64,000 bases of DNA from Candidatus Copromonas faecavium (nom. illeg.) (GTDB lineage: Bacteria; Bacillota; Clostridia; Lachnospirales; Lachnospiraceae): assembly GCA_018712915.1 (NCBI GenBank), contig DVGC01000001.1:103264-167263 (forward strand). Direction: 5' to 3'. The position numbers and the translations under genes were made by a program. Shown here piece by piece: positions 1-64,000 of the stretch. The notes under the pieces were generated by a model, which saw nothing but the letters and a program-made list of their open reading frames with translations, did no database searches and was not told where the DNA came from. Each line of letters begins with the position of its first letter. Position 1 is the first letter of the stretch.

Positions 1-297
1 CGAATTATGCTCCATCACCGTGGAGATCACATGATCCCCCGGCCCCAGCAGGCCAAGAATCGCCGTGTTCAAAGCCTCCGTGGAGTTGCAGGAAAACGCT
101 GCCTGTTTGGGATTTCCCAGACCAAACAGAGACGAAAGCTGCTCCCTGGTTTCATAAATCATCCGCGATGCATCCAGTGCCTCCCCGTAGGCGCCCCGTC
201 CGGAATTTCCCATATGCCCCATGGCCTGCGCCACCGCTTCAATCACGCAGTCCGGTTTCTGCATGGTCGTCGCCGCATTATCCAGATAAATCCCCAT
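1..297 (-). CDS. Cysteine desulfurase family protein (class V aminotransferase), truncated by window edge
   Basis: Reverse strand from ATG at 297 reads MGIYLDNAATTMQKPDCVIEAVAQAMGHMGNSGRGAYGEALDASRMIYETREQLSSLFG, the typical NifS/IscS-like N-terminus. Confidence 0.85.
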   Translation of the reverse strand, partial: MGIYLDNAATTMQKPDCVIEAVAQAMGHMGNSGRGAYGEALDASRMIYETREQLSSLFGLGNPKQAAFSCNSTEALNTAILGLLGPGDHVISTVMEHNS

Positions 298-439
298 CAA
301 TCTCCATACCCTTTCTTCCCCAAACCAAACGCTCCGCTGCTGCCTCTCTATGCCGGGAGCCCGGAAATATCCCGGGCTCCAAAACACATTCTGTGGCATA
401 TTCGTGATTTCAGCCGCAAGCCGTCCAGTTCAGACTGTG

Positions 440-676
440 CTAATAAAACAATTCCGTCATTTCTTCATACAACAGGCTCTGCTTTTCTGCCAGTTCCTGC
501 AGCTCTTCCTTCTTTTCAGGAGCCGCACACCAGGCCAGGCCGCAGCCGGCAGACAGTTCTCTCGGGACAGGAATCATCCTTCCGTCCTTTCCCGTTTCCT
601 TGCATACCTTTTCAAAGGCAATGGCGTCTGCTGTCGTATGAAAGGTTACAATCAGTTTCCATTCTTTTTTTCTCAT
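440..676 (-). CDS. DUF3343 family small protein (putative Se/S carrier-like)
   Basis: 78 aa MRKKEWKLIVTFHTTADAIAFEKVCKETGKDGRMIPVPRELSAGCGLAWCA; matches my memory of DUF3343; selenium-gene context. Confidence 0.75.
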   Translation of the reverse strand: MRKKEWKLIVTFHTTADAIAFEKVCKETGKDGRMIPVPRELSAGCGLAWCAAPEKKEELQELAEKQSLLYEEMTELFY

Positions 677-695
677 ATCGTTCCTTTATTCCCGA

Positions 696-902
696 TTACC
701 CGATGATCAGCTCAAACTCATCGCCTTTTTCTGTAATGGAAACATTCTTTCCCTTACTTTTTGCAAACTTCTCCACATTGTCCCTTGTGTGGGGCTCGCT
801 GACCAGGACTTTGATCTGCTCATCTCCGTGATCCCTTATGGCCTCGTGAGTCAGCATCACCGGCTCCGGGCAGGACAGTCCTCTTGCATCTACTTCAAAC
901 AT
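696..902 (-). CDS. TusA/SirA-like sulfurtransferase (YedF-like)
   Basis: 68 aa MFEVDARGLSCPEPVMLTHEAI with the CPxP motif of the TusA family. Confidence 0.85.
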   Translation of the reverse strand: MFEVDARGLSCPEPVMLTHEAIRDHGDEQIKVLVSEPHTRDNVEKFAKSKGKNVSITEKGDEFELIIG

Positions 903-930
903 CGTTCATCCTTCTTTCTGTTTTGTCACA

Positions 931-2022
931 TCAGTTTTTTCTGTTTCTCGGAGAAAATCCAATGATAAACAGGATTACAATGGCAGCAATCAGAGCCACC
1001 TGTCCGTTGATTCCCGGACCTCCGGCCACAGCCGGAGTATCTGCCGTTGCTGCAGCAGCCGCTGCACCGGCAAGACCAAAGTTATGGCAGAAAGCGGCGC
1101 CTACCAAAAGTCCCAGGAAGGTTACCGCCGAATCAGAAGAACCCTGGCCAGCCAGAATCAGCTGACGCAGAGGACAGCCTCCGGCAAGAACAGCCGCAAA
1201 GCCAACGGCATACATTCCAAGAAAATTCCACAGATGCTGGGAATGGGCCACCGGCTGACCGTCAAAGGAAAGCTTAAATCCTCCCGTTGCCAGATTGTAA
1301 ACCAGCATCACCGCAAAGAAACCGCCGATAATGGAAATCAGGTCAAAATTCTGCATTAAAAGGACATCGCGGATGCTGCCTGCAAAACAGGCTCTGGTTC
1401 TCTGGGCAATGGCACCGAAAATCAGTCCTCCGCCAAGAGCCAGCAGTAACGGCGCATGCATGCTGCCCGGGCCGGACTCACTGACAGCAAATAAGGTCGT
1501 TGTTACACTTAAAATTAATAAAACAACCAGAACAGCGGGCAAAATATATCCCGACGTTTTCTCCGTCGGATAGGCCCGTCCCAGAGAAAATCCGTGCTTT
1601 AAAGCCAGCGTTCCCGTATAGACTCCGCCGAAAAAGCCGACAAAAGCAACATACGCATTCAGATCACCTGCCGACATCCGGATCACCATCCGCAGCGGAC
1701 AGCCTAGAAATACCAGGGAACCAATCATCATGATGACTCCAAGAAGGAACCGGATCATCGGTGAGGATCCGGCCGTGGACCGATATTCCTTTGTGAGCAG
1801 AGCAATCAGGAATGCTCCGCAGACAAAGCCTACTATTTCCGGACGCATGTACTGAACCGTACCGGTGGTGTGAAGTTTGACAGCCCCGGCCGTATCCCGG
1901 ATAAAGCAGGCGACGCAGATCGCCATATTCTTGGGATTTCCCGTATAGGCTAGCAGAGCGGCAATCAGACCCAGTACGGCCCCTGATGCCACCAGCGTTT
2001 TCTTGTTGGCAGCTAAATTCAT
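931..2022 (-). CDS. yedE: YedE/YeeE-type membrane protein, probable selenium/sulfur transport
   Basis: 363 aa multi-TM protein with repeated GCPLR motifs, next to the TusA-like gene. Confidence 0.8.
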   Translation of the reverse strand: MNLAANKKTLVASGAVLGLIAALLAYTGNPKNMAICVACFIRDTAGAVKLHTTGTVQYMRPEIVGFVCGAFLIALLTKEYRSTAGSSPMIRFLLGVIMMIGSLVFLGCPLRMVIRMSAGDLNAYVAFVGFFGGVYTGTLALKHGFSLGRAYPTEKTSGYILPAVLVVLLILSVTTTLFAVSESGPGSMHAPLLLALGGGLIFGAIAQRTRACFAGSIRDVLLMQNFDLISIIGGFFAVMLVYNLATGGFKLSFDGQPVAHSQHLWNFLGMYAVGFAAVLAGGCPLRQLILAGQGSSDSAVTFLGLLVGAAFCHNFGLAGAAAAAATADTPAVAGGPGINGQVALIAAIVILFIIGFSPRNRKN

Positions 2023-2310
2023 AAGTTACCCCTTCCCCTCAAGTTTAAAGTTTTGCTTAAAGCTTTTACATGTCCTTAACAGAATTATATTACCAGAAAA
2101 TCCCGGAAGCGTCTAATTCAAAAAAACATCCGATTCTTTCCAGCCATCATTTTTTTTTATACCGCGCCATCAAAATCCTGCAGGTGCCGCGTCGGTACTG
2201 CCGGCGCCTCACGCAGCCAGAGCCCTGCTCTGATCCGGCGAAAACAGTGCGATACATTCCCTTTTCCTTCCGGTCCGGAAAGCCGGCGGTCTTACGGCCG
2301 CCACACAGGC

Positions 2311-3243
2311 TCACCCGGCCGGCTCTCCTTCTGCCGGCTCATGGAGCCGTTTTCTGTCCCGCACCAGGCGCAGAAATGCCTCGGCCGCAGGTGACAGGCT
2401 GACGTTTTTATTAAAGACCAGATAAAAAGTCCGCTCTTTTTTCAGTCCTCTGATTTTGAAATACCGGATCTTTCCTCCGAAATTGCCGCAGCGGACCACG
2501 GACTCGGATACGATGGAAACTCCCAGTCCCCGGCTGACCACCTGTTCAATGGCCGCCATGTTGCTCATTCTGGCAATCACATCCACATTTTTAAACACCG
2601 GCACTCCATCCACCAGTGCCTTTTCCATTTCCGCCTTGGTACCGGATCCGTCCTCCCGCATCACGAAAGGCTTGTGAATGAACCGCTCCACCGGAATTTC
2701 CGCCCCGTCCGGCAAATCATCAAATTCCTTCTCATTGGGCGTAATCAGAACCATTCCGTCATGGAACACCGCCTCATAACACAGGCCGGAGTTTCCCCGG
2801 TAACCGGTAAATCCCAGTTCTCCCCTCTGGTTCATCAGATTCTCATTGACCATCCGGCTGTCCGACTGCTCCACGTAGAATCTTACCTTCGGATACATCT
2901 GATGAAATTCCTCCATCAGAGCCGGCAGATAATGCTGTCCCGGAATCGTAGAAGTCTGAATCTCCAGAATTCCTTCCGTAGACTCCCCGTCTCCCTGAAC
3001 AGAGAGAATGGCCCGTTCCCTGGTATTTAAAAGCTCCAGGGCATAGGAATAAAACTCCCGTCCTCTGGCCGTCAGTACAATCTCCCGTCCAGTCCGGTTT
3101 AGCAGCTTCACCCCCAGCTCATTCTCCAGATTCCCCACATGGGTGCTCAGGGTAGGCTGAGTCAGAAACATGGCATCGGCTGCCCGGGAAAAGCTTTTGT
3201 ATTTTACGGCATTGACAAATGCCTCCAGCTGTCTGAATTCCAT
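2311..3243 (-). CDS. LysR family regulator, likely selenium-metabolism-associated
   Basis: MEFRQLEAFVNAVKYKSFSRAADAMFLTQPTLSTHVGNLENELGVKLLNRTGREIVLT wHTH; directly follows selB. Confidence 0.85.
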   Translation of the reverse strand: MEFRQLEAFVNAVKYKSFSRAADAMFLTQPTLSTHVGNLENELGVKLLNRTGREIVLTARGREFYSYALELLNTRERAILSVQGDGESTEGILEIQTSTIPGQHYLPALMEEFHQMYPKVRFYVEQSDSRMVNENLMNQRGELGFTGYRGNSGLCYEAVFHDGMVLITPNEKEFDDLPDGAEIPVERFIHKPFVMREDGSGTKAEMEKALVDGVPVFKNVDVIARMSNMAAIEQVVSRGLGVSIVSESVVRCGNFGGKIRYFKIRGLKKERTFYLVFNKNVSLSPAAEAFLRLVRDRKRLHEPAEGEPAG

Positions 3244-3245
3244 AT

Positions 3246-5162
3246 CTACACCTGCTTTAACAATACGCGGACATCGCCGTCCAGTCTGGTAATCTTCTGC
3301 TGATCCAGATAATCCAGAATCAGAAGCACATATTTTCTGGAGGTGCCAAGAAGATCCCGGTATTCCGCCAAAGACAGAGTCTTATGGGATACAAAATGAT
3401 TCCGCAAAAGCTCCATGGCTTTCTCATAATGAGTTCTGTGCAGGTAGGCTCCGGGATTCAGTTTTACCAGAGTCCCTTCTTTAAACAGATCATTTAGCAC
3501 CTGTTTGGCCTGCTTCTTATCCTTGAACGGAGCCAGCACGTCATCGGTGGACGGAGCCTCCACGCCGGCCTTCAGATAAGCCTTTAAGATTTCCTCCCGC
3601 ATATCAGAATGAGCATCGGAATACTGAGCCGAGAATCCGGCCAGAGCCACCGTACTGCCGGAAGCAGTGATGGTTCCCCGTTTCAGCAGCTCATTTAAAA
3701 GCACATCCCCTTTTTTTGCATCTCCAATATAAAAGCTTTCCAGGAGACGGCTCTTAACCTCCTCCTTTTCCATTCCCGATGCAATGGGATTCTCTTTATG
3801 GAAGGCCGTTAAAATTTCCGTCGTTTTCTCCGTTACCCGCTCCCAGAATTTCTTATGGAAGAAACTGCCGTCATTTAAAGAAAGAGCCTTTTTCTGCTTC
3901 TTTAATGTTTCCAGAAGCTCTCCCGTTTCCTTATCCGTCCAGTTCATTTTGGACGCCAGGTGGTGAACCGTCGGGAAATGGATGCTTTCTTCATTAAGCA
4001 CCAGCTCCAGTACCTCCGAGTCCGTACCGCTCTCCCGGATTTTTAAACTTTCAATCAGTTCCTCCTGATGACGCTTGTGTTTTCCCGGGCTGGCATCCAG
4101 AATCACGCCGCCGCCAAAGGTTTCCACCGGCGAATAGAACCGGATAATAAACCGGTCGGTCCGTCTGATCGCAATCGGAGTATCAAACCGGAACTGAACG
4201 TAGGCGCTTTCTCCTGCCTCAATGGAATCCCGATCAAGAAGCACCGCCTTCGCAATGGTCTGAGCCGAACCATAATTGAAATGGATCCGGTCGCCGTTTC
4301 TTAACTGTCTGCCGGTGGTGGAAAATAACGTCACCTTGGCATCCAGAAAAATACTGTTGGTCAGCGTACCGGGAGCCGCAAGGACCTCGCCCCGCTCCAG
4401 ATCTTCTTTTTTTACGTTGGCCAGATTGATGGCCGTACGCTGTCCCGCGTAAGCAGCCTCTTCCTTCTGTCCATGGCTTTGAATCCCACGGATTTTCAGA
4501 ATCCGCTCTTCCGGATAAACCATCACCTCACTGCCCACTGAGCAGCTTCCCTCCAGGAGTGTACCGGTCACCACGGTCCCGAATCCCTCCATGGTAAATA
4601 CCCGGTCAATGGGGAGACGGAACAGCTCCGGTTCGCTGCGGCGCATACCGACGCCGCGGACTTTATCGAGGATCATCTGCTTCAGTGTATCGATATTCTG
4701 GCCCGTGAATGCGGACACCCGGATCCGGTCTGCATGCTCTAAAAAGCTTCCTTTCACCAGCTCGGAAACATCCTCTTCCACCAGATCTGCCCAGTCATCA
4801 TCCACCAGATCCGCCTTGGTAAATACAATGATTCCCTGTCGGATATGAAGCATCTTTAAAATCTCAAAATGCTCTACAGTCTGGGGCATCACCCCTTCAT
4901 CCAGGGCAATCACAAGAAGAACCAGATCGATTCCGCCGATTCCGGCCAGCATATTTTTCACAAATTTTTCATGTCCGGGAACATCAATGATTCCGATATG
5001 AAGTCCTTCGTCATTGGGAAGATTGGCAAATCCCAGCTCGATGGTAATGCCTCTTTTCTGCTCCTCCTTCAGCCGGTCTGTATCGATGCCGGTCAGAGCC
5101 TTAATCAGGCAGGTTTTTCCGTGGTCCACATGGCCGGAAGTTCCGACAATTACATTCTGCAT
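3246..5162 (-). CDS. selB: Selenocysteine-specific elongation factor SelB
   Basis: [46 protein letters not shown]: SelB-type GTPase. Start taken at internal Met within ORF 3246..5243. Confidence 0.95.
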
Positions 5163-5169
5163 GAAGCGG

Positions 5170-6585
5170 TCACTCTCCCTTCTTCTCTGCGTGGGAAGCC
5201 GCCAGCGCCAGGGCCTGGGCCACACAGGTAAATTCATTCTCATCTATGGTGCGGATGGATAACAGCACCTGATCATGGGCAACTCTGGCAATGACCGGTA
5301 CCTCGGCCCTGCGCAGAAGCCGCTCCAGCTTTTCCGCCGTCACACCAGACAGAACCACTGATACCGCTTTTCCCTTTAATCTTATGGTCGGAGCCGAACC
5401 GCCGCCCACCTGATCATAGCAGTCCTCCAGGGAAACCTGGGCCTGGGGAACCATGGAATGCAGAAGCTCCGCCAGCTTTCCTGCCTTTTCTGAAAGCTCC
5501 TCTCTGCTCTCCGTAATCATCCGCAGAACCGGAATGTTCCGTCTGGCATCCTCCATGTCCAGATACTCAAAAAAAGTAGCTTCCATGGCCGCGATGGTCA
5601 TTTTGTCCACCCGGAAAGCTCTGGCCAGAGGATGTTTCTTCATTTTATCAATATATTCTTTCTTTCCGATCAGAATGCCGCCCTGAGGACCTCCAAGAAG
5701 CTTATCACCGCTGAACAAGACCACATCGGCTCCATCCTTTAAGGCGTCAAGAACCGTCGGTTCATCTACGCCATACCGGGACAGATCGGCCATCAGTCCG
5801 CTTCCCATGTCATAAATCACCGGCAGGGACAGCTTCTTTCCCAGGGCAGCCATCTCTTTCAGGGTTACTTCCTGAGTAAATCCCACAATCCGGTAATTGC
5901 TGGTATGAACCTTCATCAGAGCGCCTGTCGTCTCCGGATTCCATGCCTGCTCATAGTCCGAGGGTTTCGTCTTATTGGTGGTTCCCACCTCTTTTAAGTG
6001 GGCGCCGCTCTGCTCCATAATCTCCGGAATCCGGAAGGAACCGCCGATTTCCACCAGCTCCCCGCGGGAAACGATCACTTCCTTCCCATAGGCCATGGCC
6101 GAAAGACAGAGCATGGTAGCCGCCGCGTTGTTGTTGACCACCATGGCTGCCTCTGCTCCCGTAATCTGACGGATAATCTGTTCCACATGGTCATGGCGGG
6201 AGCCTCTGGTTCCCTTTTTCACGTCATACTCCAGATTGGAGTAGGAATCCGCCACCGAAAGAACGCTCTCCACTGCTCCCTTACAGAGTCTTGCCCGGCC
6301 CAGATTGGTATGAAGCACCACGCCGGTGGCATTTACCAGCCTTTTTAAATTTTTCTTTTTCTTTCCCGTAACCCTCCGGCAGATTTCCTCGACAATCTCC
6401 TCCCGATCCGGTACTTCCTCCATGTGTTCTGTGAGAACCTCTTTCCGGATTCCCTCAATCACTTCTCTGGCCGCGTCCACCACAACGGCTCTGGGCGTTG
6501 TCTCCATAAAAAAAATAAGCTGCTCATCCATCAGCAACTCATCAATTTTCGGTATTTCCCGCAGAATATTCTGTTTATTATCCAT
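5170..6585 (-). CDS. selA: L-seryl-tRNA(Sec) selenium transferase SelA
   Basis: NATGVVLHTNLGRA and SGDKLLGGPQGGILIGKK motifs; lies between selC and selB. Confidence 0.95.
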   Translation of the reverse strand: MDNKQNILREIPKIDELLMDEQLIFFMETTPRAVVVDAAREVIEGIRKEVLTEHMEEVPDREEIVEEICRRVTGKKKKNLKRLVNATGVVLHTNLGRARLCKGAVESVLSVADSYSNLEYDVKKGTRGSRHDHVEQIIRQITGAEAAMVVNNNAAATMLCLSAMAYGKEVIVSRGELVEIGGSFRIPEIMEQSGAHLKEVGTTNKTKPSDYEQAWNPETTGALMKVHTSNYRIVGFTQEVTLKEMAALGKKLSLPVIYDMGSGLMADLSRYGVDEPTVLDALKDGADVVLFSGDKLLGGPQGGILIGKKEYIDKMKKHPLARAFRVDKMTIAAMEATFFEYLDMEDARRNIPVLRMITESREELSEKAGKLAELLHSMVPQAQVSLEDCYDQVGGGSAPTIRLKGKAVSVVLSGVTAEKLERLLRRAEVPVIARVAHDQVLLSIRTIDENEFTCVAQALALAASHAEKKGE

Positions 6586-6705
6586 ATCTGATTTTCCCCT
6601 CTCCTGATAGTAACGACGCAAGCCAAATCGCTTGCCCCGTTATACGGAGCCTGCCAAAGCGGAAGGAACTTCCCGTCCGCCCGGCTCGCTGCCCGCAAAA
6701 TAAAA

Positions 6706-6799
6706 CGGAGGAGGTGGGAATCGAACCCACCCGGGAAGCTCTTAACTCCCCACAACGGTTTTGAAGACCGCGAGGCACACCAGCAACCTATCTGCCTCC
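6706..6799 (-). tRNA. selC: tRNA-Sec (anticodon TCA)
   Basis: Minus strand GGAGGCAGATAGGTTGCTGGTGTGCCTCGCGGTCTTCAAAACCGTTGTGGGGAGTTAAGAGCTTCCCGGGTGGGTTCGATTCCCACCTCCTCCG: CTTCAAA anticodon loop, long variable arm, TTCGATT T-loop, no encoded CCA. Confidence 0.93.
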
Positions 6800-7020
6800 A
6801 TATTCACAGAACGCTTTGCAATTTTACCATGGAAATCCATCCATGTCAACGAAAACTCGACAAAAATCGTGAACCTGAAAACTATGAGTCAGGCATTCAC
6901 GGACGATCGCTGCAATCCATCCGCCGGCCTGCCATAAAATCCATGGACAAACCGGCGGATCTTTCCTTTGCAGCCGGGAAGCGGTTAGCCGCTTCCCATT
7001 TAAAATCCGGATCTTAAGAA

Positions 7021-8139
7021 TTAGCCTACATAGCCCGCATTCTTTAAGATCTCATAAGCTCTGTCATGCTTATCCTCTGCCATCAGGACAATCGGACCGG
7101 TACAGCCCATACCGCTCTCGGCATAAATGCCTTCCTTCCAGAGCGCATGAACCGCATCCTCCAGATCCATAACCTCGATGCCAGGAATCTGCGCCGTGCA
7201 GATCTCCTTGGGCGGAGCCGTAACGGCTTCGCCGGCAGATGTATCCTTCTTTCCAGCGGCAGCAATCTCTTCCAGAATTGCTTCCAGACCTGCCTTCTTT
7301 GCAGCAGCAAACTCTGCAGCCGCAATCTTCTTCCAGTTATGATTTACCAGGTTGGTGGCAAATTCCATGGCACCCGCGATTACAGGAGCGCCGGAAGCTC
7401 TGGAAACGATCATGATCAGTCTCTCATAGCCGTCGCCGATACCCGGACCATAGCCGAAGCCCAGAGATTCGTAGTTTCCTCCGGTCGTATAGGCGGAGAA
7501 AATCTTCATCATCAGGTTTCCGGTTAAGGAATCCATAACCATGATGTCCGGAGTACCCATTAAAAGGTCATTTCCGCGCATCACGATCCCGCCGTCAGCT
7601 CTTGCAGACTCGGCAAAGCAGATATCATATCCCTGCTCTTTCAGCTTTAAGAGCGCCTTCTCAGTCTGTCTGGCACCGTCGATGTTGGCGATACCAACTG
7701 TGGGATGCTCCACGCCGTCAGCCTTTGCTGCAATGATTCCATAGATGGCATTCTTTACCATTCCGCAGACCCGATCCGTGTCGGAGGTGCCTGTGGTGGT
7801 GGCAATGTACATGGGCTTTCCGATACCGGGGGTAATCACCTTTCCAACGGTGGAAACACCGATGGGGAAGGGATAATGCATGGTTACGGCAGCATCAATC
7901 TCGCCGGAATCCAGCATAACCTCCATCTGTTTGTGAATATCCTCTCCCTGAATCAGAACGGCCTTCAGGCCCTTGGCCTCTGCCAGTTCCATTGCCCGTG
8001 CAATATTATCCTCGCCATGCTCGCTGCCTTCGCTGGCAAAGCCGATGACCGGCTTCTTTCCGTACTGCCCTGTCTCCAGCGCATCTGCCACTTCCAGGAA
8101 GGTTTCCGCAATAAGCGATTTAATCTTCATATCTGACAT
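7021..8139 (-). CDS. grdD: Glycine/sarcosine/betaine reductase complex component C subunit alpha
   Basis: MSDMKIKSLIAETFLEVADALETGQYGKKPVIGFASEGSEHG; last gene of the grd operon. AGGACAGGGG Shine-Dalgarno upstream of the chosen start. Confidence 0.9.
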   Translation of the reverse strand: MSDMKIKSLIAETFLEVADALETGQYGKKPVIGFASEGSEHGEDNIARAMELAEAKGLKAVLIQGEDIHKQMEVMLDSGEIDAAVTMHYPFPIGVSTVGKVITPGIGKPMYIATTTGTSDTDRVCGMVKNAIYGIIAAKADGVEHPTVGIANIDGARQTEKALLKLKEQGYDICFAESARADGGIVMRGNDLLMGTPDIMVMDSLTGNLMMKIFSAYTTGGNYESLGFGYGPGIGDGYERLIMIVSRASGAPVIAGAMEFATNLVNHNWKKIAAAEFAAAKKAGLEAILEEIAAAGKKDTSAGEAVTAPPKEICTAQIPGIEVMDLEDAVHALWKEGIYAESGMGCTGPIVLMAEDKHDRAYEILKNAGYVG

Positions 8140-8167
8140 AAAACCCCTGTCCTTTCTTTCGGCAGAA

Positions 8168-9718
8168 TTATTCTTCACCAAGAAGACCTTTTGCAAACTC
8201 TCTCATGGCCTGTCCGATCATGGTCTTTACTGCAGCTTCGTCAATGCCGGCAGTCTCATTCTTGGAGGAGCCGTCGTTGGCCTGAACCACGAAGGAAACA
8301 CCATCAAACAGGTTTGTCATTCTTCCAAGGAACAGGCTGCCCTTACCGATGATCATGGCACGCTTGGTTTCACCTGCCAGCATCTCATCGCGAAGCGGTC
8401 CCATATAGGGAACACCGGACGGGATATGTCCCTGAGTCGGAGCCCAGCCGGTCATGCCGTGTTCTTTTACGAAATTTGCGATATCCGTGCGGGCAATCTC
8501 GCCTCTCTTTACGCCAAGAGCTGCGATCATCTTATAGTTGGCCTCCGGAACGTCTCCTGCACCGGCCGGTTTGGTGATATCCGGGTTCTGCATTTCCGGA
8601 GAATATTTATCAATATCAAGAATCTTCAGTCCGGCAGCATCCAGCGGATTGGTTACCAGCGCTGTGATTACATTCTGAGGCGCAGAGCCGGTACCGATGG
8701 TGTGACGGCCGATGATATCCGTGCGAATCTGGGGGCTTACGCCGTCGTCTTCGCTGATTAATACGGAAAATCCTGCAATGGCATCCTCAAGAATCGGAAG
8801 GCCTTTCTTTACATGATCCTTACCGTTCATTCCAAGCTTTGCGGTGCAGCCTCCAGCGGTTACAACCACGTGCTTGAAGGTTCCTGCCTTTACCAGAGCA
8901 GCCGCATGCAGTACAGCATGAGCCGGGCCGGCGCAGAATCCACGAACGTCAGAACCTGTTGCATTGGTAAATCCAGCGATCTCGGCAGCAGCTTTTGCAA
9001 AGTTTCCGCCGCCTCTCTGGTTCATATCACCGCAGGCTTCCTCACAGCAGTCAATGACATACTCAATCTCCTCCGGATTGATGCTGTTCTTCTTAACCAG
9101 CTCAATCAGGGAAATAACGTTGGATGCCTTGGTAACGATATTCTCAAGCATTACGTGTGCGGAAAGGTTCACATCCACGTCATGGGCTCTCTTAACGACG
9201 CCCACCAGCTTGCCGTTGTTGTAGAGGCCTTCGGAATGCTCGTTGTTTACAAGAGCATCCAGCTCCTCTGCAGTGCTTTCATTTTTATCGAGAGCTGCCA
9301 GCTGCGCCTCGGTGAAGAGGTTCTGAGCAGCCAATTTTTCCTTTACCTGAGCGGCAAATTCCTTCTCAAGATGCACCAGATCGAATACGTCGCAGATCTT
9401 CATTACGCCGTAAAACTCATCCTGCGGCATAATCTGGCCAAATTTGCCGTCGCGGGAAGCATTCTCCCACTTTTTATCATAAAACGGAAACTCTGTGGCA
9501 GCCAAATCTGCCGGCTTGGCGTTTCCAATATATACCTGATTCGGGATATAAGATACCGCATCCTCAAAACTTCTCAAATGTGACGGAAGCTCCTTCAGAT
9601 ATTCGGAGTCCGGATTTACAACCATTTCTGTCGTCTGTGTTGTACCGTTATGGAGTACCATATCCGGTGTAATAGCCAGTGTATAGCTGGCTCCTTTAAT
9701 TACAGGATACCCGTTCAT
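8168..9718 (-). CDS. grdC: Glycine/sarcosine/betaine reductase complex component C subunit beta
   Basis: 516 aa, MNGYPVIKGASYTLAITPDMVLHNGTTQTTE; GrdC-type sequence and context. Confidence 0.92.
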   Translation of the reverse strand: MNGYPVIKGASYTLAITPDMVLHNGTTQTTEMVVNPDSEYLKELPSHLRSFEDAVSYIPNQVYIGNAKPADLAATEFPFYDKKWENASRDGKFGQIMPQDEFYGVMKICDVFDLVHLEKEFAAQVKEKLAAQNLFTEAQLAALDKNESTAEELDALVNNEHSEGLYNNGKLVGVVKRAHDVDVNLSAHVMLENIVTKASNVISLIELVKKNSINPEEIEYVIDCCEEACGDMNQRGGGNFAKAAAEIAGFTNATGSDVRGFCAGPAHAVLHAAALVKAGTFKHVVVTAGGCTAKLGMNGKDHVKKGLPILEDAIAGFSVLISEDDGVSPQIRTDIIGRHTIGTGSAPQNVITALVTNPLDAAGLKILDIDKYSPEMQNPDITKPAGAGDVPEANYKMIAALGVKRGEIARTDIANFVKEHGMTGWAPTQGHIPSGVPYMGPLRDEMLAGETKRAMIIGKGSLFLGRMTNLFDGVSFVVQANDGSSKNETAGIDEAAVKTMIGQAMREFAKGLLGEE

Positions 9719-9818
9719 TAACCCACCTCATAATACGTAGTTGTCAGGCAAAGCCCAACAAGAGAATATGTGTTATTTTGAAAATAGGGGACGTAAAAAA
9801 ACGCCCCCTATATTCTTG

Positions 9819-10292
9819 TTACAGGTATTTACAATATTCATCCCTGATGGACTGCATTTCATTGTGGATATCATCCACGTCCATAACCATTTCCATCATG
9901 CTGATCTGTTCATCGTAAACACCGGGATCTACTTCAGCTTTGATTTCGTCCTCACAAATGTGATATACAGTCAGTCCCAACTGGACTCCTGCTAATGGGC
10001 CTGCGAAAGTCGGGTCGCCCGCAGTTACGGTCTCGGCTGCCAGTCCGGCTGCCTCACCCTCTGCAGCACCGAGAATTACAACAACATTCTCTGGTCCGTA
10101 CTGCTCTGCGAACTCTTTTACTCTCTTCTGATTTTCCAGGTCCATAGCACCTGCGGCCGTTCAAACGAAGCATTCAGTAGAAGAAAATACTACATCTGCT
10201 CCGGCTGTCTTAACGCAGGCTTCGATGGACGGACCAGGAATTCCGTCACGGTCGCCGATAATAACGACCTTCTTGCCATTCAGAATAGCCAT
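9819..10292 (-). CDS. grdA: Glycine reductase selenoprotein A (in-frame TGA at 10161-10163 = Sec, codon 44)
   Basis: [87 protein letters not shown]; continuous frame through the TGA. Confidence 0.95.
10137..10153 (-). promoter_or_regulatory. Putative bacterial SECIS hairpin of grdA
   Basis: After TGA-ACGGCCG, minus strand CAGGT-GCTATGG-ACCTG forms a 5-bp stem. Confidence 0.6.
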
Positions 10293-10424
10293 AGCATCGT
10301 TCCTCCTTCATTTATTTTCCCTGGAATCACCGGCCGCCGTCCTGCGGCAGCTTTTGTCTGTGATTGCCTGATCTATTTTGCGAAGCACTCCGGAACCTTC
10401 GTTCCGGAAGCAGAATCGCCGAAT

Positions 10425-10748
10425 TTACTGGGGCAGATGTGCCTTGATCATTGCCTCGATGTTCTCCACCGTTGCATCATCCTTTACGCACTCTGCGATC
10501 TTCTCGCCGCCCTTATAAAGAGCGATTACCGGAAGGCCAAGAATTTTCTGGCCGATTGCCAGACGGCGGGCCTTTGTGGTATTTAACGCCGTAAATTTAA
10601 TGTCCTTGCCATAGGTATCTTCCATGGCATGTACATGGGGCATCAGAGCCTGGCACGGTACGCAGCCGTCTCCGTAGAAATCTACAAGAACGGTTCCTTC
10701 TGCCTTTAATACTTCATCCTCAAATGTTTCCTTCGTTAATTCAATCAT
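10425..10748 (-). CDS. trxA: Thioredoxin with GCVPC active site (grd-associated)
   Basis: DFYGDGCVPCQALMPHV in place of WCGPC; thioredoxin fold sequence; within grd operon. Confidence 0.9.
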   Translation of the reverse strand: MIELTKETFEDEVLKAEGTVLVDFYGDGCVPCQALMPHVHAMEDTYGKDIKFTALNTTKARRLAIGQKILGLPVIALYKGGEKIAECVKDDATVENIEAMIKAHLPQ

Positions 10749-10783
10749 GGTATGTTCCCCTTTCTGAATCGAAAACGATCTTC

Positions 10784-11725
10784 TTATTCAAGCTCAGAAA
10801 TATATTTTTCAGCCTGCATAGCGGCAATTGCGCCGTCAGCGGCAGCCGTCACAACCTGACGGAGGCTCTTGACACGAATGTCTCCTGCAGCAAAAACGCC
10901 CGGAATGTTGGTATGCATGTTGTCATCGGTCTTAATATAGCCGTTTTCCATGTCTACCATACCTTCAAACAGCTCACTTCTGGGATTGTAGCCAATGAAT
11001 CCGAACAGTCCGAACATGCCGTCATCCGGATCCGCCTCAATCTCTGTCAGTTCGCCGGTCTTGGTATTGCGTACGGTCATTCCGCTTAAAATACCGTCGC
11101 CATGGAGCTCGTCCACCACCGTATCCCACATAAAGTGAAGTTTGGGGTTCTTAAATGCCTTCTCCTGAATGGATTTGGCAGCACGAAGCTCATTTCTTCT
11201 GTGGATAATGGTAACTTTTCTTGCGAACTTGGTCAGATACATAGCCTCTTCAACGGCAGAGTCGCCGCCGCCAACCACATATACTTCCAGGTCCTCAAAG
11301 AAGTTTGCGTCACAGGTGGCACAGAAGGAAACGCCCTTGCCCATAAACTCGCCCTCGCGCTTGCAGCCGATAGGACGGGGGAATGCGCCTGTAGCAATGA
11401 TCAGTGCCTTACACTGATATGTATCCTTTGTTCCATAAAGCTTCTTCACCGGGCCGTCCAGCTCTACTTTATTAATCGTATCGTTGGCACGCTCGGCACC
11501 GAACTTCTCCACCTGCTGCGTCATACGCGCAATCAGGGACGGGCCGCTTTCGCCCTCCACCATCTGTCCGGGATAGTTTTCAATTTCATCTGTAATGGCA
11601 ATCTGTCCGCCGTCCTTGGCCTTTTCAATTACCAGTGTGGACAGGCGGTATCTCCCTGAGTAGAGTCCGGCAGCTAAACCTGCCGGACCCGCACCAAGGA
11701 TAATCACGTCATAGATCTTATCCAT
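10784..11725 (-). CDS. trxB: Thioredoxin reductase
   Basis: GAGPAGLAAGLYSGRY and CATCDANFF redox motif. Confidence 0.94.
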   Translation of the reverse strand: MDKIYDVIILGAGPAGLAAGLYSGRYRLSTLVIEKAKDGGQIAITDEIENYPGQMVEGESGPSLIARMTQQVEKFGAERANDTINKVELDGPVKKLYGTKDTYQCKALIIATGAFPRPIGCKREGEFMGKGVSFCATCDANFFEDLEVYVVGGGDSAVEEAMYLTKFARKVTIIHRRNELRAAKSIQEKAFKNPKLHFMWDTVVDELHGDGILSGMTVRNTKTGELTEIEADPDDGMFGLFGFIGYNPRSELFEGMVDMENGYIKTDDNMHTNIPGVFAAGDIRVKSLRQVVTAAADGAIAAMQAEKYISELE

Positions 11726-11740
11726 GGGATATTTCTCCTT

Positions 11741-13054
11741 TTACTTCCACTCAAATACAGTCTGCTCGTCGACCGGAGTCTCCAAAGCCTCGAGAGCTTT
11801 CTCGACGATCTTTCTTCTCAGCTCTTTCTCCTCCTCATGAGTCAGGGCGGGGTTTCCTAACGGATGGGGAATCGCAATCGCCGGAACAATACGGTTCGCG
11901 CCTACTGTCTGAGAAATCGGAACTACTGTTGCAATGTGTACCACCGGGATACCATAAGCCTCAATCGCTTTAACCATCGTTGCGCCGCAACGAGTACAGG
12001 TTCCTCACGTAGAGGTCAGAATGACGGCATCCACATGGTCGTCGATCAGCTTCTTTCCGATCTCCGTTGCATACTTCTTCGCACTTGCTACAGCTGTGCC
12101 GTTTCCGACTGTTGCGTAGTAGTACTTATGAAGGCTGCCGATTCTCCCTTCCTTAACCAGATCTGTAATTACATCAACAGGAAGCACACGATCTGCGTCC
12201 TCATTTGCATATACCGGGTCATATCCGCCATGAGCAGTCTCGTAGGTGTCAGCGGTCAGGTCCGTTACACCCTCGATATCATACTGTCCGTACTTGGAGG
12301 CACTGGAGGATTCGATATGGTCCGGATTTCCCTTCGGAACAATACCGCCGGAGGTTACCAGGGCAATCTTTGCCTTGGACATATCCTTGATAGCCGGGCC
12401 GGGAGCCACACGGTCAAAGCTCGGCATCTCATACTCCGTCTCGAATTCCTTGCCGCTTAATTTCTTGACAAGCATCTCAACAGCTCTCTCAGAACCGCGC
12501 TTCTTCTCGAAGAAGTTCTTTCTTAAGCCATTGGGAAGATATCCTTCCTCAGCGGAAGCGCCGATTGCCTCACCCTTTGCCAGCTTGATGGCAAGAGGAG
12601 CCATTTTCTTTACGGCGTCTCTCATACCGGCAGCGCTGTTCTTTGTGGAAACGATGTAAACATCTTTCTTGAACATATCAGCGCCCGGATTCTCCTTGTA
12701 CATACCGGTTACAACCGGAAGGCCCAGCTCTTTCTTAACGGCTGCAGCTACTGTTCCGCAGGCTACGCCGTAACGGCCGGCATTGAAAGCCGGTCCGCAG
12801 ATTACCAGATCCGGGCTCTGGCTCTTAATCATATCCAGAACTGTGGCTTTTGCTTCCTCTACGTTCTCGTTGAAATAGGAGTCACCGCAGATTACGGTAG
12901 CCACAATTTCAGCCTCATCGCCAAAAGCCTGTGAAAATGCAAGGCCAGGCCCTACAATTTCATTCCGCAGTTCCGGCTTATAATCAGCTTTTTCTTCGCC
13001 GCCGATGTTGGCGAAGAACTGATTAATATAATGAACTACTCTTAACTTCGACAT
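11741..13054 (-). CDS. grdB: Glycine reductase component B gamma subunit, selenoprotein (TGA at 12005-12007 = Sec, codon 350)
   Basis: Frame joins ORFs 12005..13054 and 11741..11977: ...DAVILTST-U-GTCTRCGATMVKAIEAYGIPVVHI... Confidence 0.95.
11978..11992 (-). promoter_or_regulatory. Putative bacterial SECIS hairpin of grdB
   Basis: Downstream of TGA: GGAACCTGTACT then CGTTGC-GGC-GCAACG perfect 6-bp stem. Confidence 0.6.
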
Positions 13055-13063
13055 CTTTTCCTC

Positions 13064-14344
13064 CTATCTGGCACTCAGTTTATTAAAGCCCATCTCATTG
13101 GTGGCGCCTGTGATAACCTGAAGCTCAGCGACGATGGAGCCATCTTTCTGAAGGCTTCCGTCGAATCCGCCTGCGATAATATCCGCAACTTCCGGATATC
13201 CGATTACGCGATCCATCGGTCCGAGATGAATTACTTCGTTGGCGTTTCCGCCCGTTACAACTGCGTTGGCCGCCGCATCAGCATCCGCAAGGGACTGGGA
13301 AGCACCGTCACGTCCGGCATACTCATCGGTGATGATAACCGTCTTAACGCCCTGCTCCTCGATCTTCTTGCAGTTCATGATCAGGTCGGTATCCGGGTTT
13401 CCGAAGCCTTCCTGAGATACGATGGCGCCATCCAGACCAAGCCACTTGCAAAGCTTGCTTGTCCAGTCAGAGGAGCGCATCTTGTCAGCAAGATATACGT
13501 TCTCATTGGTGATGATAACACCGACAAAGTTCAGGGTCTTGCCATGCTGAGCGAACAGATCCTTGATAACCGGATTGTTCAGGTGATGGTAAGTGGTGTT
13601 CTTGTCGCAGGCAGATACACAGTTACCGCTTAAGATTGCACCGTCCATAATTTCTGTCGGATTTAAAATTGTCGGCAGAGACTGTTTCATATCAACACCG
13701 TATACATAGGTGTCGTGCATCAGTCCCTGGCTCTGAAGCATCAGAACATAAGCAACTCTCGGAAGGTTGGGATACTTTTCGATTCCTTCCTTTACGGAAA
13801 CAGTCTCATAAGTCTCAACTTCTTCTGCTACGATGTCCTTTGCCAGTTTGCCCACATAGTCAGCAGCCTTTAAGCCTGCCAGACGTACCGCCTGCTCATG
13901 AGCATGCTTTGCAAGTCCGTCAACGGGCTCACAGATAACCACCAGGTTGTTGGTCTGGGAGAAAGGTGTATACTTTGCACCTTCGCCGCTCATGTCGATA
14001 ATGCCTTCCTGGAAGCCCACGATTTTACCAGTTGTTACAACCGCACTTCCGCGAAGAACATTGGTCCGTCCGCTTCCTACGGTAGCAACCTTGGAAATAA
14101 CTCCTGGGAACATGGCGCCAGGGCCTTCCACCTTCACACGCGGCTCGATAACATCTTTAACCGGCATGATGCGGACGCTCTCTCCGGGTCTTGCAATATC
14201 AAGCTCCACGGATTTTAACGCCTCGTCCTCGAGAATCAGGGCTTTCAATTCGTCGGCATTCACATAGATGGTTCCATTCTCCACTTTGGATTCGGGACCA
14301 AACTGAATGTCGTTAATCGGAATGATTCCTAATTCGAGTTTCAT
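13064..14344 (-). CDS. grdE: Glycine reductase component B alpha/beta proprotein
   Basis: MKLELGIIPINDIQFG...ILSGNCVSACDKNTTYHHLNNP; with Met at 14344 as start, the NC junction cysteine (codon 13619-13621) is residue 242. Confidence 0.92.
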   Translation of the reverse strand: MKLELGIIPINDIQFGPESKVENGTIYVNADELKALILEDEALKSVELDIARPGESVRIMPVKDVIEPRVKVEGPGAMFPGVISKVATVGSGRTNVLRGSAVVTTGKIVGFQEGIIDMSGEGAKYTPFSQTNNLVVICEPVDGLAKHAHEQAVRLAGLKAADYVGKLAKDIVAEEVETYETVSVKEGIEKYPNLPRVAYVLMLQSQGLMHDTYVYGVDMKQSLPTILNPTEIMDGAILSGNCVSACDKNTTYHHLNNPVIKDLFAQHGKTLNFVGVIITNENVYLADKMRSSDWTSKLCKWLGLDGAIVSQEGFGNPDTDLIMNCKKIEEQGVKTVIITDEYAGRDGASQSLADADAAANAVVTGGNANEVIHLGPMDRVIGYPEVADIIAGGFDGSLQKDGSIVAELQVITGATNEMGFNKLSAR

Positions 14345-14376
14345 TGTTTGCATTTACCCCGCTTTCTGTAAAAACA

Positions 14377-14760
14377 TTACAAAACTTTTTGTATCGCTCC
14401 CTCGATCAGAGAAAGATCGACAATCATGAAATCTTTTCGGATTTCCTCGGACCAGTCAGGCGTCTGCTTGATTTCAAGAAATTTCCGGCAGGACAGAATA
14501 CTGTTCTCAATGGTCATTTCCTGACTGTAAAACTCCTCCTGGTCCAGAGGCAAATCAGATACCATGATTGATTTATATGGAGTCTGATTGGGCTTTAAGC
14601 TTCCCGTCATCGGATGGGTTTCCAATCTCCAGCCCTTCTGGATATAATCCCTGACGGTGAGAAGGACATCCATATATCCCTTTCCCTCCAGATACTCCAC
14701 CGGGAGCAGCTCCTGATACTTGTCCCGGCACAGGCTGTTGTTGGTTATAATCCGATACAT
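14377..14760 (-). CDS. grdX: GrdX family protein
   Basis: 127 aa MYRIITNNSLCRDKYQELLPVEYLEGKGYMDVLLTVRDYIQKGW; first gene of the grd operon. Confidence 0.85.
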   Translation of the reverse strand: MYRIITNNSLCRDKYQELLPVEYLEGKGYMDVLLTVRDYIQKGWRLETHPMTGSLKPNQTPYKSIMVSDLPLDQEEFYSQEMTIENSILSCRKFLEIKQTPDWSEEIRKDFMIVDLSLIEGAIQKVL

Positions 14761-15022
14761 TCCGCTTCACCCTTCTATTGACACAGGAAAAACCTGTTTC
14801 AACCAGTTAATATTTTTCAATCCATAAATATAGTATTATAGAAATTTTCTATATACTAACTGTACCACATTTTGGTGCATTTGAAAACCCCCGGGAACTT
14901 TTTTTCACCAATTTTCTTCATCCGGAGTGAAAACTTTTTCTTGATTTTGAAATAAGTTTCATTTAAAATATGCGGGGAAACACACTGACAAAATAAGAAC
15001 GGGTTTGAATGGATGATAATTT

Positions 15023-16003
15023 ATGGATACTCACAGCTTTGAACAGAAATACTTTCTTGATACCAAGTCTCCGGCCTATGCCAGAGTCCTCTCTGACTGC
15101 CGGCGGGTAGCGGCCTCCAACGCCAATGTTCTTCTAATCGGAGAATCCGGAACCGGCAAAGATATTGCTGCCCAGTATATTCACGTCTTAAGCCGCCGGG
15201 CAGATAAAAACTTCGTGGCCGTCAACTGCAACGCCTATACGGAGTCGCTGCTGGAGCCGGAATTATTTGGCATGGAGCCCGGTATTTTTTCTGACACCAT
15301 CCGACGGCGGATCGGAAAATTCGAGCTGGCCGACAAAGGAACCCTGTTTTTGGATGCCATCGGAGACGTAAGCCTGACCACCCAGGTAAAGCTCCTGCGG
15401 GCCATCGAGACAAAGGAAATCGAGCGGCTGGGAGGAAACAATAAAAAGCTTCTGGATTTTCGCCTGATCACCGCCACCAACCGGGATCTGCCCACCGAAG
15501 TCATCAACGGCAGCTTCCGGGAGGATTTCTTTTACCGAATCAGCACCATTGTCATCCGGATTCCTCCTTTAAGAGAACGGAAAGAGGATCTGGTGGGAAT
15601 GATCGAATTTTTCTTAAAAAAAGCCCAGGAGGAAAACGAAATCCGCATCGACCGGATCGAAGATAAGGTCTGGGAATTCTTAACCGGCTACGATTATCCC
15701 GGAAATATCCGGGAGCTGAAAAACACCATCGACCGGATGGTCGTTCTTTCCAAAGACCATGTAATTACCTCGGAAGGAATCCCCATCCTCTACAATCTGA
15801 AGCGGCTGGCTCCCATTTCTTCCTACTCCACCCACGAACTGATTCCCTGGAAGGAATTTAAGAGAAGGAGCGAGCGGGAATACCTGGAATGGGCCCTGCG
15901 GCAGACCGGCTGGAACATCAGCGCTGCGGCCAGGGAGCTGAGTCTGAGTACCCGTCAGATTTTTAATAAGATTAACGAATACAACATCGAAAAGCCTTTT
16001 TAA
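15023..16003 (+). CDS. bEBP-like (NtrC-family AAA+ / Fis HTH) regulator with degenerate GAFTGA and Walker B
   Basis: GESGTGKD Walker A, RITATNRD-type sensor I (LITATNRD), REDFFYRIS, C-terminal Fis HTH; GIFSDT where GAFTGA is expected and LFLDAI where LFLDEI is expected; no N-terminal sensor domain. Confidence 0.88.
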   Translation: MDTHSFEQKYFLDTKSPAYARVLSDCRRVAASNANVLLIGESGTGKDIAAQYIHVLSRRADKNFVAVNCNAYTESLLEPELFGMEPGIFSDTIRRRIGKFELADKGTLFLDAIGDVSLTTQVKLLRAIETKEIERLGGNNKKLLDFRLITATNRDLPTEVINGSFREDFFYRISTIVIRIPPLRERKEDLVGMIEFFLKKAQEENEIRIDRIEDKVWEFLTGYDYPGNIRELKNTIDRMVVLSKDHVITSEGIPILYNLKRLAPISSYSTHELIPWKEFKRRSEREYLEWALRQTGWNISAAARELSLSTRQIFNKINEYNIEKPF

Positions 16004-16094
16004 ATACGTTCCCTGCCCGGAATTCCGCCAGTCTCTGTTCTCTGAGACTCCGGGCTCTGTTCCGCCGCAGGGAAGCTCACGGGAGGGAAACCAT

Positions 16095-16577
16095 ATGTGT
16101 ATTGTTGTCATGATGTGCGGTGTCTGCGGCGCCGGTAAAACCACCTACGCAAAGGGCCTGGAAAAGGACGGATTTGTCCGCCTTTCCATCGACGAGGAAA
16201 TCTGGGCCGCCTACGGAAGATGCGGGATAGATTTTCCCGAAGAGCAGTATGACAGCGTGTCAGAAGCTGCCGAGGCCAGGCTGCGAGGCAAAATACCAGG
16301 ACTCGTGGCCGAAGGAAAAAACATTGTACTTGATTTCAGTTTCTGGAGCAGAAAAAAGCGGGCTGACTACAGAAAACTGATCGAAGAAGCCGGAGGCCAG
16401 CCGGTCCTGATTTATTTAAAAGCAGATAAAAAGCTTTTGAAGCAGCGGCTGGAAGAAAGAAACCGCTCCATTCATGCCAATTCGCCATTTGTAATTACAG
16501 ATGAAATTCTGGAGCATCATTACCGCTGCTTTCAGGAACCCCATGGAGAAGGAGAGCAAATCATTCTGCAGAAATAG
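16095..16577 (+). CDS. P-loop kinase/ATPase (zeta-toxin-like AAA)
   Basis: GVCGAGKTTYAKGL Walker A; RLEERNRS lid-like segment. Confidence 0.7.
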   Translation: MCIVVMMCGVCGAGKTTYAKGLEKDGFVRLSIDEEIWAAYGRCGIDFPEEQYDSVSEAAEARLRGKIPGLVAEGKNIVLDFSFWSRKKRADYRKLIEEAGGQPVLIYLKADKKLLKQRLEERNRSIHANSPFVITDEILEHHYRCFQEPHGEGEQIILQK

Positions 16578-16748
16578 AAAAGACTCCATCTCTTATCCTC
16601 CTCCAAATCGACTATTATTTTATGACATTTATTCTAATATTTTCTTATTTTTGCGTAATAATTCTTAAATTAACAGTCCTTTTATTGTTTGTTCCGAATA
16701 TTTATGATACACTTTTTCTATCTGAATAGAGGAAGGGAGGCCTCAGAT

Positions 16749-17762
16749 ATGAAAAAGAATGTTTCTCATTTTCCGAAAACCGTTTCCGCATTCGTCCGGC
16801 TGCTGTCTTTCTGGATTTTATCTATCCTGCTTTTGTCCGGCTGCCGCAGCGGGAATGTTTCCGCAGTGGAGGAAACTGCCGCTGTTTCTTCCATAAATAC
16901 AGGTGCGGCAGCCGATATGGAAATGGCAGATTCCAGTATGGCGGATTCCGGCATGGGCGGTTCCGCATCTGAAACGGGCGGCACACTCTCCGATTCCGGA
17001 ATTTCCGTCCCCCCGGATACATCCCAGAGAAAGCTGATCCGCAATGTAGATCTTCAGCTGGAAACAGACACCTTTGATGAAACCGTTGACCAGCTGGAAA
17101 AAGAGATTTCAGCTCTCTCCGGCTATATTGAGCATTCCGATATGACCGGAAAAAGCATTCGAAGCAGCGCCGGAAACAGCGGGCGCCACGGAACCATCAC
17201 CGCAAGAATCCCGGCAGAGCAGCTGGATTCCTTTCTCTCCGCAGTAGACGGAAGCGGAAATATCACTTGGAAATCCGAACAGGTGACAGATGTTACGCTT
17301 CAGTACAGCGATCTGGAGAGCAGGAAAAAAACTCTGACAGTGGAACAGGAACGGCTCTGGACACTTTTAGAGCAGGCCGATACGGTGGAAACCGTCATTG
17401 CCCTGGAAGAACGGCTCTCTGAAATCCGTTATGAACTGGAATCCATGGAATCCCAGCTGCGGCTCTACGACAATCAGGTGGATTACAGCACGGTCTCCAT
17501 CAGTATCCTTGAGGTTACCGTCTTTACTCCCACGGAACCGGAATCCATCGGAACACGTATCCGGTCCGGATTTTCAGCCAGCATTGGTGCTGTCCAGGTT
17601 TTCTTTGCAGAGCTGTTCATCTTCCTGGTATCCGCCAGTCCCATCTGGATACCGCTTGTCCTTCTTATTCTTCTTCTCATTTTCCTGACTCGGAGACAGC
17701 TCCGAAAAAAGAAGGAAAAACGGCAGCCGGATTCCCCGGCCGTTCCTCCGCCTAAGGCATAG
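16749..17762 (+). CDS. DUF4349 domain lipoprotein
   Basis: Lipobox LLSGCRSG, RKLIRNVDLQLETDTFDETVDQLEKEI, coiled coil and C-terminal TM. Confidence 0.8.
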   Translation: MKKNVSHFPKTVSAFVRLLSFWILSILLLSGCRSGNVSAVEETAAVSSINTGAAADMEMADSSMADSGMGGSASETGGTLSDSGISVPPDTSQRKLIRNVDLQLETDTFDETVDQLEKEISALSGYIEHSDMTGKSIRSSAGNSGRHGTITARIPAEQLDSFLSAVDGSGNITWKSEQVTDVTLQYSDLESRKKTLTVEQERLWTLLEQADTVETVIALEERLSEIRYELESMESQLRLYDNQVDYSTVSISILEVTVFTPTEPESIGTRIRSGFSASIGAVQVFFAELFIFLVSASPIWIPLVLLILLLIFLTRRQLRKKKEKRQPDSPAVPPPKA

Positions 17763-19992
17763 GCGGCTGGCCGGAAAGCCGGCCGGATTCAATGGCTTCA
17801 AGAAGCGTTTCACATTCCAGAGGCTTTAATAAAATCCGGTCCACTTTCCGGCTTTCATATGCCTCCATCAGCGCCTCATCCGCCAGCCCGGTAATCACAA
17901 GGGTCCGGCAGCCCGGACAGCACCGTTCCGCAAGGTCAGCCAGCTGGATTCCGCTCATCTCCGGCATGGAGTAATCCGTAACCAGCACATCAAACGATTC
18001 TTCTCTCATGTTCTCCGCCGCCTCCTTCGGATTTCCGAACCCCCGTACATCATACCCGGCGCCGCGAAGTCCCTTTGTCAGCATGCGGAGAATCTTCCTG
18101 TCATCTTCCACCAGCAGAATCCGTTCCGCCCCGCCTTTCCTTTCCTTCCTGCGCAGTTCCCTGTTCTTTAAACCCCCAGAGGCTTTTTCCTGCTCCCAGA
18201 TCGGAAGATAAAGGCAGAAGCAGCTTCCTTCTCCTTCTTTGCTTTCCACATGGATTCCCCCATTTCTGGATTCCAGAATGTTCTGGACCACGGAAAGACC
18301 GAGTCCTGTTCCCTCTCCCGTCTCCTTGGTTGTATAAAACGGGTCAAAAATGTGCTCCAGATGATCCTTCGGGATCCCCGCTCCCGTATCCCGGACGTAA
18401 AGAAGAAGATACCGGGACGCCGCTTTCTTTCCATGAAGATAAGGAGCGGCCTCCTCTCCGGGCACTGCGCGGCCTCCCACCGTCAGAGTCCCCTCTTTCT
18501 CCTTCATGGCATGAAATCCGTTGGTACTTAAATTTAACAGAATTTGATTCAGCTCCGTCTCACTGCAGCAGACCAGACAGACCGGCGGCCAGGAAAATTC
18601 CGTTTCCAGCCGTACAGAATCCGGTTTTACAGTGGTCAGCATCTTCATAATGCCGTCCATGGCCTCCCCAACCGGCAAAGGTTTTGTCAATGCCCCCGCC
18701 TGTTTTCTGCTCATGGCGGCAATCTGCCGGATAATCTCCTTGGCCCGTTCTGCCGCCTGATAGATTTCACCGGCGCTGTCGGCCATCTCACTATCCGGCT
18801 CCGCCTCCATCAGAATCATGCCGGAATACCCCATAATCGGGGTGAGCAGATTATTAAATTCATGGGCAATGCCTCCCGTAAGAGTTCCCATCAGCTGCAG
18901 GCGCTGATCATGGGCCAGCTTCTCTTCCTTCGCCCGAATCTGTTCCAGCTTTGTATTCAGTTCTCTCAGACGCTGGTTTTCCTGTTCGGCCGTCTTTCTT
19001 GCCTTCGCCACGGAGCCAAACCGGAAAATGGTGTACAGCATCATGGATACAAGGATCACTGCCAGGAGAAAAACCGAAACTGCTGCCCGGATCACCGGAG
19101 TTTCAATTTCACTGTAGTCAATTACAGCCGCCACAATCAGGAAATCATCGGCAAACCATACCGGCGTATAGGCACAGATTTTCCGCACCGGACTCGGCGG
19201 ATCATCGGCCCACCAGTAAGAATGATAGATTTCCACACCCTCGGCTCCCTGAAGCTGATGGGAAATCATTTCCTCCAGTTCCGACAGGTCAAAATCCGGA
19301 TACATCTGTTCTCTTCCTTCAATTACATTGATTCCCAGCTGTTCTTCCACCGGATGCATCAGAATCCGTCCGCTGGAATCCTTAATCATCACATACCCGT
19401 TGTCTCCAACCTTCATATAAGAGCCTACACGATCATACATCTCCTGAATATCGATAATATAACAAAGACGGAATTTCCCATTTAACGTCAGTACAGAAAG
19501 GGAAAGGTAACAGGTACCATGCTCATCCTCCAGCACATCGATTCCCGTTCCCGGCTCCGTTCCTTTCAGGCAGTATACGCTTTCATAGCTCCGTTCAGGA
19601 CCGCAGAAAACAGTCCCGTCCCCATCCCATTTTCCATCCGCACCGCCCAGACTCCGGAGAAGAATCCCCTCCACATCTTCCCTTTGCAGTTCCATCTGCG
19701 ACTGAAAAAACTCCATCAAAAGATCCGCATTGCCGGTTTCCAGAAAATTTTCGCCCGCATCCTGATACTCAGAAGTCTGGCTCATTTTCTGCAAATCCTG
19801 GAAATAAAAATCTGTATACAGGGAAATGCTGTTTGACACTGCTCTTGCAATATTTAAAAGCTGCTCTTCCTGCTCGGAAACAATCTGATCCATGTACTGA
19901 CGGAACGCATATGCCAATGTACAAATAAAAAATACCGATATAAGAACGGCGGCTGCCGTCGCTGTCAGGATTCGTCCCTTTTTCTCCTTCAT
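17752..19992 (-). CDS. Hybrid sensor histidine kinase / response regulator with periplasmic Cache-like domain
   Basis: GGIAHEFNNLLTPIMGYSGMI H-box, HATPase motifs, C-terminal receiver ILLVEDDRKILRML...VTDYSMPEMSG. Confidence 0.88.
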   Translation of the reverse strand: MKEKKGRILTATAAAVLISVFFICTLAYAFRQYMDQIVSEQEEQLLNIARAVSNSISLYTDFYFQDLQKMSQTSEYQDAGENFLETGNADLLMEFFQSQMELQREDVEGILLRSLGGADGKWDGDGTVFCGPERSYESVYCLKGTEPGTGIDVLEDEHGTCYLSLSVLTLNGKFRLCYIIDIQEMYDRVGSYMKVGDNGYVMIKDSSGRILMHPVEEQLGINVIEGREQMYPDFDLSELEEMISHQLQGAEGVEIYHSYWWADDPPSPVRKICAYTPVWFADDFLIVAAVIDYSEIETPVIRAAVSVFLLAVILVSMMLYTIFRFGSVAKARKTAEQENQRLRELNTKLEQIRAKEEKLAHDQRLQLMGTLTGGIAHEFNNLLTPIMGYSGMILMEAEPDSEMADSAGEIYQAAERAKEIIRQIAAMSRKQAGALTKPLPVGEAMDGIMKMLTTVKPDSVRLETEFSWPPVCLVCCSETELNQILLNLSTNGFHAMKEKEGTLTVGGRAVPGEEAAPYLHGKKAASRYLLLYVRDTGAGIPKDHLEHIFDPFYTTKETGEGTGLGLSVVQNILESRNGGIHVESKEGEGSCFCLYLPIWEQEKASGGLKNRELRRKERKGGAERILLVEDDRKILRMLTKGLRGAGYDVRGFGNPKEAAENMREESFDVLVTDYSMPEMSGIQLADLAERCCPGCRTLVITGLADEALMEAYESRKVDRILLKPLECETLLEAIESGRLSGQPPMP

Positions 19993-20125
19993 TCCATATC
20001 CCCCCTGCTGTTCTCATTATAAAGGATTCCGGCCTTTTTGACTACCGGCTTTTGGCTGGATGAGCCCGGGCAGGATAACGCATCCCGCCAGGCATGTTTG
20101 AACGGGAAGCAAAGGTTCCTGCTTC

Positions 20126-20174
20126 AACGAAAGCGCAGCCCGCAGGAAGGATTCCCGCAGGCTGCGCTTTCGTT
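20126..20174. terminator. Intergenic 15-bp perfect inverted repeat downstream of the citrate transporter
   Basis: AACGAAAGCGCAGCC / GGCTGCGCTTTCGTT around a 19-nt loop. Confidence 0.6.
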
Positions 20175-20244
20175 TCATACGGCCGGGTACATGAGTTTCA
20201 GGACTCCGGCCATCTGCCGTTTTTTATACCCGGCCGCATATTCT

Positions 20245-21636
20245 TTATTTTACAAGAGGTACAGCTCCTGTAATGGCTGCCATACCGATAAAGATTACAA
20301 AAATTCCGATTCCCCATTTTGCCGATTCCTTCTGCCATTCTCCCATATCCAGACCGGTCAGGTTTAAAAGCAGATAGATAAAGGCAACCAGCGGGCTTAA
20401 CAGATGGAAGGCCTGTCCCAAAAGGGAGGCGGTTCCGATTTCCAGCGCTGTAAAACCGTACGTATAACCGGCTTCAGCAAACACAGGAAGAACACCGTAG
20501 TAGAATGCGTCGTTGGATAGGAAAAAGGTTCCCGGCGCGGAAACAATTGCCATAATCAGTCCCCAGAACCGTCCCAGCTGCTCCGGAATCAAGGTAATCA
20601 GACTGGCTGCCAGCGCATCCGACATTCCGGAATTGGTAAACAGACCCATAAAAATCCCGGCGGCAAATACAAGAATGACAACCTGCAGGGCGTCCCCCGC
20701 ATTATCCTGAATCCTGGCTTTCTGTTCTTTGATGCTTTTATAGTTAAACATCAGAGCAAGTCCGGTACCGACAAGGAACAGGAACATGGACGGGAAGGTC
20801 CCCATCACCAGCATCACAACAAGAGCAATGGTCATAACCGCGTTAATGGGCATCATGTTCGGCCGTTTCAGTGCCTCTTCCTCCGAGGAAGCGGGAGCCG
20901 TCAGAGCTATCAGCTCTTCACCGGAAAGCTTCTGAATTCCCACACGCTTTCTTTCCTTCAGTCCAAGATAGTAGGCCACCCCCAGCATATAGACAATGGA
21001 AACTGCCATTCCAGGAATCAGGGCACGCAGAATCGTCTGCTCGTCTACTCCCGGCTGTCCCTGAAGAACGGAAATCACCCGGGCCGTCGGACCGCCCCAG
21101 GGCAGCAGATTCATAATGGTATTCATAAGAATCACCAGCACACCCAGGTTCATCATCTTCAGATTCAGCTTTTTATAAATCGGAATAAACGCCGTGCAGC
21201 AGATTAAAGTGGTAGTGGTTCCGTCGCCGTTTAAAGACACGGCTGCTGCCACAATGGCCGTTCCGATCAGCACTTTTACCGGATCGCCTCCGGCAAACTT
21301 AATCATTGCCCTGGTTACCGGATCAAACAGGCCTGCATTCAGCATAATGGCAAAATACAGAATGGCAAACAGCAGCATAATTCCCGTGCCGGATGTCTGA
21401 CTGACGCCATCTACCGTCCAGTCGCCAATGATTTTAATCTGATCCCACAGAGTCACCTGTTCGGCAGCGATTTCATTTGCTTCCGCCACCTGCGCCGTAT
21501 ATTGCCCAAGGAAGGCTCCCGCCAGGGTAAACACCAGCGGAACAAGAAGCAGAGCCGTAAACGGCTGCATCTTTTTTGTCATGACCAGCGCAAGGAATAC
21601 GATAATCATTGCCCACGCAATCACTGTCATTATCAT
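20245..21636 (-). CDS. CitMHS family citrate/metal transporter
   Basis: Multi-TM; LNGDGTTTTLICCTAFIPIYKKLNL and LLPWGGPTARV motifs; GGGGGAG upstream of the chosen start. Confidence 0.85.
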   Translation of the reverse strand: MIMTVIAWAMIIVFLALVMTKKMQPFTALLLVPLVFTLAGAFLGQYTAQVAEANEIAAEQVTLWDQIKIIGDWTVDGVSQTSGTGIMLLFAILYFAIMLNAGLFDPVTRAMIKFAGGDPVKVLIGTAIVAAAVSLNGDGTTTTLICCTAFIPIYKKLNLKMMNLGVLVILMNTIMNLLPWGGPTARVISVLQGQPGVDEQTILRALIPGMAVSIVYMLGVAYYLGLKERKRVGIQKLSGEELIALTAPASSEEEALKRPNMMPINAVMTIALVVMLVMGTFPSMFLFLVGTGLALMFNYKSIKEQKARIQDNAGDALQVVILVFAAGIFMGLFTNSGMSDALAASLITLIPEQLGRFWGLIMAIVSAPGTFFLSNDAFYYGVLPVFAEAGYTYGFTALEIGTASLLGQAFHLLSPLVAFIYLLLNLTGLDMGEWQKESAKWGIGIFVIFIGMAAITGAVPLVK

Positions 21637-21762
21637 AGAGAACTCCCCCTTCATTTTACTTTCTGTTTCCATTATAATCGGGCAGTCTTAACACCTCATA
21701 AATCATTCTTAAAATTTATTAAGATTTTGTGAGATTTGTTGCGGAATACAGGAAAATAGGAA

Positions 21763-21790
21763 TTGCTTTTTACTATTTTTTCTATATAAT
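21763..21790 (+). promoter_or_regulatory. Putative sigma-A promoter upstream of the repeat array and response regulator
   Basis: TTGCTT-N16-TATAAT. Confidence 0.5.
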
Positions 21791-21851
21791 AGGGATAGAA
21801 TATGCAAAGGAGCCGCAAATATTCCCAGACCAGTTTCTTTTATCCAGCCGG

Positions 21852-22027
21852 ATTCCGGCAGTATATCATGTAAATTCCGGCAATGCATCGTGCGGATTTT
21901 AGCAATTTATTGTGCAAATTCTCACAATGCATCACGCGGATCCTGGCAATATATTGTGTGGACTCCAGCAATGTATCATGCAGATTCCGGCAGTACATCT
22001 TACGGAGTTCGGCAATTCATCTTACAG
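21852..22027 (+). repeat. 8 x 22-bp degenerate tandem repeat, consensus ATTCCGGCAATRYATCRTGCGG
   Basis: Eight contiguous 22-nt units aligned by hand; columns CA(8-9), T(11) and AT(14-15) invariant. Confidence 0.92.
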
Positions 22028-22051
22028 ATTCAAAAGAAAGGAGCTGCGCTT

Positions 22052-22747
22052 ATGGCCAACGAAACAATATTGATTGCAGACGATGATCCTGTAATCCGGA
22101 CGCTTCTGACAAAAGTTGTGGAGCGGAACGGGTTTCGCGCCGTCACCGCGCCGGATGGAAAGGAAGCCGTGCGTCTGGCCAGAAGCCGGCACTTTGATCT
22201 GATTCTTCTGGATATCATGATGAACGGCAATGACGATGGATTTGACGTTATCAGAAATCTGCGGGCCACCGGAAATCATATTCCGATTATCGTTTTAAGC
22301 GGACGGACAGATGATTTTGACACGCTTTACGGTCTTGATATCGGCGCCGATGACTATATTCCCAAGCCCTTCAATCCCGTTATCCTGGGTGCAAAAATAA
22401 AGGCTCTCATCCGCCGCAGCCAGAAAACATCCGAAGCGGTCCGTGATACCATTACAGCCGGACCCTTCTGCTACCGGGACGCCACTCTGGAATTTTTCAA
22501 AAACGGCAATCTGATTCCTCTTTCCGCCAAAGAAACGGTTATGATGAAGCTGTTTATCAGCAATCTTGGCCGGGTTTTTACAAAGGAACAGCTCTATGAG
22601 CTGGTCTGGGGAGAAACCGTTGTGGATGAAAATGTGATTATGGTTTATATCAGCCATCTGAGAAGCAAGTTAGAGGATCACCCCAGGACCCCAAAATATC
22701 TGAAAACCATCCGGGGACTGGGATACAAATTTTCCGTCGATGAATAA
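22052..22747 (+). CDS. OmpR/PhoB-type response regulator
   Basis: MANETILIADDDPVIRTLL receiver, winged-helix C-terminus; AAAGGAG upstream of the ATG. Confidence 0.92.
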   Translation: MANETILIADDDPVIRTLLTKVVERNGFRAVTAPDGKEAVRLARSRHFDLILLDIMMNGNDDGFDVIRNLRATGNHIPIIVLSGRTDDFDTLYGLDIGADDYIPKPFNPVILGAKIKALIRRSQKTSEAVRDTITAGPFCYRDATLEFFKNGNLIPLSAKETVMMKLFISNLGRVFTKEQLYELVWGETVVDENVIMVYISHLRSKLEDHPRTPKYLKTIRGLGYKFSVDE

Positions 22748-22819
22748 ACCTTTTCCAACGGAATGATAAAGAAAAGCCTTTTCTGCTTTCCCAATAAAAC
22801 GGTTCCAGCAAAAGAAATT

Positions 22820-22854
22820 GGCCGGGTACCATGGCACATCCCATGGTCCCGGCC
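22820..22854 (+). terminator. Terminator-like hairpin after the response regulator
   Basis: GGCCGGG(T)ACCATGG-loop-CCATGGTCCCGGCC followed by TGTTTTG. Confidence 0.65.
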
Positions 22855-22856
22855 TG

Positions 22857-22904
22857 TTTTGATATCTGTGCTAATATCTGTTTTGATATCTGTTCTGATA
22901 TCCG
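22857..22904. repeat. 4 x 12-bp tandem repeat (TTTTGATATCTG-like)
   Basis: ttttgatatctg tgctaatatctg ttttgatatctg ttctgatatccg. Confidence 0.8.
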
Positions 22905-23009
22905 CTTTTCTTTTTGTATTCTGAGCTTAGTTCTTTGGTTCTATTTTATTCTGTATTTCGTTCTTGTTTTTCTTTCTGTCCGTAATATGATGTCCTGTTC
23001 TTACGTTTC

Positions 23010-24947
23010 TTAGTTCTCTTCTTTTTTCACTTCCACAGGACGATTCTCCCTTGTTTCGATTTCCTTCTTCACCGCTTCGATAAAGTCAGACAGCTTGGCT
23101 GCGCCCTCGTCGCCTTTGAACCGGCTTCTTACGGATACCGTACCAGTCTCTTCCTCTTTACCGCCTGCAATTAACATATACGGGATCTTCTGAGTCTGAG
23201 CCTCCCGGATCTTATAACCGATCTTCTCGGAGCGAAGGTCGATCTCCGCCCGGATTCCCGCTTCATCCAGAGCCTTCTTCACCGACTGGGCATAGGCCTC
23301 ATGCTTCTCGGAAATCGGAAGCACCTTCACCTGTACCGGAGCCAGCCATGTGGGGAATGCACCTGCAAAGTGCTCAATCAGAATGCCGATGAACCGCTCG
23401 ATGGAGCCGAAGGCAACCCGGTGAATCATGATGGGTCTGTGCTTTTCTCCGTCTGCTCCGATGTATTCCAGCTCAAACCGCTGAGGCAGCTGGAAATCCA
23501 GCTGGATGGTGCCGCACTGCCAGGTTCTGCCGATGGAGTCCTCCAGATGGAAGTCAATCTTGGGACCATAAAAGGCGCCGTCGCCCTCGTTGATCACATA
23601 GTCCAGTCCCAGATCGTCGAGAGCTCCCTGAAGAGCGCTGGTAGCCAGCTCCCAGTCCTCGTCGCTTCCCATGGAATCTTCCGGTCTTGTGGACAGCTCT
23701 ACATGATAACGGAAGCCAAACAGGGAATATACCTCGTTGATCAGTCTGGCCACGCCCTTAATCTCATCGCGGATCTGTTCCGGAGTCATGAAGATATGGG
23801 CATCGTCCTGAGTGAAGCAGCGAACCCGCATCAGGCCGTGAAGCTGGCCGGACTTCTCATGACGGTGTACGATTCCCAGCTCGCCCATCCGCAGAGGCAA
23901 ATCCCGGTAGGAACGGGGCTCGGACGCATACACCAGAACACCGCCGGGGCAGTTCATGGGCTTAATAGCATAATCTTCTTCATCAATCACCGTGGTGTAC
24001 ATGTTATTCTTATAATGATCCCAGTGTCCGGAGGTCTCCCACAGGCTTCTGTTTAAGATAATCGGCGTGGAAATCTCCACATAGCCGGCTTTCTTATGGA
24101 TCTCTCTCCAGTAATCCAGGAGCACATTCTTTAACACCATTCCCTTGGGCAGGAAGAAGGGGAATCCGGGGCCGGCATCATGCATCATGAACAGACCCAG
24201 CTCCCGTCCCAGCTTTCTGTGATCTCTCTTTTTTGCTTCCTCCAGCATGGTCAGATACGCTTCCAGCTCTTCCTTTTTCTGGAACGCCGTAGCATAAATT
24301 CTGGTGAGCATCTTGTTCTTCTCACTGCCTCTCCAGTAAGCTCCGGCCAGATTCATCAGATGGAAGGCCTTTCCCACATCCTTGGTGCTCATCACATGGG
24401 GGCCTGCGCACAGATCCACAAACTCTCCCTGGCGGTAAAAGCTGATAACCGAATCCTCCGGCAGATCTTCAATCAGCTCCACCTTATACGGCTCATTCTT
24501 TTCCTTCATAAACTCGATGGCTTCTTTTCTGGGAAGCTCAAAGCGCTCCAGAGGAAGAGCCTCTTTGATAATTTTCTTCATTTCGGCTTCGATCTTTTCC
24601 AGGTCATCGGACGTCAGCGGCTGTGCCGGATCCACATCGTAGTAGAAACCATCGGCAATGGACGGGCCGATGGCAAGCTTGGTGTCCGGCCAGAGACGTT
24701 TTACTGCCTGAGCCATCACATGGCTGGCTGTATGACGCAGAGCGGCAAGGCCCTCCGGATCCTTGGCCGTTAAAATATTCAAGGAGCAGTCCTTATCGAT
24801 TACGGTTCTCAAATCGCTGACCGTTCCGTCAATTTCTGCTACACAGGCCATTCTTGCCAGGCCTTCACTGATGTCTTTTGCAATGTCAATGACAGCCATG
24901 GGCTGTGCATACTCCCTGACGGAGCCGTCTTTTAATGTAATTTTCAT
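23010..24947 (-). CDS. thrS: Threonyl-tRNA synthetase
   Basis: 645 aa with TGS/HxxxH editing and class II catalytic motifs; T-box upstream. Confidence 0.96.
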   Translation of the reverse strand: MKITLKDGSVREYAQPMAVIDIAKDISEGLARMACVAEIDGTVSDLRTVIDKDCSLNILTAKDPEGLAALRHTASHVMAQAVKRLWPDTKLAIGPSIADGFYYDVDPAQPLTSDDLEKIEAEMKKIIKEALPLERFELPRKEAIEFMKEKNEPYKVELIEDLPEDSVISFYRQGEFVDLCAGPHVMSTKDVGKAFHLMNLAGAYWRGSEKNKMLTRIYATAFQKKEELEAYLTMLEEAKKRDHRKLGRELGLFMMHDAGPGFPFFLPKGMVLKNVLLDYWREIHKKAGYVEISTPIILNRSLWETSGHWDHYKNNMYTTVIDEEDYAIKPMNCPGGVLVYASEPRSYRDLPLRMGELGIVHRHEKSGQLHGLMRVRCFTQDDAHIFMTPEQIRDEIKGVARLINEVYSLFGFRYHVELSTRPEDSMGSDEDWELATSALQGALDDLGLDYVINEGDGAFYGPKIDFHLEDSIGRTWQCGTIQLDFQLPQRFELEYIGADGEKHRPIMIHRVAFGSIERFIGILIEHFAGAFPTWLAPVQVKVLPISEKHEAYAQSVKKALDEAGIRAEIDLRSEKIGYKIREAQTQKIPYMLIAGGKEEETGTVSVRSRFKGDEGAAKLSDFIEAVKKEIETRENRPVEVKKEEN

Positions 24948-24984
24948 ACATGCTCTCCTTTAATTTTTTTAACAGATGCCTCCA

Positions 24985-25290
24985 GGAAGAAAGTAAAAAA
25001 AATGCCCCTGATATGCGAATAACCACATATCAGGGACGGCTGTTGCTCCGCGGTTCCACCCTGCTTGCATGAAAAAATCATGCCTCTCTTTTGATGATAA
25101 CGGAATCACCGTTCCCGATTAAGGGACACTCCAGGGTGGTCTTCCAGGCCGGTTCCCGCAGGATGCTCTCAGCTTCTGCATCCCTCTCTTTGGCGTTTCC
25201 CGGTGTACTCTTCCTGTCAGCGTGTTGGCTGTTTCAATTTAAAAGATGTCGGATCAAAAGACTCTCTGACCCTGATATCTTGAAAACAGT
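24985..25290 (-). promoter_or_regulatory. T-box leader of thrS
   Basis: GGTGGAACCGCGG T-box motif (25048-25060), terminator hairpin 25006-25035 followed by a U-rich run; promoter TTGACA-N16-TATACT just upstream on the minus strand. Confidence 0.9.
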
Positions 25291-25311
25291 ATAGCACCGG
25301 GAGCAGATTTG

Positions 25312-26160
25312 TCAAGCATTTTCTGGCGCATTTGTGCTTTCTGCTTCCAGCTTTTTTATGGCTTCCCTGGCATGATCCACAAAAATTTCCCGGATTTTCG
25401 GAAGCTGCCCAAGTCCTTTCAGCACACAGTGAACCTCGTATCCCGCTTCTTCAAATGTCCGTTTCCAGGAGTGACTGCCCATTCCGGCCATATCCTGATT
25501 GGCGTGATCTCCTGCAACCAGCATAAACGGCTGAAGCACCACCCGTTTGTAGTCTCCCTCTCTGACCTTGGAAACCACCTGATCCAGGGTCGGATCGGCC
25601 TCCACCGTTCCGATAAAATAATTATCGCAGCCGGCCTCAAAAAGCAGCTCCTGAGCAAGTTCATAAACTTCATTGGCGCGGTCGGTTGTCCCGTGCCCCA
25701 TCAGACAGATGGCCGTGCGGCCGTCATCGTACTGCTCCGTATCCTCCGTAACAGCCTGCAGCACCCGCTGAAAATCATCCCTGGTGCTTAGCAGGGGAGC
25801 TCCCACAGAAACTTTTAAAAAGGATGCTTCGTGGGCCCGGACGGTTTTCACCAGTCCCTGATATTCCAGTCCGCTCATCATATGAGTGGGCTGCACCGCC
25901 AGCATTCTGACTCCGTTTTTCTCTGCCCGCAAAAGAGCCTCCTCCACAGAATCAATTCCCAGACCGTCCCGCTCCTTTAAAACACGGATAATGGTGGGAC
26001 TGGTAAAGGCCCGGCGCAGGGAATATGACGGAAACGCTTTTTCCAAATCCTGCTCCACCGCGTCAATGGTCAGCCCTAAGCTTTCCCTGTAGCTGGTACC
26101 GAAGCTGACGGCCAAAAGCTCCTTTGTTCCGATTCCATTCTGATTTCTGGGGTTCTCCAT
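25312..26160 (-). CDS. cbiK: Sirohydrochlorin cobaltochelatase (CbiK-type)
   Basis: ELLAVSFGTSYRESLGLTIDAVEQDLEKAFPSYSLRRAFTSPTII; CbiK-like. Start supported by GGAGG. Confidence 0.85.
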   Translation of the reverse strand: MENPRNQNGIGTKELLAVSFGTSYRESLGLTIDAVEQDLEKAFPSYSLRRAFTSPTIIRVLKERDGLGIDSVEEALLRAEKNGVRMLAVQPTHMMSGLEYQGLVKTVRAHEASFLKVSVGAPLLSTRDDFQRVLQAVTEDTEQYDDGRTAICLMGHGTTDRANEVYELAQELLFEAGCDNYFIGTVEADPTLDQVVSKVREGDYKRVVLQPFMLVAGDHANQDMAGMGSHSWKRTFEEAGYEVHCVLKGLGQLPKIREIFVDHAREAIKKLEAESTNAPENA

Positions 26161-26369
26161 CCTGTATTCCTCCAAACTGTTTCCTTCTGTTGTCATTCGG
26201 CTTATCCTATCATGTTTTATGGAAAATTGCAAGAACCGTTTCCGGTGACTGCCAGGGGCTTCTCCGAGAGGCAGATGCTCTCAGCAGGCATCCTGCAGCG
26301 GACATCGCCGGCACTTTCTTCAAAGAGACTGCATGCACCCTGGATTCCTCCTGAGGTCTCTGCCCTCTC

Positions 26370-26416
26370 TTGACATCAGTACGAATCCGTATTATAATCC
26401 AGTACGAATCCGTATT
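26370..26416 (+). promoter_or_regulatory. Consensus promoter with two direct-repeat operators upstream of marR-MATE
   Basis: TTGACA-N17-TATAAT; AGTACGAATCCGTATT at 26378-26393 and 26401-26416. Confidence 0.75.
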
Positions 26417-26568
26417 GTTTGTTTTATAATTTGAAACATTTTGAAATTTTCTGTTTGTTTTATCTGTGGGGGATTCTGCCGGCACCGGTCAGAGCAGCCG
26501 TTATCTCACGCGGCACAGGTACTGGCATATACCCACGGCAGCAAACATCCTAAGGGGGGAATGATATA

Positions 26569-27042
26569 ATGGATGAAACCCGACAAGCCATGCGAAGATT
26601 CATCATTGCCTTAAACCGTATGGACGGACTTTATTATCAGCTTTCCAGAAAACTCGGCGTCAAGGATAATATCCTGTGGCTTCTCTATGCTCTGGACGAC
26701 GGGGAACTTCACTCTCAGAAGCAGATTTGCGAGGAATGGCTGATTACCAAGACCACCTTAAATACAGTGGTAAAGGAATGTGAAAAGAACGGCTATATTA
26801 CCCTTCTCCATCCGGAGCATTCCAGGGAAAAGCTGATTTGCCTGACGGATGCGGGCAGACAATATGCCAATTCTCTTTTGCAGCCGCTTTACCGTGCGGA
26901 GGAATATGCTTTGAAGAAAACACTGGCGCATTATGGAAATGAATTTATAGACGCCACGGAATCTCTTGCAGATTCCCTGCTGAAAGAATCAGAAAAGAAT
27001 TTCAGGCAGGCCCGGACAGGACCGCCTGAGAAATCCATTTAA
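26569..27042 (+). CDS. MarR family regulator
   Basis: WLITKTTLNTVVKECEKNGYI wHTH; followed by a MATE gene. Confidence 0.85.
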   Translation: MDETRQAMRRFIIALNRMDGLYYQLSRKLGVKDNILWLLYALDDGELHSQKQICEEWLITKTTLNTVVKECEKNGYITLLHPEHSREKLICLTDAGRQYANSLLQPLYRAEEYALKKTLAHYGNEFIDATESLADSLLKESEKNFRQARTGPPEKSI

Positions 27043-27060
27043 ATTCGGAGGGATGAACAA

Positions 27061-28419
27061 ATGTCGGACAATCAGGATTCGGCAAACTCTTTATTTCTTA
27101 ATACATCACCGGCCAGGCTTTTCTTTCTGGCCGCCCTGCCCGGCGCCATCAGCATGCTGGCCTCTTCTCTTTACGGCCTGCTGGATGGAATTTTCGTCGG
27201 ACAGAGTCTGGGAGAAACTGCCTTTGCAGCTTTAAACCTGGCCTTTCCTTTTGTGGTGATCAACTTCTCCCTAGCTGACCTCATCGGTGTAGGCTCTTCC
27301 GTTCCCATCTCCATCAGTCTGGGGATGAAAAAAGAAAAGGAAGCCAACAATGTCTTTACCTGCGCCGTTTTAATGATCGTTTTTGCAGGAATCCTCATCG
27401 GTGCCCTTCTTTACACCATCGCTCCCTTCCTCATTGGAATGCTGGGAGCCGAAGGAGAGCTGGCTTCCTATGCGGTCCAGTACATGCGGGTCTATGCCAT
27501 CTGCTCGCCCTTAACCACGATCATATTTGCCATGGACAACTATCTGCGCATCTGCGGAAGAATTAAAATGAGCATGTGGCTGAACATTTTTATGTCTTTC
27601 CTGACCGGCGTTCTGGAATTTTTATTCCTGTTTATTTTCCGCTGGGGAATCTGGGGAGCGGCTCTTGCCACCTGTACCGGTATGATGGTCTGCGCCTGCA
27701 TCGCCCTGTTTCCCTTTCTCCGGGGAAACCTTCAGCTTAAGTTCTGCCGGCCGTCGTTTTCCTGGGGTCTGATGAAAAAAATCGTGGCCTGCGGAAGCCC
27801 CAACTTCTTAAACAACATCGCGGGAAGGATTACCTCCATTATTATGAACACGGTACTTTTAAGAACAGGCGGAGAAAGCGCTGTCACGATTTATGGAATC
27901 CTGATGTATGTGGGAGAAACAGTCCAGCCCCTTCTCTACGGCGTCTGTGACTCACTCCAGCCGGCTGTTGGCTACAACTGGGGAGCAGGAAGGCCGGACC
28001 GGGTGCAGGCCATTGAACGGTACTGCTTTACGGCCGGCGCCGTCATCTCCATTGCAGCCTCCGTCATCATGTTATTATTCCCGGCTCCGCTAATCTCTCT
28101 GTTTGCAGACAGCAGCGATCCGGTCTTTATGGAGCAAGCCATCCTGGCCATGCGGCTGTTCAGCACGGGATACCTAACACGGTGGTTTTCGTTTGCCTCC
28201 CAAAGCTATATGCTGGCAGTGGAACGGCCTGTTTCCGCTTCCATTATATCGGTTTCCACAGCCCTCATCTTCCCGGTCATCCTGATTGTGCTTCTTATGC
28301 CCCTGGGATTAAACGGAATCTGGCTCAATCAGCCGGTTACCTGCCTGCTGGCCGCCATTCTGGCCGCCTTTGTAATGAAAAAATTCCGGCATGATCTGAA
28401 CTCCGGCTCCTGCATGTAA
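27061..28419 (+). CDS. MATE family efflux transporter (MepA-like)
   Basis: 452 aa, 12-TM MATE sequence. Confidence 0.9.
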   Translation: MSDNQDSANSLFLNTSPARLFFLAALPGAISMLASSLYGLLDGIFVGQSLGETAFAALNLAFPFVVINFSLADLIGVGSSVPISISLGMKKEKEANNVFTCAVLMIVFAGILIGALLYTIAPFLIGMLGAEGELASYAVQYMRVYAICSPLTTIIFAMDNYLRICGRIKMSMWLNIFMSFLTGVLEFLFLFIFRWGIWGAALATCTGMMVCACIALFPFLRGNLQLKFCRPSFSWGLMKKIVACGSPNFLNNIAGRITSIIMNTVLLRTGGESAVTIYGILMYVGETVQPLLYGVCDSLQPAVGYNWGAGRPDRVQAIERYCFTAGAVISIAASVIMLLFPAPLISLFADSSDPVFMEQAILAMRLFSTGYLTRWFSFASQSYMLAVERPVSASIISVSTALIFPVILIVLLMPLGLNGIWLNQPVTCLLAAILAAFVMKKFRHDLNSGSCM

Positions 28420-28623
28420 CCCCGGGAGGTGTATAACTTCCGGCCCTCATATGCAGCACCCGGAGGCACGTAAAGCTTCCGGTCTTCACGCGAAACCCCC
28501 GGAGACACATGCGGCTTCCTGCTCTCACATATGACCCCGGGGGTGTGTATCGTTTTCGGCCCTCATATGCAGACCCCGGAAGCACGTAAGGCTTCCGGCT
28601 CCTACATATAAATTCCCGAGGTC
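28400..28623. repeat. About 6 copies of a 37-39-bp degenerate tandem repeat filling a convergent intergenic region
   Basis: CTTCCGGC-like anchors at 28400, 28437, 28476, 28515, 28553 and 28592 (spacing 37-39). Confidence 0.88.
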
Positions 28624-29834
28624 CTGGAGAGGATCGGCTCATAACCGGCCTCCCGCAGGACCTGAATGATCCTGTTCTTGTGTTCGGTGCCGAAGGACTC
28701 CATGGTAATCGTCAGCTCCACTCCGGCAGCACGGTTCACGTTGGCAAAGACATTGTGATCCAGCTTAATGACATTGCCCTGCTCCTTGGCAATCAGAGAG
28801 GATACGATGGCAAGCTGTCCCGGCTTATCCGGCAGCATCACCGTAACGGTAAAGATCCGATCCCGCTGCATCAGGCCATTCTGAAGCACGGTGGCCATGG
28901 TCAGCACATCCATATTGCCGCCGCTTAAGACGGACACCACCTTTTTGCCCTTAAAATCCAGGTGCTTCAGGGCGGCCACCGTCAGAAGGCCAGAATTTTC
29001 CACGATCATCTTGTGATTCTCCGCCATATCAAGGAACGACAGCGTCAGCTCTGAATCGTCAATCGTAAGGACCTCATCCACATTTTTCTGCAGATAAGGG
29101 AACAGCTTGTCTCCCGGCGTCTGAACGGCAGTACCGTCCGCAATGGTATTGATATGGGGAACGGTGGTCACCTCTCCCGCTTCCAGGGATGCCTTTAAGC
29201 AGGCAGCCCCTGCCGGCTCCACGGCAATGACCCGGATTTTCGGGTTCAAAAGCTTGGCCAGGGTGGAAACTCCGGTGCAGAGTCCTCCGCCGCCTACAGG
29301 AACCAGAATATAATCCACAGTCGGAAGCTCCTTCACAATCTCCATGGCAATGCTTCCCTGTCCGGTGGCAATTTCCAGATCGTTGAAGGGATGAACAAAA
29401 GTATAGCCATGTTCGTCAGCCAGCTCATAGGCATGGGCACAGGCCTCATCAAACACGTCTCCGTAAAGCACCACGTCGGCGCCATAGCCCTTGGTCCGGT
29501 TCACCTTGATTAACGGCGTAGCCACCGGCATCACCACCGTGGCCTTCACACCGGCCAGCTTGGCCGCATAGGCCACACCCTGGGCATGGTTTCCGGCGGA
29601 TGCCGTAATCAGACCCCGCTCCCGTTCCTCCGGTGTCAGACAGTGGATTTTATAATAAGCGCCTCGCACCTTATAGGCGCCGGTTCTCTGCATGTTTTCC
29701 GGTTTGAAATAAATCTTGTTTCCGTATCTTTCTGAAAAGTATTCGCTGTAAATCAGCTTGGTTTCCTGAGTCACCTTGCTGACGATTTCAGACGCTTCTT
29801 CAAATTTCTCCAGTGTCAGTTCCTGCATTTCCAT
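28602..29834 (-). CDS. ilvA: Threonine ammonia-lyase with C-terminal ACT domain
   Basis: FKPENMQRTGAYKVRGAYYKI PLP site, ASAGNHAQGVAYAA. Confidence 0.9.
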   Translation of the reverse strand: MEMQELTLEKFEEASEIVSKVTQETKLIYSEYFSERYGNKIYFKPENMQRTGAYKVRGAYYKIHCLTPEERERGLITASAGNHAQGVAYAAKLAGVKATVVMPVATPLIKVNRTKGYGADVVLYGDVFDEACAHAYELADEHGYTFVHPFNDLEIATGQGSIAMEIVKELPTVDYILVPVGGGGLCTGVSTLAKLLNPKIRVIAVEPAGAACLKASLEAGEVTTVPHINTIADGTAVQTPGDKLFPYLQKNVDEVLTIDDSELTLSFLDMAENHKMIVENSGLLTVAALKHLDFKGKKVVSVLSGGNMDVLTMATVLQNGLMQRDRIFTVTVMLPDKPGQLAIVSSLIAKEQGNVIKLDHNVFANVNRAAGVELTITMESFGTEHKNRIIQVLREAGYEPILSRTSGIYM

Positions 29835-29839
29835 AGGCG

Positions 29840-30787
29840 TTATTCTCCTTTTTCTCTGGGCTCTGTCTGAAACAGCGCGTTTACAAAGTCTGCAGAATTA
29901 AACTTCTGCAAATCATCAATCTTCTCTCCTACTCCCACATATTTTACCGGGATTCCGAGCTCCGACTGGATGGCCACCGCGATGCCTCCCTTGGCCGTTC
30001 CGTCAAGCTTTGTCAGGATAATTCCCGTAATATCTGCCGCTTCCATAAACTGTCTGGCCTGTACCAGGGCATTCTGTCCTGTGGTTCCATCCAGTACCAC
30101 CAGGGTTTCCCGGTATGCCTCCGGGTACTCCTTATCGATGATGCGGTTGATCTTTTTCAGCTCCTCCATCAGATTTTTCTTATTGTGAAGCCGCCCTGCC
30201 GTATCGCAGATCAAAACGTCCGCATTTCTGGATTTGGCGGCGGCGATGGCATCATAAATGACGGCCGCCGGATCCGAACCTTCCTTCTGGGCAATCAGCT
30301 CCACGCCGGCCCGATCCGCCCATTCGGCCAGCTGCTCGATGGCCGCCGCACGGAAGGTATCGGCCGCTGCCAGGATGACCCTTTTTCCACCGGACTTCAG
30401 CTGATCCGCCAGCTTGCCGATGGATGTGGTTTTTCCGACGCCGTTGACGCCAATCACGAGGACAACCGACTTGCGGTTCTCAAATTCATACGCGTTTTCA
30501 CCCAGATCCATTTTTTCCCGGATGCTGTCGATGAGCACCTGACGGCACTGTGCCGGATCCTTTAAATGACGTTCCTTTACTGTTTTTTTCAGATCCTCAA
30601 TGACCGCCATGGTAGTCTGGATTCCCATATCTCCCATGATCAGGGTTTCCTCCAGCTCCTCGTAAAATTCCTCATCAATGGAGGAGAAGCCGGAGAAAAT
30701 GGAATCCATTCCGGACACGATATTTTCTCTGGTCTTTGCCAGCCCTGCTACAAGCCTTGAAAAAAAGCCCTTTTTCTTTTCTTCCAT
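29840..30787 (-). CDS. ftsY: SRP receptor FtsY
   Basis: [35 protein letters not shown]. Confidence 0.96.
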
Positions 30788-30798
30788 TGGAAGCCTCC

Positions 30799-33700
30799 TT
30801 AATTGCTCAAATCACTTTCTATCAGATTAACGGATACCAGAGTAGAAACACCTTTCTCCTGCATGGTAATTCCATACAGCCGGTCTGCCGCCACCATGGT
30901 TCCTCTCCTGTGGGTAATGACAATAAACTGGGTATGTCTCGTCAGCTTGTGAAGATATTTTGCATACCGTTCTACGTTGGAATCGTCCAACGCCGCCTCA
31001 ATCTCATCCAGAAGGCAGAAAGGCGACGGCTTCAGGTTCTGAATGGCAAACAGTAAGGCGATGGCCGTCAGAGCCTTCTCTCCTCCCGACATCTGCATCA
31101 TGTTCTGAAGCTTTTTCCCCGGCGGCTGAGAAATAATCTGAATTCCCGCCTCCAGGATATCTTCATCCTCCGTAAGCTTTAAGCTTCCGTGTCCGCCGCC
31201 GAACAGCTCCCGGAACACCCGGTTGAATTCTGCGGAAATCTGACCGAATTTTTCCGTAAACTGCTTCCGCATGCCCGTATCCAATTCCTCAATCACCTTT
31301 AAAAGAGCCTCTCTGGCGGTTTTTAAGTCCTCATGCTGGGACTTCATAAACTCATAACGGCCGGAAATCTCCCGGTAATCCTCGATGGCATGGACGTTGA
31401 CGTTTCCCAGGGCCTTAACCGATGCCTTCCGCTCGGAAATCAGCTTCCTGAGCTCGGCCATGGGCCTTGGTTCTTCCCGAAGCTCCTCTGCCGTCGAATA
31501 CGTCAGTTCATACTCAGACCACAGATATTCCACCAGACCTTCCCGCTTCTCCTCCAGCTTTTCCTCCTGGCTCTGAAGACGGAATAAGTCCTTATCCAGA
31601 GCAGACAGCCGGGCCGAAAGCTCCTCTCTTCGTTCAAAAAAGCCCTTCCGCTTTTCCTGAATACCGGCCTTTTCCTCTCCGGCAGCCGCCATTTCCGTTT
31701 TCAGATGATCGGCCTGAGCTCTGGAAACAGAAATTTTCTGTTCCAGCTCTTCTATTTCTTTCTGCCTGTCTGCGACGGCCTTTTTACTCTCTTCGCTGGT
31801 GCCCTTTAAGCCTTCCTTTTCTGCAAAAAGCCGTTCCATTTCCTCTGCCAGCCGGCGGAGATTCTGTTCCACATAAAATTCCTGCTGATGGAGATTGGCC
31901 GCTTCTACCTGAAGACCGGATAATCTGCCGGAAGCTGCCTCCCTGGCTGCCCTGGCCTGCTCGAGAAGCTTCCCGTCTTCTTCCAGCTTTTCGTTTTTCT
32001 TTTTATTCTCCTGCTCCAGAAGCTCCATGGCCTCTGAAAGCTCTCCCGAACGGGCACGGATTTCTCCTATCTGCTCCTCTAACTGGGCATGCTCCAGATG
32101 CAGATCCTTTGCCGAACCATCCAGTTCCTGCTTCTTTTCTTCCAGCCTTCTTCTCTCTCCCCTGGCTGTATTTTCTCTTAAGTATTCCTCCTGAAGCTTG
32201 CTTTTTACCTGCTCCAGTTCCTTTTTCTGCTCCTTCTGGATGCTTTCCTTCTGAACGGTTTCCTTCTGGATCTCATCCACCTTAAAAAGAGCTTTTTTGC
32301 ACCGTTCCTCCATCTCCTCCAGCTCCCGTTTTCTTCCCAGAAGATTGCTGGAGTTTTTAAAGGCACCGCCGCTCATGGAGCCGCCGGGATTAAACAGTTC
32401 TCCTTCCAGAGTCACCAGACGCAGGCTGTGATGATACTTGCCGGCAATGGCGATGGCATGATCCACATGGTCTACCACCAGAACCCGGCCCAGCAGATAA
32501 AGGGCCAGCTCCCGGTACTCTTCCTTTACCCTGACCAGCTCTGCCGCCGTTCCGATGACTCCCGGCTCCGAGAGGGCCTGATTCTTTCCTGTGCCTTCTC
32601 TCCCGGAAATGGCATTGAGCGGAAGGAAGGTGGCCCGGCCGTACCGGTTCTTTTTTAAATGCTCAATCAGCCTCTTTGCCGTCTGCTCCGAATCGGTTAC
32701 CACGTTCTGGATGGAGCCTCCAAGGGCCGTTTCGATGGCCGTTTCATATTCCTTCGGCACATCCAGGAGATCGGCCACCACGCCATGAATGCCCGGCACC
32801 CGGTCCCGAAGCTCCATCACCCGGCGGATGCTGTTTCCGTAGCCCTCATACCGCTCTGCCAGATTTCTTAAGGACTCGTATCTCGTATGAGCCGTATGAT
32901 ACTCCTGCTGGGTATTGTTCAGTTCCCTGTTCAGTCTCCGGATTTCTTCGGCACTCTCCGCATTCTTTCGTTCCAGCTCAGAAGAACGGCCGGCCAGCAC
33001 TTCAATTTCCTTTCGGATGGCGGATTCCTTTTCCGCCTGGGCCGTCAGCCGATCCATCAGGCCCTCTTCCTCCGTCTTCATCTGAAGAAGTTTTCCTGCC
33101 ACCTCGGAGCGGCGCACCTGTACCTGCTCCAGCATGGTATCATACCGCTGTTTTTTCACTGACAGACCGGACTTTTCATTGAGGGCATCAATCAGCTCCG
33201 TCTTTCCGTCGGCAATGGCCTGTTCCAGGCTGTCGGCCCGGATGGCTGCCTCGGAGAGCTCCTCCTGGGAAGCCTTCAGGCGCTCCTCCATCTGGCTCTG
33301 CTTCTTTTCCAGCTCCTTTTTTTCCTGCTCATAAGCAAGACGGCTTTCCTCTTTTTCCGCCAGCTCCCGTCCGATGGACTCGTCCCGGTTTCTGGTCAGT
33401 TCTTCATTCCGAAGCTCGGCGCGGATCTGCTCTTTTAAGACGTTAATCTGTCCTTCATCATTGCCTGCCTCCAAAAGGAGCTGGTTCATGGCCTGCTGCT
33501 TTTTACCGATTTCCACATCCAGCCGTCCGGCAGCCTCGTCCAGCTGCTCGTACTCTGCCTTCAGAGCCTCCGCCTCTGCCCTGGAGGCCTCCATGTCCCC
33601 GGAAACGGTCTCCTTCCGTCTGAGCAGTTCCTCTCTCTGCCCAGCAGACGCCTCCATCTCCATCAGGAACAGATTGGCATCAAACCGTTTCAGTTCCTCC

Positions 33701-34356
33701 CTGAGCCTGAAATACTCCCTGGCCGCGGCAGCCTGTTTCTCCAACGGTCCCACCTGCTTTTCCAGCTCGCTTAAAATGTCCTGAACCCGGATCAGGCTCT
33801 GCTGCTCGTCCTCCAGTTTTTTCAGGGCATCTGCCTTTCTTCTTTTAAACTTTACAATTCCTGCTGCCTCATCAAACAGCTCTCTTCGCTCTTCCGGACG
33901 GCCGCTGAGGATTTTGTCAATCTGCCCCTGTCCGATGATGGAGTAGCCCTCTTTTCCGATTCCCGTATCATAAAACAGCTCGTTGATGTCCTTTAACCTG
34001 CAGGGGCTTCCATTGATCTTATATTCACTTTCTCCGGAACGGTAAAGCCGCCGCATGACCGTCACTTCATCGTAGTCGATGGCCAGCTGATGATCCGAAT
34101 TATCCAGGGTGATGGCCACAGAGGCAAATCCCTGGGGTTTTCTGGTCTCCGTTCCGGAAAAGATCACGTCCTGCATGGAAGAGCTTCGTAGCTGCTTCAC
34201 CTTCTGTTCGCCGAACACCCAGCGGACCGCATCGGCAACATTGCTCTTTCCGCTTCCGTTGGGACCAACGATTCCTGTAATTCCGTTATGAAATTCAAAT
34301 ACGATTTTATTGGCAAAGGATTTGAATCCCTGTATCTCGATGCTTTTTAAATACAT
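30799..34356 (-). CDS. smc: Chromosome segregation protein SMC
   Basis: 1185 aa, MYLKSIEIQGFKSFANK...GPNGSGKSNVADAVRWV; C-terminal MSGGEKALTAIALLFA. Confidence 0.97.
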   Translation of the reverse strand: MYLKSIEIQGFKSFANKIVFEFHNGITGIVGPNGSGKSNVADAVRWVFGEQKVKQLRSSSMQDVIFSGTETRKPQGFASVAITLDNSDHQLAIDYDEVTVMRRLYRSGESEYKINGSPCRLKDINELFYDTGIGKEGYSIIGQGQIDKILSGRPEERRELFDEAAGIVKFKRRKADALKKLEDEQQSLIRVQDILSELEKQVGPLEKQAAAAREYFRLREELKRFDANLFLMEMEASAGQREELLRRKETVSGDMEASRAEAEALKAEYEQLDEAAGRLDVEIGKKQQAMNQLLLEAGNDEGQINVLKEQIRAELRNEELTRNRDESIGRELAEKEESRLAYEQEKKELEKKQSQMEERLKASQEELSEAAIRADSLEQAIADGKTELIDALNEKSGLSVKKQRYDTMLEQVQVRRSEVAGKLLQMKTEEEGLMDRLTAQAEKESAIRKEIEVLAGRSSELERKNAESAEEIRRLNRELNNTQQEYHTAHTRYESLRNLAERYEGYGNSIRRVMELRDRVPGIHGVVADLLDVPKEYETAIETALGGSIQNVVTDSEQTAKRLIEHLKKNRYGRATFLPLNAISGREGTGKNQALSEPGVIGTAAELVRVKEEYRELALYLLGRVLVVDHVDHAIAIAGKYHHSLRLVTLEGELFNPGGSMSGGAFKNSSNLLGRKRELEEMEERCKKALFKVDEIQKETVQKESIQKEQKKELEQVKSKLQEEYLRENTARGERRRLEEKKQELDGSAKDLHLEHAQLEEQIGEIRARSGELSEAMELLEQENKKKNEKLEEDGKLLEQARAAREAASGRLSGLQVEAANLHQQEFYVEQNLRRLAEEMERLFAEKEGLKGTSEESKKAVADRQKEIEELEQKISVSRAQADHLKTEMAAAGEEKAGIQEKRKGFFERREELSARLSALDKDLFRLQSQEEKLEEKREGLVEYLWSEYELTYSTAEELREEPRPMAELRKLISERKASVKALGNVNVHAIEDYREISGRYEFMKSQHEDLKTAREALLKVIEELDTGMRKQFTEKFGQISAEFNRVFRELFGGGHGSLKLTEDEDILEAGIQIISQPPGKKLQNMMQMSGGEKALTAIALLFAIQNLKPSPFCLLDEIEAALDDSNVERYAKYLHKLTRHTQFIVITHRRGTMVAADRLYGITMQEKGVSTLVSVNLIESDLSN

Positions 34357-34370
34357 GCTTTTCCTTTTCC

Positions 34371-35063
34371 CTACTTTTTCAGCCTGCAGATTCCGTGGTA
34401 GGCAGCCACCTGCTCCGCTGCCTTTTTGGTTCGCCCGAAGCCTCTGCCCAGCTCCTCATCCCCCAGCCTGACACAAGCCTCAAATACCTTGCAGTGGTCC
34501 GGTCCTGACTCCCGTATGAGCACATAGGACAGATCGCCTCTGCCCTCTGCCTGAACCATTTCCTGCAGGATAGTTTTGCTATCGTAAAAGAGCTTTTTGT
34601 GTTCAATATCATCCAGCACAAAGCGGCAGATAAACTCTTTTGCATTAGCAAGACCACCATCCAGAAAAATTGCGCCGATGACCGCCTCCATGGCATCAGA
34701 AACCACTGACGGACGTTTTCTTCCCCCGGTCAGCTCTTCTCCCTTTCCCAGATACAGATATTCCCCCAGAGAAATGGATTCCGCACAGTAGGCCAGGGTC
34801 GGCTCACACACCAGACTGGCCCGCAGCTTGGTCATTTCTCCCTCCGGCATGTCCGGATACTGATGATAAAGAAAATTGCTGGAAACCAGCTCCAGCACCG
34901 CATCTCCCAGAAATTCCAGACGTTCATTGCATCTTGTCTTATCCCAACGCTTCTCATTTGCATAGGAGCTGTGAGTCAGCGCATGGGCCAGCAGTCCCGG
35001 CTTCTGAAACCGGTATCCGATGATTTCCTGCAGCCGCTCCAATCGTTTCTCCAATGTATTCAC
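34371..35063 (-). CDS. rnc: Ribonuclease III
   Basis: NERLEFLGDAVLELV signature, C-terminal dsRBD. Confidence 0.96.
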   Translation of the reverse strand: MNTLEKRLERLQEIIGYRFQKPGLLAHALTHSSYANEKRWDKTRCNERLEFLGDAVLELVSSNFLYHQYPDMPEGEMTKLRASLVCEPTLAYCAESISLGEYLYLGKGEELTGGRKRPSVVSDAMEAVIGAIFLDGGLANAKEFICRFVLDDIEHKKLFYDSKTILQEMVQAEGRGDLSYVLIRESGPDHCKVFEACVRLGDEELGRGFGRTKKAAEQVAAYHGICRLKK

Positions 35064-35132
35064 CCTCCTTTAAAATGGAAAGTCAAATACCCCGCAGCAA
35101 GCTGTGGGGTATTTGACCCTCGCGGATTTTTT

Positions 35133-35372
35133 CTAATTTAAAGCATTTTTGATGGCTTCCACCGCATCTCCGACGCTGACAATCTTTTCTGCCTCTTCCG
35201 TCGGGATTTCAATGTCAAATTCCTCTTCGATTCCCATAATAATCTGGAATACATCCAGGGAATCCGCTCCCAGATCGTCCACAAAGGTGGTATTTATGGT
35301 CACCTCATCCGGCTCAATATTGAGCACCTCCGCGATAATCTTCTGTAACTTTTCAAATTCCATACGTTCCAT
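35133..35372 (-). CDS. acpP: Acyl carrier protein
   Basis: [20 protein letters not shown] phosphopantetheine site. Confidence 0.96.
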
Positions 35373-35448
35373 CCTCTCTTACCTTGATTTTCTTTTTCAG
35401 TCCGTTCTCCGAACCTGGACCCGCAACATTCTGGAATATTCCGGGATA

Positions 35449-36468
35449 TCAGCTTTGTTCATTTATATTGTCCTTCTCGGCGAAGCATTCCCGGATCTTA
35501 TCGGAAATTTCCTGCTCCTTAAAGGAAATACACTGGATGATTGAATTTTTCACCTCGTTGGCTTTGGAGTTTCCATGGGTCTTCACCACAAGCCCCTTTA
35601 AGCCAAGGAGAGGTGCTCCGCCGTAACGGGAGGCGTCAAAGCTTTTCAGTGTGCCTTTTAAAGCCGGTTTGATTAACAGCGCTCCGATTTTGCTTCTGAG
35701 ATCAGACATCAGGCCCTTTTTCACCATGGACAGCAGGGTGGCGCCCACGCCTTCATAAAGCTTCAGAATCACATTTCCAACAAAGGCTTCGCAGACAATC
35801 ACATCCGCCCCGCCATGGGGAATTTCCCGTGCCTCAATGCTGCCGATAAAGTTGATGTCGGTGCATTCCCTTAAAAGAGGAAAGGTTTCCTTTACCAGGG
35901 CATTTCCCTTCTCCTCCTCCACCCCGATGTTTACGATGGCCACCCTCGGGTTTTCAATTCCCACCACATATTTCATATAGAGGGAACCCATGCGGGCAAA
36001 CTGAACCAGATGGGACGGTCTGGCGTCCACATTGGCCCCGCAGTCGATTAACAGGGACACTCCCTGCTCCGTCGGAATCAACGGCGCCAGCGGCGGACGC
36101 TCCACACCCTTAATCCGGCCCACGATTACCTGGCCGCCCACCAGAATCGCTCCGGAACTGCCGGCGGAAACGAATCCGCCTGCTTCTCCGTTCTTTACCA
36201 GGTTCATTCCTGCCACAATGGAAGAATTTTTCTTCTTCCGGATTGCATTAACCGGAGGTTCTCCCGTTTCGATCACTTCCGGAGCCTCCAGAATTTCAAT
36301 CTGAGACTGATTATACGTATATTTTCCAAGTTCCCGCTCGATATCTGCCGTCCGTCCCGTAAGAATAACCGCAATATCGCTCCGTTCGTTGACCGCTTCC
36401 ACCGCGCCTTTAACGATCTCTCCCGGCGCGTTATCGCCTCCCATGGCGTCAACCGCAATTTTTATCAT
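35449..36468 (-). CDS. plsX: Phosphate acyltransferase PlsX
   Basis: MIKIAVDAMGGDNAPGEIVKGAVEA. Confidence 0.96.
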   Translation of the reverse strand: MIKIAVDAMGGDNAPGEIVKGAVEAVNERSDIAVILTGRTADIERELGKYTYNQSQIEILEAPEVIETGEPPVNAIRKKKNSSIVAGMNLVKNGEAGGFVSAGSSGAILVGGQVIVGRIKGVERPPLAPLIPTEQGVSLLIDCGANVDARPSHLVQFARMGSLYMKYVVGIENPRVAIVNIGVEEEKGNALVKETFPLLRECTDINFIGSIEAREIPHGGADVIVCEAFVGNVILKLYEGVGATLLSMVKKGLMSDLRSKIGALLIKPALKGTLKSFDASRYGGAPLLGLKGLVVKTHGNSKANEVKNSIIQCISFKEQEISDKIRECFAEKDNINEQS

Positions 36469-36674
36469 GTCCCCATCTCCTGCTTTTCACTTGCCCGATT
36501 CCATCAGGATTCCAGAACCACTCTCCCGGAACCGGCCGGGAACCATCCGTTTCCGGCATCATTTTCCTGTGTAAATCTATCAATACTATACTAGATAGGT
36601 TCCATAAAATCAATAGGTTTTTTCGCCTGGGAAAGCGGCGGTGAAAGCAGCGGCCTGAAAGCCCTGTGCAGGGA

Positions 36675-36789
36675 CAGAGCCTCCTGACTCCAGAGATTCC
36701 CGGCTCCTCCCAACCACAGAGTTCCAAAACCTCCTGGCCGCATAGTTCCGGACTTTCCTAACTGCAGAGATTCCGGATCCGCTCTTTGA
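36675..36789. repeat. 4 or more degenerate 24-26-bp tandem repeats spanning the gatB stop codon
   Basis: Plus strand CAGAGATTCCCGGCTCCTCCCAACCA / CAGAGTTCCAAAACCTCCTGGCCG / CATAGTTCCGGACTTTCCTAACTG / CAGAGATTCCGGATCCGCTCTTTGA. Confidence 0.72.
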
Positions 36790-38188
36790 TCCCGGCGGCG
36801 TCCGCCTTTCCCTTCATGGCCCGCATCACCTGTCCGGTCAGGAAACCAAGGACTTTTTCCTTTCCGGATTTCAGTTCCTCCACCGCCTTGGGATTGTCTG
36901 AAAGAACCTGCCGGATGACCGTATCCAGAAGCTCCTTGTCCGTTTCCATGGAAAGCCCATGTTCCTTCACATACTGCTTCGGGTCCACATCGGTCTCAAA
37001 CATCACCGCAAACACTTCCTTGGCCGTCTTCTGGCTGATCTCAGAGGCGTCCACCAGAGCAATCAGTTCCGCCAGATGTGCTGCTGAAAAGACCAGGGAG
37101 GATGGTTCCTGTTCCTTTTCCTTTAAAAGCCGCATGGTTTCCCCGGTCAGCCAGTTGGCCGCCTTTTTTGCAGCCGTGCTGCAGGAAACTGTCTCTTCAA
37201 ACATACGGGCCAGAGCCGGATCCGCCGTCAAAAGCCCGGCATCATAAGCGCTCAGACCGTACTCGCTTTCATACCGCTTTGCCTTCTCCTCCCGCAGTTC
37301 CGGCTGTTCCCTTTTTGCCCTCTCAATCCATTCATCGGAAATATAAACGGACGGCAGATCGGGATCCGGAAAATACCGGTAATCCCTGGCGTCCTCCTTG
37401 GAGCGCATGGCATAAGAGGATTCCTTGTTATCATCCCATCTCCTGGTTTCCTGAATCACCGGGCGTCCCTGAGACAGCAAATCAATCTGCCGCTCCCTCT
37501 CGCCTTCGATGGCATGGGCAATGGCCTTAAAGGAGTTTAAGTTTTTCATTTCCGTCCGGACTCCCAGCCGTTCTGAACCGGCCTCACGGACAGAAAGGTT
37601 GACGTCGGCCCGCATGGAGCCCTCCTGCAGCCTGCAGTCAGAAACACCCAGATACCGCATGACCGACTGAAGCTTTTCCAGATAGGCAAGAACCTCACCG
37701 GCGCTTCTCATATCCGGCTCCGATACAATCTCAATCAGAGGAACGCCGCTGCGGTTGTAATCCACCAGGGAATTTCCGCTCCATTCATCGTGGATCAGTT
37801 TCCCCGCATCCTCCTCCATATGGATTTCATGGATCCCGATGCGCTTTGTTCTCCCCTCCGTCTCGATCTCCACAAATCCATCACGGCAAATCGGAAGATA
37901 CAGCTGAGAAATCTGGTAGTTCTGGGGATTATCCGGGTAAAAATAATTCTTTCTGTCAAACCGGCACCGCTTCTCAATCCGGCAGTTGAGAGCCAGACCT
38001 GCTCGCAGGGCAAAATCCACAACCTTCTTATTTAATATAGGAAGAGAACCGGGAAATCCGGCGCAGACCGGGCAGACATGGGTGTTGGGAGCCGCCCCGA
38101 ACTCCGTCCTGCAGCCGCAGAAAATTTTTGTTCTGGTGGCCAGTTCCACATGGACCTCCAGGCCAATGACTGTTTCGTACTGTTTCAT
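36758..38188 (-). CDS. gatB: Asp/Glu-tRNA amidotransferase subunit B
   Basis: MKQYETVIGLEVHVELATRTKIFCGC. Confidence 0.95.
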   Translation of the reverse strand: MKQYETVIGLEVHVELATRTKIFCGCRTEFGAAPNTHVCPVCAGFPGSLPILNKKVVDFALRAGLALNCRIEKRCRFDRKNYFYPDNPQNYQISQLYLPICRDGFVEIETEGRTKRIGIHEIHMEEDAGKLIHDEWSGNSLVDYNRSGVPLIEIVSEPDMRSAGEVLAYLEKLQSVMRYLGVSDCRLQEGSMRADVNLSVREAGSERLGVRTEMKNLNSFKAIAHAIEGERERQIDLLSQGRPVIQETRRWDDNKESSYAMRSKEDARDYRYFPDPDLPSVYISDEWIERAKREQPELREEKAKRYESEYGLSAYDAGLLTADPALARMFEETVSCSTAAKKAANWLTGETMRLLKEKEQEPSSLVFSAAHLAELIALVDASEISQKTAKEVFAVMFETDVDPKQYVKEHGLSMETDKELLDTVIRQVLSDNPKAVEELKSGKEKVLGFLTGQVMRAMKGKADAAGIKERIRNLCS

Positions 38189-39675
38189 TCTGCCGCCTCC
38201 TTCTCTTTCTTCCTGCTGCCGGCTAAAAAGGGCAGCTTCCATTCTCCGCGCTCCCGTTCCATGGCTGCGGCCGCCGCAAACAGCTTTCCTTCACAGAAGC
38301 AATCGCCGATGAGCTGAACACCGATGGGAAGCCCATTCCGGCCAACCGTACAGGGAACTGTCATTCCGGGAAGGCCAGCCAGATTGACCGCCACCGTATC
38401 AATATCGCTTAAGTACATGTTCAGCGGATCGGTTAAGGATGTGCCCGTTTTCGGCGCAGCTGTGGGAGACGCAGGTCCAAGAAGCACGTCGTATCGCCCG
38501 AAGGCCCGGGAAAACTCCTGTCTGATCAGTGCCCGCGCTTTCATGGCCTTTAAATAGTAAGCATCATAATATCCAGAACTCAGTACAAAAGAGCCGAGCA
38601 GGATCCGGCGGCGTACCTCCGGACCGAATCCCTCCGACCGGCTTTTTTTATACATGTCATGGAGTCCTTCATACTCCCTGGCCCGGTATCCATACTTGAC
38701 GCCGTCAAACCGTTCCAGATTGGAGCTGGCCTCCGCAGAAGCGATGATATAATAGGCAGGAATGGTATATTCCGTAAGCTTAAGATGAAAGGTCTCCACG
38801 GCTGCTCCCTGCCTCTCCAGCCAGACAGCTGCCTGATGGACTGCCTCCTTCACGTCTTCGTCTGCCCCGTTTAAATATTCCTCCGGGATGCCAATTTTTA
38901 GTCCCCTGACGCCGGCGTCCACGGTTCCGGAAAAATCCAGATCCTTCCGTTCCAGTGAAGTCGCGTCTCTTCTGTCCTTCCCGGAAAGGATGGAAAGAAG
39001 CAGGGCGCAGTCTGCAGCCGTCCGCCCGATGGGACCAATCTGATCCAGAGAGGACGCGTAGGCCACCAGGCCATATCGGGAAACCGTCCCATAGGTGGGC
39101 TTGATGCCGGTGACACCGCAGTAGGAGGCTGGCTGGCGGATGGAACCGCCCGTATCTGACCCCAGGGCAAGAAACCCTTCTCCCGCCGCAACTGCCGCAC
39201 AGGAGCCGCCTGAGGAACCGCCCGGCACATGGGACAGATTCCAGGGATTCCTTGTGACGGCAAAGGCCGAGGTCTCCGTGGTGCTTCCCATGGCAAATTC
39301 ATCCATGTTGGTTTTCCCAAGGAGCACCATCCCGGCCTCCTTCAATTTCCTGACAGCCGCCGCGTCATAAAATGGAACAAAATTTTCCAGGATTTTCGAG
39401 GCACAGGTGGTGGGAATCTCTTTCGTACAAATATTATCCTTTATGGCAACAGGAACGCCGGCCAGCAGACTTTTGATTTTTCCCTTCCGGATGTCCCGGT
39501 CTTCGTTCTCCGCCTGCTCCAAAACGGCCTTCCGATCCCAGTAAAGATAGGCATGAATCCGTTTCTCCTCTTTTTCCATCTGATCCAGAGAGGCCTTTGC
39601 CGCTTCCACCGCTCCAATCTCCCGCTTCCTGATTTTCTCTGCCAGCTCCGTGGCTGAAAATTCCAAAATATCCAT
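38185..39675 (-). CDS. gatA: Asp/Glu-tRNA amidotransferase subunit A
   Basis: Amidase signature GGSSGGSCAAVAAG and SDTGGSIRQPASYCG. Confidence 0.96.
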   Translation of the reverse strand: MDILEFSATELAEKIRKREIGAVEAAKASLDQMEKEEKRIHAYLYWDRKAVLEQAENEDRDIRKGKIKSLLAGVPVAIKDNICTKEIPTTCASKILENFVPFYDAAAVRKLKEAGMVLLGKTNMDEFAMGSTTETSAFAVTRNPWNLSHVPGGSSGGSCAAVAAGEGFLALGSDTGGSIRQPASYCGVTGIKPTYGTVSRYGLVAYASSLDQIGPIGRTAADCALLLSILSGKDRRDATSLERKDLDFSGTVDAGVRGLKIGIPEEYLNGADEDVKEAVHQAAVWLERQGAAVETFHLKLTEYTIPAYYIIASAEASSNLERFDGVKYGYRAREYEGLHDMYKKSRSEGFGPEVRRRILLGSFVLSSGYYDAYYLKAMKARALIRQEFSRAFGRYDVLLGPASPTAAPKTGTSLTDPLNMYLSDIDTVAVNLAGLPGMTVPCTVGRNGLPIGVQLIGDCFCEGKLFAAAAAMERERGEWKLPFLAGSRKKEKEAAE

Positions 39676-39687
39676 TCTGCCGCCTCC

Positions 39688-39981
39688 TTATCCGATGGTC
39701 CGCGGAACAACGAACTGACCGTCCATCTCCTGCGGGGCTCCCTTAAGTAATTCCTCCCGGGCCGTGCTTTCCTCCGGTTCGTCCTCCCGGAATCCATTCT
39801 CAACCGGAAACAGCTGAATCAAAGGTTCCACTCCGTCCGTGTCCAGCCGGTTCAATAACTCCACATAATCCAACATCCTCTGGATCTCCTTTTTTGCTTT
39901 CTCCCGCTCGGCTTCACTTAACCGGAGCTTTGCAAGGATTTCCAGCTCCTCCATGGTCTGATCCGTAATCTTTTCTGCCAT
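39688..39981 (-). CDS. gatC: Asp/Glu-tRNA amidotransferase subunit C
   Basis: 97 aa, LAKLRLSEAEREKAKKEIQRMLDYVELLNRLDTDGVEP. Confidence 0.93.
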   Translation of the reverse strand: MAEKITDQTMEELEILAKLRLSEAEREKAKKEIQRMLDYVELLNRLDTDGVEPLIQLFPVENGFREDEPEESTAREELLKGAPQEMDGQFVVPRTIG

Positions 39982-40011
39982 TCTTCGTCATCCTTTCTCC
40001 AGACAGTTTTT

Positions 40012-41343
40012 CTAGGGTTTCAGTCTGGTCATGTCCCTGGGGAACAGACTGGCCTGCCGGATGTTCTCCGCCGATAAAAGCTGCATGGTCAGCCGCTCCA
40101 GACCAATGCCCAGGCCCCCGTGAGGCGGCATCCCGTACCGGAAGCAGTCCAGATATTCCTCCATTCCTTCTGTGTCCATGCCCCGTTTCTCCAGCTTTTC
40201 CATCAGCATTCCATAATCGTGAATCCGCTGTCCTCCGGTGGTCACCTCCATGCCGCGAAACAGAAGATCGAAGCTTAAGGTTGCCTGAGTATTTTCCGGA
40301 TCCTCCATGGCATAAAAGGGGCGCTTCTTCGACGGATAATGGGTGACAAATACAAAATCTGAATCCCAGGTCTCTTTTGCGTAGGTGCCGATGAGTCCTT
40401 CCTCCTCCGGCTCCAGATCGTAGGGGGAACGGATGGGGCGATGGCAGGCTTCCGATACCAGCCGCTTGGCCTCGTCAAACCGGAGGCAGGGAATGGAGGT
40501 TATCTTTGGAAGCCTGACGTCCAAAAGAGACAGCTCCGTCCCATACTCCCGCTCCAGCAGCGCAAACATAGACTGGAGCATGGCCGTTTCCATCTGGCAG
40601 AGATCATAAAAGCTGTCCAGAAATCCCATCTCAAAATCCATGCTGGTATATTCGTTCAGATGGCGCCTGGTGCTATGCTTTTCTGCCCGGAACACGGGAC
40701 CCACCTCAAATACCCGGTCGAACACCCCCACCATCATCTGTTTGTAAAACTGGGGACTCTGAGCCAGAACAGCCGGATGATGAAAGTAGGAAAGCTTAAA
40801 CAGGTTGGCCCCTCCTTCCGCCGACCGGGCCCCGATTTTCGGTGTATGGATCTCCGTAAAGCCCTGCCCGGTGAGGAACTCCCGAAAGCCCCGGCAAAGG
40901 CCCTCCTGGATTTTAAAGACCGCCCGTTCCCGAAGATTCCTCAATGCAATGGGCCGGTGATCCAGGCTGGCCTCCAGGGAAATTCCCATTTTCCATTTTC
41001 CGACGGGAAGCGGAAGAGGCGCCGCCGGCTCTGACAGGATCCTGGCATCGGAGAGCCGCAGCTCCATGCCGTGGGGTGCCTTGGGTTCCTTTTTTAAGAC
41101 TCCCCGAACGCGAACGGCCTGACCTTCCTTAAGGCGGCTCAGATCCCCCTGTTGTCCTGCTCCTTCCCGGACGGCCTGCAGAAGTCCCTGACGGCTTCTC
41201 AGAATAACAAAGGAAATCTCTCCCATGTCTCGGATGCTGTGAATCATACCCGCGGTTTCAGCCTCCTGCCCCGCAGCTTCTTCCTTCCAGAGCCTGGCAA
41301 ATTCCACATCTTTTGTTTCCCATACGCCTGCTGCAAATTCCAT
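40012..41343 (-). CDS. aspS: Archaeal-type (likely non-discriminating) aspartyl-tRNA synthetase
   Basis: Class II core with FTEIHTPKI and VFRAEKHSTRRHLNEYTSMDFEM; C-terminal GLGIGLERLTMQLL; no bacterial GAD insertion (about 443 aa); operon with gatCAB. Confidence 0.88.
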   Translation of the reverse strand: MEFAAGVWETKDVEFARLWKEEAAGQEAETAGMIHSIRDMGEISFVILRSRQGLLQAVREGAGQQGDLSRLKEGQAVRVRGVLKKEPKAPHGMELRLSDARILSEPAAPLPLPVGKWKMGISLEASLDHRPIALRNLRERAVFKIQEGLCRGFREFLTGQGFTEIHTPKIGARSAEGGANLFKLSYFHHPAVLAQSPQFYKQMMVGVFDRVFEVGPVFRAEKHSTRRHLNEYTSMDFEMGFLDSFYDLCQMETAMLQSMFALLEREYGTELSLLDVRLPKITSIPCLRFDEAKRLVSEACHRPIRSPYDLEPEEEGLIGTYAKETWDSDFVFVTHYPSKKRPFYAMEDPENTQATLSFDLLFRGMEVTTGGQRIHDYGMLMEKLEKRGMDTEGMEEYLDCFRYGMPPHGGLGIGLERLTMQLLSAENIRQASLFPRDMTRLKP

Positions 41344-41464
41344 TTTGATTCCTCCAATCCTTCTTTTGGATTCTCCGGAACCGGCATTTGATTCGATTTT
41401 TAATTTCATCGAAACAAGCTTCTGCAAAATTTTTATCTAATCCGGAAAGGAAGTTTCCTGACCA

Positions 41465-41940
41465 AATAAAAAACGCCCCGGAGAATTTGTCATCGAAATT
41501 CTCCGGGACGGGATCTGAATCTGATTCCCGCGGTACCACCCGCATTGCATAATATCATTTTATCACAAACCATATTATGCCACTCATGGACAGCCGCCGA
41601 AGCTTGCACCGCTTCTCCTTTTTGGACCTGCATCCTGCTGCCCTGCCTCTTAACGTGAGGCCCTCGTGTCTTCCTACGTCTCAAATCCGGCCAGATTCCT
41701 GTGACCATCGGCTTTATCCCCGGCACCGGGTCCCGCACGTCTTTGCGCTTCCCCGGATAATATCCGGCAAATTCAAGATTTCAGAAGGCCAGCTCCGGAG
41801 TGTTCCCGCATTTTCTTCGTCAGCCCGTGTTCTCAGCCGGCGGCACGGTTCTCTGTCAGCTTCCAAAAAGCGAGTCTCTTTCACAGCCTTTCTGCTTTTC
41901 TTTTTATTGTTTTCTTATAATTCACATACAATATCAGAGT
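41465..41940 (-). promoter_or_regulatory. T-box leader of aspS2-gatCAB
   Basis: GGTGGTACCGCGG T-box motif (41528-41540), terminator CCCGGAGAATTT-loop-AAATTCTCCGGG (41477-41507) and T-run. Left boundary approximate. Confidence 0.85.
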
Positions 41941-43148
41941 TTTTTGATTCTGTCAAGCGCTTTTAATGAATTTTCATAAGTTCCGAAAGCGGTCAGTCGG
42001 AAATACCCCTCTCCCGAAGGACCGAATCCTGCTCCCGGCGTTCCAACGATGCCGGCCTTTTCCAGCAGGTAATCAAAAAACTCCCAGGATTTCATGCCGT
42101 TGGGCGTCTTCATCCAGATATAGGGGGAATTGACTCCGCCGTAGGCCGTAAAACCAGCGTCAATCAGGCCGTCCCGGATGGTCTTCGCATTAAACATATA
42201 CCGGTCTATCTGCTCTTTTACCTGCTTTGCTCCTTCGGGAGAATACACCGCCTCGCCGGCCCGCTGAATGATATAAGGCGTTCCGTTATACTTGGATCCC
42301 TGTCTGCGGGACCACATGGCATTCAGGCTGGCAGAACCGCATACCAGTTCTTTTGGAATCACAGAGAATCCCAGACGGGTTCCCGTAAAGCCGGCCTTTT
42401 TGGAAAAGCTCCTCAGTTCGATGGCGCAGGTTTTTGCTCCCCGGCACTCGTAAATGGAGTGGGGGACTCCCTCTTCCGTAATGTAAGCCTCATAAGCGGC
42501 ATCATAAATAATCACGGATCCGTTCCGGTTGGCATAGTCCACCCAGGCCTGCAGATCGGCCTTTTTGATGGCCTCCCCCGTCGGATTGTTGGGGAAGCAC
42601 AGATAAATCAGATCTGCTCTCTCCTTTGGAAATTCCGGCAGGAATCCATTGGCTTCCGTACAGGGCATATAAACCACTCCGTCAAATTTCCCTGTTTCTT
42701 CATGGTAAAGGCCGGTGCGGCCCGCCATTACGTTGGAATCCAGATAAACCGGATACACCGGATCGCAGACGGCCACCACGCTGTCCGGAGAAAACAGCTC
42801 CTGAATATTTCCGGCATCGCACTTGGCACCGTCCGAAATAAAAATCTCATCGGCAGAGATATCGCAGCCCCTGGACTGAAAATCCTCTCTGGCAATGACA
42901 TCCCGCAGAAACTCATATCCCTGTTCCGGCGCATAGCCCCGGAAGGTTTCCGCTTTTCCCATCTCGTCCACGGCCTGATGCATGGCCTCAATAATCGCCG
43001 GCGCCAGAGGCTGGGTCACATCCCCGATGCCAAGACGGATGATTTCTGTCTCCGGATGGGCCTCCTGGAAAGCCGCCACCTTCTTTGCGATTCCGGCAAA
43101 CAGATAGCTTCCCGGAAGTTTTGCAAAATTCTCATTGACCTTAAACAT
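41934..43148 (-). CDS. dapL: LL-diaminopimelate aminotransferase
   Basis: [27 protein letters not shown]...[19 protein letters not shown]. Confidence 0.93.
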
Positions 43149-43188
43149 ATCCATTCCTCTTTTCTTCCAAATTGTCCCTGTTGTAACC

Positions 43189-44937
43189 CTAATTTTCCGG
43201 AATCAGCATGGTGACCATGTGAGCGCTCTCAGTCATGGTCCGTCCCGTATCCATGCTGGTTTTCTGAAGATACCAGTGTGCCTCCGGCTCTGTCAGGTGA
43301 TTCCGTTTCATCAGGAGCTTCTTCGCCCTGCGGATCACGCCCTGCTCCTCGGCGCTTTCCACAAAGCCGGCAAACAGCGGATGGGCGTGGTTGGGCCTGG
43401 ATTTGAACTCCGGATGAGCCTGGGTTCCGATAAAGAAGGGGTGATCGGAGAGCTCAATCATCTCCACAATCCTTCCGTCAGGCGAAAGTCCGGAAAGGAC
43501 CATCCCGTGGGAGGTAAAGTCCTCCCGGTAGGCATTGTTAACCTCAAAACGGTGTCTGTGACGCTCATGAATCTCCTCCATGCCGTAAAGCTTAAAGGCT
43601 CTGGATTTTTTATCCAGCACACAGGGATAGCTTCCCAGCCGCAGTGTTCCTCCGATGTCCTCAATACCGTTCTGCTCCGGCATCAGATCCACCACCGGAT
43701 GGGCAGTTTCCGGATTCAGCTCCGAACTGTTGGCATCCTCATAGCCCAGCACACTGCGGGCAAACTCCACCATGGCCATCTGCATTCCCAGGCAGATCCC
43801 CAAAAAAGGAACCTTGTTTACCCTGGCATAGCCGGCCGCCAGCGCCATTCCCTCGGTGCCGCGGCAGCCAAAGCCTCCCGGAATCAGGATCCCGTCTGCT
43901 GCCGATAAAACCTCGTCCACATTGGCCTCCGTCAGCTGTTCGGAATCCACCCACTGGATATTCACCTTGGTGCGGTTCGCGATGCCTCCGTGCTTTAAAG
44001 CCTCCATCACGCTTAAATACGCATCATGAAGCTGAATATACTTGCCCACCAAAGCAATGGTAATCTCGCTCTGAGGATTCTTTAAGGCGTCCACCATATG
44101 CCGCCAGTCCGTAAGCCTGGGCTCGGGACATGGAAGATTCAGACAGCCGCAGACCACCTGGGCCAGCCTCTCCCGCTCCATCATCAGCGGCGCTTCATAA
44201 AGGTATTCCACATCCAGGTTCTGAAGCACGTTTCCCTCCGGCACGTTGCAGAACAGGCCAATCTTGGCCCGGATTTCATCCTCCAGCGGGACCTCGGTCC
44301 GGCACACGATGATATCGGGAGAAATTCCCATTCCCTGAAGGGATTTGACGCTCTGCTGGGTGGGCTTTGTCTTGACCTCTCCGGAAGCCTTCAGGTAGGG
44401 AACCAAGGTCACATGGATCAGCACCGAATTACCCGGTCCCTGTTCCTGGCGGAACTGACGGATGGCCTCTAAAAACGGCTGGCTCTCGATGTCTCCCACA
44501 GTTCCTCCCACCTCGATAATCGCAATCCGGTTTTCATCCGGCGTCTTTGCCCGGTAAAATCTGGATTTAATTTCATTGGTAATATGGGGAATCACCTGAA
44601 CCGTACCGCCGCCAAAATCCCCGTGGCGCTCCTTCTGAAGCACCGTCCAGTAAATCTTTCCCGTGGTCACATTGGAATTTCGATCCAGGTTTTCGTCGAT
44701 GAACCGCTCATAATGTCCCAGATCCAGATCGGTTTCTGTCCCGTCATCGGTGACAAACACCTCGCCGTGCTGAATCGGGTTCATGGTTCCCGGATCGATA
44801 TTGATATAGGGATCAAATTTCTGCATTGTGACCTGATAGCCTCTCGCCTTCAGCAGCCGGCCAAGAGAAGCCGCCGTAATTCCTTTTCCCAGTCCGGATA
44901 CGACGCCTCCTGTCACAAACACGTACTTTACTGCCAT
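43189..44937 (-). CDS. pyrG: CTP synthase
   Basis: [33 protein letters not shown]. Confidence 0.97.
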
Positions 44938-45228
44938 ACCTTACCTCCTGCATTCTGCGGTTTGGAAAAGAAAAAGGGGTGACAGAATCCCAAAGACTCC
45001 GACACCCTTGTCTCATATCCTCATTCCATTTTCTATTTTCTCCAGAGAAACCGGAATCATACCGTCTCCCGGTTATTTGTCTTTCAGAAAGCAGTCTGCT
45101 CCCCAAAATCCAAAAATATGGAACTACTATATTCCTTTTTTTCTCATTTGTAAACCTTTTTTTGAAAGAAAAATATTTTTCTTTTTTCTTTTTTTGAAGA
45201 GAAGTACTCCAGCCTCTGAAAAAAGTGC

Positions 45229-45256
45229 TTGACAAATGCCGGGAAATATGTATACT
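45229..45256 (+). promoter_or_regulatory. Promoter of glnN
   Basis: TTGACA-N16-TATACT. Confidence 0.75.
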
Positions 45257-45271
45257 AAGCCTCATTAGAGC

Positions 45272-45305
45272 AAGGGCGCTGCGTTTCAGGACGCAAGCGC
45301 CCTTT
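45272..45305 (+). terminator. Terminator-like hairpin immediately downstream of the glnN promoter
   Basis: AAGGGCGCTGCGT-TTCAGG-ACGCAAGCGCCCTT then TTTC. Confidence 0.75.
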
Positions 45306-45374
45306 TTCATTTCAGGAACGGCCGTTTTTTCTGATTCCCGGCCCCTGAAGCAATATGAGGAAGGAGAATGATCT

Positions 45375-47474
45375 ATGAGCAAAAACATCCCGGAACTGTA
45401 CGGAAGCCTGGTATTCAGCGATTCCGAAATGAAGAGCCGCCTGCCAAAAGACATTTACAGGGCCCTGGCCAAAACCATTCATAACGGCACCCATCTCGAA
45501 CTGGATGTTGCCAACGCGGTAGCGGTAGCCATGAAGGAGTGGGCCCTGGAACATGGAGCCACCCACTTTACTCACTGGTTCCAGCCCCTGACCGGCATCA
45601 CTGCTGAAAAGCACGACAGCTTTCTTTCTCCCACCGGAGGCGGCGAAGCCATCATGGAATTCTCCGGAAAAGAACTGATCAAAGGTGAACCTGACGCCTC
45701 CAGCTTCCCCTCCGGCGGTCTTCGCGCCACTTTCGAGGCCCGCGGCTATACGGCCTGGGACCCCACCTCTTTCGCATTCATCAAAGGACACACGCTCTGC
45801 ATTCCCACTGCCTTCTGTTCTTACAGCGGGGAAGCACTCGACAAAAAGACCCCCCTGCTGCGTTCCATGGAAGCCATAAGCAAAGAAGCCGTCCGGCTGC
45901 TCCATATTCTCGGCAACACGGAGGTCCGCCGGGTTCTGTCCACCGTAGGCGCTGAGCAGGAATATTTTCTCATCGATAAAAGTCTGTATCAGCAGAGAAA
46001 GGATCTGATTTTCTGCAGCCGAACTCTGTTCGGAGCCGCGGCCCCCAAAGGCCAGGAGATGGATGACCACTATTTCGGCACCATCCGTCCCAGAGTAGAG
46101 GCCTTCATGGAAGACTTAAACAAGGCCCTCTGGGAGCTTGGCATCCCCGCAAAAACCGAACACAATGAGGTGGCCCCGTCCCAGCATGAGCTGGCTCCCA
46201 CCTTTGAAACTGTCAACGTGGCCGTCGACCACAATCAACTGGTGATGGAAATGATGAAGCGCATCGCCGATCAGCATGACCTTGCCTGCCTGCTCCATGA
46301 AAAACCGTTTGAGGGCATCAACGGAAGCGGCAAACACGACAACTGGTCTCTTTCCACCGATACGGGAATCAACCTTCTGGACCCGGGAAAAACGCCGGCT
46401 GAAAACACTCAGTTTCTCCTGTTTCTGGCTGCCGTCATCAAAGCCGTTGATGAATATGCGGATCTTCTGAGAGTTTCTGTGGCCACCGCAGGCAACGATC
46501 ACCGGCTGGGCGCCAACGAAGCCCCTCCTGCCGTCGTTTCCATGTTCCTCGGGGATGAGCTGGGAGCCATCGTAGAGGCCATCAAATCCGACACCTATTT
46601 TTCCGGCTCCGGCACTGTGGAAATGACCATGGGACCCAAAGTTCTGCCTCATTTTATCAAGGACAACACGGACCGCAACCGGACCTCGCCCTTTGCCTTC
46701 ACCGGCAACAAATTCGAGTTCCGTATGCCCGGCTCCTCCCTGTCCTTATCCGGTCCCAACACGGTTCTTAACACGGCGGTGGCAGAGGCTCTCAGTCAGT
46801 TTTCCGATATTCTGGAAAAAGTGCCTTCTGAAGGCCTTCCGGACGCCGTCCACACCCTTTTGCGGGACTCCTTCCGAACCCACGAGCGAATCATTTTCAA
46901 CGGAAACGGATATACGGAAGAGTGGCTTGAGGAAGCAAAACAGCGGGAGCTTCCCAATTTAAAATCCACCCCCGATGCCCTGCCTCATATGATCTCCGAT
47001 AAGAATATCTGTCTGATGACAAAACACAGCGTACTGACAAAAGAGGAGATTTTTGCCCGTTATGAAATTGCTCTTGAAAATTACGTAAAGACGCTTCACA
47101 TCGAATCAAAGACGCTGATTGAAATGGTGCAGAAGGATTTCCTGCCCTCCTCCATCTCCTACGCAGGCGAACTGGCCTTTACAGGAGCAAAGAAACGGCA
47201 GCTTTCCGATTCTATTTCCACCAGAACGGAGGAGATGCTGGCCGCAAAGCTTTCTCTTCTTAACGACAGAATCTCCGGCGGACTGGAACAGCTAAAGGAG
47301 GATACAGCCGCTGCGGAGCGGCTGGAAGGCTATCTGGAGGCAGCCAGATATTATCAGGAAACCATTCTGCCGGAAATCGAAGCGCTCAGGCTTCTGCTAA
47401 ACGAGGCAGAGGAACTGATTCCTGATGACTGTCTGCCCTATCCAACCTACAGCAGACTGCTGTTCTCGGTATAA
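45375..47474 (+). CDS. glnN: Type III glutamine synthetase
   Basis: 699 aa, [11 protein letters not shown]...[26 protein letters not shown] signatures. Confidence 0.94.
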
Positions 47475-47488
47475 GGCAGAAAAATTCA

Positions 47489-47517
47489 GCCGTGCCCGGA
47501 TCTTCTCCTGGCACGGC
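47489..47517 (+). terminator. Terminator of glnN
   Basis: GCCGTGCC-loop-GGCACGGC followed by CTTTATCTTTTTTT. Confidence 0.75.
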
Positions 47518-47544
47518 CTTTATCTTTTTTTACAGGAAAACAGA

Positions 47545-48915
47545 TCAGGAAGCCTCCCGTTGTCCCTGGCACCGCCTGAAAATCTTCCGGAGCATGAAAA
47601 CGGCTGCAATGCCAAGAATCAGTTCTGCCGTAGGCTGGGCAAAGACCAGACCATACAGGGGGAACAGGCGGTTGTAAATAATCAGGGCAGGGATTTCCAG
47701 AACAATTTTTCTCATAATCGCAAAAATCAGTGCATTCCTTCCCAGTCCAAGCGCCTGGAAAACGCCGACGGTGATGAAATCCAGACAAAGAAGAGGGATT
47801 CCCAGACAGAAGCCCCGCAGGAATCTGGTGCCATAGCTGATAATGGATTCATTTTCCATAAACGCGCGAATCAGCAGCTCCGCTCCTCCATAGTAACCCG
47901 CCGCCACCAAAATCAGAAGCGGCAGCAGTATTTTAAGGGCAAAGAGAATGGTTTTCTTCATTCTCTTATGCATCTGACTGGTATAGGTATAGCTGACTAA
48001 CGGCATGATCCCCTGGGAAAAGCCCATGGCCACCTGCATGGGAACCATATAAATTTTATAGGCAATTCCCATGGCTGCCACCGCATCCGCCCCGTAGGCA
48101 GATGTAAAATTGTTGAGAAGCGTCATGCCCGTCACATTTAAAAGGTTCTGAATGGAAGCAGGGACGCCGACTCCACAGACACCGACAACAATTTTTTTAT
48201 TAATCTTAAATTTCTTAGGATCAATACAGACATATGTATTCTTCCGTTTTATATAAAGGAGTACAAAGAAATAACAGCAGGCCACACAGTTGGAAATAAA
48301 TGTGGCCAGTCCTGCTCCCGCTGCGCCCATATGGAATCCCCAGGGCAGGATAAAAATCGGATCCAGAATCATATTCAGAATACAGCCGCTCATGGTGCCT
48401 ATGCTGGCATGAAGCGCGGAGCCTTCCGAACGGAACATATAGGCCATGACTACGTTTAAGATTGCCGGCATGGCTCCGCAGGAAACCGTCCAGAACATAT
48501 AACCATAGGTAGCGTCCCTGGTGGTATCATCGGCTCCCAGAAGACTCATAAGCGGACCGGAAAACACCGTACAGAAAATTGAAATTACAAGTCCGCCCAA
48601 AAGGGAACAGTAAAAGCCAAACGCCGAGCTCCGTGAAACCGTCTCATAGTCCTTTAGCCCCAGAGAACGGCTCATCATGCTGGAAGTTCCCACGCCAAAC
48701 AGGTTATTGACCGCATTAAAAGCCAGAAGAACCGGGGCCGCCAGCGAAACGCCGGCATTCTGAACCGGATCATTCAGCATTCCCACGAAAAACGTATCCG
48801 CCAGGTTATAGATCACCATAACCAGAGAGCTCAGCACCGTGGGAATTGCCAGTTTCGCAACCGCATTGGGAACCGGCGTCCGTTCAAACAGCTGGATTTT
48901 ATCTTTGTTATCCAT
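47545..48915 (-). CDS. MATE family efflux transporter
   Basis: 456 aa multi-TM MATE sequence. Confidence 0.9.
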   Translation of the reverse strand: MDNKDKIQLFERTPVPNAVAKLAIPTVLSSLVMVIYNLADTFFVGMLNDPVQNAGVSLAAPVLLAFNAVNNLFGVGTSSMMSRSLGLKDYETVSRSSAFGFYCSLLGGLVISIFCTVFSGPLMSLLGADDTTRDATYGYMFWTVSCGAMPAILNVVMAYMFRSEGSALHASIGTMSGCILNMILDPIFILPWGFHMGAAGAGLATFISNCVACCYFFVLLYIKRKNTYVCIDPKKFKINKKIVVGVCGVGVPASIQNLLNVTGMTLLNNFTSAYGADAVAAMGIAYKIYMVPMQVAMGFSQGIMPLVSYTYTSQMHKRMKKTILFALKILLPLLILVAAGYYGGAELLIRAFMENESIISYGTRFLRGFCLGIPLLCLDFITVGVFQALGLGRNALIFAIMRKIVLEIPALIIYNRLFPLYGLVFAQPTAELILGIAAVFMLRKIFRRCQGQREAS

Positions 48916-48989
48916 AATTTCACCTCACCGTTTATCATATCATGAAAGCAGGCGGGTGACAAGATATGGGACGGCGAAATAATGGTTTG

Positions 48990-50210
48990 CTAAATGGTTT
49001 TTAGCTTCAGATAAAAACAGTTTTTCCCGTTTTCACAGGACAGGCCAAAACCGGCCCTGTGTTCTTTCGCGATCTCCTTTGCGATGGAAAGGCCCAGACC
49101 GCATCCAAAACCGGAGGAATGGGACGTATCTCCCCGGTAAAACCGTTCAAAAATCGCATTCCTCTGCTCTTTCGGGATCAGGGGGCCTCCGCTCTCCACC
49201 CACAGGCAAAGCCCATGGCGCCCCAGTGTCTTTAACGATACCCGGGTGTCCGACCTGGGCGCAGAATACTTTACCGCATTGTCCAGAAGAATCTGCATCA
49301 GCTTTTTTAATTCTTCCCGGTTTCCCCTGACACGGGCCCCAGACGGCAGATCCTCGTAGGACAAAACCCGCCCAGCCTGGTAAAACACCGGCTCAAAGGT
49401 TAAAAGCACCTCCATCAAAAGCTCATCAAATTCAAAAACCGTCCAGTCTTTTTTCTTTCCGGTTCTGGCATCGCTTCTTGCCAGAGTCAGCAGGCTTTCC
49501 ACCAGTTTTCTCATCTCCTGGCATTCCTGTTTCATATTGGTCAGCCATTTGTCCATCTCCTCTGTCTGCCCCAGAAGACGGCCGGAAAGCAGCTCCGCAT
49601 TGGCCGCAATGATGGTCAGCGGCGTTTTCAGCTCATGGGAGGCATTGGCCACAAACTCCTTCTGGGAAACCATGGCCTTTTCCAGCGGCCGGACAGCCCA
49701 GCCTGCAAAGCACCAGGACAGGCCCAGAAATAAAAGCCAGATGCCGCCGCAGACCAGGGCCCCGTACTGCAGAATGCTCTCAAGCACAGATTCCCCATAG
49801 GATGTATCTGCAAATGCAAGGAACATTCCCTCCGGCCGGTCGGCCCGCAGGTATTTCAGATTATACTGAGGCAAAAATCCTGTTTCCTCAACCCCGCCCA
49901 TGCCCAAAAGCGCAACCTCATTCAAAAAATCCTGATCCGGAAAGGAGTTATAATTCCCTTCCTGCAGAATAACGGCTCCTTCAGAGGTAATCACCACAGA
50001 GAAATGCGGGACGCGGACCCTGGATGCCCCGTCAAAAATCAGCAGGCTTTCCCCGCCGTCTGCCAGCCGGTTTAAAACCTGATCCGTCTCCCGGAAGCCT
50101 CTGTTTTTTACCACTGCCGCAGACGCAAAAAAGGTGACGCCGATAACCGCCGTCACAATGAGCATGTTATAAAACATAAATTTCAATTTCAGCCACACAA
50201 TCTCTTTCAT
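48990..50210 (-). CDS. Sensor histidine kinase
   Basis: FVANASHELKTPLTIIAANAELL H-box; GCGLGLSIAKEIA. Confidence 0.92.
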   Translation of the reverse strand: MKEIVWLKLKFMFYNMLIVTAVIGVTFFASAAVVKNRGFRETDQVLNRLADGGESLLIFDGASRVRVPHFSVVITSEGAVILQEGNYNSFPDQDFLNEVALLGMGGVEETGFLPQYNLKYLRADRPEGMFLAFADTSYGESVLESILQYGALVCGGIWLLFLGLSWCFAGWAVRPLEKAMVSQKEFVANASHELKTPLTIIAANAELLSGRLLGQTEEMDKWLTNMKQECQEMRKLVESLLTLARSDARTGKKKDWTVFEFDELLMEVLLTFEPVFYQAGRVLSYEDLPSGARVRGNREELKKLMQILLDNAVKYSAPRSDTRVSLKTLGRHGLCLWVESGGPLIPKEQRNAIFERFYRGDTSHSSGFGCGLGLSIAKEIAKEHRAGFGLSCENGKNCFYLKLKTI

Positions 50211-50890
50211 GCCCCGTCCTCCTTCTCCGTCAGCCGGTATCCCAAGCCGCGGATAGTCACAATCCAGACATGAACCTTTAAGAAAAGCAGTTTCTTTCTT
50301 AAAAAGGAAATATACGTCTCCACATTGTTCTCTACCGCATCCGATCCCTCTCCCCAGACCTTTAAAAGGAGCGTCTCCTTGGAAATAACCAGGCCCCGGT
50401 TAGCCATCAGGATCCGCATAATATCATACTCCTTCCGCCCCAGCTGAATCTGTTTTTCCGGGCCGGAAAGAGTATAATTTTTCCGATCCAGAGTCAGGTC
50501 CCCGACGGTTACGGCATCCGGAATCAGTTCTCCCTGACGCCTTACCAGAGTTTTCATCACAGCCAGAAGCTCCTCCGCTTCAAATGGTTTGGTCAGATAA
50601 TAATCGGCCCCGGCATCCAGTCCGCGAACCTTATCCTCCACTTCACTCCTGGCGGTCAAAAGGAGAACCGGTGTCTGAATCCCTTTGCTCCTGGCCTCCG
50701 CCAGAACAGAGAATCCGTCCTTCCCCGGCAGCATCAGATCCAGAATTACCGCATCGTAAGCGCCTGTTTCCATCTGGCAGGCTCCCGAAATTCCGTCGGT
50801 GCAGATATCCGCGTCATACCAGATTTGTTTTAAAATATCCTGGAGAGACTGTGCAAGCCTCTCATTATCCTCAATAATCAGCACTCTCAT
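50207..50890 (-). CDS. OmpR-family response regulator
   Basis: MRVLIIEDNERLAQSLQ; 4-nt overlap with the kinase gene. Confidence 0.93.
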   Translation of the reverse strand: MRVLIIEDNERLAQSLQDILKQIWYDADICTDGISGACQMETGAYDAVILDLMLPGKDGFSVLAEARSKGIQTPVLLLTARSEVEDKVRGLDAGADYYLTKPFEAEELLAVMKTLVRRQGELIPDAVTVGDLTLDRKNYTLSGPEKQIQLGRKEYDIMRILMANRGLVISKETLLLKVWGEGSDAVENNVETYISFLRKKLLFLKVHVWIVTIRGLGYRLTEKEDGA

Positions 50891-51057
50891 AGATGCTATT
50901 TTCCCTCTTTTCTCCGGCAAAATCAAGAGGCCGACATGGAATTTCATAGAAAAGACACAAACACTCCCTGACTCCAGACACCAATGCCCGGCCGCGTCTG
51001 CCGACGCGGGCCAGGCATGCCTTTTTCTCTCAAATGTCCGCGCCTTCCGTTCTTTCT

Positions 51058-52104
51058 TTACCGGCTGCGGATTTCCCTTCTCATGAACACGATATAGGAA
51101 ATGGCGAAAATCGCCGCGGTTACCGCCAGAAGAGCGACCAGATGGGGCCAGACAAGAAGCAGGCTCTGTCCCAGAGACAGATATCCCGTAATCGCTCCGG
51201 AAAGCTGCTGAGGCAGAATTGCATTGGTGGTGCGGACAGTCGGACTCATAATCGTGGATACGGCTTCGCTGTAAAGGTAGTATGGGGAAAGCCGGTTTAA
51301 CCCCAGCTCCAGATTATACGCATCCAGGAGCTGCCCCCAGGTGAAAATTTCTTCTGCCGGGCTGATGACACTGACCAGAACGCTCACCACCATGCTCATA
51401 AACAGGGCAAAGAAGATCCAGCAGGCAATGCTCAGCATGGCTGATGTGGCCGTATGACGGCAAAGCACTGAAAACAGAATGGAAAGCGCCAGCCAGAAGC
51501 AGATATAAACTCCCGTAAAGAACAGGAAGAAGAAAATCCGCCCCACCTCTTCCGGCGAGGGAGGAATACCGATGACCAGAAGGCCTACGGCTCCAATCAA
51601 GAGGCCCATGGAAAAAACCATAAGGAAAATCATGGTGGCAGCCGCCAGAAATTTTCCGTTGATCACCGAATCCCGGTATACCGGCTGGGACACCAGATGA
51701 TTCATGGTTCCTTCTGTCATCTCGCTGTTGATGGCATCAAACCCCATGGTGATTCCCACAAAAGGCCCTAAAAGGGCGATAAAAGACATAAAAGAAGGAA
51801 TGCTTCCGCTGCTTAAGGTAAACAGCTGAAGGAACAGGTAATCCGCCTGCACTCCGGAAACGGAATCCTCAATCAGCGTAGACACTGAACCGTAAATGCT
51901 GGCAAAGCTGGTAATGAGGATCAGACAAAGGACGATGAGAAACCGCCTGCTGTGAATATGATCCGCCATCTCCTTACGGTAAATGGCCAAAAGGCCGTTC
52001 AGACTAATCGTTCTTTCGGTTTCGGAACGCTGTAATCTTTCCTTTTCCTCTGTTTTCTCCGGCCTCACCATCGGCTTTTTCAAAATATCTGCGGTAAATT
52101 TCAT
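51058..52104 (-). CDS. ABC-2 type transporter permease
   Basis: Multi-TM ABC-2 permease; GAGGAGGTGACTTGG before ATG at 52104. Confidence 0.85.
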   Translation of the reverse strand: MKFTADILKKPMVRPEKTEEKERLQRSETERTISLNGLLAIYRKEMADHIHSRRFLIVLCLILITSFASIYGSVSTLIEDSVSGVQADYLFLQLFTLSSGSIPSFMSFIALLGPFVGITMGFDAINSEMTEGTMNHLVSQPVYRDSVINGKFLAAATMIFLMVFSMGLLIGAVGLLVIGIPPSPEEVGRIFFFLFFTGVYICFWLALSILFSVLCRHTATSAMLSIACWIFFALFMSMVVSVLVSVISPAEEIFTWGQLLDAYNLELGLNRLSPYYLYSEAVSTIMSPTVRTTNAILPQQLSGAITGYLSLGQSLLLVWPHLVALLAVTAAIFAISYIVFMRREIRSR

Positions 52105-53014
52105 CCAAGTCACCTCCTCTCTGTCTTAAATGGCTCAGCGTATATCCCTGATCCAAAGATTTTCTTAACAGCTCCCTGCGCACATCGCAGGAAGACCGGA
52201 CCACATAAAACTCGCCCTGATGCTCCACCTGCCGGACATTTCCCAGGCTCTTTAATACAGCTTCAAAACCGCCGTCATCCGGAATGGCCGCCGTCTCCAG
52301 CACATAGTTGTCTTCCTGCTGAACCTGACGGGCCAGCTCATCAATCTTTCCGCAGGCAATCAGCTTTCCGTCTACAAACAGTCCCACACGATCGCAGATT
52401 TGCTGCACCTGGTACAGCTGATGGGAAGAAATCAGGATGGTGCGCCCGTCTTCCGTCGACAGCCTGCGGATCAGATCCATCAGCTCCCGCATACCTTCCG
52501 GGTCAATGCCAAGCGTCGGTTCATCCATGATAACCACCTTGGGATCTTTCACCAGTACATCTGCAATACCCAGCCTCTGTTTCATACCCCGTGAATAGGT
52601 TCCGGTCTTTTTGTCGGCAGCTTCGCTCATGCCGACCCGTTCCAGAAGGCTGTTAATCCTCTCCTCCAGAAGCGGTCCGGACAGCCCGTTGAGGCGGCCT
52701 GTGAATCTTAAGTTTTCCCGGCCTGTCATATCCGGGTAAAAGCCCATCTGATCCGGAAGATAGCCCACCATGCTCTTAATTCCGATGGGCTCTCTGGTAC
52801 AGTCCATCCCGTTGATGCCGGCGGTTCCGGCTGTCGGCTCCGTAAGTCCAAGAAGCATCAGGATTGTTGTGGTTTTCCCGGCGCCATTGGGTCCCAGGAG
52901 TCCGAAAATTTCTCCCTGAACAATATCCAGATTCAGTTCGGACACGGCAGTTTTCTCACCATAGCATTTCGTAAGCCCCTCCGTATGTATGATGATCCGT
53001 TCCATCCTCTCCAT
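52004..53014 (-). CDS. ABC transporter ATP-binding protein
   Basis: GPNGAGKTTT Walker A, YSRGMKQRLGIADVLVKDPKVVIMDEPTLG. Confidence 0.94.
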   Translation of the reverse strand: MERMERIIIHTEGLTKCYGEKTAVSELNLDIVQGEIFGLLGPNGAGKTTTILMLLGLTEPTAGTAGINGMDCTREPIGIKSMVGYLPDQMGFYPDMTGRENLRFTGRLNGLSGPLLEERINSLLERVGMSEAADKKTGTYSRGMKQRLGIADVLVKDPKVVIMDEPTLGIDPEGMRELMDLIRRLSTEDGRTILISSHQLYQVQQICDRVGLFVDGKLIACGKIDELARQVQQEDNYVLETAAIPDDGGFEAVLKSLGNVRQVEHQGEFYVVRSSCDVRRELLRKSLDQGYTLSHLRQRGGDLDEIYRRYFEKADGEAGENRGKGKITAFRNRKND

Positions 53015-53044
53015 GGAGATTCCTCCTTTCCGGTCATCAGACGC

Positions 53045-54244
53045 CTACCGCCGTCCATATTTTTTAAACACATAGCCAAGCCCTCCGGCCACACAGAGGA
53101 TAATCCCAATGGCTATAAAGCCCCAGACGGTCTGAGTCTTGACGGAAACCCGGAATTCCGCGCTGTCGGATGTTTCATCTGTTCTGGCTGTAAAGGTGGC
53201 GGCATAGTCTCCGGTGATAGCGTCAGAAGAGGGTTCCACATGGGCAATCACTTCTGTTGTGCTGCCTGCGGCAATGGATTCAATGGTATTGTTCTCCAGA
53301 TCATAAGTCACGGTCCATCCGGAAGGCGCGCTGCAATTGACAGATACGTTTTCCAGATCCACATTTCCCGTATTGGTAACGCTTAATGTCACGTCTGATT
53401 CCTGTCCCGCATGCGCGTCAAAGCTCAGCCGTCCATCCGGAGTACTCACGGAAATTCCATAGGTTCCCGTAATATTGACCGTCAAATCCTGGCTCAGCGT
53501 CTCCTCCGCCGATACGGCACTGACAGAAATGGTGTATTCTCCTGCTTCCACCTGATCCGGTGTCGTCACATCCACCGTGATTCCCTGGCTGGCGCCGGAT
53601 TCCACATCGATTCCTGCCACAGTTGTGGATTCTCCGGAAGGCGTAAAGCTGACATTCCATCCGGAAGGCGCATTGGCTGACAGGCTGTAATTCTGGGTCT
53701 TTAAATCATTATTAATCAGCGTGGTGGAAAAGCTGAAATCGGTTCCTGATGAGCCCTCCTGGCTGGGATACTCCGAAGTAAAACTGCCCCGTCCGGCCTG
53801 GGCTTCGCTGGCCGTCAATGCAATATCCAGCCGATCTGAGGCAGCTCCGGAAGAAGCGGCAACCTGAACATAATAAGTTCCCTCGCTCAGTTCATCCGGA
53901 ACCGTCAGTCTTAACGTCAGCTGCGCCGCGTCCTCCCCGGAATCCGCATAGACCTGGCTCACCTCATACGTATCTCCCTGAAGGTAGCCGTCCCAGCCTT
54001 CCGGCAGAGAAGACAAGGAAACGTCCACATTGGCGGAACCTCCCGTCAGATTGTCAATGGTTACAGGAATGCTCAGGCTGTCGCCCGGATCTACAGAGAT
54101 TCCGGGATACTGGGTATGCAGCTCCAGGCCGCCGTCCGCACGGGCCGGGAAGGTCATAAAGAGACCCATGGCAGCTGCCGCGGCAAACGCCGCAAAGGCC
54201 ATCCGTTTTTTTACAGGACTTGCCAGTCCTACTGCTCGTTTCAT
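53045..54244 (-). CDS. Secreted/anchored NEW3-type beta-sandwich protein
   Basis: Signal peptide, repeated LPEGWDGY / APSGWNVSFTP / APSGWTVTYD motifs, C-terminal TM. Confidence 0.82.
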   Translation of the reverse strand: MKRAVGLASPVKKRMAFAAFAAAAAMGLFMTFPARADGGLELHTQYPGISVDPGDSLSIPVTIDNLTGGSANVDVSLSSLPEGWDGYLQGDTYEVSQVYADSGEDAAQLTLRLTVPDELSEGTYYVQVAASSGAASDRLDIALTASEAQAGRGSFTSEYPSQEGSSGTDFSFSTTLINNDLKTQNYSLSANAPSGWNVSFTPSGESTTVAGIDVESGASQGITVDVTTPDQVEAGEYTISVSAVSAEETLSQDLTVNITGTYGISVSTPDGRLSFDAHAGQESDVTLSVTNTGNVDLENVSVNCSAPSGWTVTYDLENNTIESIAAGSTTEVIAHVEPSSDAITGDYAATFTARTDETSDSAEFRVSVKTQTVWGFIAIGIILCVAGGLGYVFKKYGRR

Positions 54245-54489
54245 AATTTCCTCCTTCTTCCGCCCTTTTCCTGACCTGGCCGGCTGCCGCATCCTGCCGG
54301 CAGGCTGAGCGGAATTTCTTTGCTTTTTTCTCCTTTTCATCATACACAAGAAACCTTTAATGAACCTGTAATTTTCTTGAAAGAATTGTGAAACGGCCGT
54401 CACACTCTCCGTCATCTGAAATTTCCCGTTTTTCTTTCATAGCTCCATTGCTTTCACGCTTTAGCTCAACGAAGTGTTTTCCATGAAAT

Positions 54490-54550
54490 GAAAACCATCC
54501 TTCTGCATCGCCTTTTCCAAGAACTCTTTCGACACAGAAGGATGGTTTTC
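54490..54550. terminator. 16-bp perfect inverted repeat with 29-nt loop
   Basis: GAAAACCATCCTTCTG ... CAGAAGGATGGTTTTC. Confidence 0.6.
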
Positions 54551-54557
54551 TATTTTA

Positions 54558-55490
54558 TCAGCTGTACATCCGCACACATTCTTCTACCAGATCCCAGAAT
54601 CTGGCCGTATCAATTCCGACTCCCACTTTCGCATTGGGTTTCTTTCCCGTTACTCCCAGCTCATCGCAGACCGTTCTGCCGTAACAGGGGCCCTCATGAA
54701 CGTCCACTTCCACATACATTTCCTTTAACTTCATGCATTCCGGATCAATGAGATAACCGATGCAGGTGGCATCATGAACCGGCCCTCCGGCCAGGCCGTA
54801 GGCAGTATGCTGGGTTTTCAAGGTAAAGTTCATAATATCCGCAAACAGCCGGCCGGCCGTATTGCCTACCTGCTCCATGCGGGCAATGACGTCCGCAGTG
54901 CAGACTGTCTGGTTGGTCAGATCCAGCCCCATCATCACAATCGGCACGCCGGAGGTAAAGACAACCCTTGCTGCCTCCGGATCCGCATACACATTAAATT
55001 CTGCCGACGGGGTCACATTTCCTGTTCCATAAGCGCCTCCCATCAGGACAATCTCCCTGATTTTCGATACAATGGCCGGTTCCATCCGCATGGCAACGGC
55101 AATGTTGGTCAGCGGTCCCACCGGCACCAGCGTAATATCTCCATCTGAAGCCATCAGCGTATCAATAATATAGGAAACCGCGTGAACCGGTTCCTGCTTT
55201 TTTGTCAGAGGCTCAAATACCGGGCCGTCCAGACCGCTCTCTCCGTGAATATCGGCTGCCACAATCTGTTCCCGCATGATGGGTCTCGGCATTCCGGCAT
55301 AGACAGGCACGTCAATTCCCAGCTTCTGGCAGACATTCAGTCCGTTGACCAGGGTCTTGTCCAACGTCTGATTTCCTGCAACAATGGTGATTCCCAGAAG
55401 TTCGATGGCCGGGTGCTTTGCCGCCATCATCATGGCAATGGCGTCATCATGTCCCGGATCACAGTCCAAAATAATTTTTCTTTTCTCCAT
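54558..55490 (-). CDS. Ribonucleoside (inosine-uridine) hydrolase
   Basis: [37 protein letters not shown]. Confidence 0.93.
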
Positions 55491-55688
55491 TCTTTCTTTT
55501 CCTCCTCACAATACCGGCAGCCATACGGAACCTGAGCCGGACATCCGCCTGCAGGCGAAACCGCATCCGCTGCTTGTCCTTTTCCCTCCGGTATCTTCAT
55601 AATTGCATTATAACGGAATTCTGTTATACTGAATATGAGAAATCTCACAGTTTGTATGAAGAAATGAAAAACAGAGGAGAACACCCAA

Positions 55689-56381
55689 ATGAAGGAAATC
55701 AACGATCGTCAAATGTTTCAGGAACTGGCCCGTTCCTCCGGCTATGCCAGCCAGTTTTCCATGGACGTCCTGCCGGAAAGCAGGCTTCTGTCTGCCGATT
55801 CCGGTGACAGTATCATAAAAGAGGGAATCCGACCGGACTCCCTCTACTATCTCTGCCGGGGAAGAGCCAAGCTTTACCTGACCCACCCCAACGGCAAAAT
55901 CTCTTTCATTGATTTTCTCCAGGCTCCTTGTTTCATCGGCGAAATGGAGCTGCTGGACGATACCCATGAAGCCAGAGCCGTCCAGGCCATCAGCCAGTGC
56001 TGGCTCTTTTCCCTGCCTGCCGCATCATTCCGCAGTCAATTACTAAACGACACGGTCTTTCTCCGGAATATCTGCCTTCTCCTGGGACCGAAAAATCAGC
56101 GAAACATTATTTCCGCTTCCCGCAACCAATCCTTTCCTCTGGCCAACCGCCTGGCCGCCTTCCTTCTGCTGGCCCAGAACCATGGATTTTACAGAGAAAA
56201 GCATACGGCTGCCGCCGAGTACCTAGGCGTATCCTACCGCCATCTTCTCTATGTCCTGGCCGATTTCTGTAAAAAGGGCTGCTTAAGAAAAGAAGGCAGA
56301 GGATACCGGCTGACCAATGAAGACGTCCTTTTGGCCATGGCCAGGGAAATGGAGCCGGAATGGCCGGAGCATGACCGGTGA
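55689..56381 (+). CDS. Crp/Fnr family regulator (YeiL-like)
   Basis: cNMP-binding-like fold and C-terminal HTH; divergent from the nucleoside hydrolase. Confidence 0.8.
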   Translation: MKEINDRQMFQELARSSGYASQFSMDVLPESRLLSADSGDSIIKEGIRPDSLYYLCRGRAKLYLTHPNGKISFIDFLQAPCFIGEMELLDDTHEARAVQAISQCWLFSLPAASFRSQLLNDTVFLRNICLLLGPKNQRNIISASRNQSFPLANRLAAFLLLAQNHGFYREKHTAAAEYLGVSYRHLLYVLADFCKKGCLRKEGRGYRLTNEDVLLAMAREMEPEWPEHDR

Positions 56382-56405
56382 GGCTTTGCAGGAAATCCGA
56401 TGTTC

Positions 56406-58520
56406 TTACCAGATTTCGGGCATGCTCTCTTCGTACATTCCGTCTCCTTCTTCAATGCCGTAAAGCTCCCGAAATTCCGGCTGCGCAGAAAGGACGGCAT
56501 TGACACGGATTTCATCAGGAGAATGTACATCAATTGCAATCAGCATGGAGAGATATTCCTCACGCGCTTTTGACGCCCATATTGTGGCATAAGATTCATA
56601 AACCTGCTCCAAGTCATAGCCTTCTGCTTCTGCAATCTCTGTAATGCAGGAAACGCCTCCCAAATCAGCGATATTTTCTGATACCGTCTGCTCGCCGTTC
56701 ACCTGTTTTCCATTCACCTCCATTCCGTCATAATAAGCAATCACCTGCTCTGCAAGAGACTGGAAGCTTTCTCTATCCTCCTGTGTCCACCAGTCTCTCA
56801 GATTTCCCTGCTCGTCATACATTGCCCCATTATTGTCAAACGCATGGGTAATTTCATGTCCAATCACGGCTCCAATTCCGCCCAGATTTTCCTCAATGGA
56901 AGCCTCCGGATCATAAAACGGAGCCTGGAGGATGCCCGCAAGAATGTTGATGCTGTTGTTTGAAGGATCGTAATAAGCATTGATGGTCTGCGGTGTATCC
57001 GGCCAGAGCGTCTTGTCCACCAGCTCATTCCTTGTCGCAAATTCATAGTCCACGGCTGCCTTGTGTATTTTCAGATAATTATCAATATATGTTCCGTTTT
57101 CCTCCGGCGCATCCAGCAAGACCTCATATCTGTCCTGCGGCCATGTCTCCGGATGGCCGATTCGGACATCAAGACTCTCAAGTTTTTTCTTTGCCTCCTC
57201 TTTCGTCTCCTCTCCCATCCAGTCCAGAGCATCAATGCGCTGGCCAAACACTCGGATGACCTGGTCAACAATGGATGCCACATTCTCTGTTGTCTCCTCA
57301 GAGTAGTATCTGCCGCAGTACAGTCTTCCGCATTCAAATCCCAGCACATTCTGAACGCTGCTTATCATAGCTTCTTCAAAGGGCGTCTCCTCCTCATTAC
57401 CCATGGCTGTCATCTGATACTCTGTATATGCGGCGTAGCTTTCCATATCCAGGTACATACTGAGATCCTTATGAGCACACAGCTTCACATACTGCTTCAG
57501 CATAGGGAGATTCTCTTCCGTCAGCATTTCCCCCATGGTTCTGACTTTTTCCGGTTGGGACACAATTGCCTGTTCATCCGCTCCAATGCCGAAAATCTCT
57601 TCTATCATTTCGGAAGTAACCTTTCCGGAAAATAATTCTTCTACCTCCGATATTGTAAAAAGGTGATAGGTCTTTGAAGGATCATAAAGATCCGCCTGGG
57701 AAAGCGATTTCTCTGCAAGCACCTTCATCAGAGAAACCGTATCCTGTACAACTGCGTCTGCTTCCGTTTCGGAATATCCTTCGATCATACAAAGTTCCCT
57801 TAAATATTTCTCATAGGCAGATACATGCTTCTGATTGGATTCATCATCAGAAAACCAGATCTCCCGCTGCAGCCCGCAGTCGCCTCCATCCACCACCGGC
57901 ATTTTGACAGAGGAATTTTCATAATCGCTTCCGATTGAAAGGCCAAAAACAGAGAACATTCCATAGTCTCTCCCAAACTGCATGCTGGTCCGAAGCAATT
58001 CATCCACAGTTTCCGCAGCATCCACTTTCTCAAAAAAAGCGGACACCGTTTCTCCAAATCCATTCTGATTCCGGCTTTCTTCGTCCATTCCAGTCAGATA
58101 AAGCGCGCGGATATTGCTCTCATCACTTCCCTTTTCAAATTCCGTACCTTCAGAAATTTCCTGAATCAGACCGGTCATTCGCTCTTTTACCTGATCATCT
58201 AATATGCTGAACCAGCTTTTTGAATTTTCGTCGGGTTCGATCTCCCAGCCGGCAAGCAGCTCACCGTTTACCGCCTTATAATAGTTGTCCTTCATCTCTG
58301 CCTGCTCTGAGCCGCTTTGAGCGCCTTCAGTTCCGGGAGCTTCCGCACCGCCGCTCTGGGTGCCTGGGAGCTCAGATGTCTCCGCAGCACGCTCCGTTTC
58401 CGGCAGGTTTTCTGCAGCACATGCCGTAAGGCCAAAGGATAGAGCCAAAAGCATGAGAAATGCTGCCGGCTTCCCTATCCTTGCTCCGGCCTGTACAAAT
58501 CTTTGATATCGTTTTTTCAT
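56406..58520 (-). CDS. M13 family metallopeptidase lipoprotein
   Basis: Lipobox LTACAAE; zinc motif VIGHEITHAFDNNGAMYDEQG. Confidence 0.92.
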   Translation of the reverse strand: MKKRYQRFVQAGARIGKPAAFLMLLALSFGLTACAAENLPETERAAETSELPGTQSGGAEAPGTEGAQSGSEQAEMKDNYYKAVNGELLAGWEIEPDENSKSWFSILDDQVKERMTGLIQEISEGTEFEKGSDESNIRALYLTGMDEESRNQNGFGETVSAFFEKVDAAETVDELLRTSMQFGRDYGMFSVFGLSIGSDYENSSVKMPVVDGGDCGLQREIWFSDDESNQKHVSAYEKYLRELCMIEGYSETEADAVVQDTVSLMKVLAEKSLSQADLYDPSKTYHLFTISEVEELFSGKVTSEMIEEIFGIGADEQAIVSQPEKVRTMGEMLTEENLPMLKQYVKLCAHKDLSMYLDMESYAAYTEYQMTAMGNEEETPFEEAMISSVQNVLGFECGRLYCGRYYSEETTENVASIVDQVIRVFGQRIDALDWMGEETKEEAKKKLESLDVRIGHPETWPQDRYEVLLDAPEENGTYIDNYLKIHKAAVDYEFATRNELVDKTLWPDTPQTINAYYDPSNNSINILAGILQAPFYDPEASIEENLGGIGAVIGHEITHAFDNNGAMYDEQGNLRDWWTQEDRESFQSLAEQVIAYYDGMEVNGKQVNGEQTVSENIADLGGVSCITEIAEAEGYDLEQVYESYATIWASKAREEYLSMLIAIDVHSPDEIRVNAVLSAQPEFRELYGIEEGDGMYEESMPEIW

Positions 58521-58606
58521 AACAGAATTCTCCTTTTATTTTATCATACAATCCTATATCCTGCCGCTATCCGGGTTTTCAAAGAAAATCACCCGGAAAC
58601 ACCGGC

Positions 58607-59950
58607 TCAAAGTTTCTTTAAAAGCCTTCTTCCCAGCGTCAGATATACGGTAATGGAAACAATAGGGCCAATAGTATCCGAAAAAGGTTCGCAGTAGAAA
58701 ATATTTGTGACTCCAACTACCGGAGGGATCAGGAAAACACAGGCAAAATATACCACCTTTCTCCAGGCCGACAGTGCAAAAGCATATTTAAATACCCCCA
58801 TGCCGGTAAACCCGTCTGTAATGGCATACTGAAAAGGAAGAAGGAGCACACCCAGAGTATAGGTTCGGATGATGCGGGCTGTCTGGTCCACATATGCCGG
58901 ATCCCTGGTAAAGATACGGATAAAAATTTCCGGTACCAGCTGGGCCGCCGCAAACATAACCGCGCAGAACACAAATCCCAGAATCATGATATACTTCTGA
59001 GCCAGCCGGATCTTATCCGGCCTCCTGGCCCCGTAATTATATCCCAGTATGGTCTGGGTTCCGCCTGTAATACCGCCAAGAGGCATGGTAATCATGAGCA
59101 TAAAAGACTGAAGAATCGTATTGCAGGAAAGCAGAAGATCCCCCTCCTGCCCGCCGCCGTACTTCGTTATCATCGCATTTAAAGAAATCAGCATGACATT
59201 ATCAAATGCAATAATAAGAAAAGGCGTCAGTCCAAGTTTGCAGACCCCCAGAATATTTTTCTTCTCCGGTCTTTTGATATGGATCCTGAGTGCCGACTTG
59301 CCGGAAAACAGGAAACGGAGCACATAAATGCAGCTTGCAAACTGCGAGATAACAGTGGCCAGTGCCGCCCCCTTTACGTTCATTCCCAGAACAAAGATGA
59401 AGACCGGATCCAGAATAATATTTAAAGCTGCGCCCAGAAGCACCGAACGCATGGCTGTTTTGGAATAGCCCTGACAGATGATAAACTGATTCATTCCGGT
59501 GCTGAGCAGCGCAAACACGGTACCGGAAAGATACCAGCTCATATATTCATCCGCATAGGGAAAAACGGCCTCTGACGCTCCAAACCACCAGAGCAGTCTG
59601 TCCTTTAACAGGAAAGAAACTGCCATCACCAGCACGGAGATCGCGCTTAGCGTCATAAAGCAGTCAGAAAGAACTTTCTCGGCATCTTTTTCCCTGTGCT
59701 GGCCGAGACGAATGCTCACAAGGGGGCCTCCTCCTATTCCAATCAGCGAGGCAAACGCAGAGATCATCGTAAGAATCGGCCCGCAGACCCCCACTCCGGC
59801 CAGCGCCGTTTCTCCTATTACTGCAATATTGCCAATATACATCCGATCTACAATGCTGTAAAGCACGCTGACAAACTGTGCCACCATGCTGGGCAGGGCA
59901 AGCCCGAGAACCAGGCCCTTAATGTCATCAGAATCTAACTGTGTTGTCAT
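58607..59950 (-). CDS. MATE family efflux transporter
   Basis: 447 aa MATE sequence. Confidence 0.9.
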   Translation of the reverse strand: MTTQLDSDDIKGLVLGLALPSMVAQFVSVLYSIVDRMYIGNIAVIGETALAGVGVCGPILTMISAFASLIGIGGGPLVSIRLGQHREKDAEKVLSDCFMTLSAISVLVMAVSFLLKDRLLWWFGASEAVFPYADEYMSWYLSGTVFALLSTGMNQFIICQGYSKTAMRSVLLGAALNIILDPVFIFVLGMNVKGAALATVISQFASCIYVLRFLFSGKSALRIHIKRPEKKNILGVCKLGLTPFLIIAFDNVMLISLNAMITKYGGGQEGDLLLSCNTILQSFMLMITMPLGGITGGTQTILGYNYGARRPDKIRLAQKYIMILGFVFCAVMFAAAQLVPEIFIRIFTRDPAYVDQTARIIRTYTLGVLLLPFQYAITDGFTGMGVFKYAFALSAWRKVVYFACVFLIPPVVGVTNIFYCEPFSDTIGPIVSITVYLTLGRRLLKKL

Positions 59951-60048
59951 ACTTGAATGCCACTCCCTGGCCTGAACATTCTATTTCAGGCCTTTTTCCT
60001 TGTATCAATTTTCTGTTCCGCAGCAAATTCAGCAGCAGAAGCGAATCT

Positions 60049-60510
60049 TTATGAAAGCTCTTCCAGCATGTTTGCAGGATTTTCTGCGGCTTTCACATTT
60101 CCAAATGCTTTTTCTATCACGCCGTTCTCATCAATCAGATAGGTGCTCCGCACCACACCCATGGAAACTTTACCGTAAGTTTTCTTTTCCTTCCAGACGT
60201 CATACGCTTCGATTACCTTCCGCTCGGGATCCGAAAGCAGGGGAAAAGGCAGACTGTATTTCTCCTGAAACTTTTTATGGGAGGCTGTGGAATCCCTGCT
60301 GATTCCCAGTACAACTGCCCCCTTTTCCTGTATCTGAGGGTAAAGCGCCCCGAAACCGCAGGCCTGTTTCGTGCAGCCCGGCGTCATATCTTTCGGATAA
60401 AAATAAAGAATTACCCTTTTCCCCCTGTAGTCAGAAAGCGAGCGTTCCTTTCCATCCTGATCCGGCAGAGTAAAATCCGGAGCTTTCGTTCCTGTTTCCA
60501 GCATATCCAT
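60049..60510 (-). CDS. bcp: Peroxiredoxin (Bcp/PrxQ type)
   Basis: YFYPKDMTPGCTKQACGF. Confidence 0.92.
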   Translation of the reverse strand: MDMLETGTKAPDFTLPDQDGKERSLSDYRGKRVILYFYPKDMTPGCTKQACGFGALYPQIQEKGAVVLGISRDSTASHKKFQEKYSLPFPLLSDPERKVIEAYDVWKEKKTYGKVSMGVVRSTYLIDENGVIEKAFGNVKAAENPANMLEELS

Positions 60511-60768
60511 TCCTCCTCGCAGCTGTATTGCTCACATTGATATTTCCGTTTTCCTATTATATCCATACTTCCCTGTCCCGTCAAGGAACGTCTCCATTTC
60601 ATGACATATATCTTTATTTCACGCCGCAGCGGACATACGGGCTGCCCATACGCCATGCCTCATTCCGGTATACCCCCATACATCCGCCCGTTATCAGACA
60701 TGTAACAATCCGATACGCAGGCAGCTGTATCCCTGTATGTATGCAAATGTCTGTCCTCATGGTATCAA

Positions 60769-60797
60769 TTGACATCCGTACCGCTCAAAGATATAAT
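60769..60797 (+). promoter_or_regulatory. Promoter of Crp-family regulator
   Basis: TTGACA-N17-TATAAT. Confidence 0.7.
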
Positions 60798-60824
60798 ATT
60801 TTTATGATATGGGGGAAATGTATT

Positions 60825-61493
60825 ATGGATTTTGAACATTGTTTTCCAATATGGAATAAATTAAATCCTGTTCAAAAAAATCGTCTTCTTGGCAGCCTGA
60901 TCACCTGCCAGGTGAACAAAGGTACGATTCTTCACAACGGCAGCAGCGACTGCTCCGGCCTGTTTCTTATCCAGTCCGGGCAGCTCCGGGCTTACATTCT
61001 TTCTGACGAAGGACGCGAAATTACCGTTTACCGCCTGTTTGATCGGGATATGTGTCTCCTTTCTGCCTCCTGCATGATTCATTCCATTCAGTTTGAAATC
61101 ATTATCGAAGCAGAAAAGGATACCAGGTTATGGCTCATCCCCACAGAAACCTACAAAAGCCTCATGGAAGAATCTGCGGCTGCGGCAAACTATACCAATG
61201 AGCTGATGGCCAGCCGTTTCACGGATGTCATGTGGCTCATGGAGCAGATCATGTGGAAGAGCCTTGATAAACGGGTTGCCGCTTTTCTTCTGGAAGAATC
61301 GTCCATCGAAAAAAACAGTGAGCTTAAGATCACTCATGAGACAATCGCAAACCATCTTGGTACTCACCGCGAAGTAATTACCAGAATGCTCCGCTATTTT
61401 CAAAACGAAGGAATGGTCAGACTGTCCAGAGGAACCGTTGTCCTTGTCGACAAAAAGAAACTGGAAGCATTGCAGATGCATAAAAGGGCCTGA
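60825..61493 (+). CDS. Crp/Fnr family transcriptional regulator
   Basis: cNMP-like domain plus HTH IANHLGTHREVITRMLRYF. Confidence 0.88.
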   Translation: MDFEHCFPIWNKLNPVQKNRLLGSLITCQVNKGTILHNGSSDCSGLFLIQSGQLRAYILSDEGREITVYRLFDRDMCLLSASCMIHSIQFEIIIEAEKDTRLWLIPTETYKSLMEESAAAANYTNELMASRFTDVMWLMEQIMWKSLDKRVAAFLLEESSIEKNSELKITHETIANHLGTHREVITRMLRYFQNEGMVRLSRGTVVLVDKKKLEALQMHKRA

Positions 61494-61524
61494 GAAAAAC
61501 ATCTGCTTGTTTTTTCTCAGGCCC
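61486..61524 (+). terminator. Intrinsic terminator whose left arm contains the stop codon
   Basis: GGGCCTGAGAAAAAC-loop-GTTTTTTCTCAGGCCC-TTTTTT; TGA stop at 61491-61493. Confidence 0.85.
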
Positions 61525-61595
61525 TTTTTTAACCGTCATATTCCTGTTATGTTGCTCTCCCGTCCGTTTTCCGCCGTACAGAATCGTAGGTTTTC

Positions 61596-61913
61596 TTATG
61601 AAATTCCCTGCAGCATTTGAAGAATCGCATTCTTTGGTCTTGCGCCGGAAGTCTGAGTTACCACCTTTCCATTTTTCATAACCACCAGGGTCGGAATGCT
61701 CATAACGCCAAACTGGCCTGCCAGCTCAGGCTGTTCATCCACATTGATCTTTCCGACTTTCACATCGGAGCGTTCCCTGGCAATTTCTTCCACAATGGGA
61801 ACCACCATGCGGCAGGGGCCGCACCAAGGCGCCCAGAAATCCAGCAAAACCGGCCTGTCAGAATCCATAATCTCCTGTTGAAAATTATTCTTATCAATAT
61901 TTAAAGCAGACAT
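61596..61913 (-). CDS. trxA: Thioredoxin (canonical WCGPC)
   Basis: LLDFWAPWCGPCRMVVPIVEEIA. Confidence 0.94.
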   Translation of the reverse strand: MSALNIDKNNFQQEIMDSDRPVLLDFWAPWCGPCRMVVPIVEEIARERSDVKVGKINVDEQPELAGQFGVMSIPTLVVMKNGKVVTQTSGARPKNAILQMLQGIS

Positions 61914-61928
61914 TCTCCATTCCTCCTT

Positions 61929-62675
61929 CTAAACTCTTGCCATTCCATCCACGCTTAATATTACCCCTGTGATGTAGGAAGCGTCATCCGATGCCAGAAA
62001 TGCAAAGGCATTGGCGATATCCTCCGGCTGTCCCAGCCGGCCCAGAGGAATCCTCGCAATCATGGGATCGATAACCTCCTTTGGAACAGCCTTCATCATA
62101 TCCGTTTCGATAATACCGGGCGCCACCGCATTTACGCGGATCCCTTTTGGTCCAAGTTCTCTTGCAAGGGAAACCGTCATACCGTTTACTGCAAACTTTG
62201 AAGCCGGATAGGCCAGTCCGCTGGGCTGCCCGGTTATGCTGACCATGGAGGACGTAGAAAGAATCACTCCTTTTCCTCTTTCCGCCATATATTCAACGGC
62301 TGCGCGGGTCGCATGGAACACTCCTTTTACATTCAAATCCATGACCTGATCAAAAATCTCCCCGGTATATTCCATAAAAGGTGTACTTTCTGAAACACCG
62401 GCATTATTAATCAGAATATCCACACGGCCATATTCTCCGATGATCTTTTTAAAAGCTTCCTTTACTGATTCCAGGCTGGACAGGTCCGGGCTGATGCCTT
62501 CTACCGGCGCCTGCGGATTCTTTTCCTTCAGCCTGGCAACGGCTCTGTCGGCAGACGCCTGTGTGCTTGCTGTCAAGATGACGGTCGCGCCTTCCTGCAG
62601 AAATTTTTCCGCAGAGGCAAATCCAATTCCCCGGCTCCCGCCGGTAATAACTGCAACTTTATCTTTCAGCCTCAT
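61929..62675 (-). CDS. SDR family oxidoreductase (FabG-like)
   Basis: VAVITGGSRGIGFASA, YPASKFAVNGMT. Confidence 0.92.
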   Translation of the reverse strand: MRLKDKVAVITGGSRGIGFASAEKFLQEGATVILTASTQASADRAVARLKEKNPQAPVEGISPDLSSLESVKEAFKKIIGEYGRVDILINNAGVSESTPFMEYTGEIFDQVMDLNVKGVFHATRAAVEYMAERGKGVILSTSSMVSITGQPSGLAYPASKFAVNGMTVSLARELGPKGIRVNAVAPGIIETDMMKAVPKEVIDPMIARIPLGRLGQPEDIANAFAFLASDDASYITGVILSVDGMARV

Positions 62676-62727
62676 ACCAAATACCTCCTTTGATAGCTGT
62701 ATTATACCTTAAATATGAACGCATTTC

Positions 62728-62742
62728 TGTGATATTATCACA
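62728..62742. promoter_or_regulatory. Crp-like palindrome TGTGATATTATCACA
   Basis: Perfect TGTGA-N5-TCACA; about 41 nt upstream of the TSS predicted from minus-strand TATAAT at 62701-62706. Confidence 0.65.
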
Positions 62743-62947
62743 TTGCACGAAAGTTTCTTTCCGGAAAACCGGCTGATATTCAGCATCGGTGTACCCTGTC
62801 TGTCCTGGAAGGCTGCGGAAAATCTGGATGAGGCGGCCCGGCAGCGGCCCATGCCGGACTGTTTCACGATTATGGAGCTGCAGCCCCATCTCCATCGCTC
62901 TGTCATGCCGCCGGCGAGTGGTGATTCTTCCAGCCTGAGATCGGAAA

Positions 62948-62973
62948 AAACCGGCACATAAATGTGCCGGTTT
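62948..62973 (-). terminator. Terminator of rpmF operon
   Basis: AAACCGGCACA-loop-TGTGCCGGTTT then T-run on the minus strand. Confidence 0.75.
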
Positions 62974-63074
62974 CCTAATAAAGAGCAAATTTCAGGAAAA
63001 ACACTGCTCTTAAAAATTTCCGATAATTTTGAATTTACTGTACGTTACAACAACAGATGTTCCGGAAAAGGAAA

Positions 63075-63257
63075 TTAGTCCTCAACCTTAACGATCTCTC
63101 TCTTGTTGTAGCTGCCGCAGGCCTTGCACACTCTGTGAGGCAGGGTCAGAGCACCGCACTTGCTGCACTTAATCAGGTTTACAGCACCCATCTTCCAGTT
63201 TGCGCGGCGGCTGTCTCTTCTTGCTTTTGAAGATTTATTCTTAGGACAGATAGACAT
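63075..63257 (-). CDS. rpmF: 50S ribosomal protein L32
   Basis: MSICPKNKSSKARRDSRRANWK...CSKCGALTLPHRVCKACG. Confidence 0.96.
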   Translation of the reverse strand: MSICPKNKSSKARRDSRRANWKMGAVNLIKCSKCGALTLPHRVCKACGSYNKREIVKVED

Positions 63258-63259
63258 GG

Positions 63260-63787
63260 TTACACCTCCTTAAACTGTTTGAAAATATCCTGGATTGCTG
63301 CCATTCTCGGATCAAGTGATTGTTGATCACAGTCACAGGTCGTGTGGTTCAGATTGGCACCGCACCGGCTGCAAAGTCCCTTGCAGTCTTCTCTGCATAA
63401 AACCCGCATCGGCAGCTGAAGCGCCAGCTCACCACAAACCAGCATGTCTGCATCCAGATGATAACCACATAAATAAGATTGTTCATCCAAGTCCTTCACT
63501 CTGTCCTCGTCAGAAACATTCATGTCCAGTTCCTGGTCAAATTCCAAATCACAGGAATACTCCACCGGCTCCAGGCATCTGGCGCAGGGGATTTCCAATG
63601 TTACAGAGGTACCGCCCGTCAGCGAAAGCTTCTTGTTTCCAAGATTTTTTACCGTGATCCGAATCGGCGCACTGGCCAATACGGGATACGTCCCTTCCCC
63701 ACTTTCATAGGCAGATTTCTCAAAGGGAACCTCCCAGGTTTTCTCTTTTCCTTCCAGAGTAAAAACTTCAGATAAATTCACAAGCAT
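63260..63787 (-). CDS. YceD/DUF177 family protein
   Basis: CxxC-rich C-terminus CREDCKGLCSRCGANLNHTTCDC; directly upstream of rpmF. Confidence 0.88.
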   Translation of the reverse strand: MLVNLSEVFTLEGKEKTWEVPFEKSAYESGEGTYPVLASAPIRITVKNLGNKKLSLTGGTSVTLEIPCARCLEPVEYSCDLEFDQELDMNVSDEDRVKDLDEQSYLCGYHLDADMLVCGELALQLPMRVLCREDCKGLCSRCGANLNHTTCDCDQQSLDPRMAAIQDIFKQFKEV

Positions 63788-64000
63788 ATTTTGGTTCTCC
63801 TAATACGCACCTAAACATTATACTTACAGAGCCAGAATTTGTCAACACAATTTTTCTAATTTCCACCAACCCAAAAATGAAATTTTAAATTCCACCTCTC
63901 CTAAGGGGAGTAGCGTTTACTTCTGCACAGTTGATATTTACTCTTTCATACATCCATGGTATGGTTATCTCTCCTTCTGACAGCAGTAGAAGGAGGCTCA

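Follow-up and report, generated by a model that had tools for sequence, protein, structure and literature searches.

Several kinds of repeat in microbial genomes resemble the array described here. For small variable segments of E. coli to be classed as minisatellites, 90% identity of the repeat copies is required (PMC2884548). REP/BIME elements have palindromic units of 20–40 bp (PMC3733652) and are frequent between convergent genes (PMC1525189). MIRUs are tandem intergenic units of 40–100 bp (PMC3635867) and form a dispersed family, for which insertion at start codons has been described (PMC12548453). The tandem repeat regions of Borgs are located on extrachromosomal archaeal elements, are enriched in A and are recently formed (PMC9879509). 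A literature search for intergenic tandem repeats in Lachnospiraceae found no paper.

The array lies in a 64,000-nucleotide window (the whole stretch of DNA that was analysed) of the Candidatus Copromonas faecavium genome, in the gap between a MATE-family transporter gene and a convergent ilvA-type gene, and it works like other intergenic minisatellites. The best reading, with a probability of roughly 0.75, is a degenerate minisatellite between genes that is confined to this locus, has an imperfect palindrome of 39 bp as its unit and was born by local duplication. It is probably non-functional (we infer that it is neutral) and seems to have arisen after the divergence from the sister species.

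Similar to bacterial intergenic minisatellites and VNTR loci, the array is made of short units repeated in tandem between genes, its unit is locus-specific, and its presence differs between close relatives: it is present in C. faecavium and absent from the sister species (one genome each). Unlike in the E. coli class, its copies are far more degenerate (62% matches) and overlap two stop codons, and screens that require 90% identity would therefore miss it. With REP/BIME elements it shares a palindromic unit of 20–40 bp, an extragenic position and a convergent gap, and with MIRUs it shares tandem intergenic units that abut gene boundaries. However, REPs form dispersed families at many loci, and MIRUs are a dispersed 40–100 bp family that is inserted at start codons and coupled to a small ORF, whereas the MATE/ilvA unit occupies a single locus, has no family and overlaps stop codons in a tail-to-tail gap without a flanking start codon. 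As the many dispersed genomic copies that define REP/BIME/REPIN and MIRU repeats are not found, the array is neither a REP/BIME nor a MIRU. Tandem arrays of this genome resemble those of Borgs in that their units are independent and seldom recur at the corresponding position in the nearest relatives, and in that they are intergenic or run into ORFs (PMC9879509), but the MATE/ilvA array is degenerate, GC-rich and located in a bacterial genome bin.

Make-up and confinement of the array

The array spans window positions 28401–28621 and consists of five full, imperfectly palindromic units of 37–39 bp followed by a partial one. Unit 1 (28401–28437, 37 bp), which contains the MATE stop, is followed by unit 2 (28438–28476, 39 bp), unit 3 (28477–28515, 39 bp), unit 4 (28516–28553, 38 bp), unit 5 (28554–28592, 39 bp) and partial unit 6 (28593–28621, 29 bp), which contains the ilvA stop and whose minus strand is mostly the ancestral ilvA coding end. 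The MATE gene (27061–28419, plus strand; Pfam MatE, E = 1.5e-32) ends within unit 1 with codons for SCM and a TAA stop at 28417–28419. The ilvA gene (28602–29834, minus strand; Pfam PALP, E = 7.5e-79), which encodes a PLP-dependent threonine dehydratase, ends within partial unit 6 with codons for GIYM and a TAG stop at 28602–28604. An overlapping minus-strand ORF of 101 aa (28337–28642) was rejected as a gene, since it has no Pfam match and the 37–39 bp units shift the frame.

TRF reports the repeat at 28437–28609 with a period of 39, 4.4 copies, 62% matches and a score of 118, and none of 2000 first-order Markov shuffles of the array region scores above 57. Head-to-tail copies of a unit in the minisatellite range of ~10–100 bp are thus present above chance. 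The preliminary description of about six degenerate 39-bp copies overlapping the stops of the convergent MATE (plus) and ilvA (minus) genes agrees with the coordinates, TRF and the shuffles, and both copies quoted in it were located (28400–28429 and 28592–28621). Beyond what that description states, the array contains a 116-bp higher-order duplication of three units (28420–28598), in which positions 28420–28482 and 28536–28598 are 83% identical, and the self-match of the array region peaks at a shift of 116. The array has therefore grown in more than one step.

BLAST found the unit at a single locus in its own genome and gave no match among 97 relatives, and a covariance model of the unit detected no second locus in the genome (best off-locus E = 1.43). 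The array is therefore not a dispersed repeat family. An Rfam search with the array gave no match to a known RNA family, and a search for plasmid-borne relatives of the locus found none.

Gene ends in relatives and the source of the unit

The junction was compared with that of the sister, Candidatus Copromonas avistercoris (G001), and of the next relatives, G098 and G099, with one genome per species, mostly draft or metagenome-assembled. The sister proteins are 94% (ilvA) and 80% (MATE) identical to those of C. faecavium in amino acid sequence. The sister keeps the convergent MATE/ilvA pair, but its 1-kb spacer lacks any tandem array and carries a gene for a flavin reductase. This gene (L096, 6938–7525) has an 82% identical copy elsewhere in G099 and no ortholog in the C. 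faecavium genome, where the best match shows 28% identity. In G098 and G099, another gene of the same orientation comes after ilvA, there is no array at the ilvA end, and the genomes contain no MATE match at the threshold used.

All three relatives, none of which has the array, have kept the C-terminal end of ilvA (ATTTATATGTAR; ATCTATATGTAG in G099), so the array did not supply this end. The C-terminus of MATE that follows LN[S/A]G reads EKERG and stop in the sister but SCM and stop in C. faecavium, and none of 347 other gene tails resembles the unit as closely as the DNA of the latter tail does. The last three MATE codons and the stop are array-derived, replacing the EKERG and stop of the sister. 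The earlier proposal that one repeat family supplies both gene ends is thus half right: it holds for MATE but not for ilvA, whose end is ancestral. The preliminary description had also named absence of the repeats from a sister with equivalent gene ends as evidence against its account, and this is the situation in G001 at the ilvA end. An array may have been lost from the sister, whose spacer may itself be derived.

The ilvA tails of the array-free relatives are themselves unit-like. Expressed as the fraction of random 19-mers that match the unit as well, their scores are 0.0004 (L011), 0.004 (L025) and 0.013 (L010); being homologous to one another, these tails are not independent tests. In addition, a CCGG-containing hairpin-like sequence, read by eye, lies just past the ilvA stop in G098 and G099. 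These likenesses suggest that the ilvA end may have been the starting point of the unit, and this much of the earlier idea of a unit spreading from a gene end survives; no spread past this locus is seen. The ilvA tail of C. faecavium is modestly unit-like (0.02), and the evidence for the ilvA end as the founder is likewise modest. That value, together with a MATE end that too retains ancestral CCGGC (at LN[S/A]G), would suit a variant in which the ilvA-end likeness is a chance convergence and the founder was a MATE-side or spacer sequence, now lost. The variant is possible but not favoured, as two of the three array-free ilvA tails (L011 and L025) are clearly unit-like and the third (L010) is somewhat so.

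Most likely, sequence at and just downstream of the ilvA end was duplicated in tandem after the split from the sister, presumably through slippage during replication or through unequal exchange. The three-unit block of 116 bp was then doubled in one or more further rounds, and point mutations have since eroded the copies. As it grew, the array took up the convergent gap and overwrote the final MATE codons, a change that MATE tolerates. That the array overlaps the two stops reflects the tolerance of coding 3′ ends for change and not any targeting by the repeats.

Folding of the array and transcript ends

The predicted folds of the array are strong on both strands, with −109.3 kcal/mol (z −5.5) on the minus strand and −84.7 kcal/mol (z −3.0) on the plus strand. 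An imperfect palindrome (28565–28609, arms 28565–28583 and 28591–28609) adjoins the ilvA stop. The palindromy of the array, likewise unmentioned in the preliminary description, is greater than tandem repetition alone gives: among 300 column-permuted arrays of the same tandem similarity, none on the minus strand and four on the plus strand fold as well. This excess counts against a purely neutral array, which need not have it.

Such structure is what speaks for the bidirectional 3′-end or topological element that the preliminary description suggested. In such a role, hairpins would shield or terminate the transcripts of ilvA and MATE, or the array would serve as a supercoil-absorbing site between the convergent genes, like REP/BIME arrays. 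The convergent position also fits this role, as arrays are found in 12.8% of convergent gaps and 3.6% of divergent ones. Covariation among the units is, however, weak (43 of 500 shuffles reach the observed score, in an alignment that counts unit borders twice), and scanning both strands of the array revealed no terminator-like site, i.e. no GC-rich hairpin followed by a U-run that could act as an intrinsic bidirectional terminator. With the array also absent from the sister and from the ilvA end of G098 and G099, and with most arrays of its own genome unstructured, a functional 3′-end element is unlikely. The missing U-tract terminator is not in itself a mark of special function, as most array-free convergent gaps likewise lack one in a strict scan.

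Tandem arrays in the genus

Intergenic arrays were counted with simple ORF calls and TRF in stretches sampled from both genomes (L096–L116, L143–L162 and L183–L222), with 801 kb from C. faecavium, around one third of its genome, and 440 kb from the sister. Another 1,270 kb from other Lachnospirales, for the most part Lachnospiraceae, served as controls. C. faecavium has 29 arrays (3.6 per 100 kb), the sister 34 (7.7) and the controls 14 (1.1). Array density thus exceeds that of the controls 3.3-fold in C. faecavium (p = 2e-4) and 7.0-fold in the sister (p = 8e-11), or 2.3-fold (p = 0.014) and 6.6-fold (p = 3e-10) per intergenic base. G098 and G099, the two nearest other genomes sampled, are not enriched. 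The units are mostly unrelated, with seven weak cross-array pairs among 63 arrays, and for five array-bearing gaps an orthologous gap could be identified in the other species, where none has an array. A genus-level enrichment of mostly unrelated arrays is shown, on simple ORF calls and the sampled third of the genome. The excess is not explained by loss of MutS, SbcD or RecD2, as both species possess all three. The arrays show no purine bias, their mean being the same as that of other gaps.

The arrays overlap 16 stop codons, where random placement in the same gaps gives 14.8, and two start codons, where 10.4 are expected and none of 2000 randomisations is as low. Overlap with stops at the random level and avoidance of starts point to tolerance of sequence change and not to targeting of stop codons. 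Arrays are more frequent in gaps containing the 3′ end of a gene than in divergent gaps (Fisher p = 0.04), and to this extent the expected enrichment of arrays at gene boundaries is seen; it does not extend to the stop codons themselves. A fold z of −3 or lower is found in only 8 of 51 arrays (median −0.8). Structure is thus not a general property of the arrays, and the palindromy of the MATE/ilvA array is not the rule of the class.

Several other arrays were noted. A degenerate 44-bp array with 3.2 copies in the window (21849–21987) overlaps the start of an ORF (21890–22747), and a convergent gap nearby (22854–22965) holds two adjoining arrays with units of 24 and 30 bp, the first of which folds strongly (z −11.5). 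A near-perfect 104-bp tandem repeat (L104, 10223–10463) has 2.3 copies with 96% matches and very strong hairpins (fold z −11.8) and is located in a codirectional gap. Three differing degenerate arrays lie within 6 kb of one contig (L112, 10791–10942, 14336–14448 and 16341–16419), at or just past gene stops.

A more elaborate proposal has an unusually active genus-wide process that keeps making unrelated gap arrays and rewriting C-termini, with palindromic arrays adopted as bidirectional 3′-end elements; we consider it quite improbable. It is very improbable that a mobile repeat of a dispersed kind (REP/REPIN, MIRU-like or MITE) was inserted at the gene ends and multiplied there. The palindromic 39-bp unit speaks for such an origin. 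REP/BIME/REPIN repeats have a cognate RAYT transposase, and the sole Y1_Tnp (PF01797) match in the genome is a short fragment (profile positions 90–121) in a 76-aa frame (L117, G000:C6:11844–11936). Against this origin, the unit has no second locus in its own genome and no match in 97 relatives or Rfam, and the units of the other arrays are mostly unrelated.

A simpler account, supported by controls, thus replaces that of a repeat that makes gene ends. As repeats can grow into the 3′ ends of genes but not into their starts, overlap with a stop codon alone does not imply function. The genus-level excess of independent, rapidly replaced arrays is a natural system for studying what increases the birth rate of tandem repeats in a bacterial lineage and for asking how often such arrays rewrite the C-termini of proteins.
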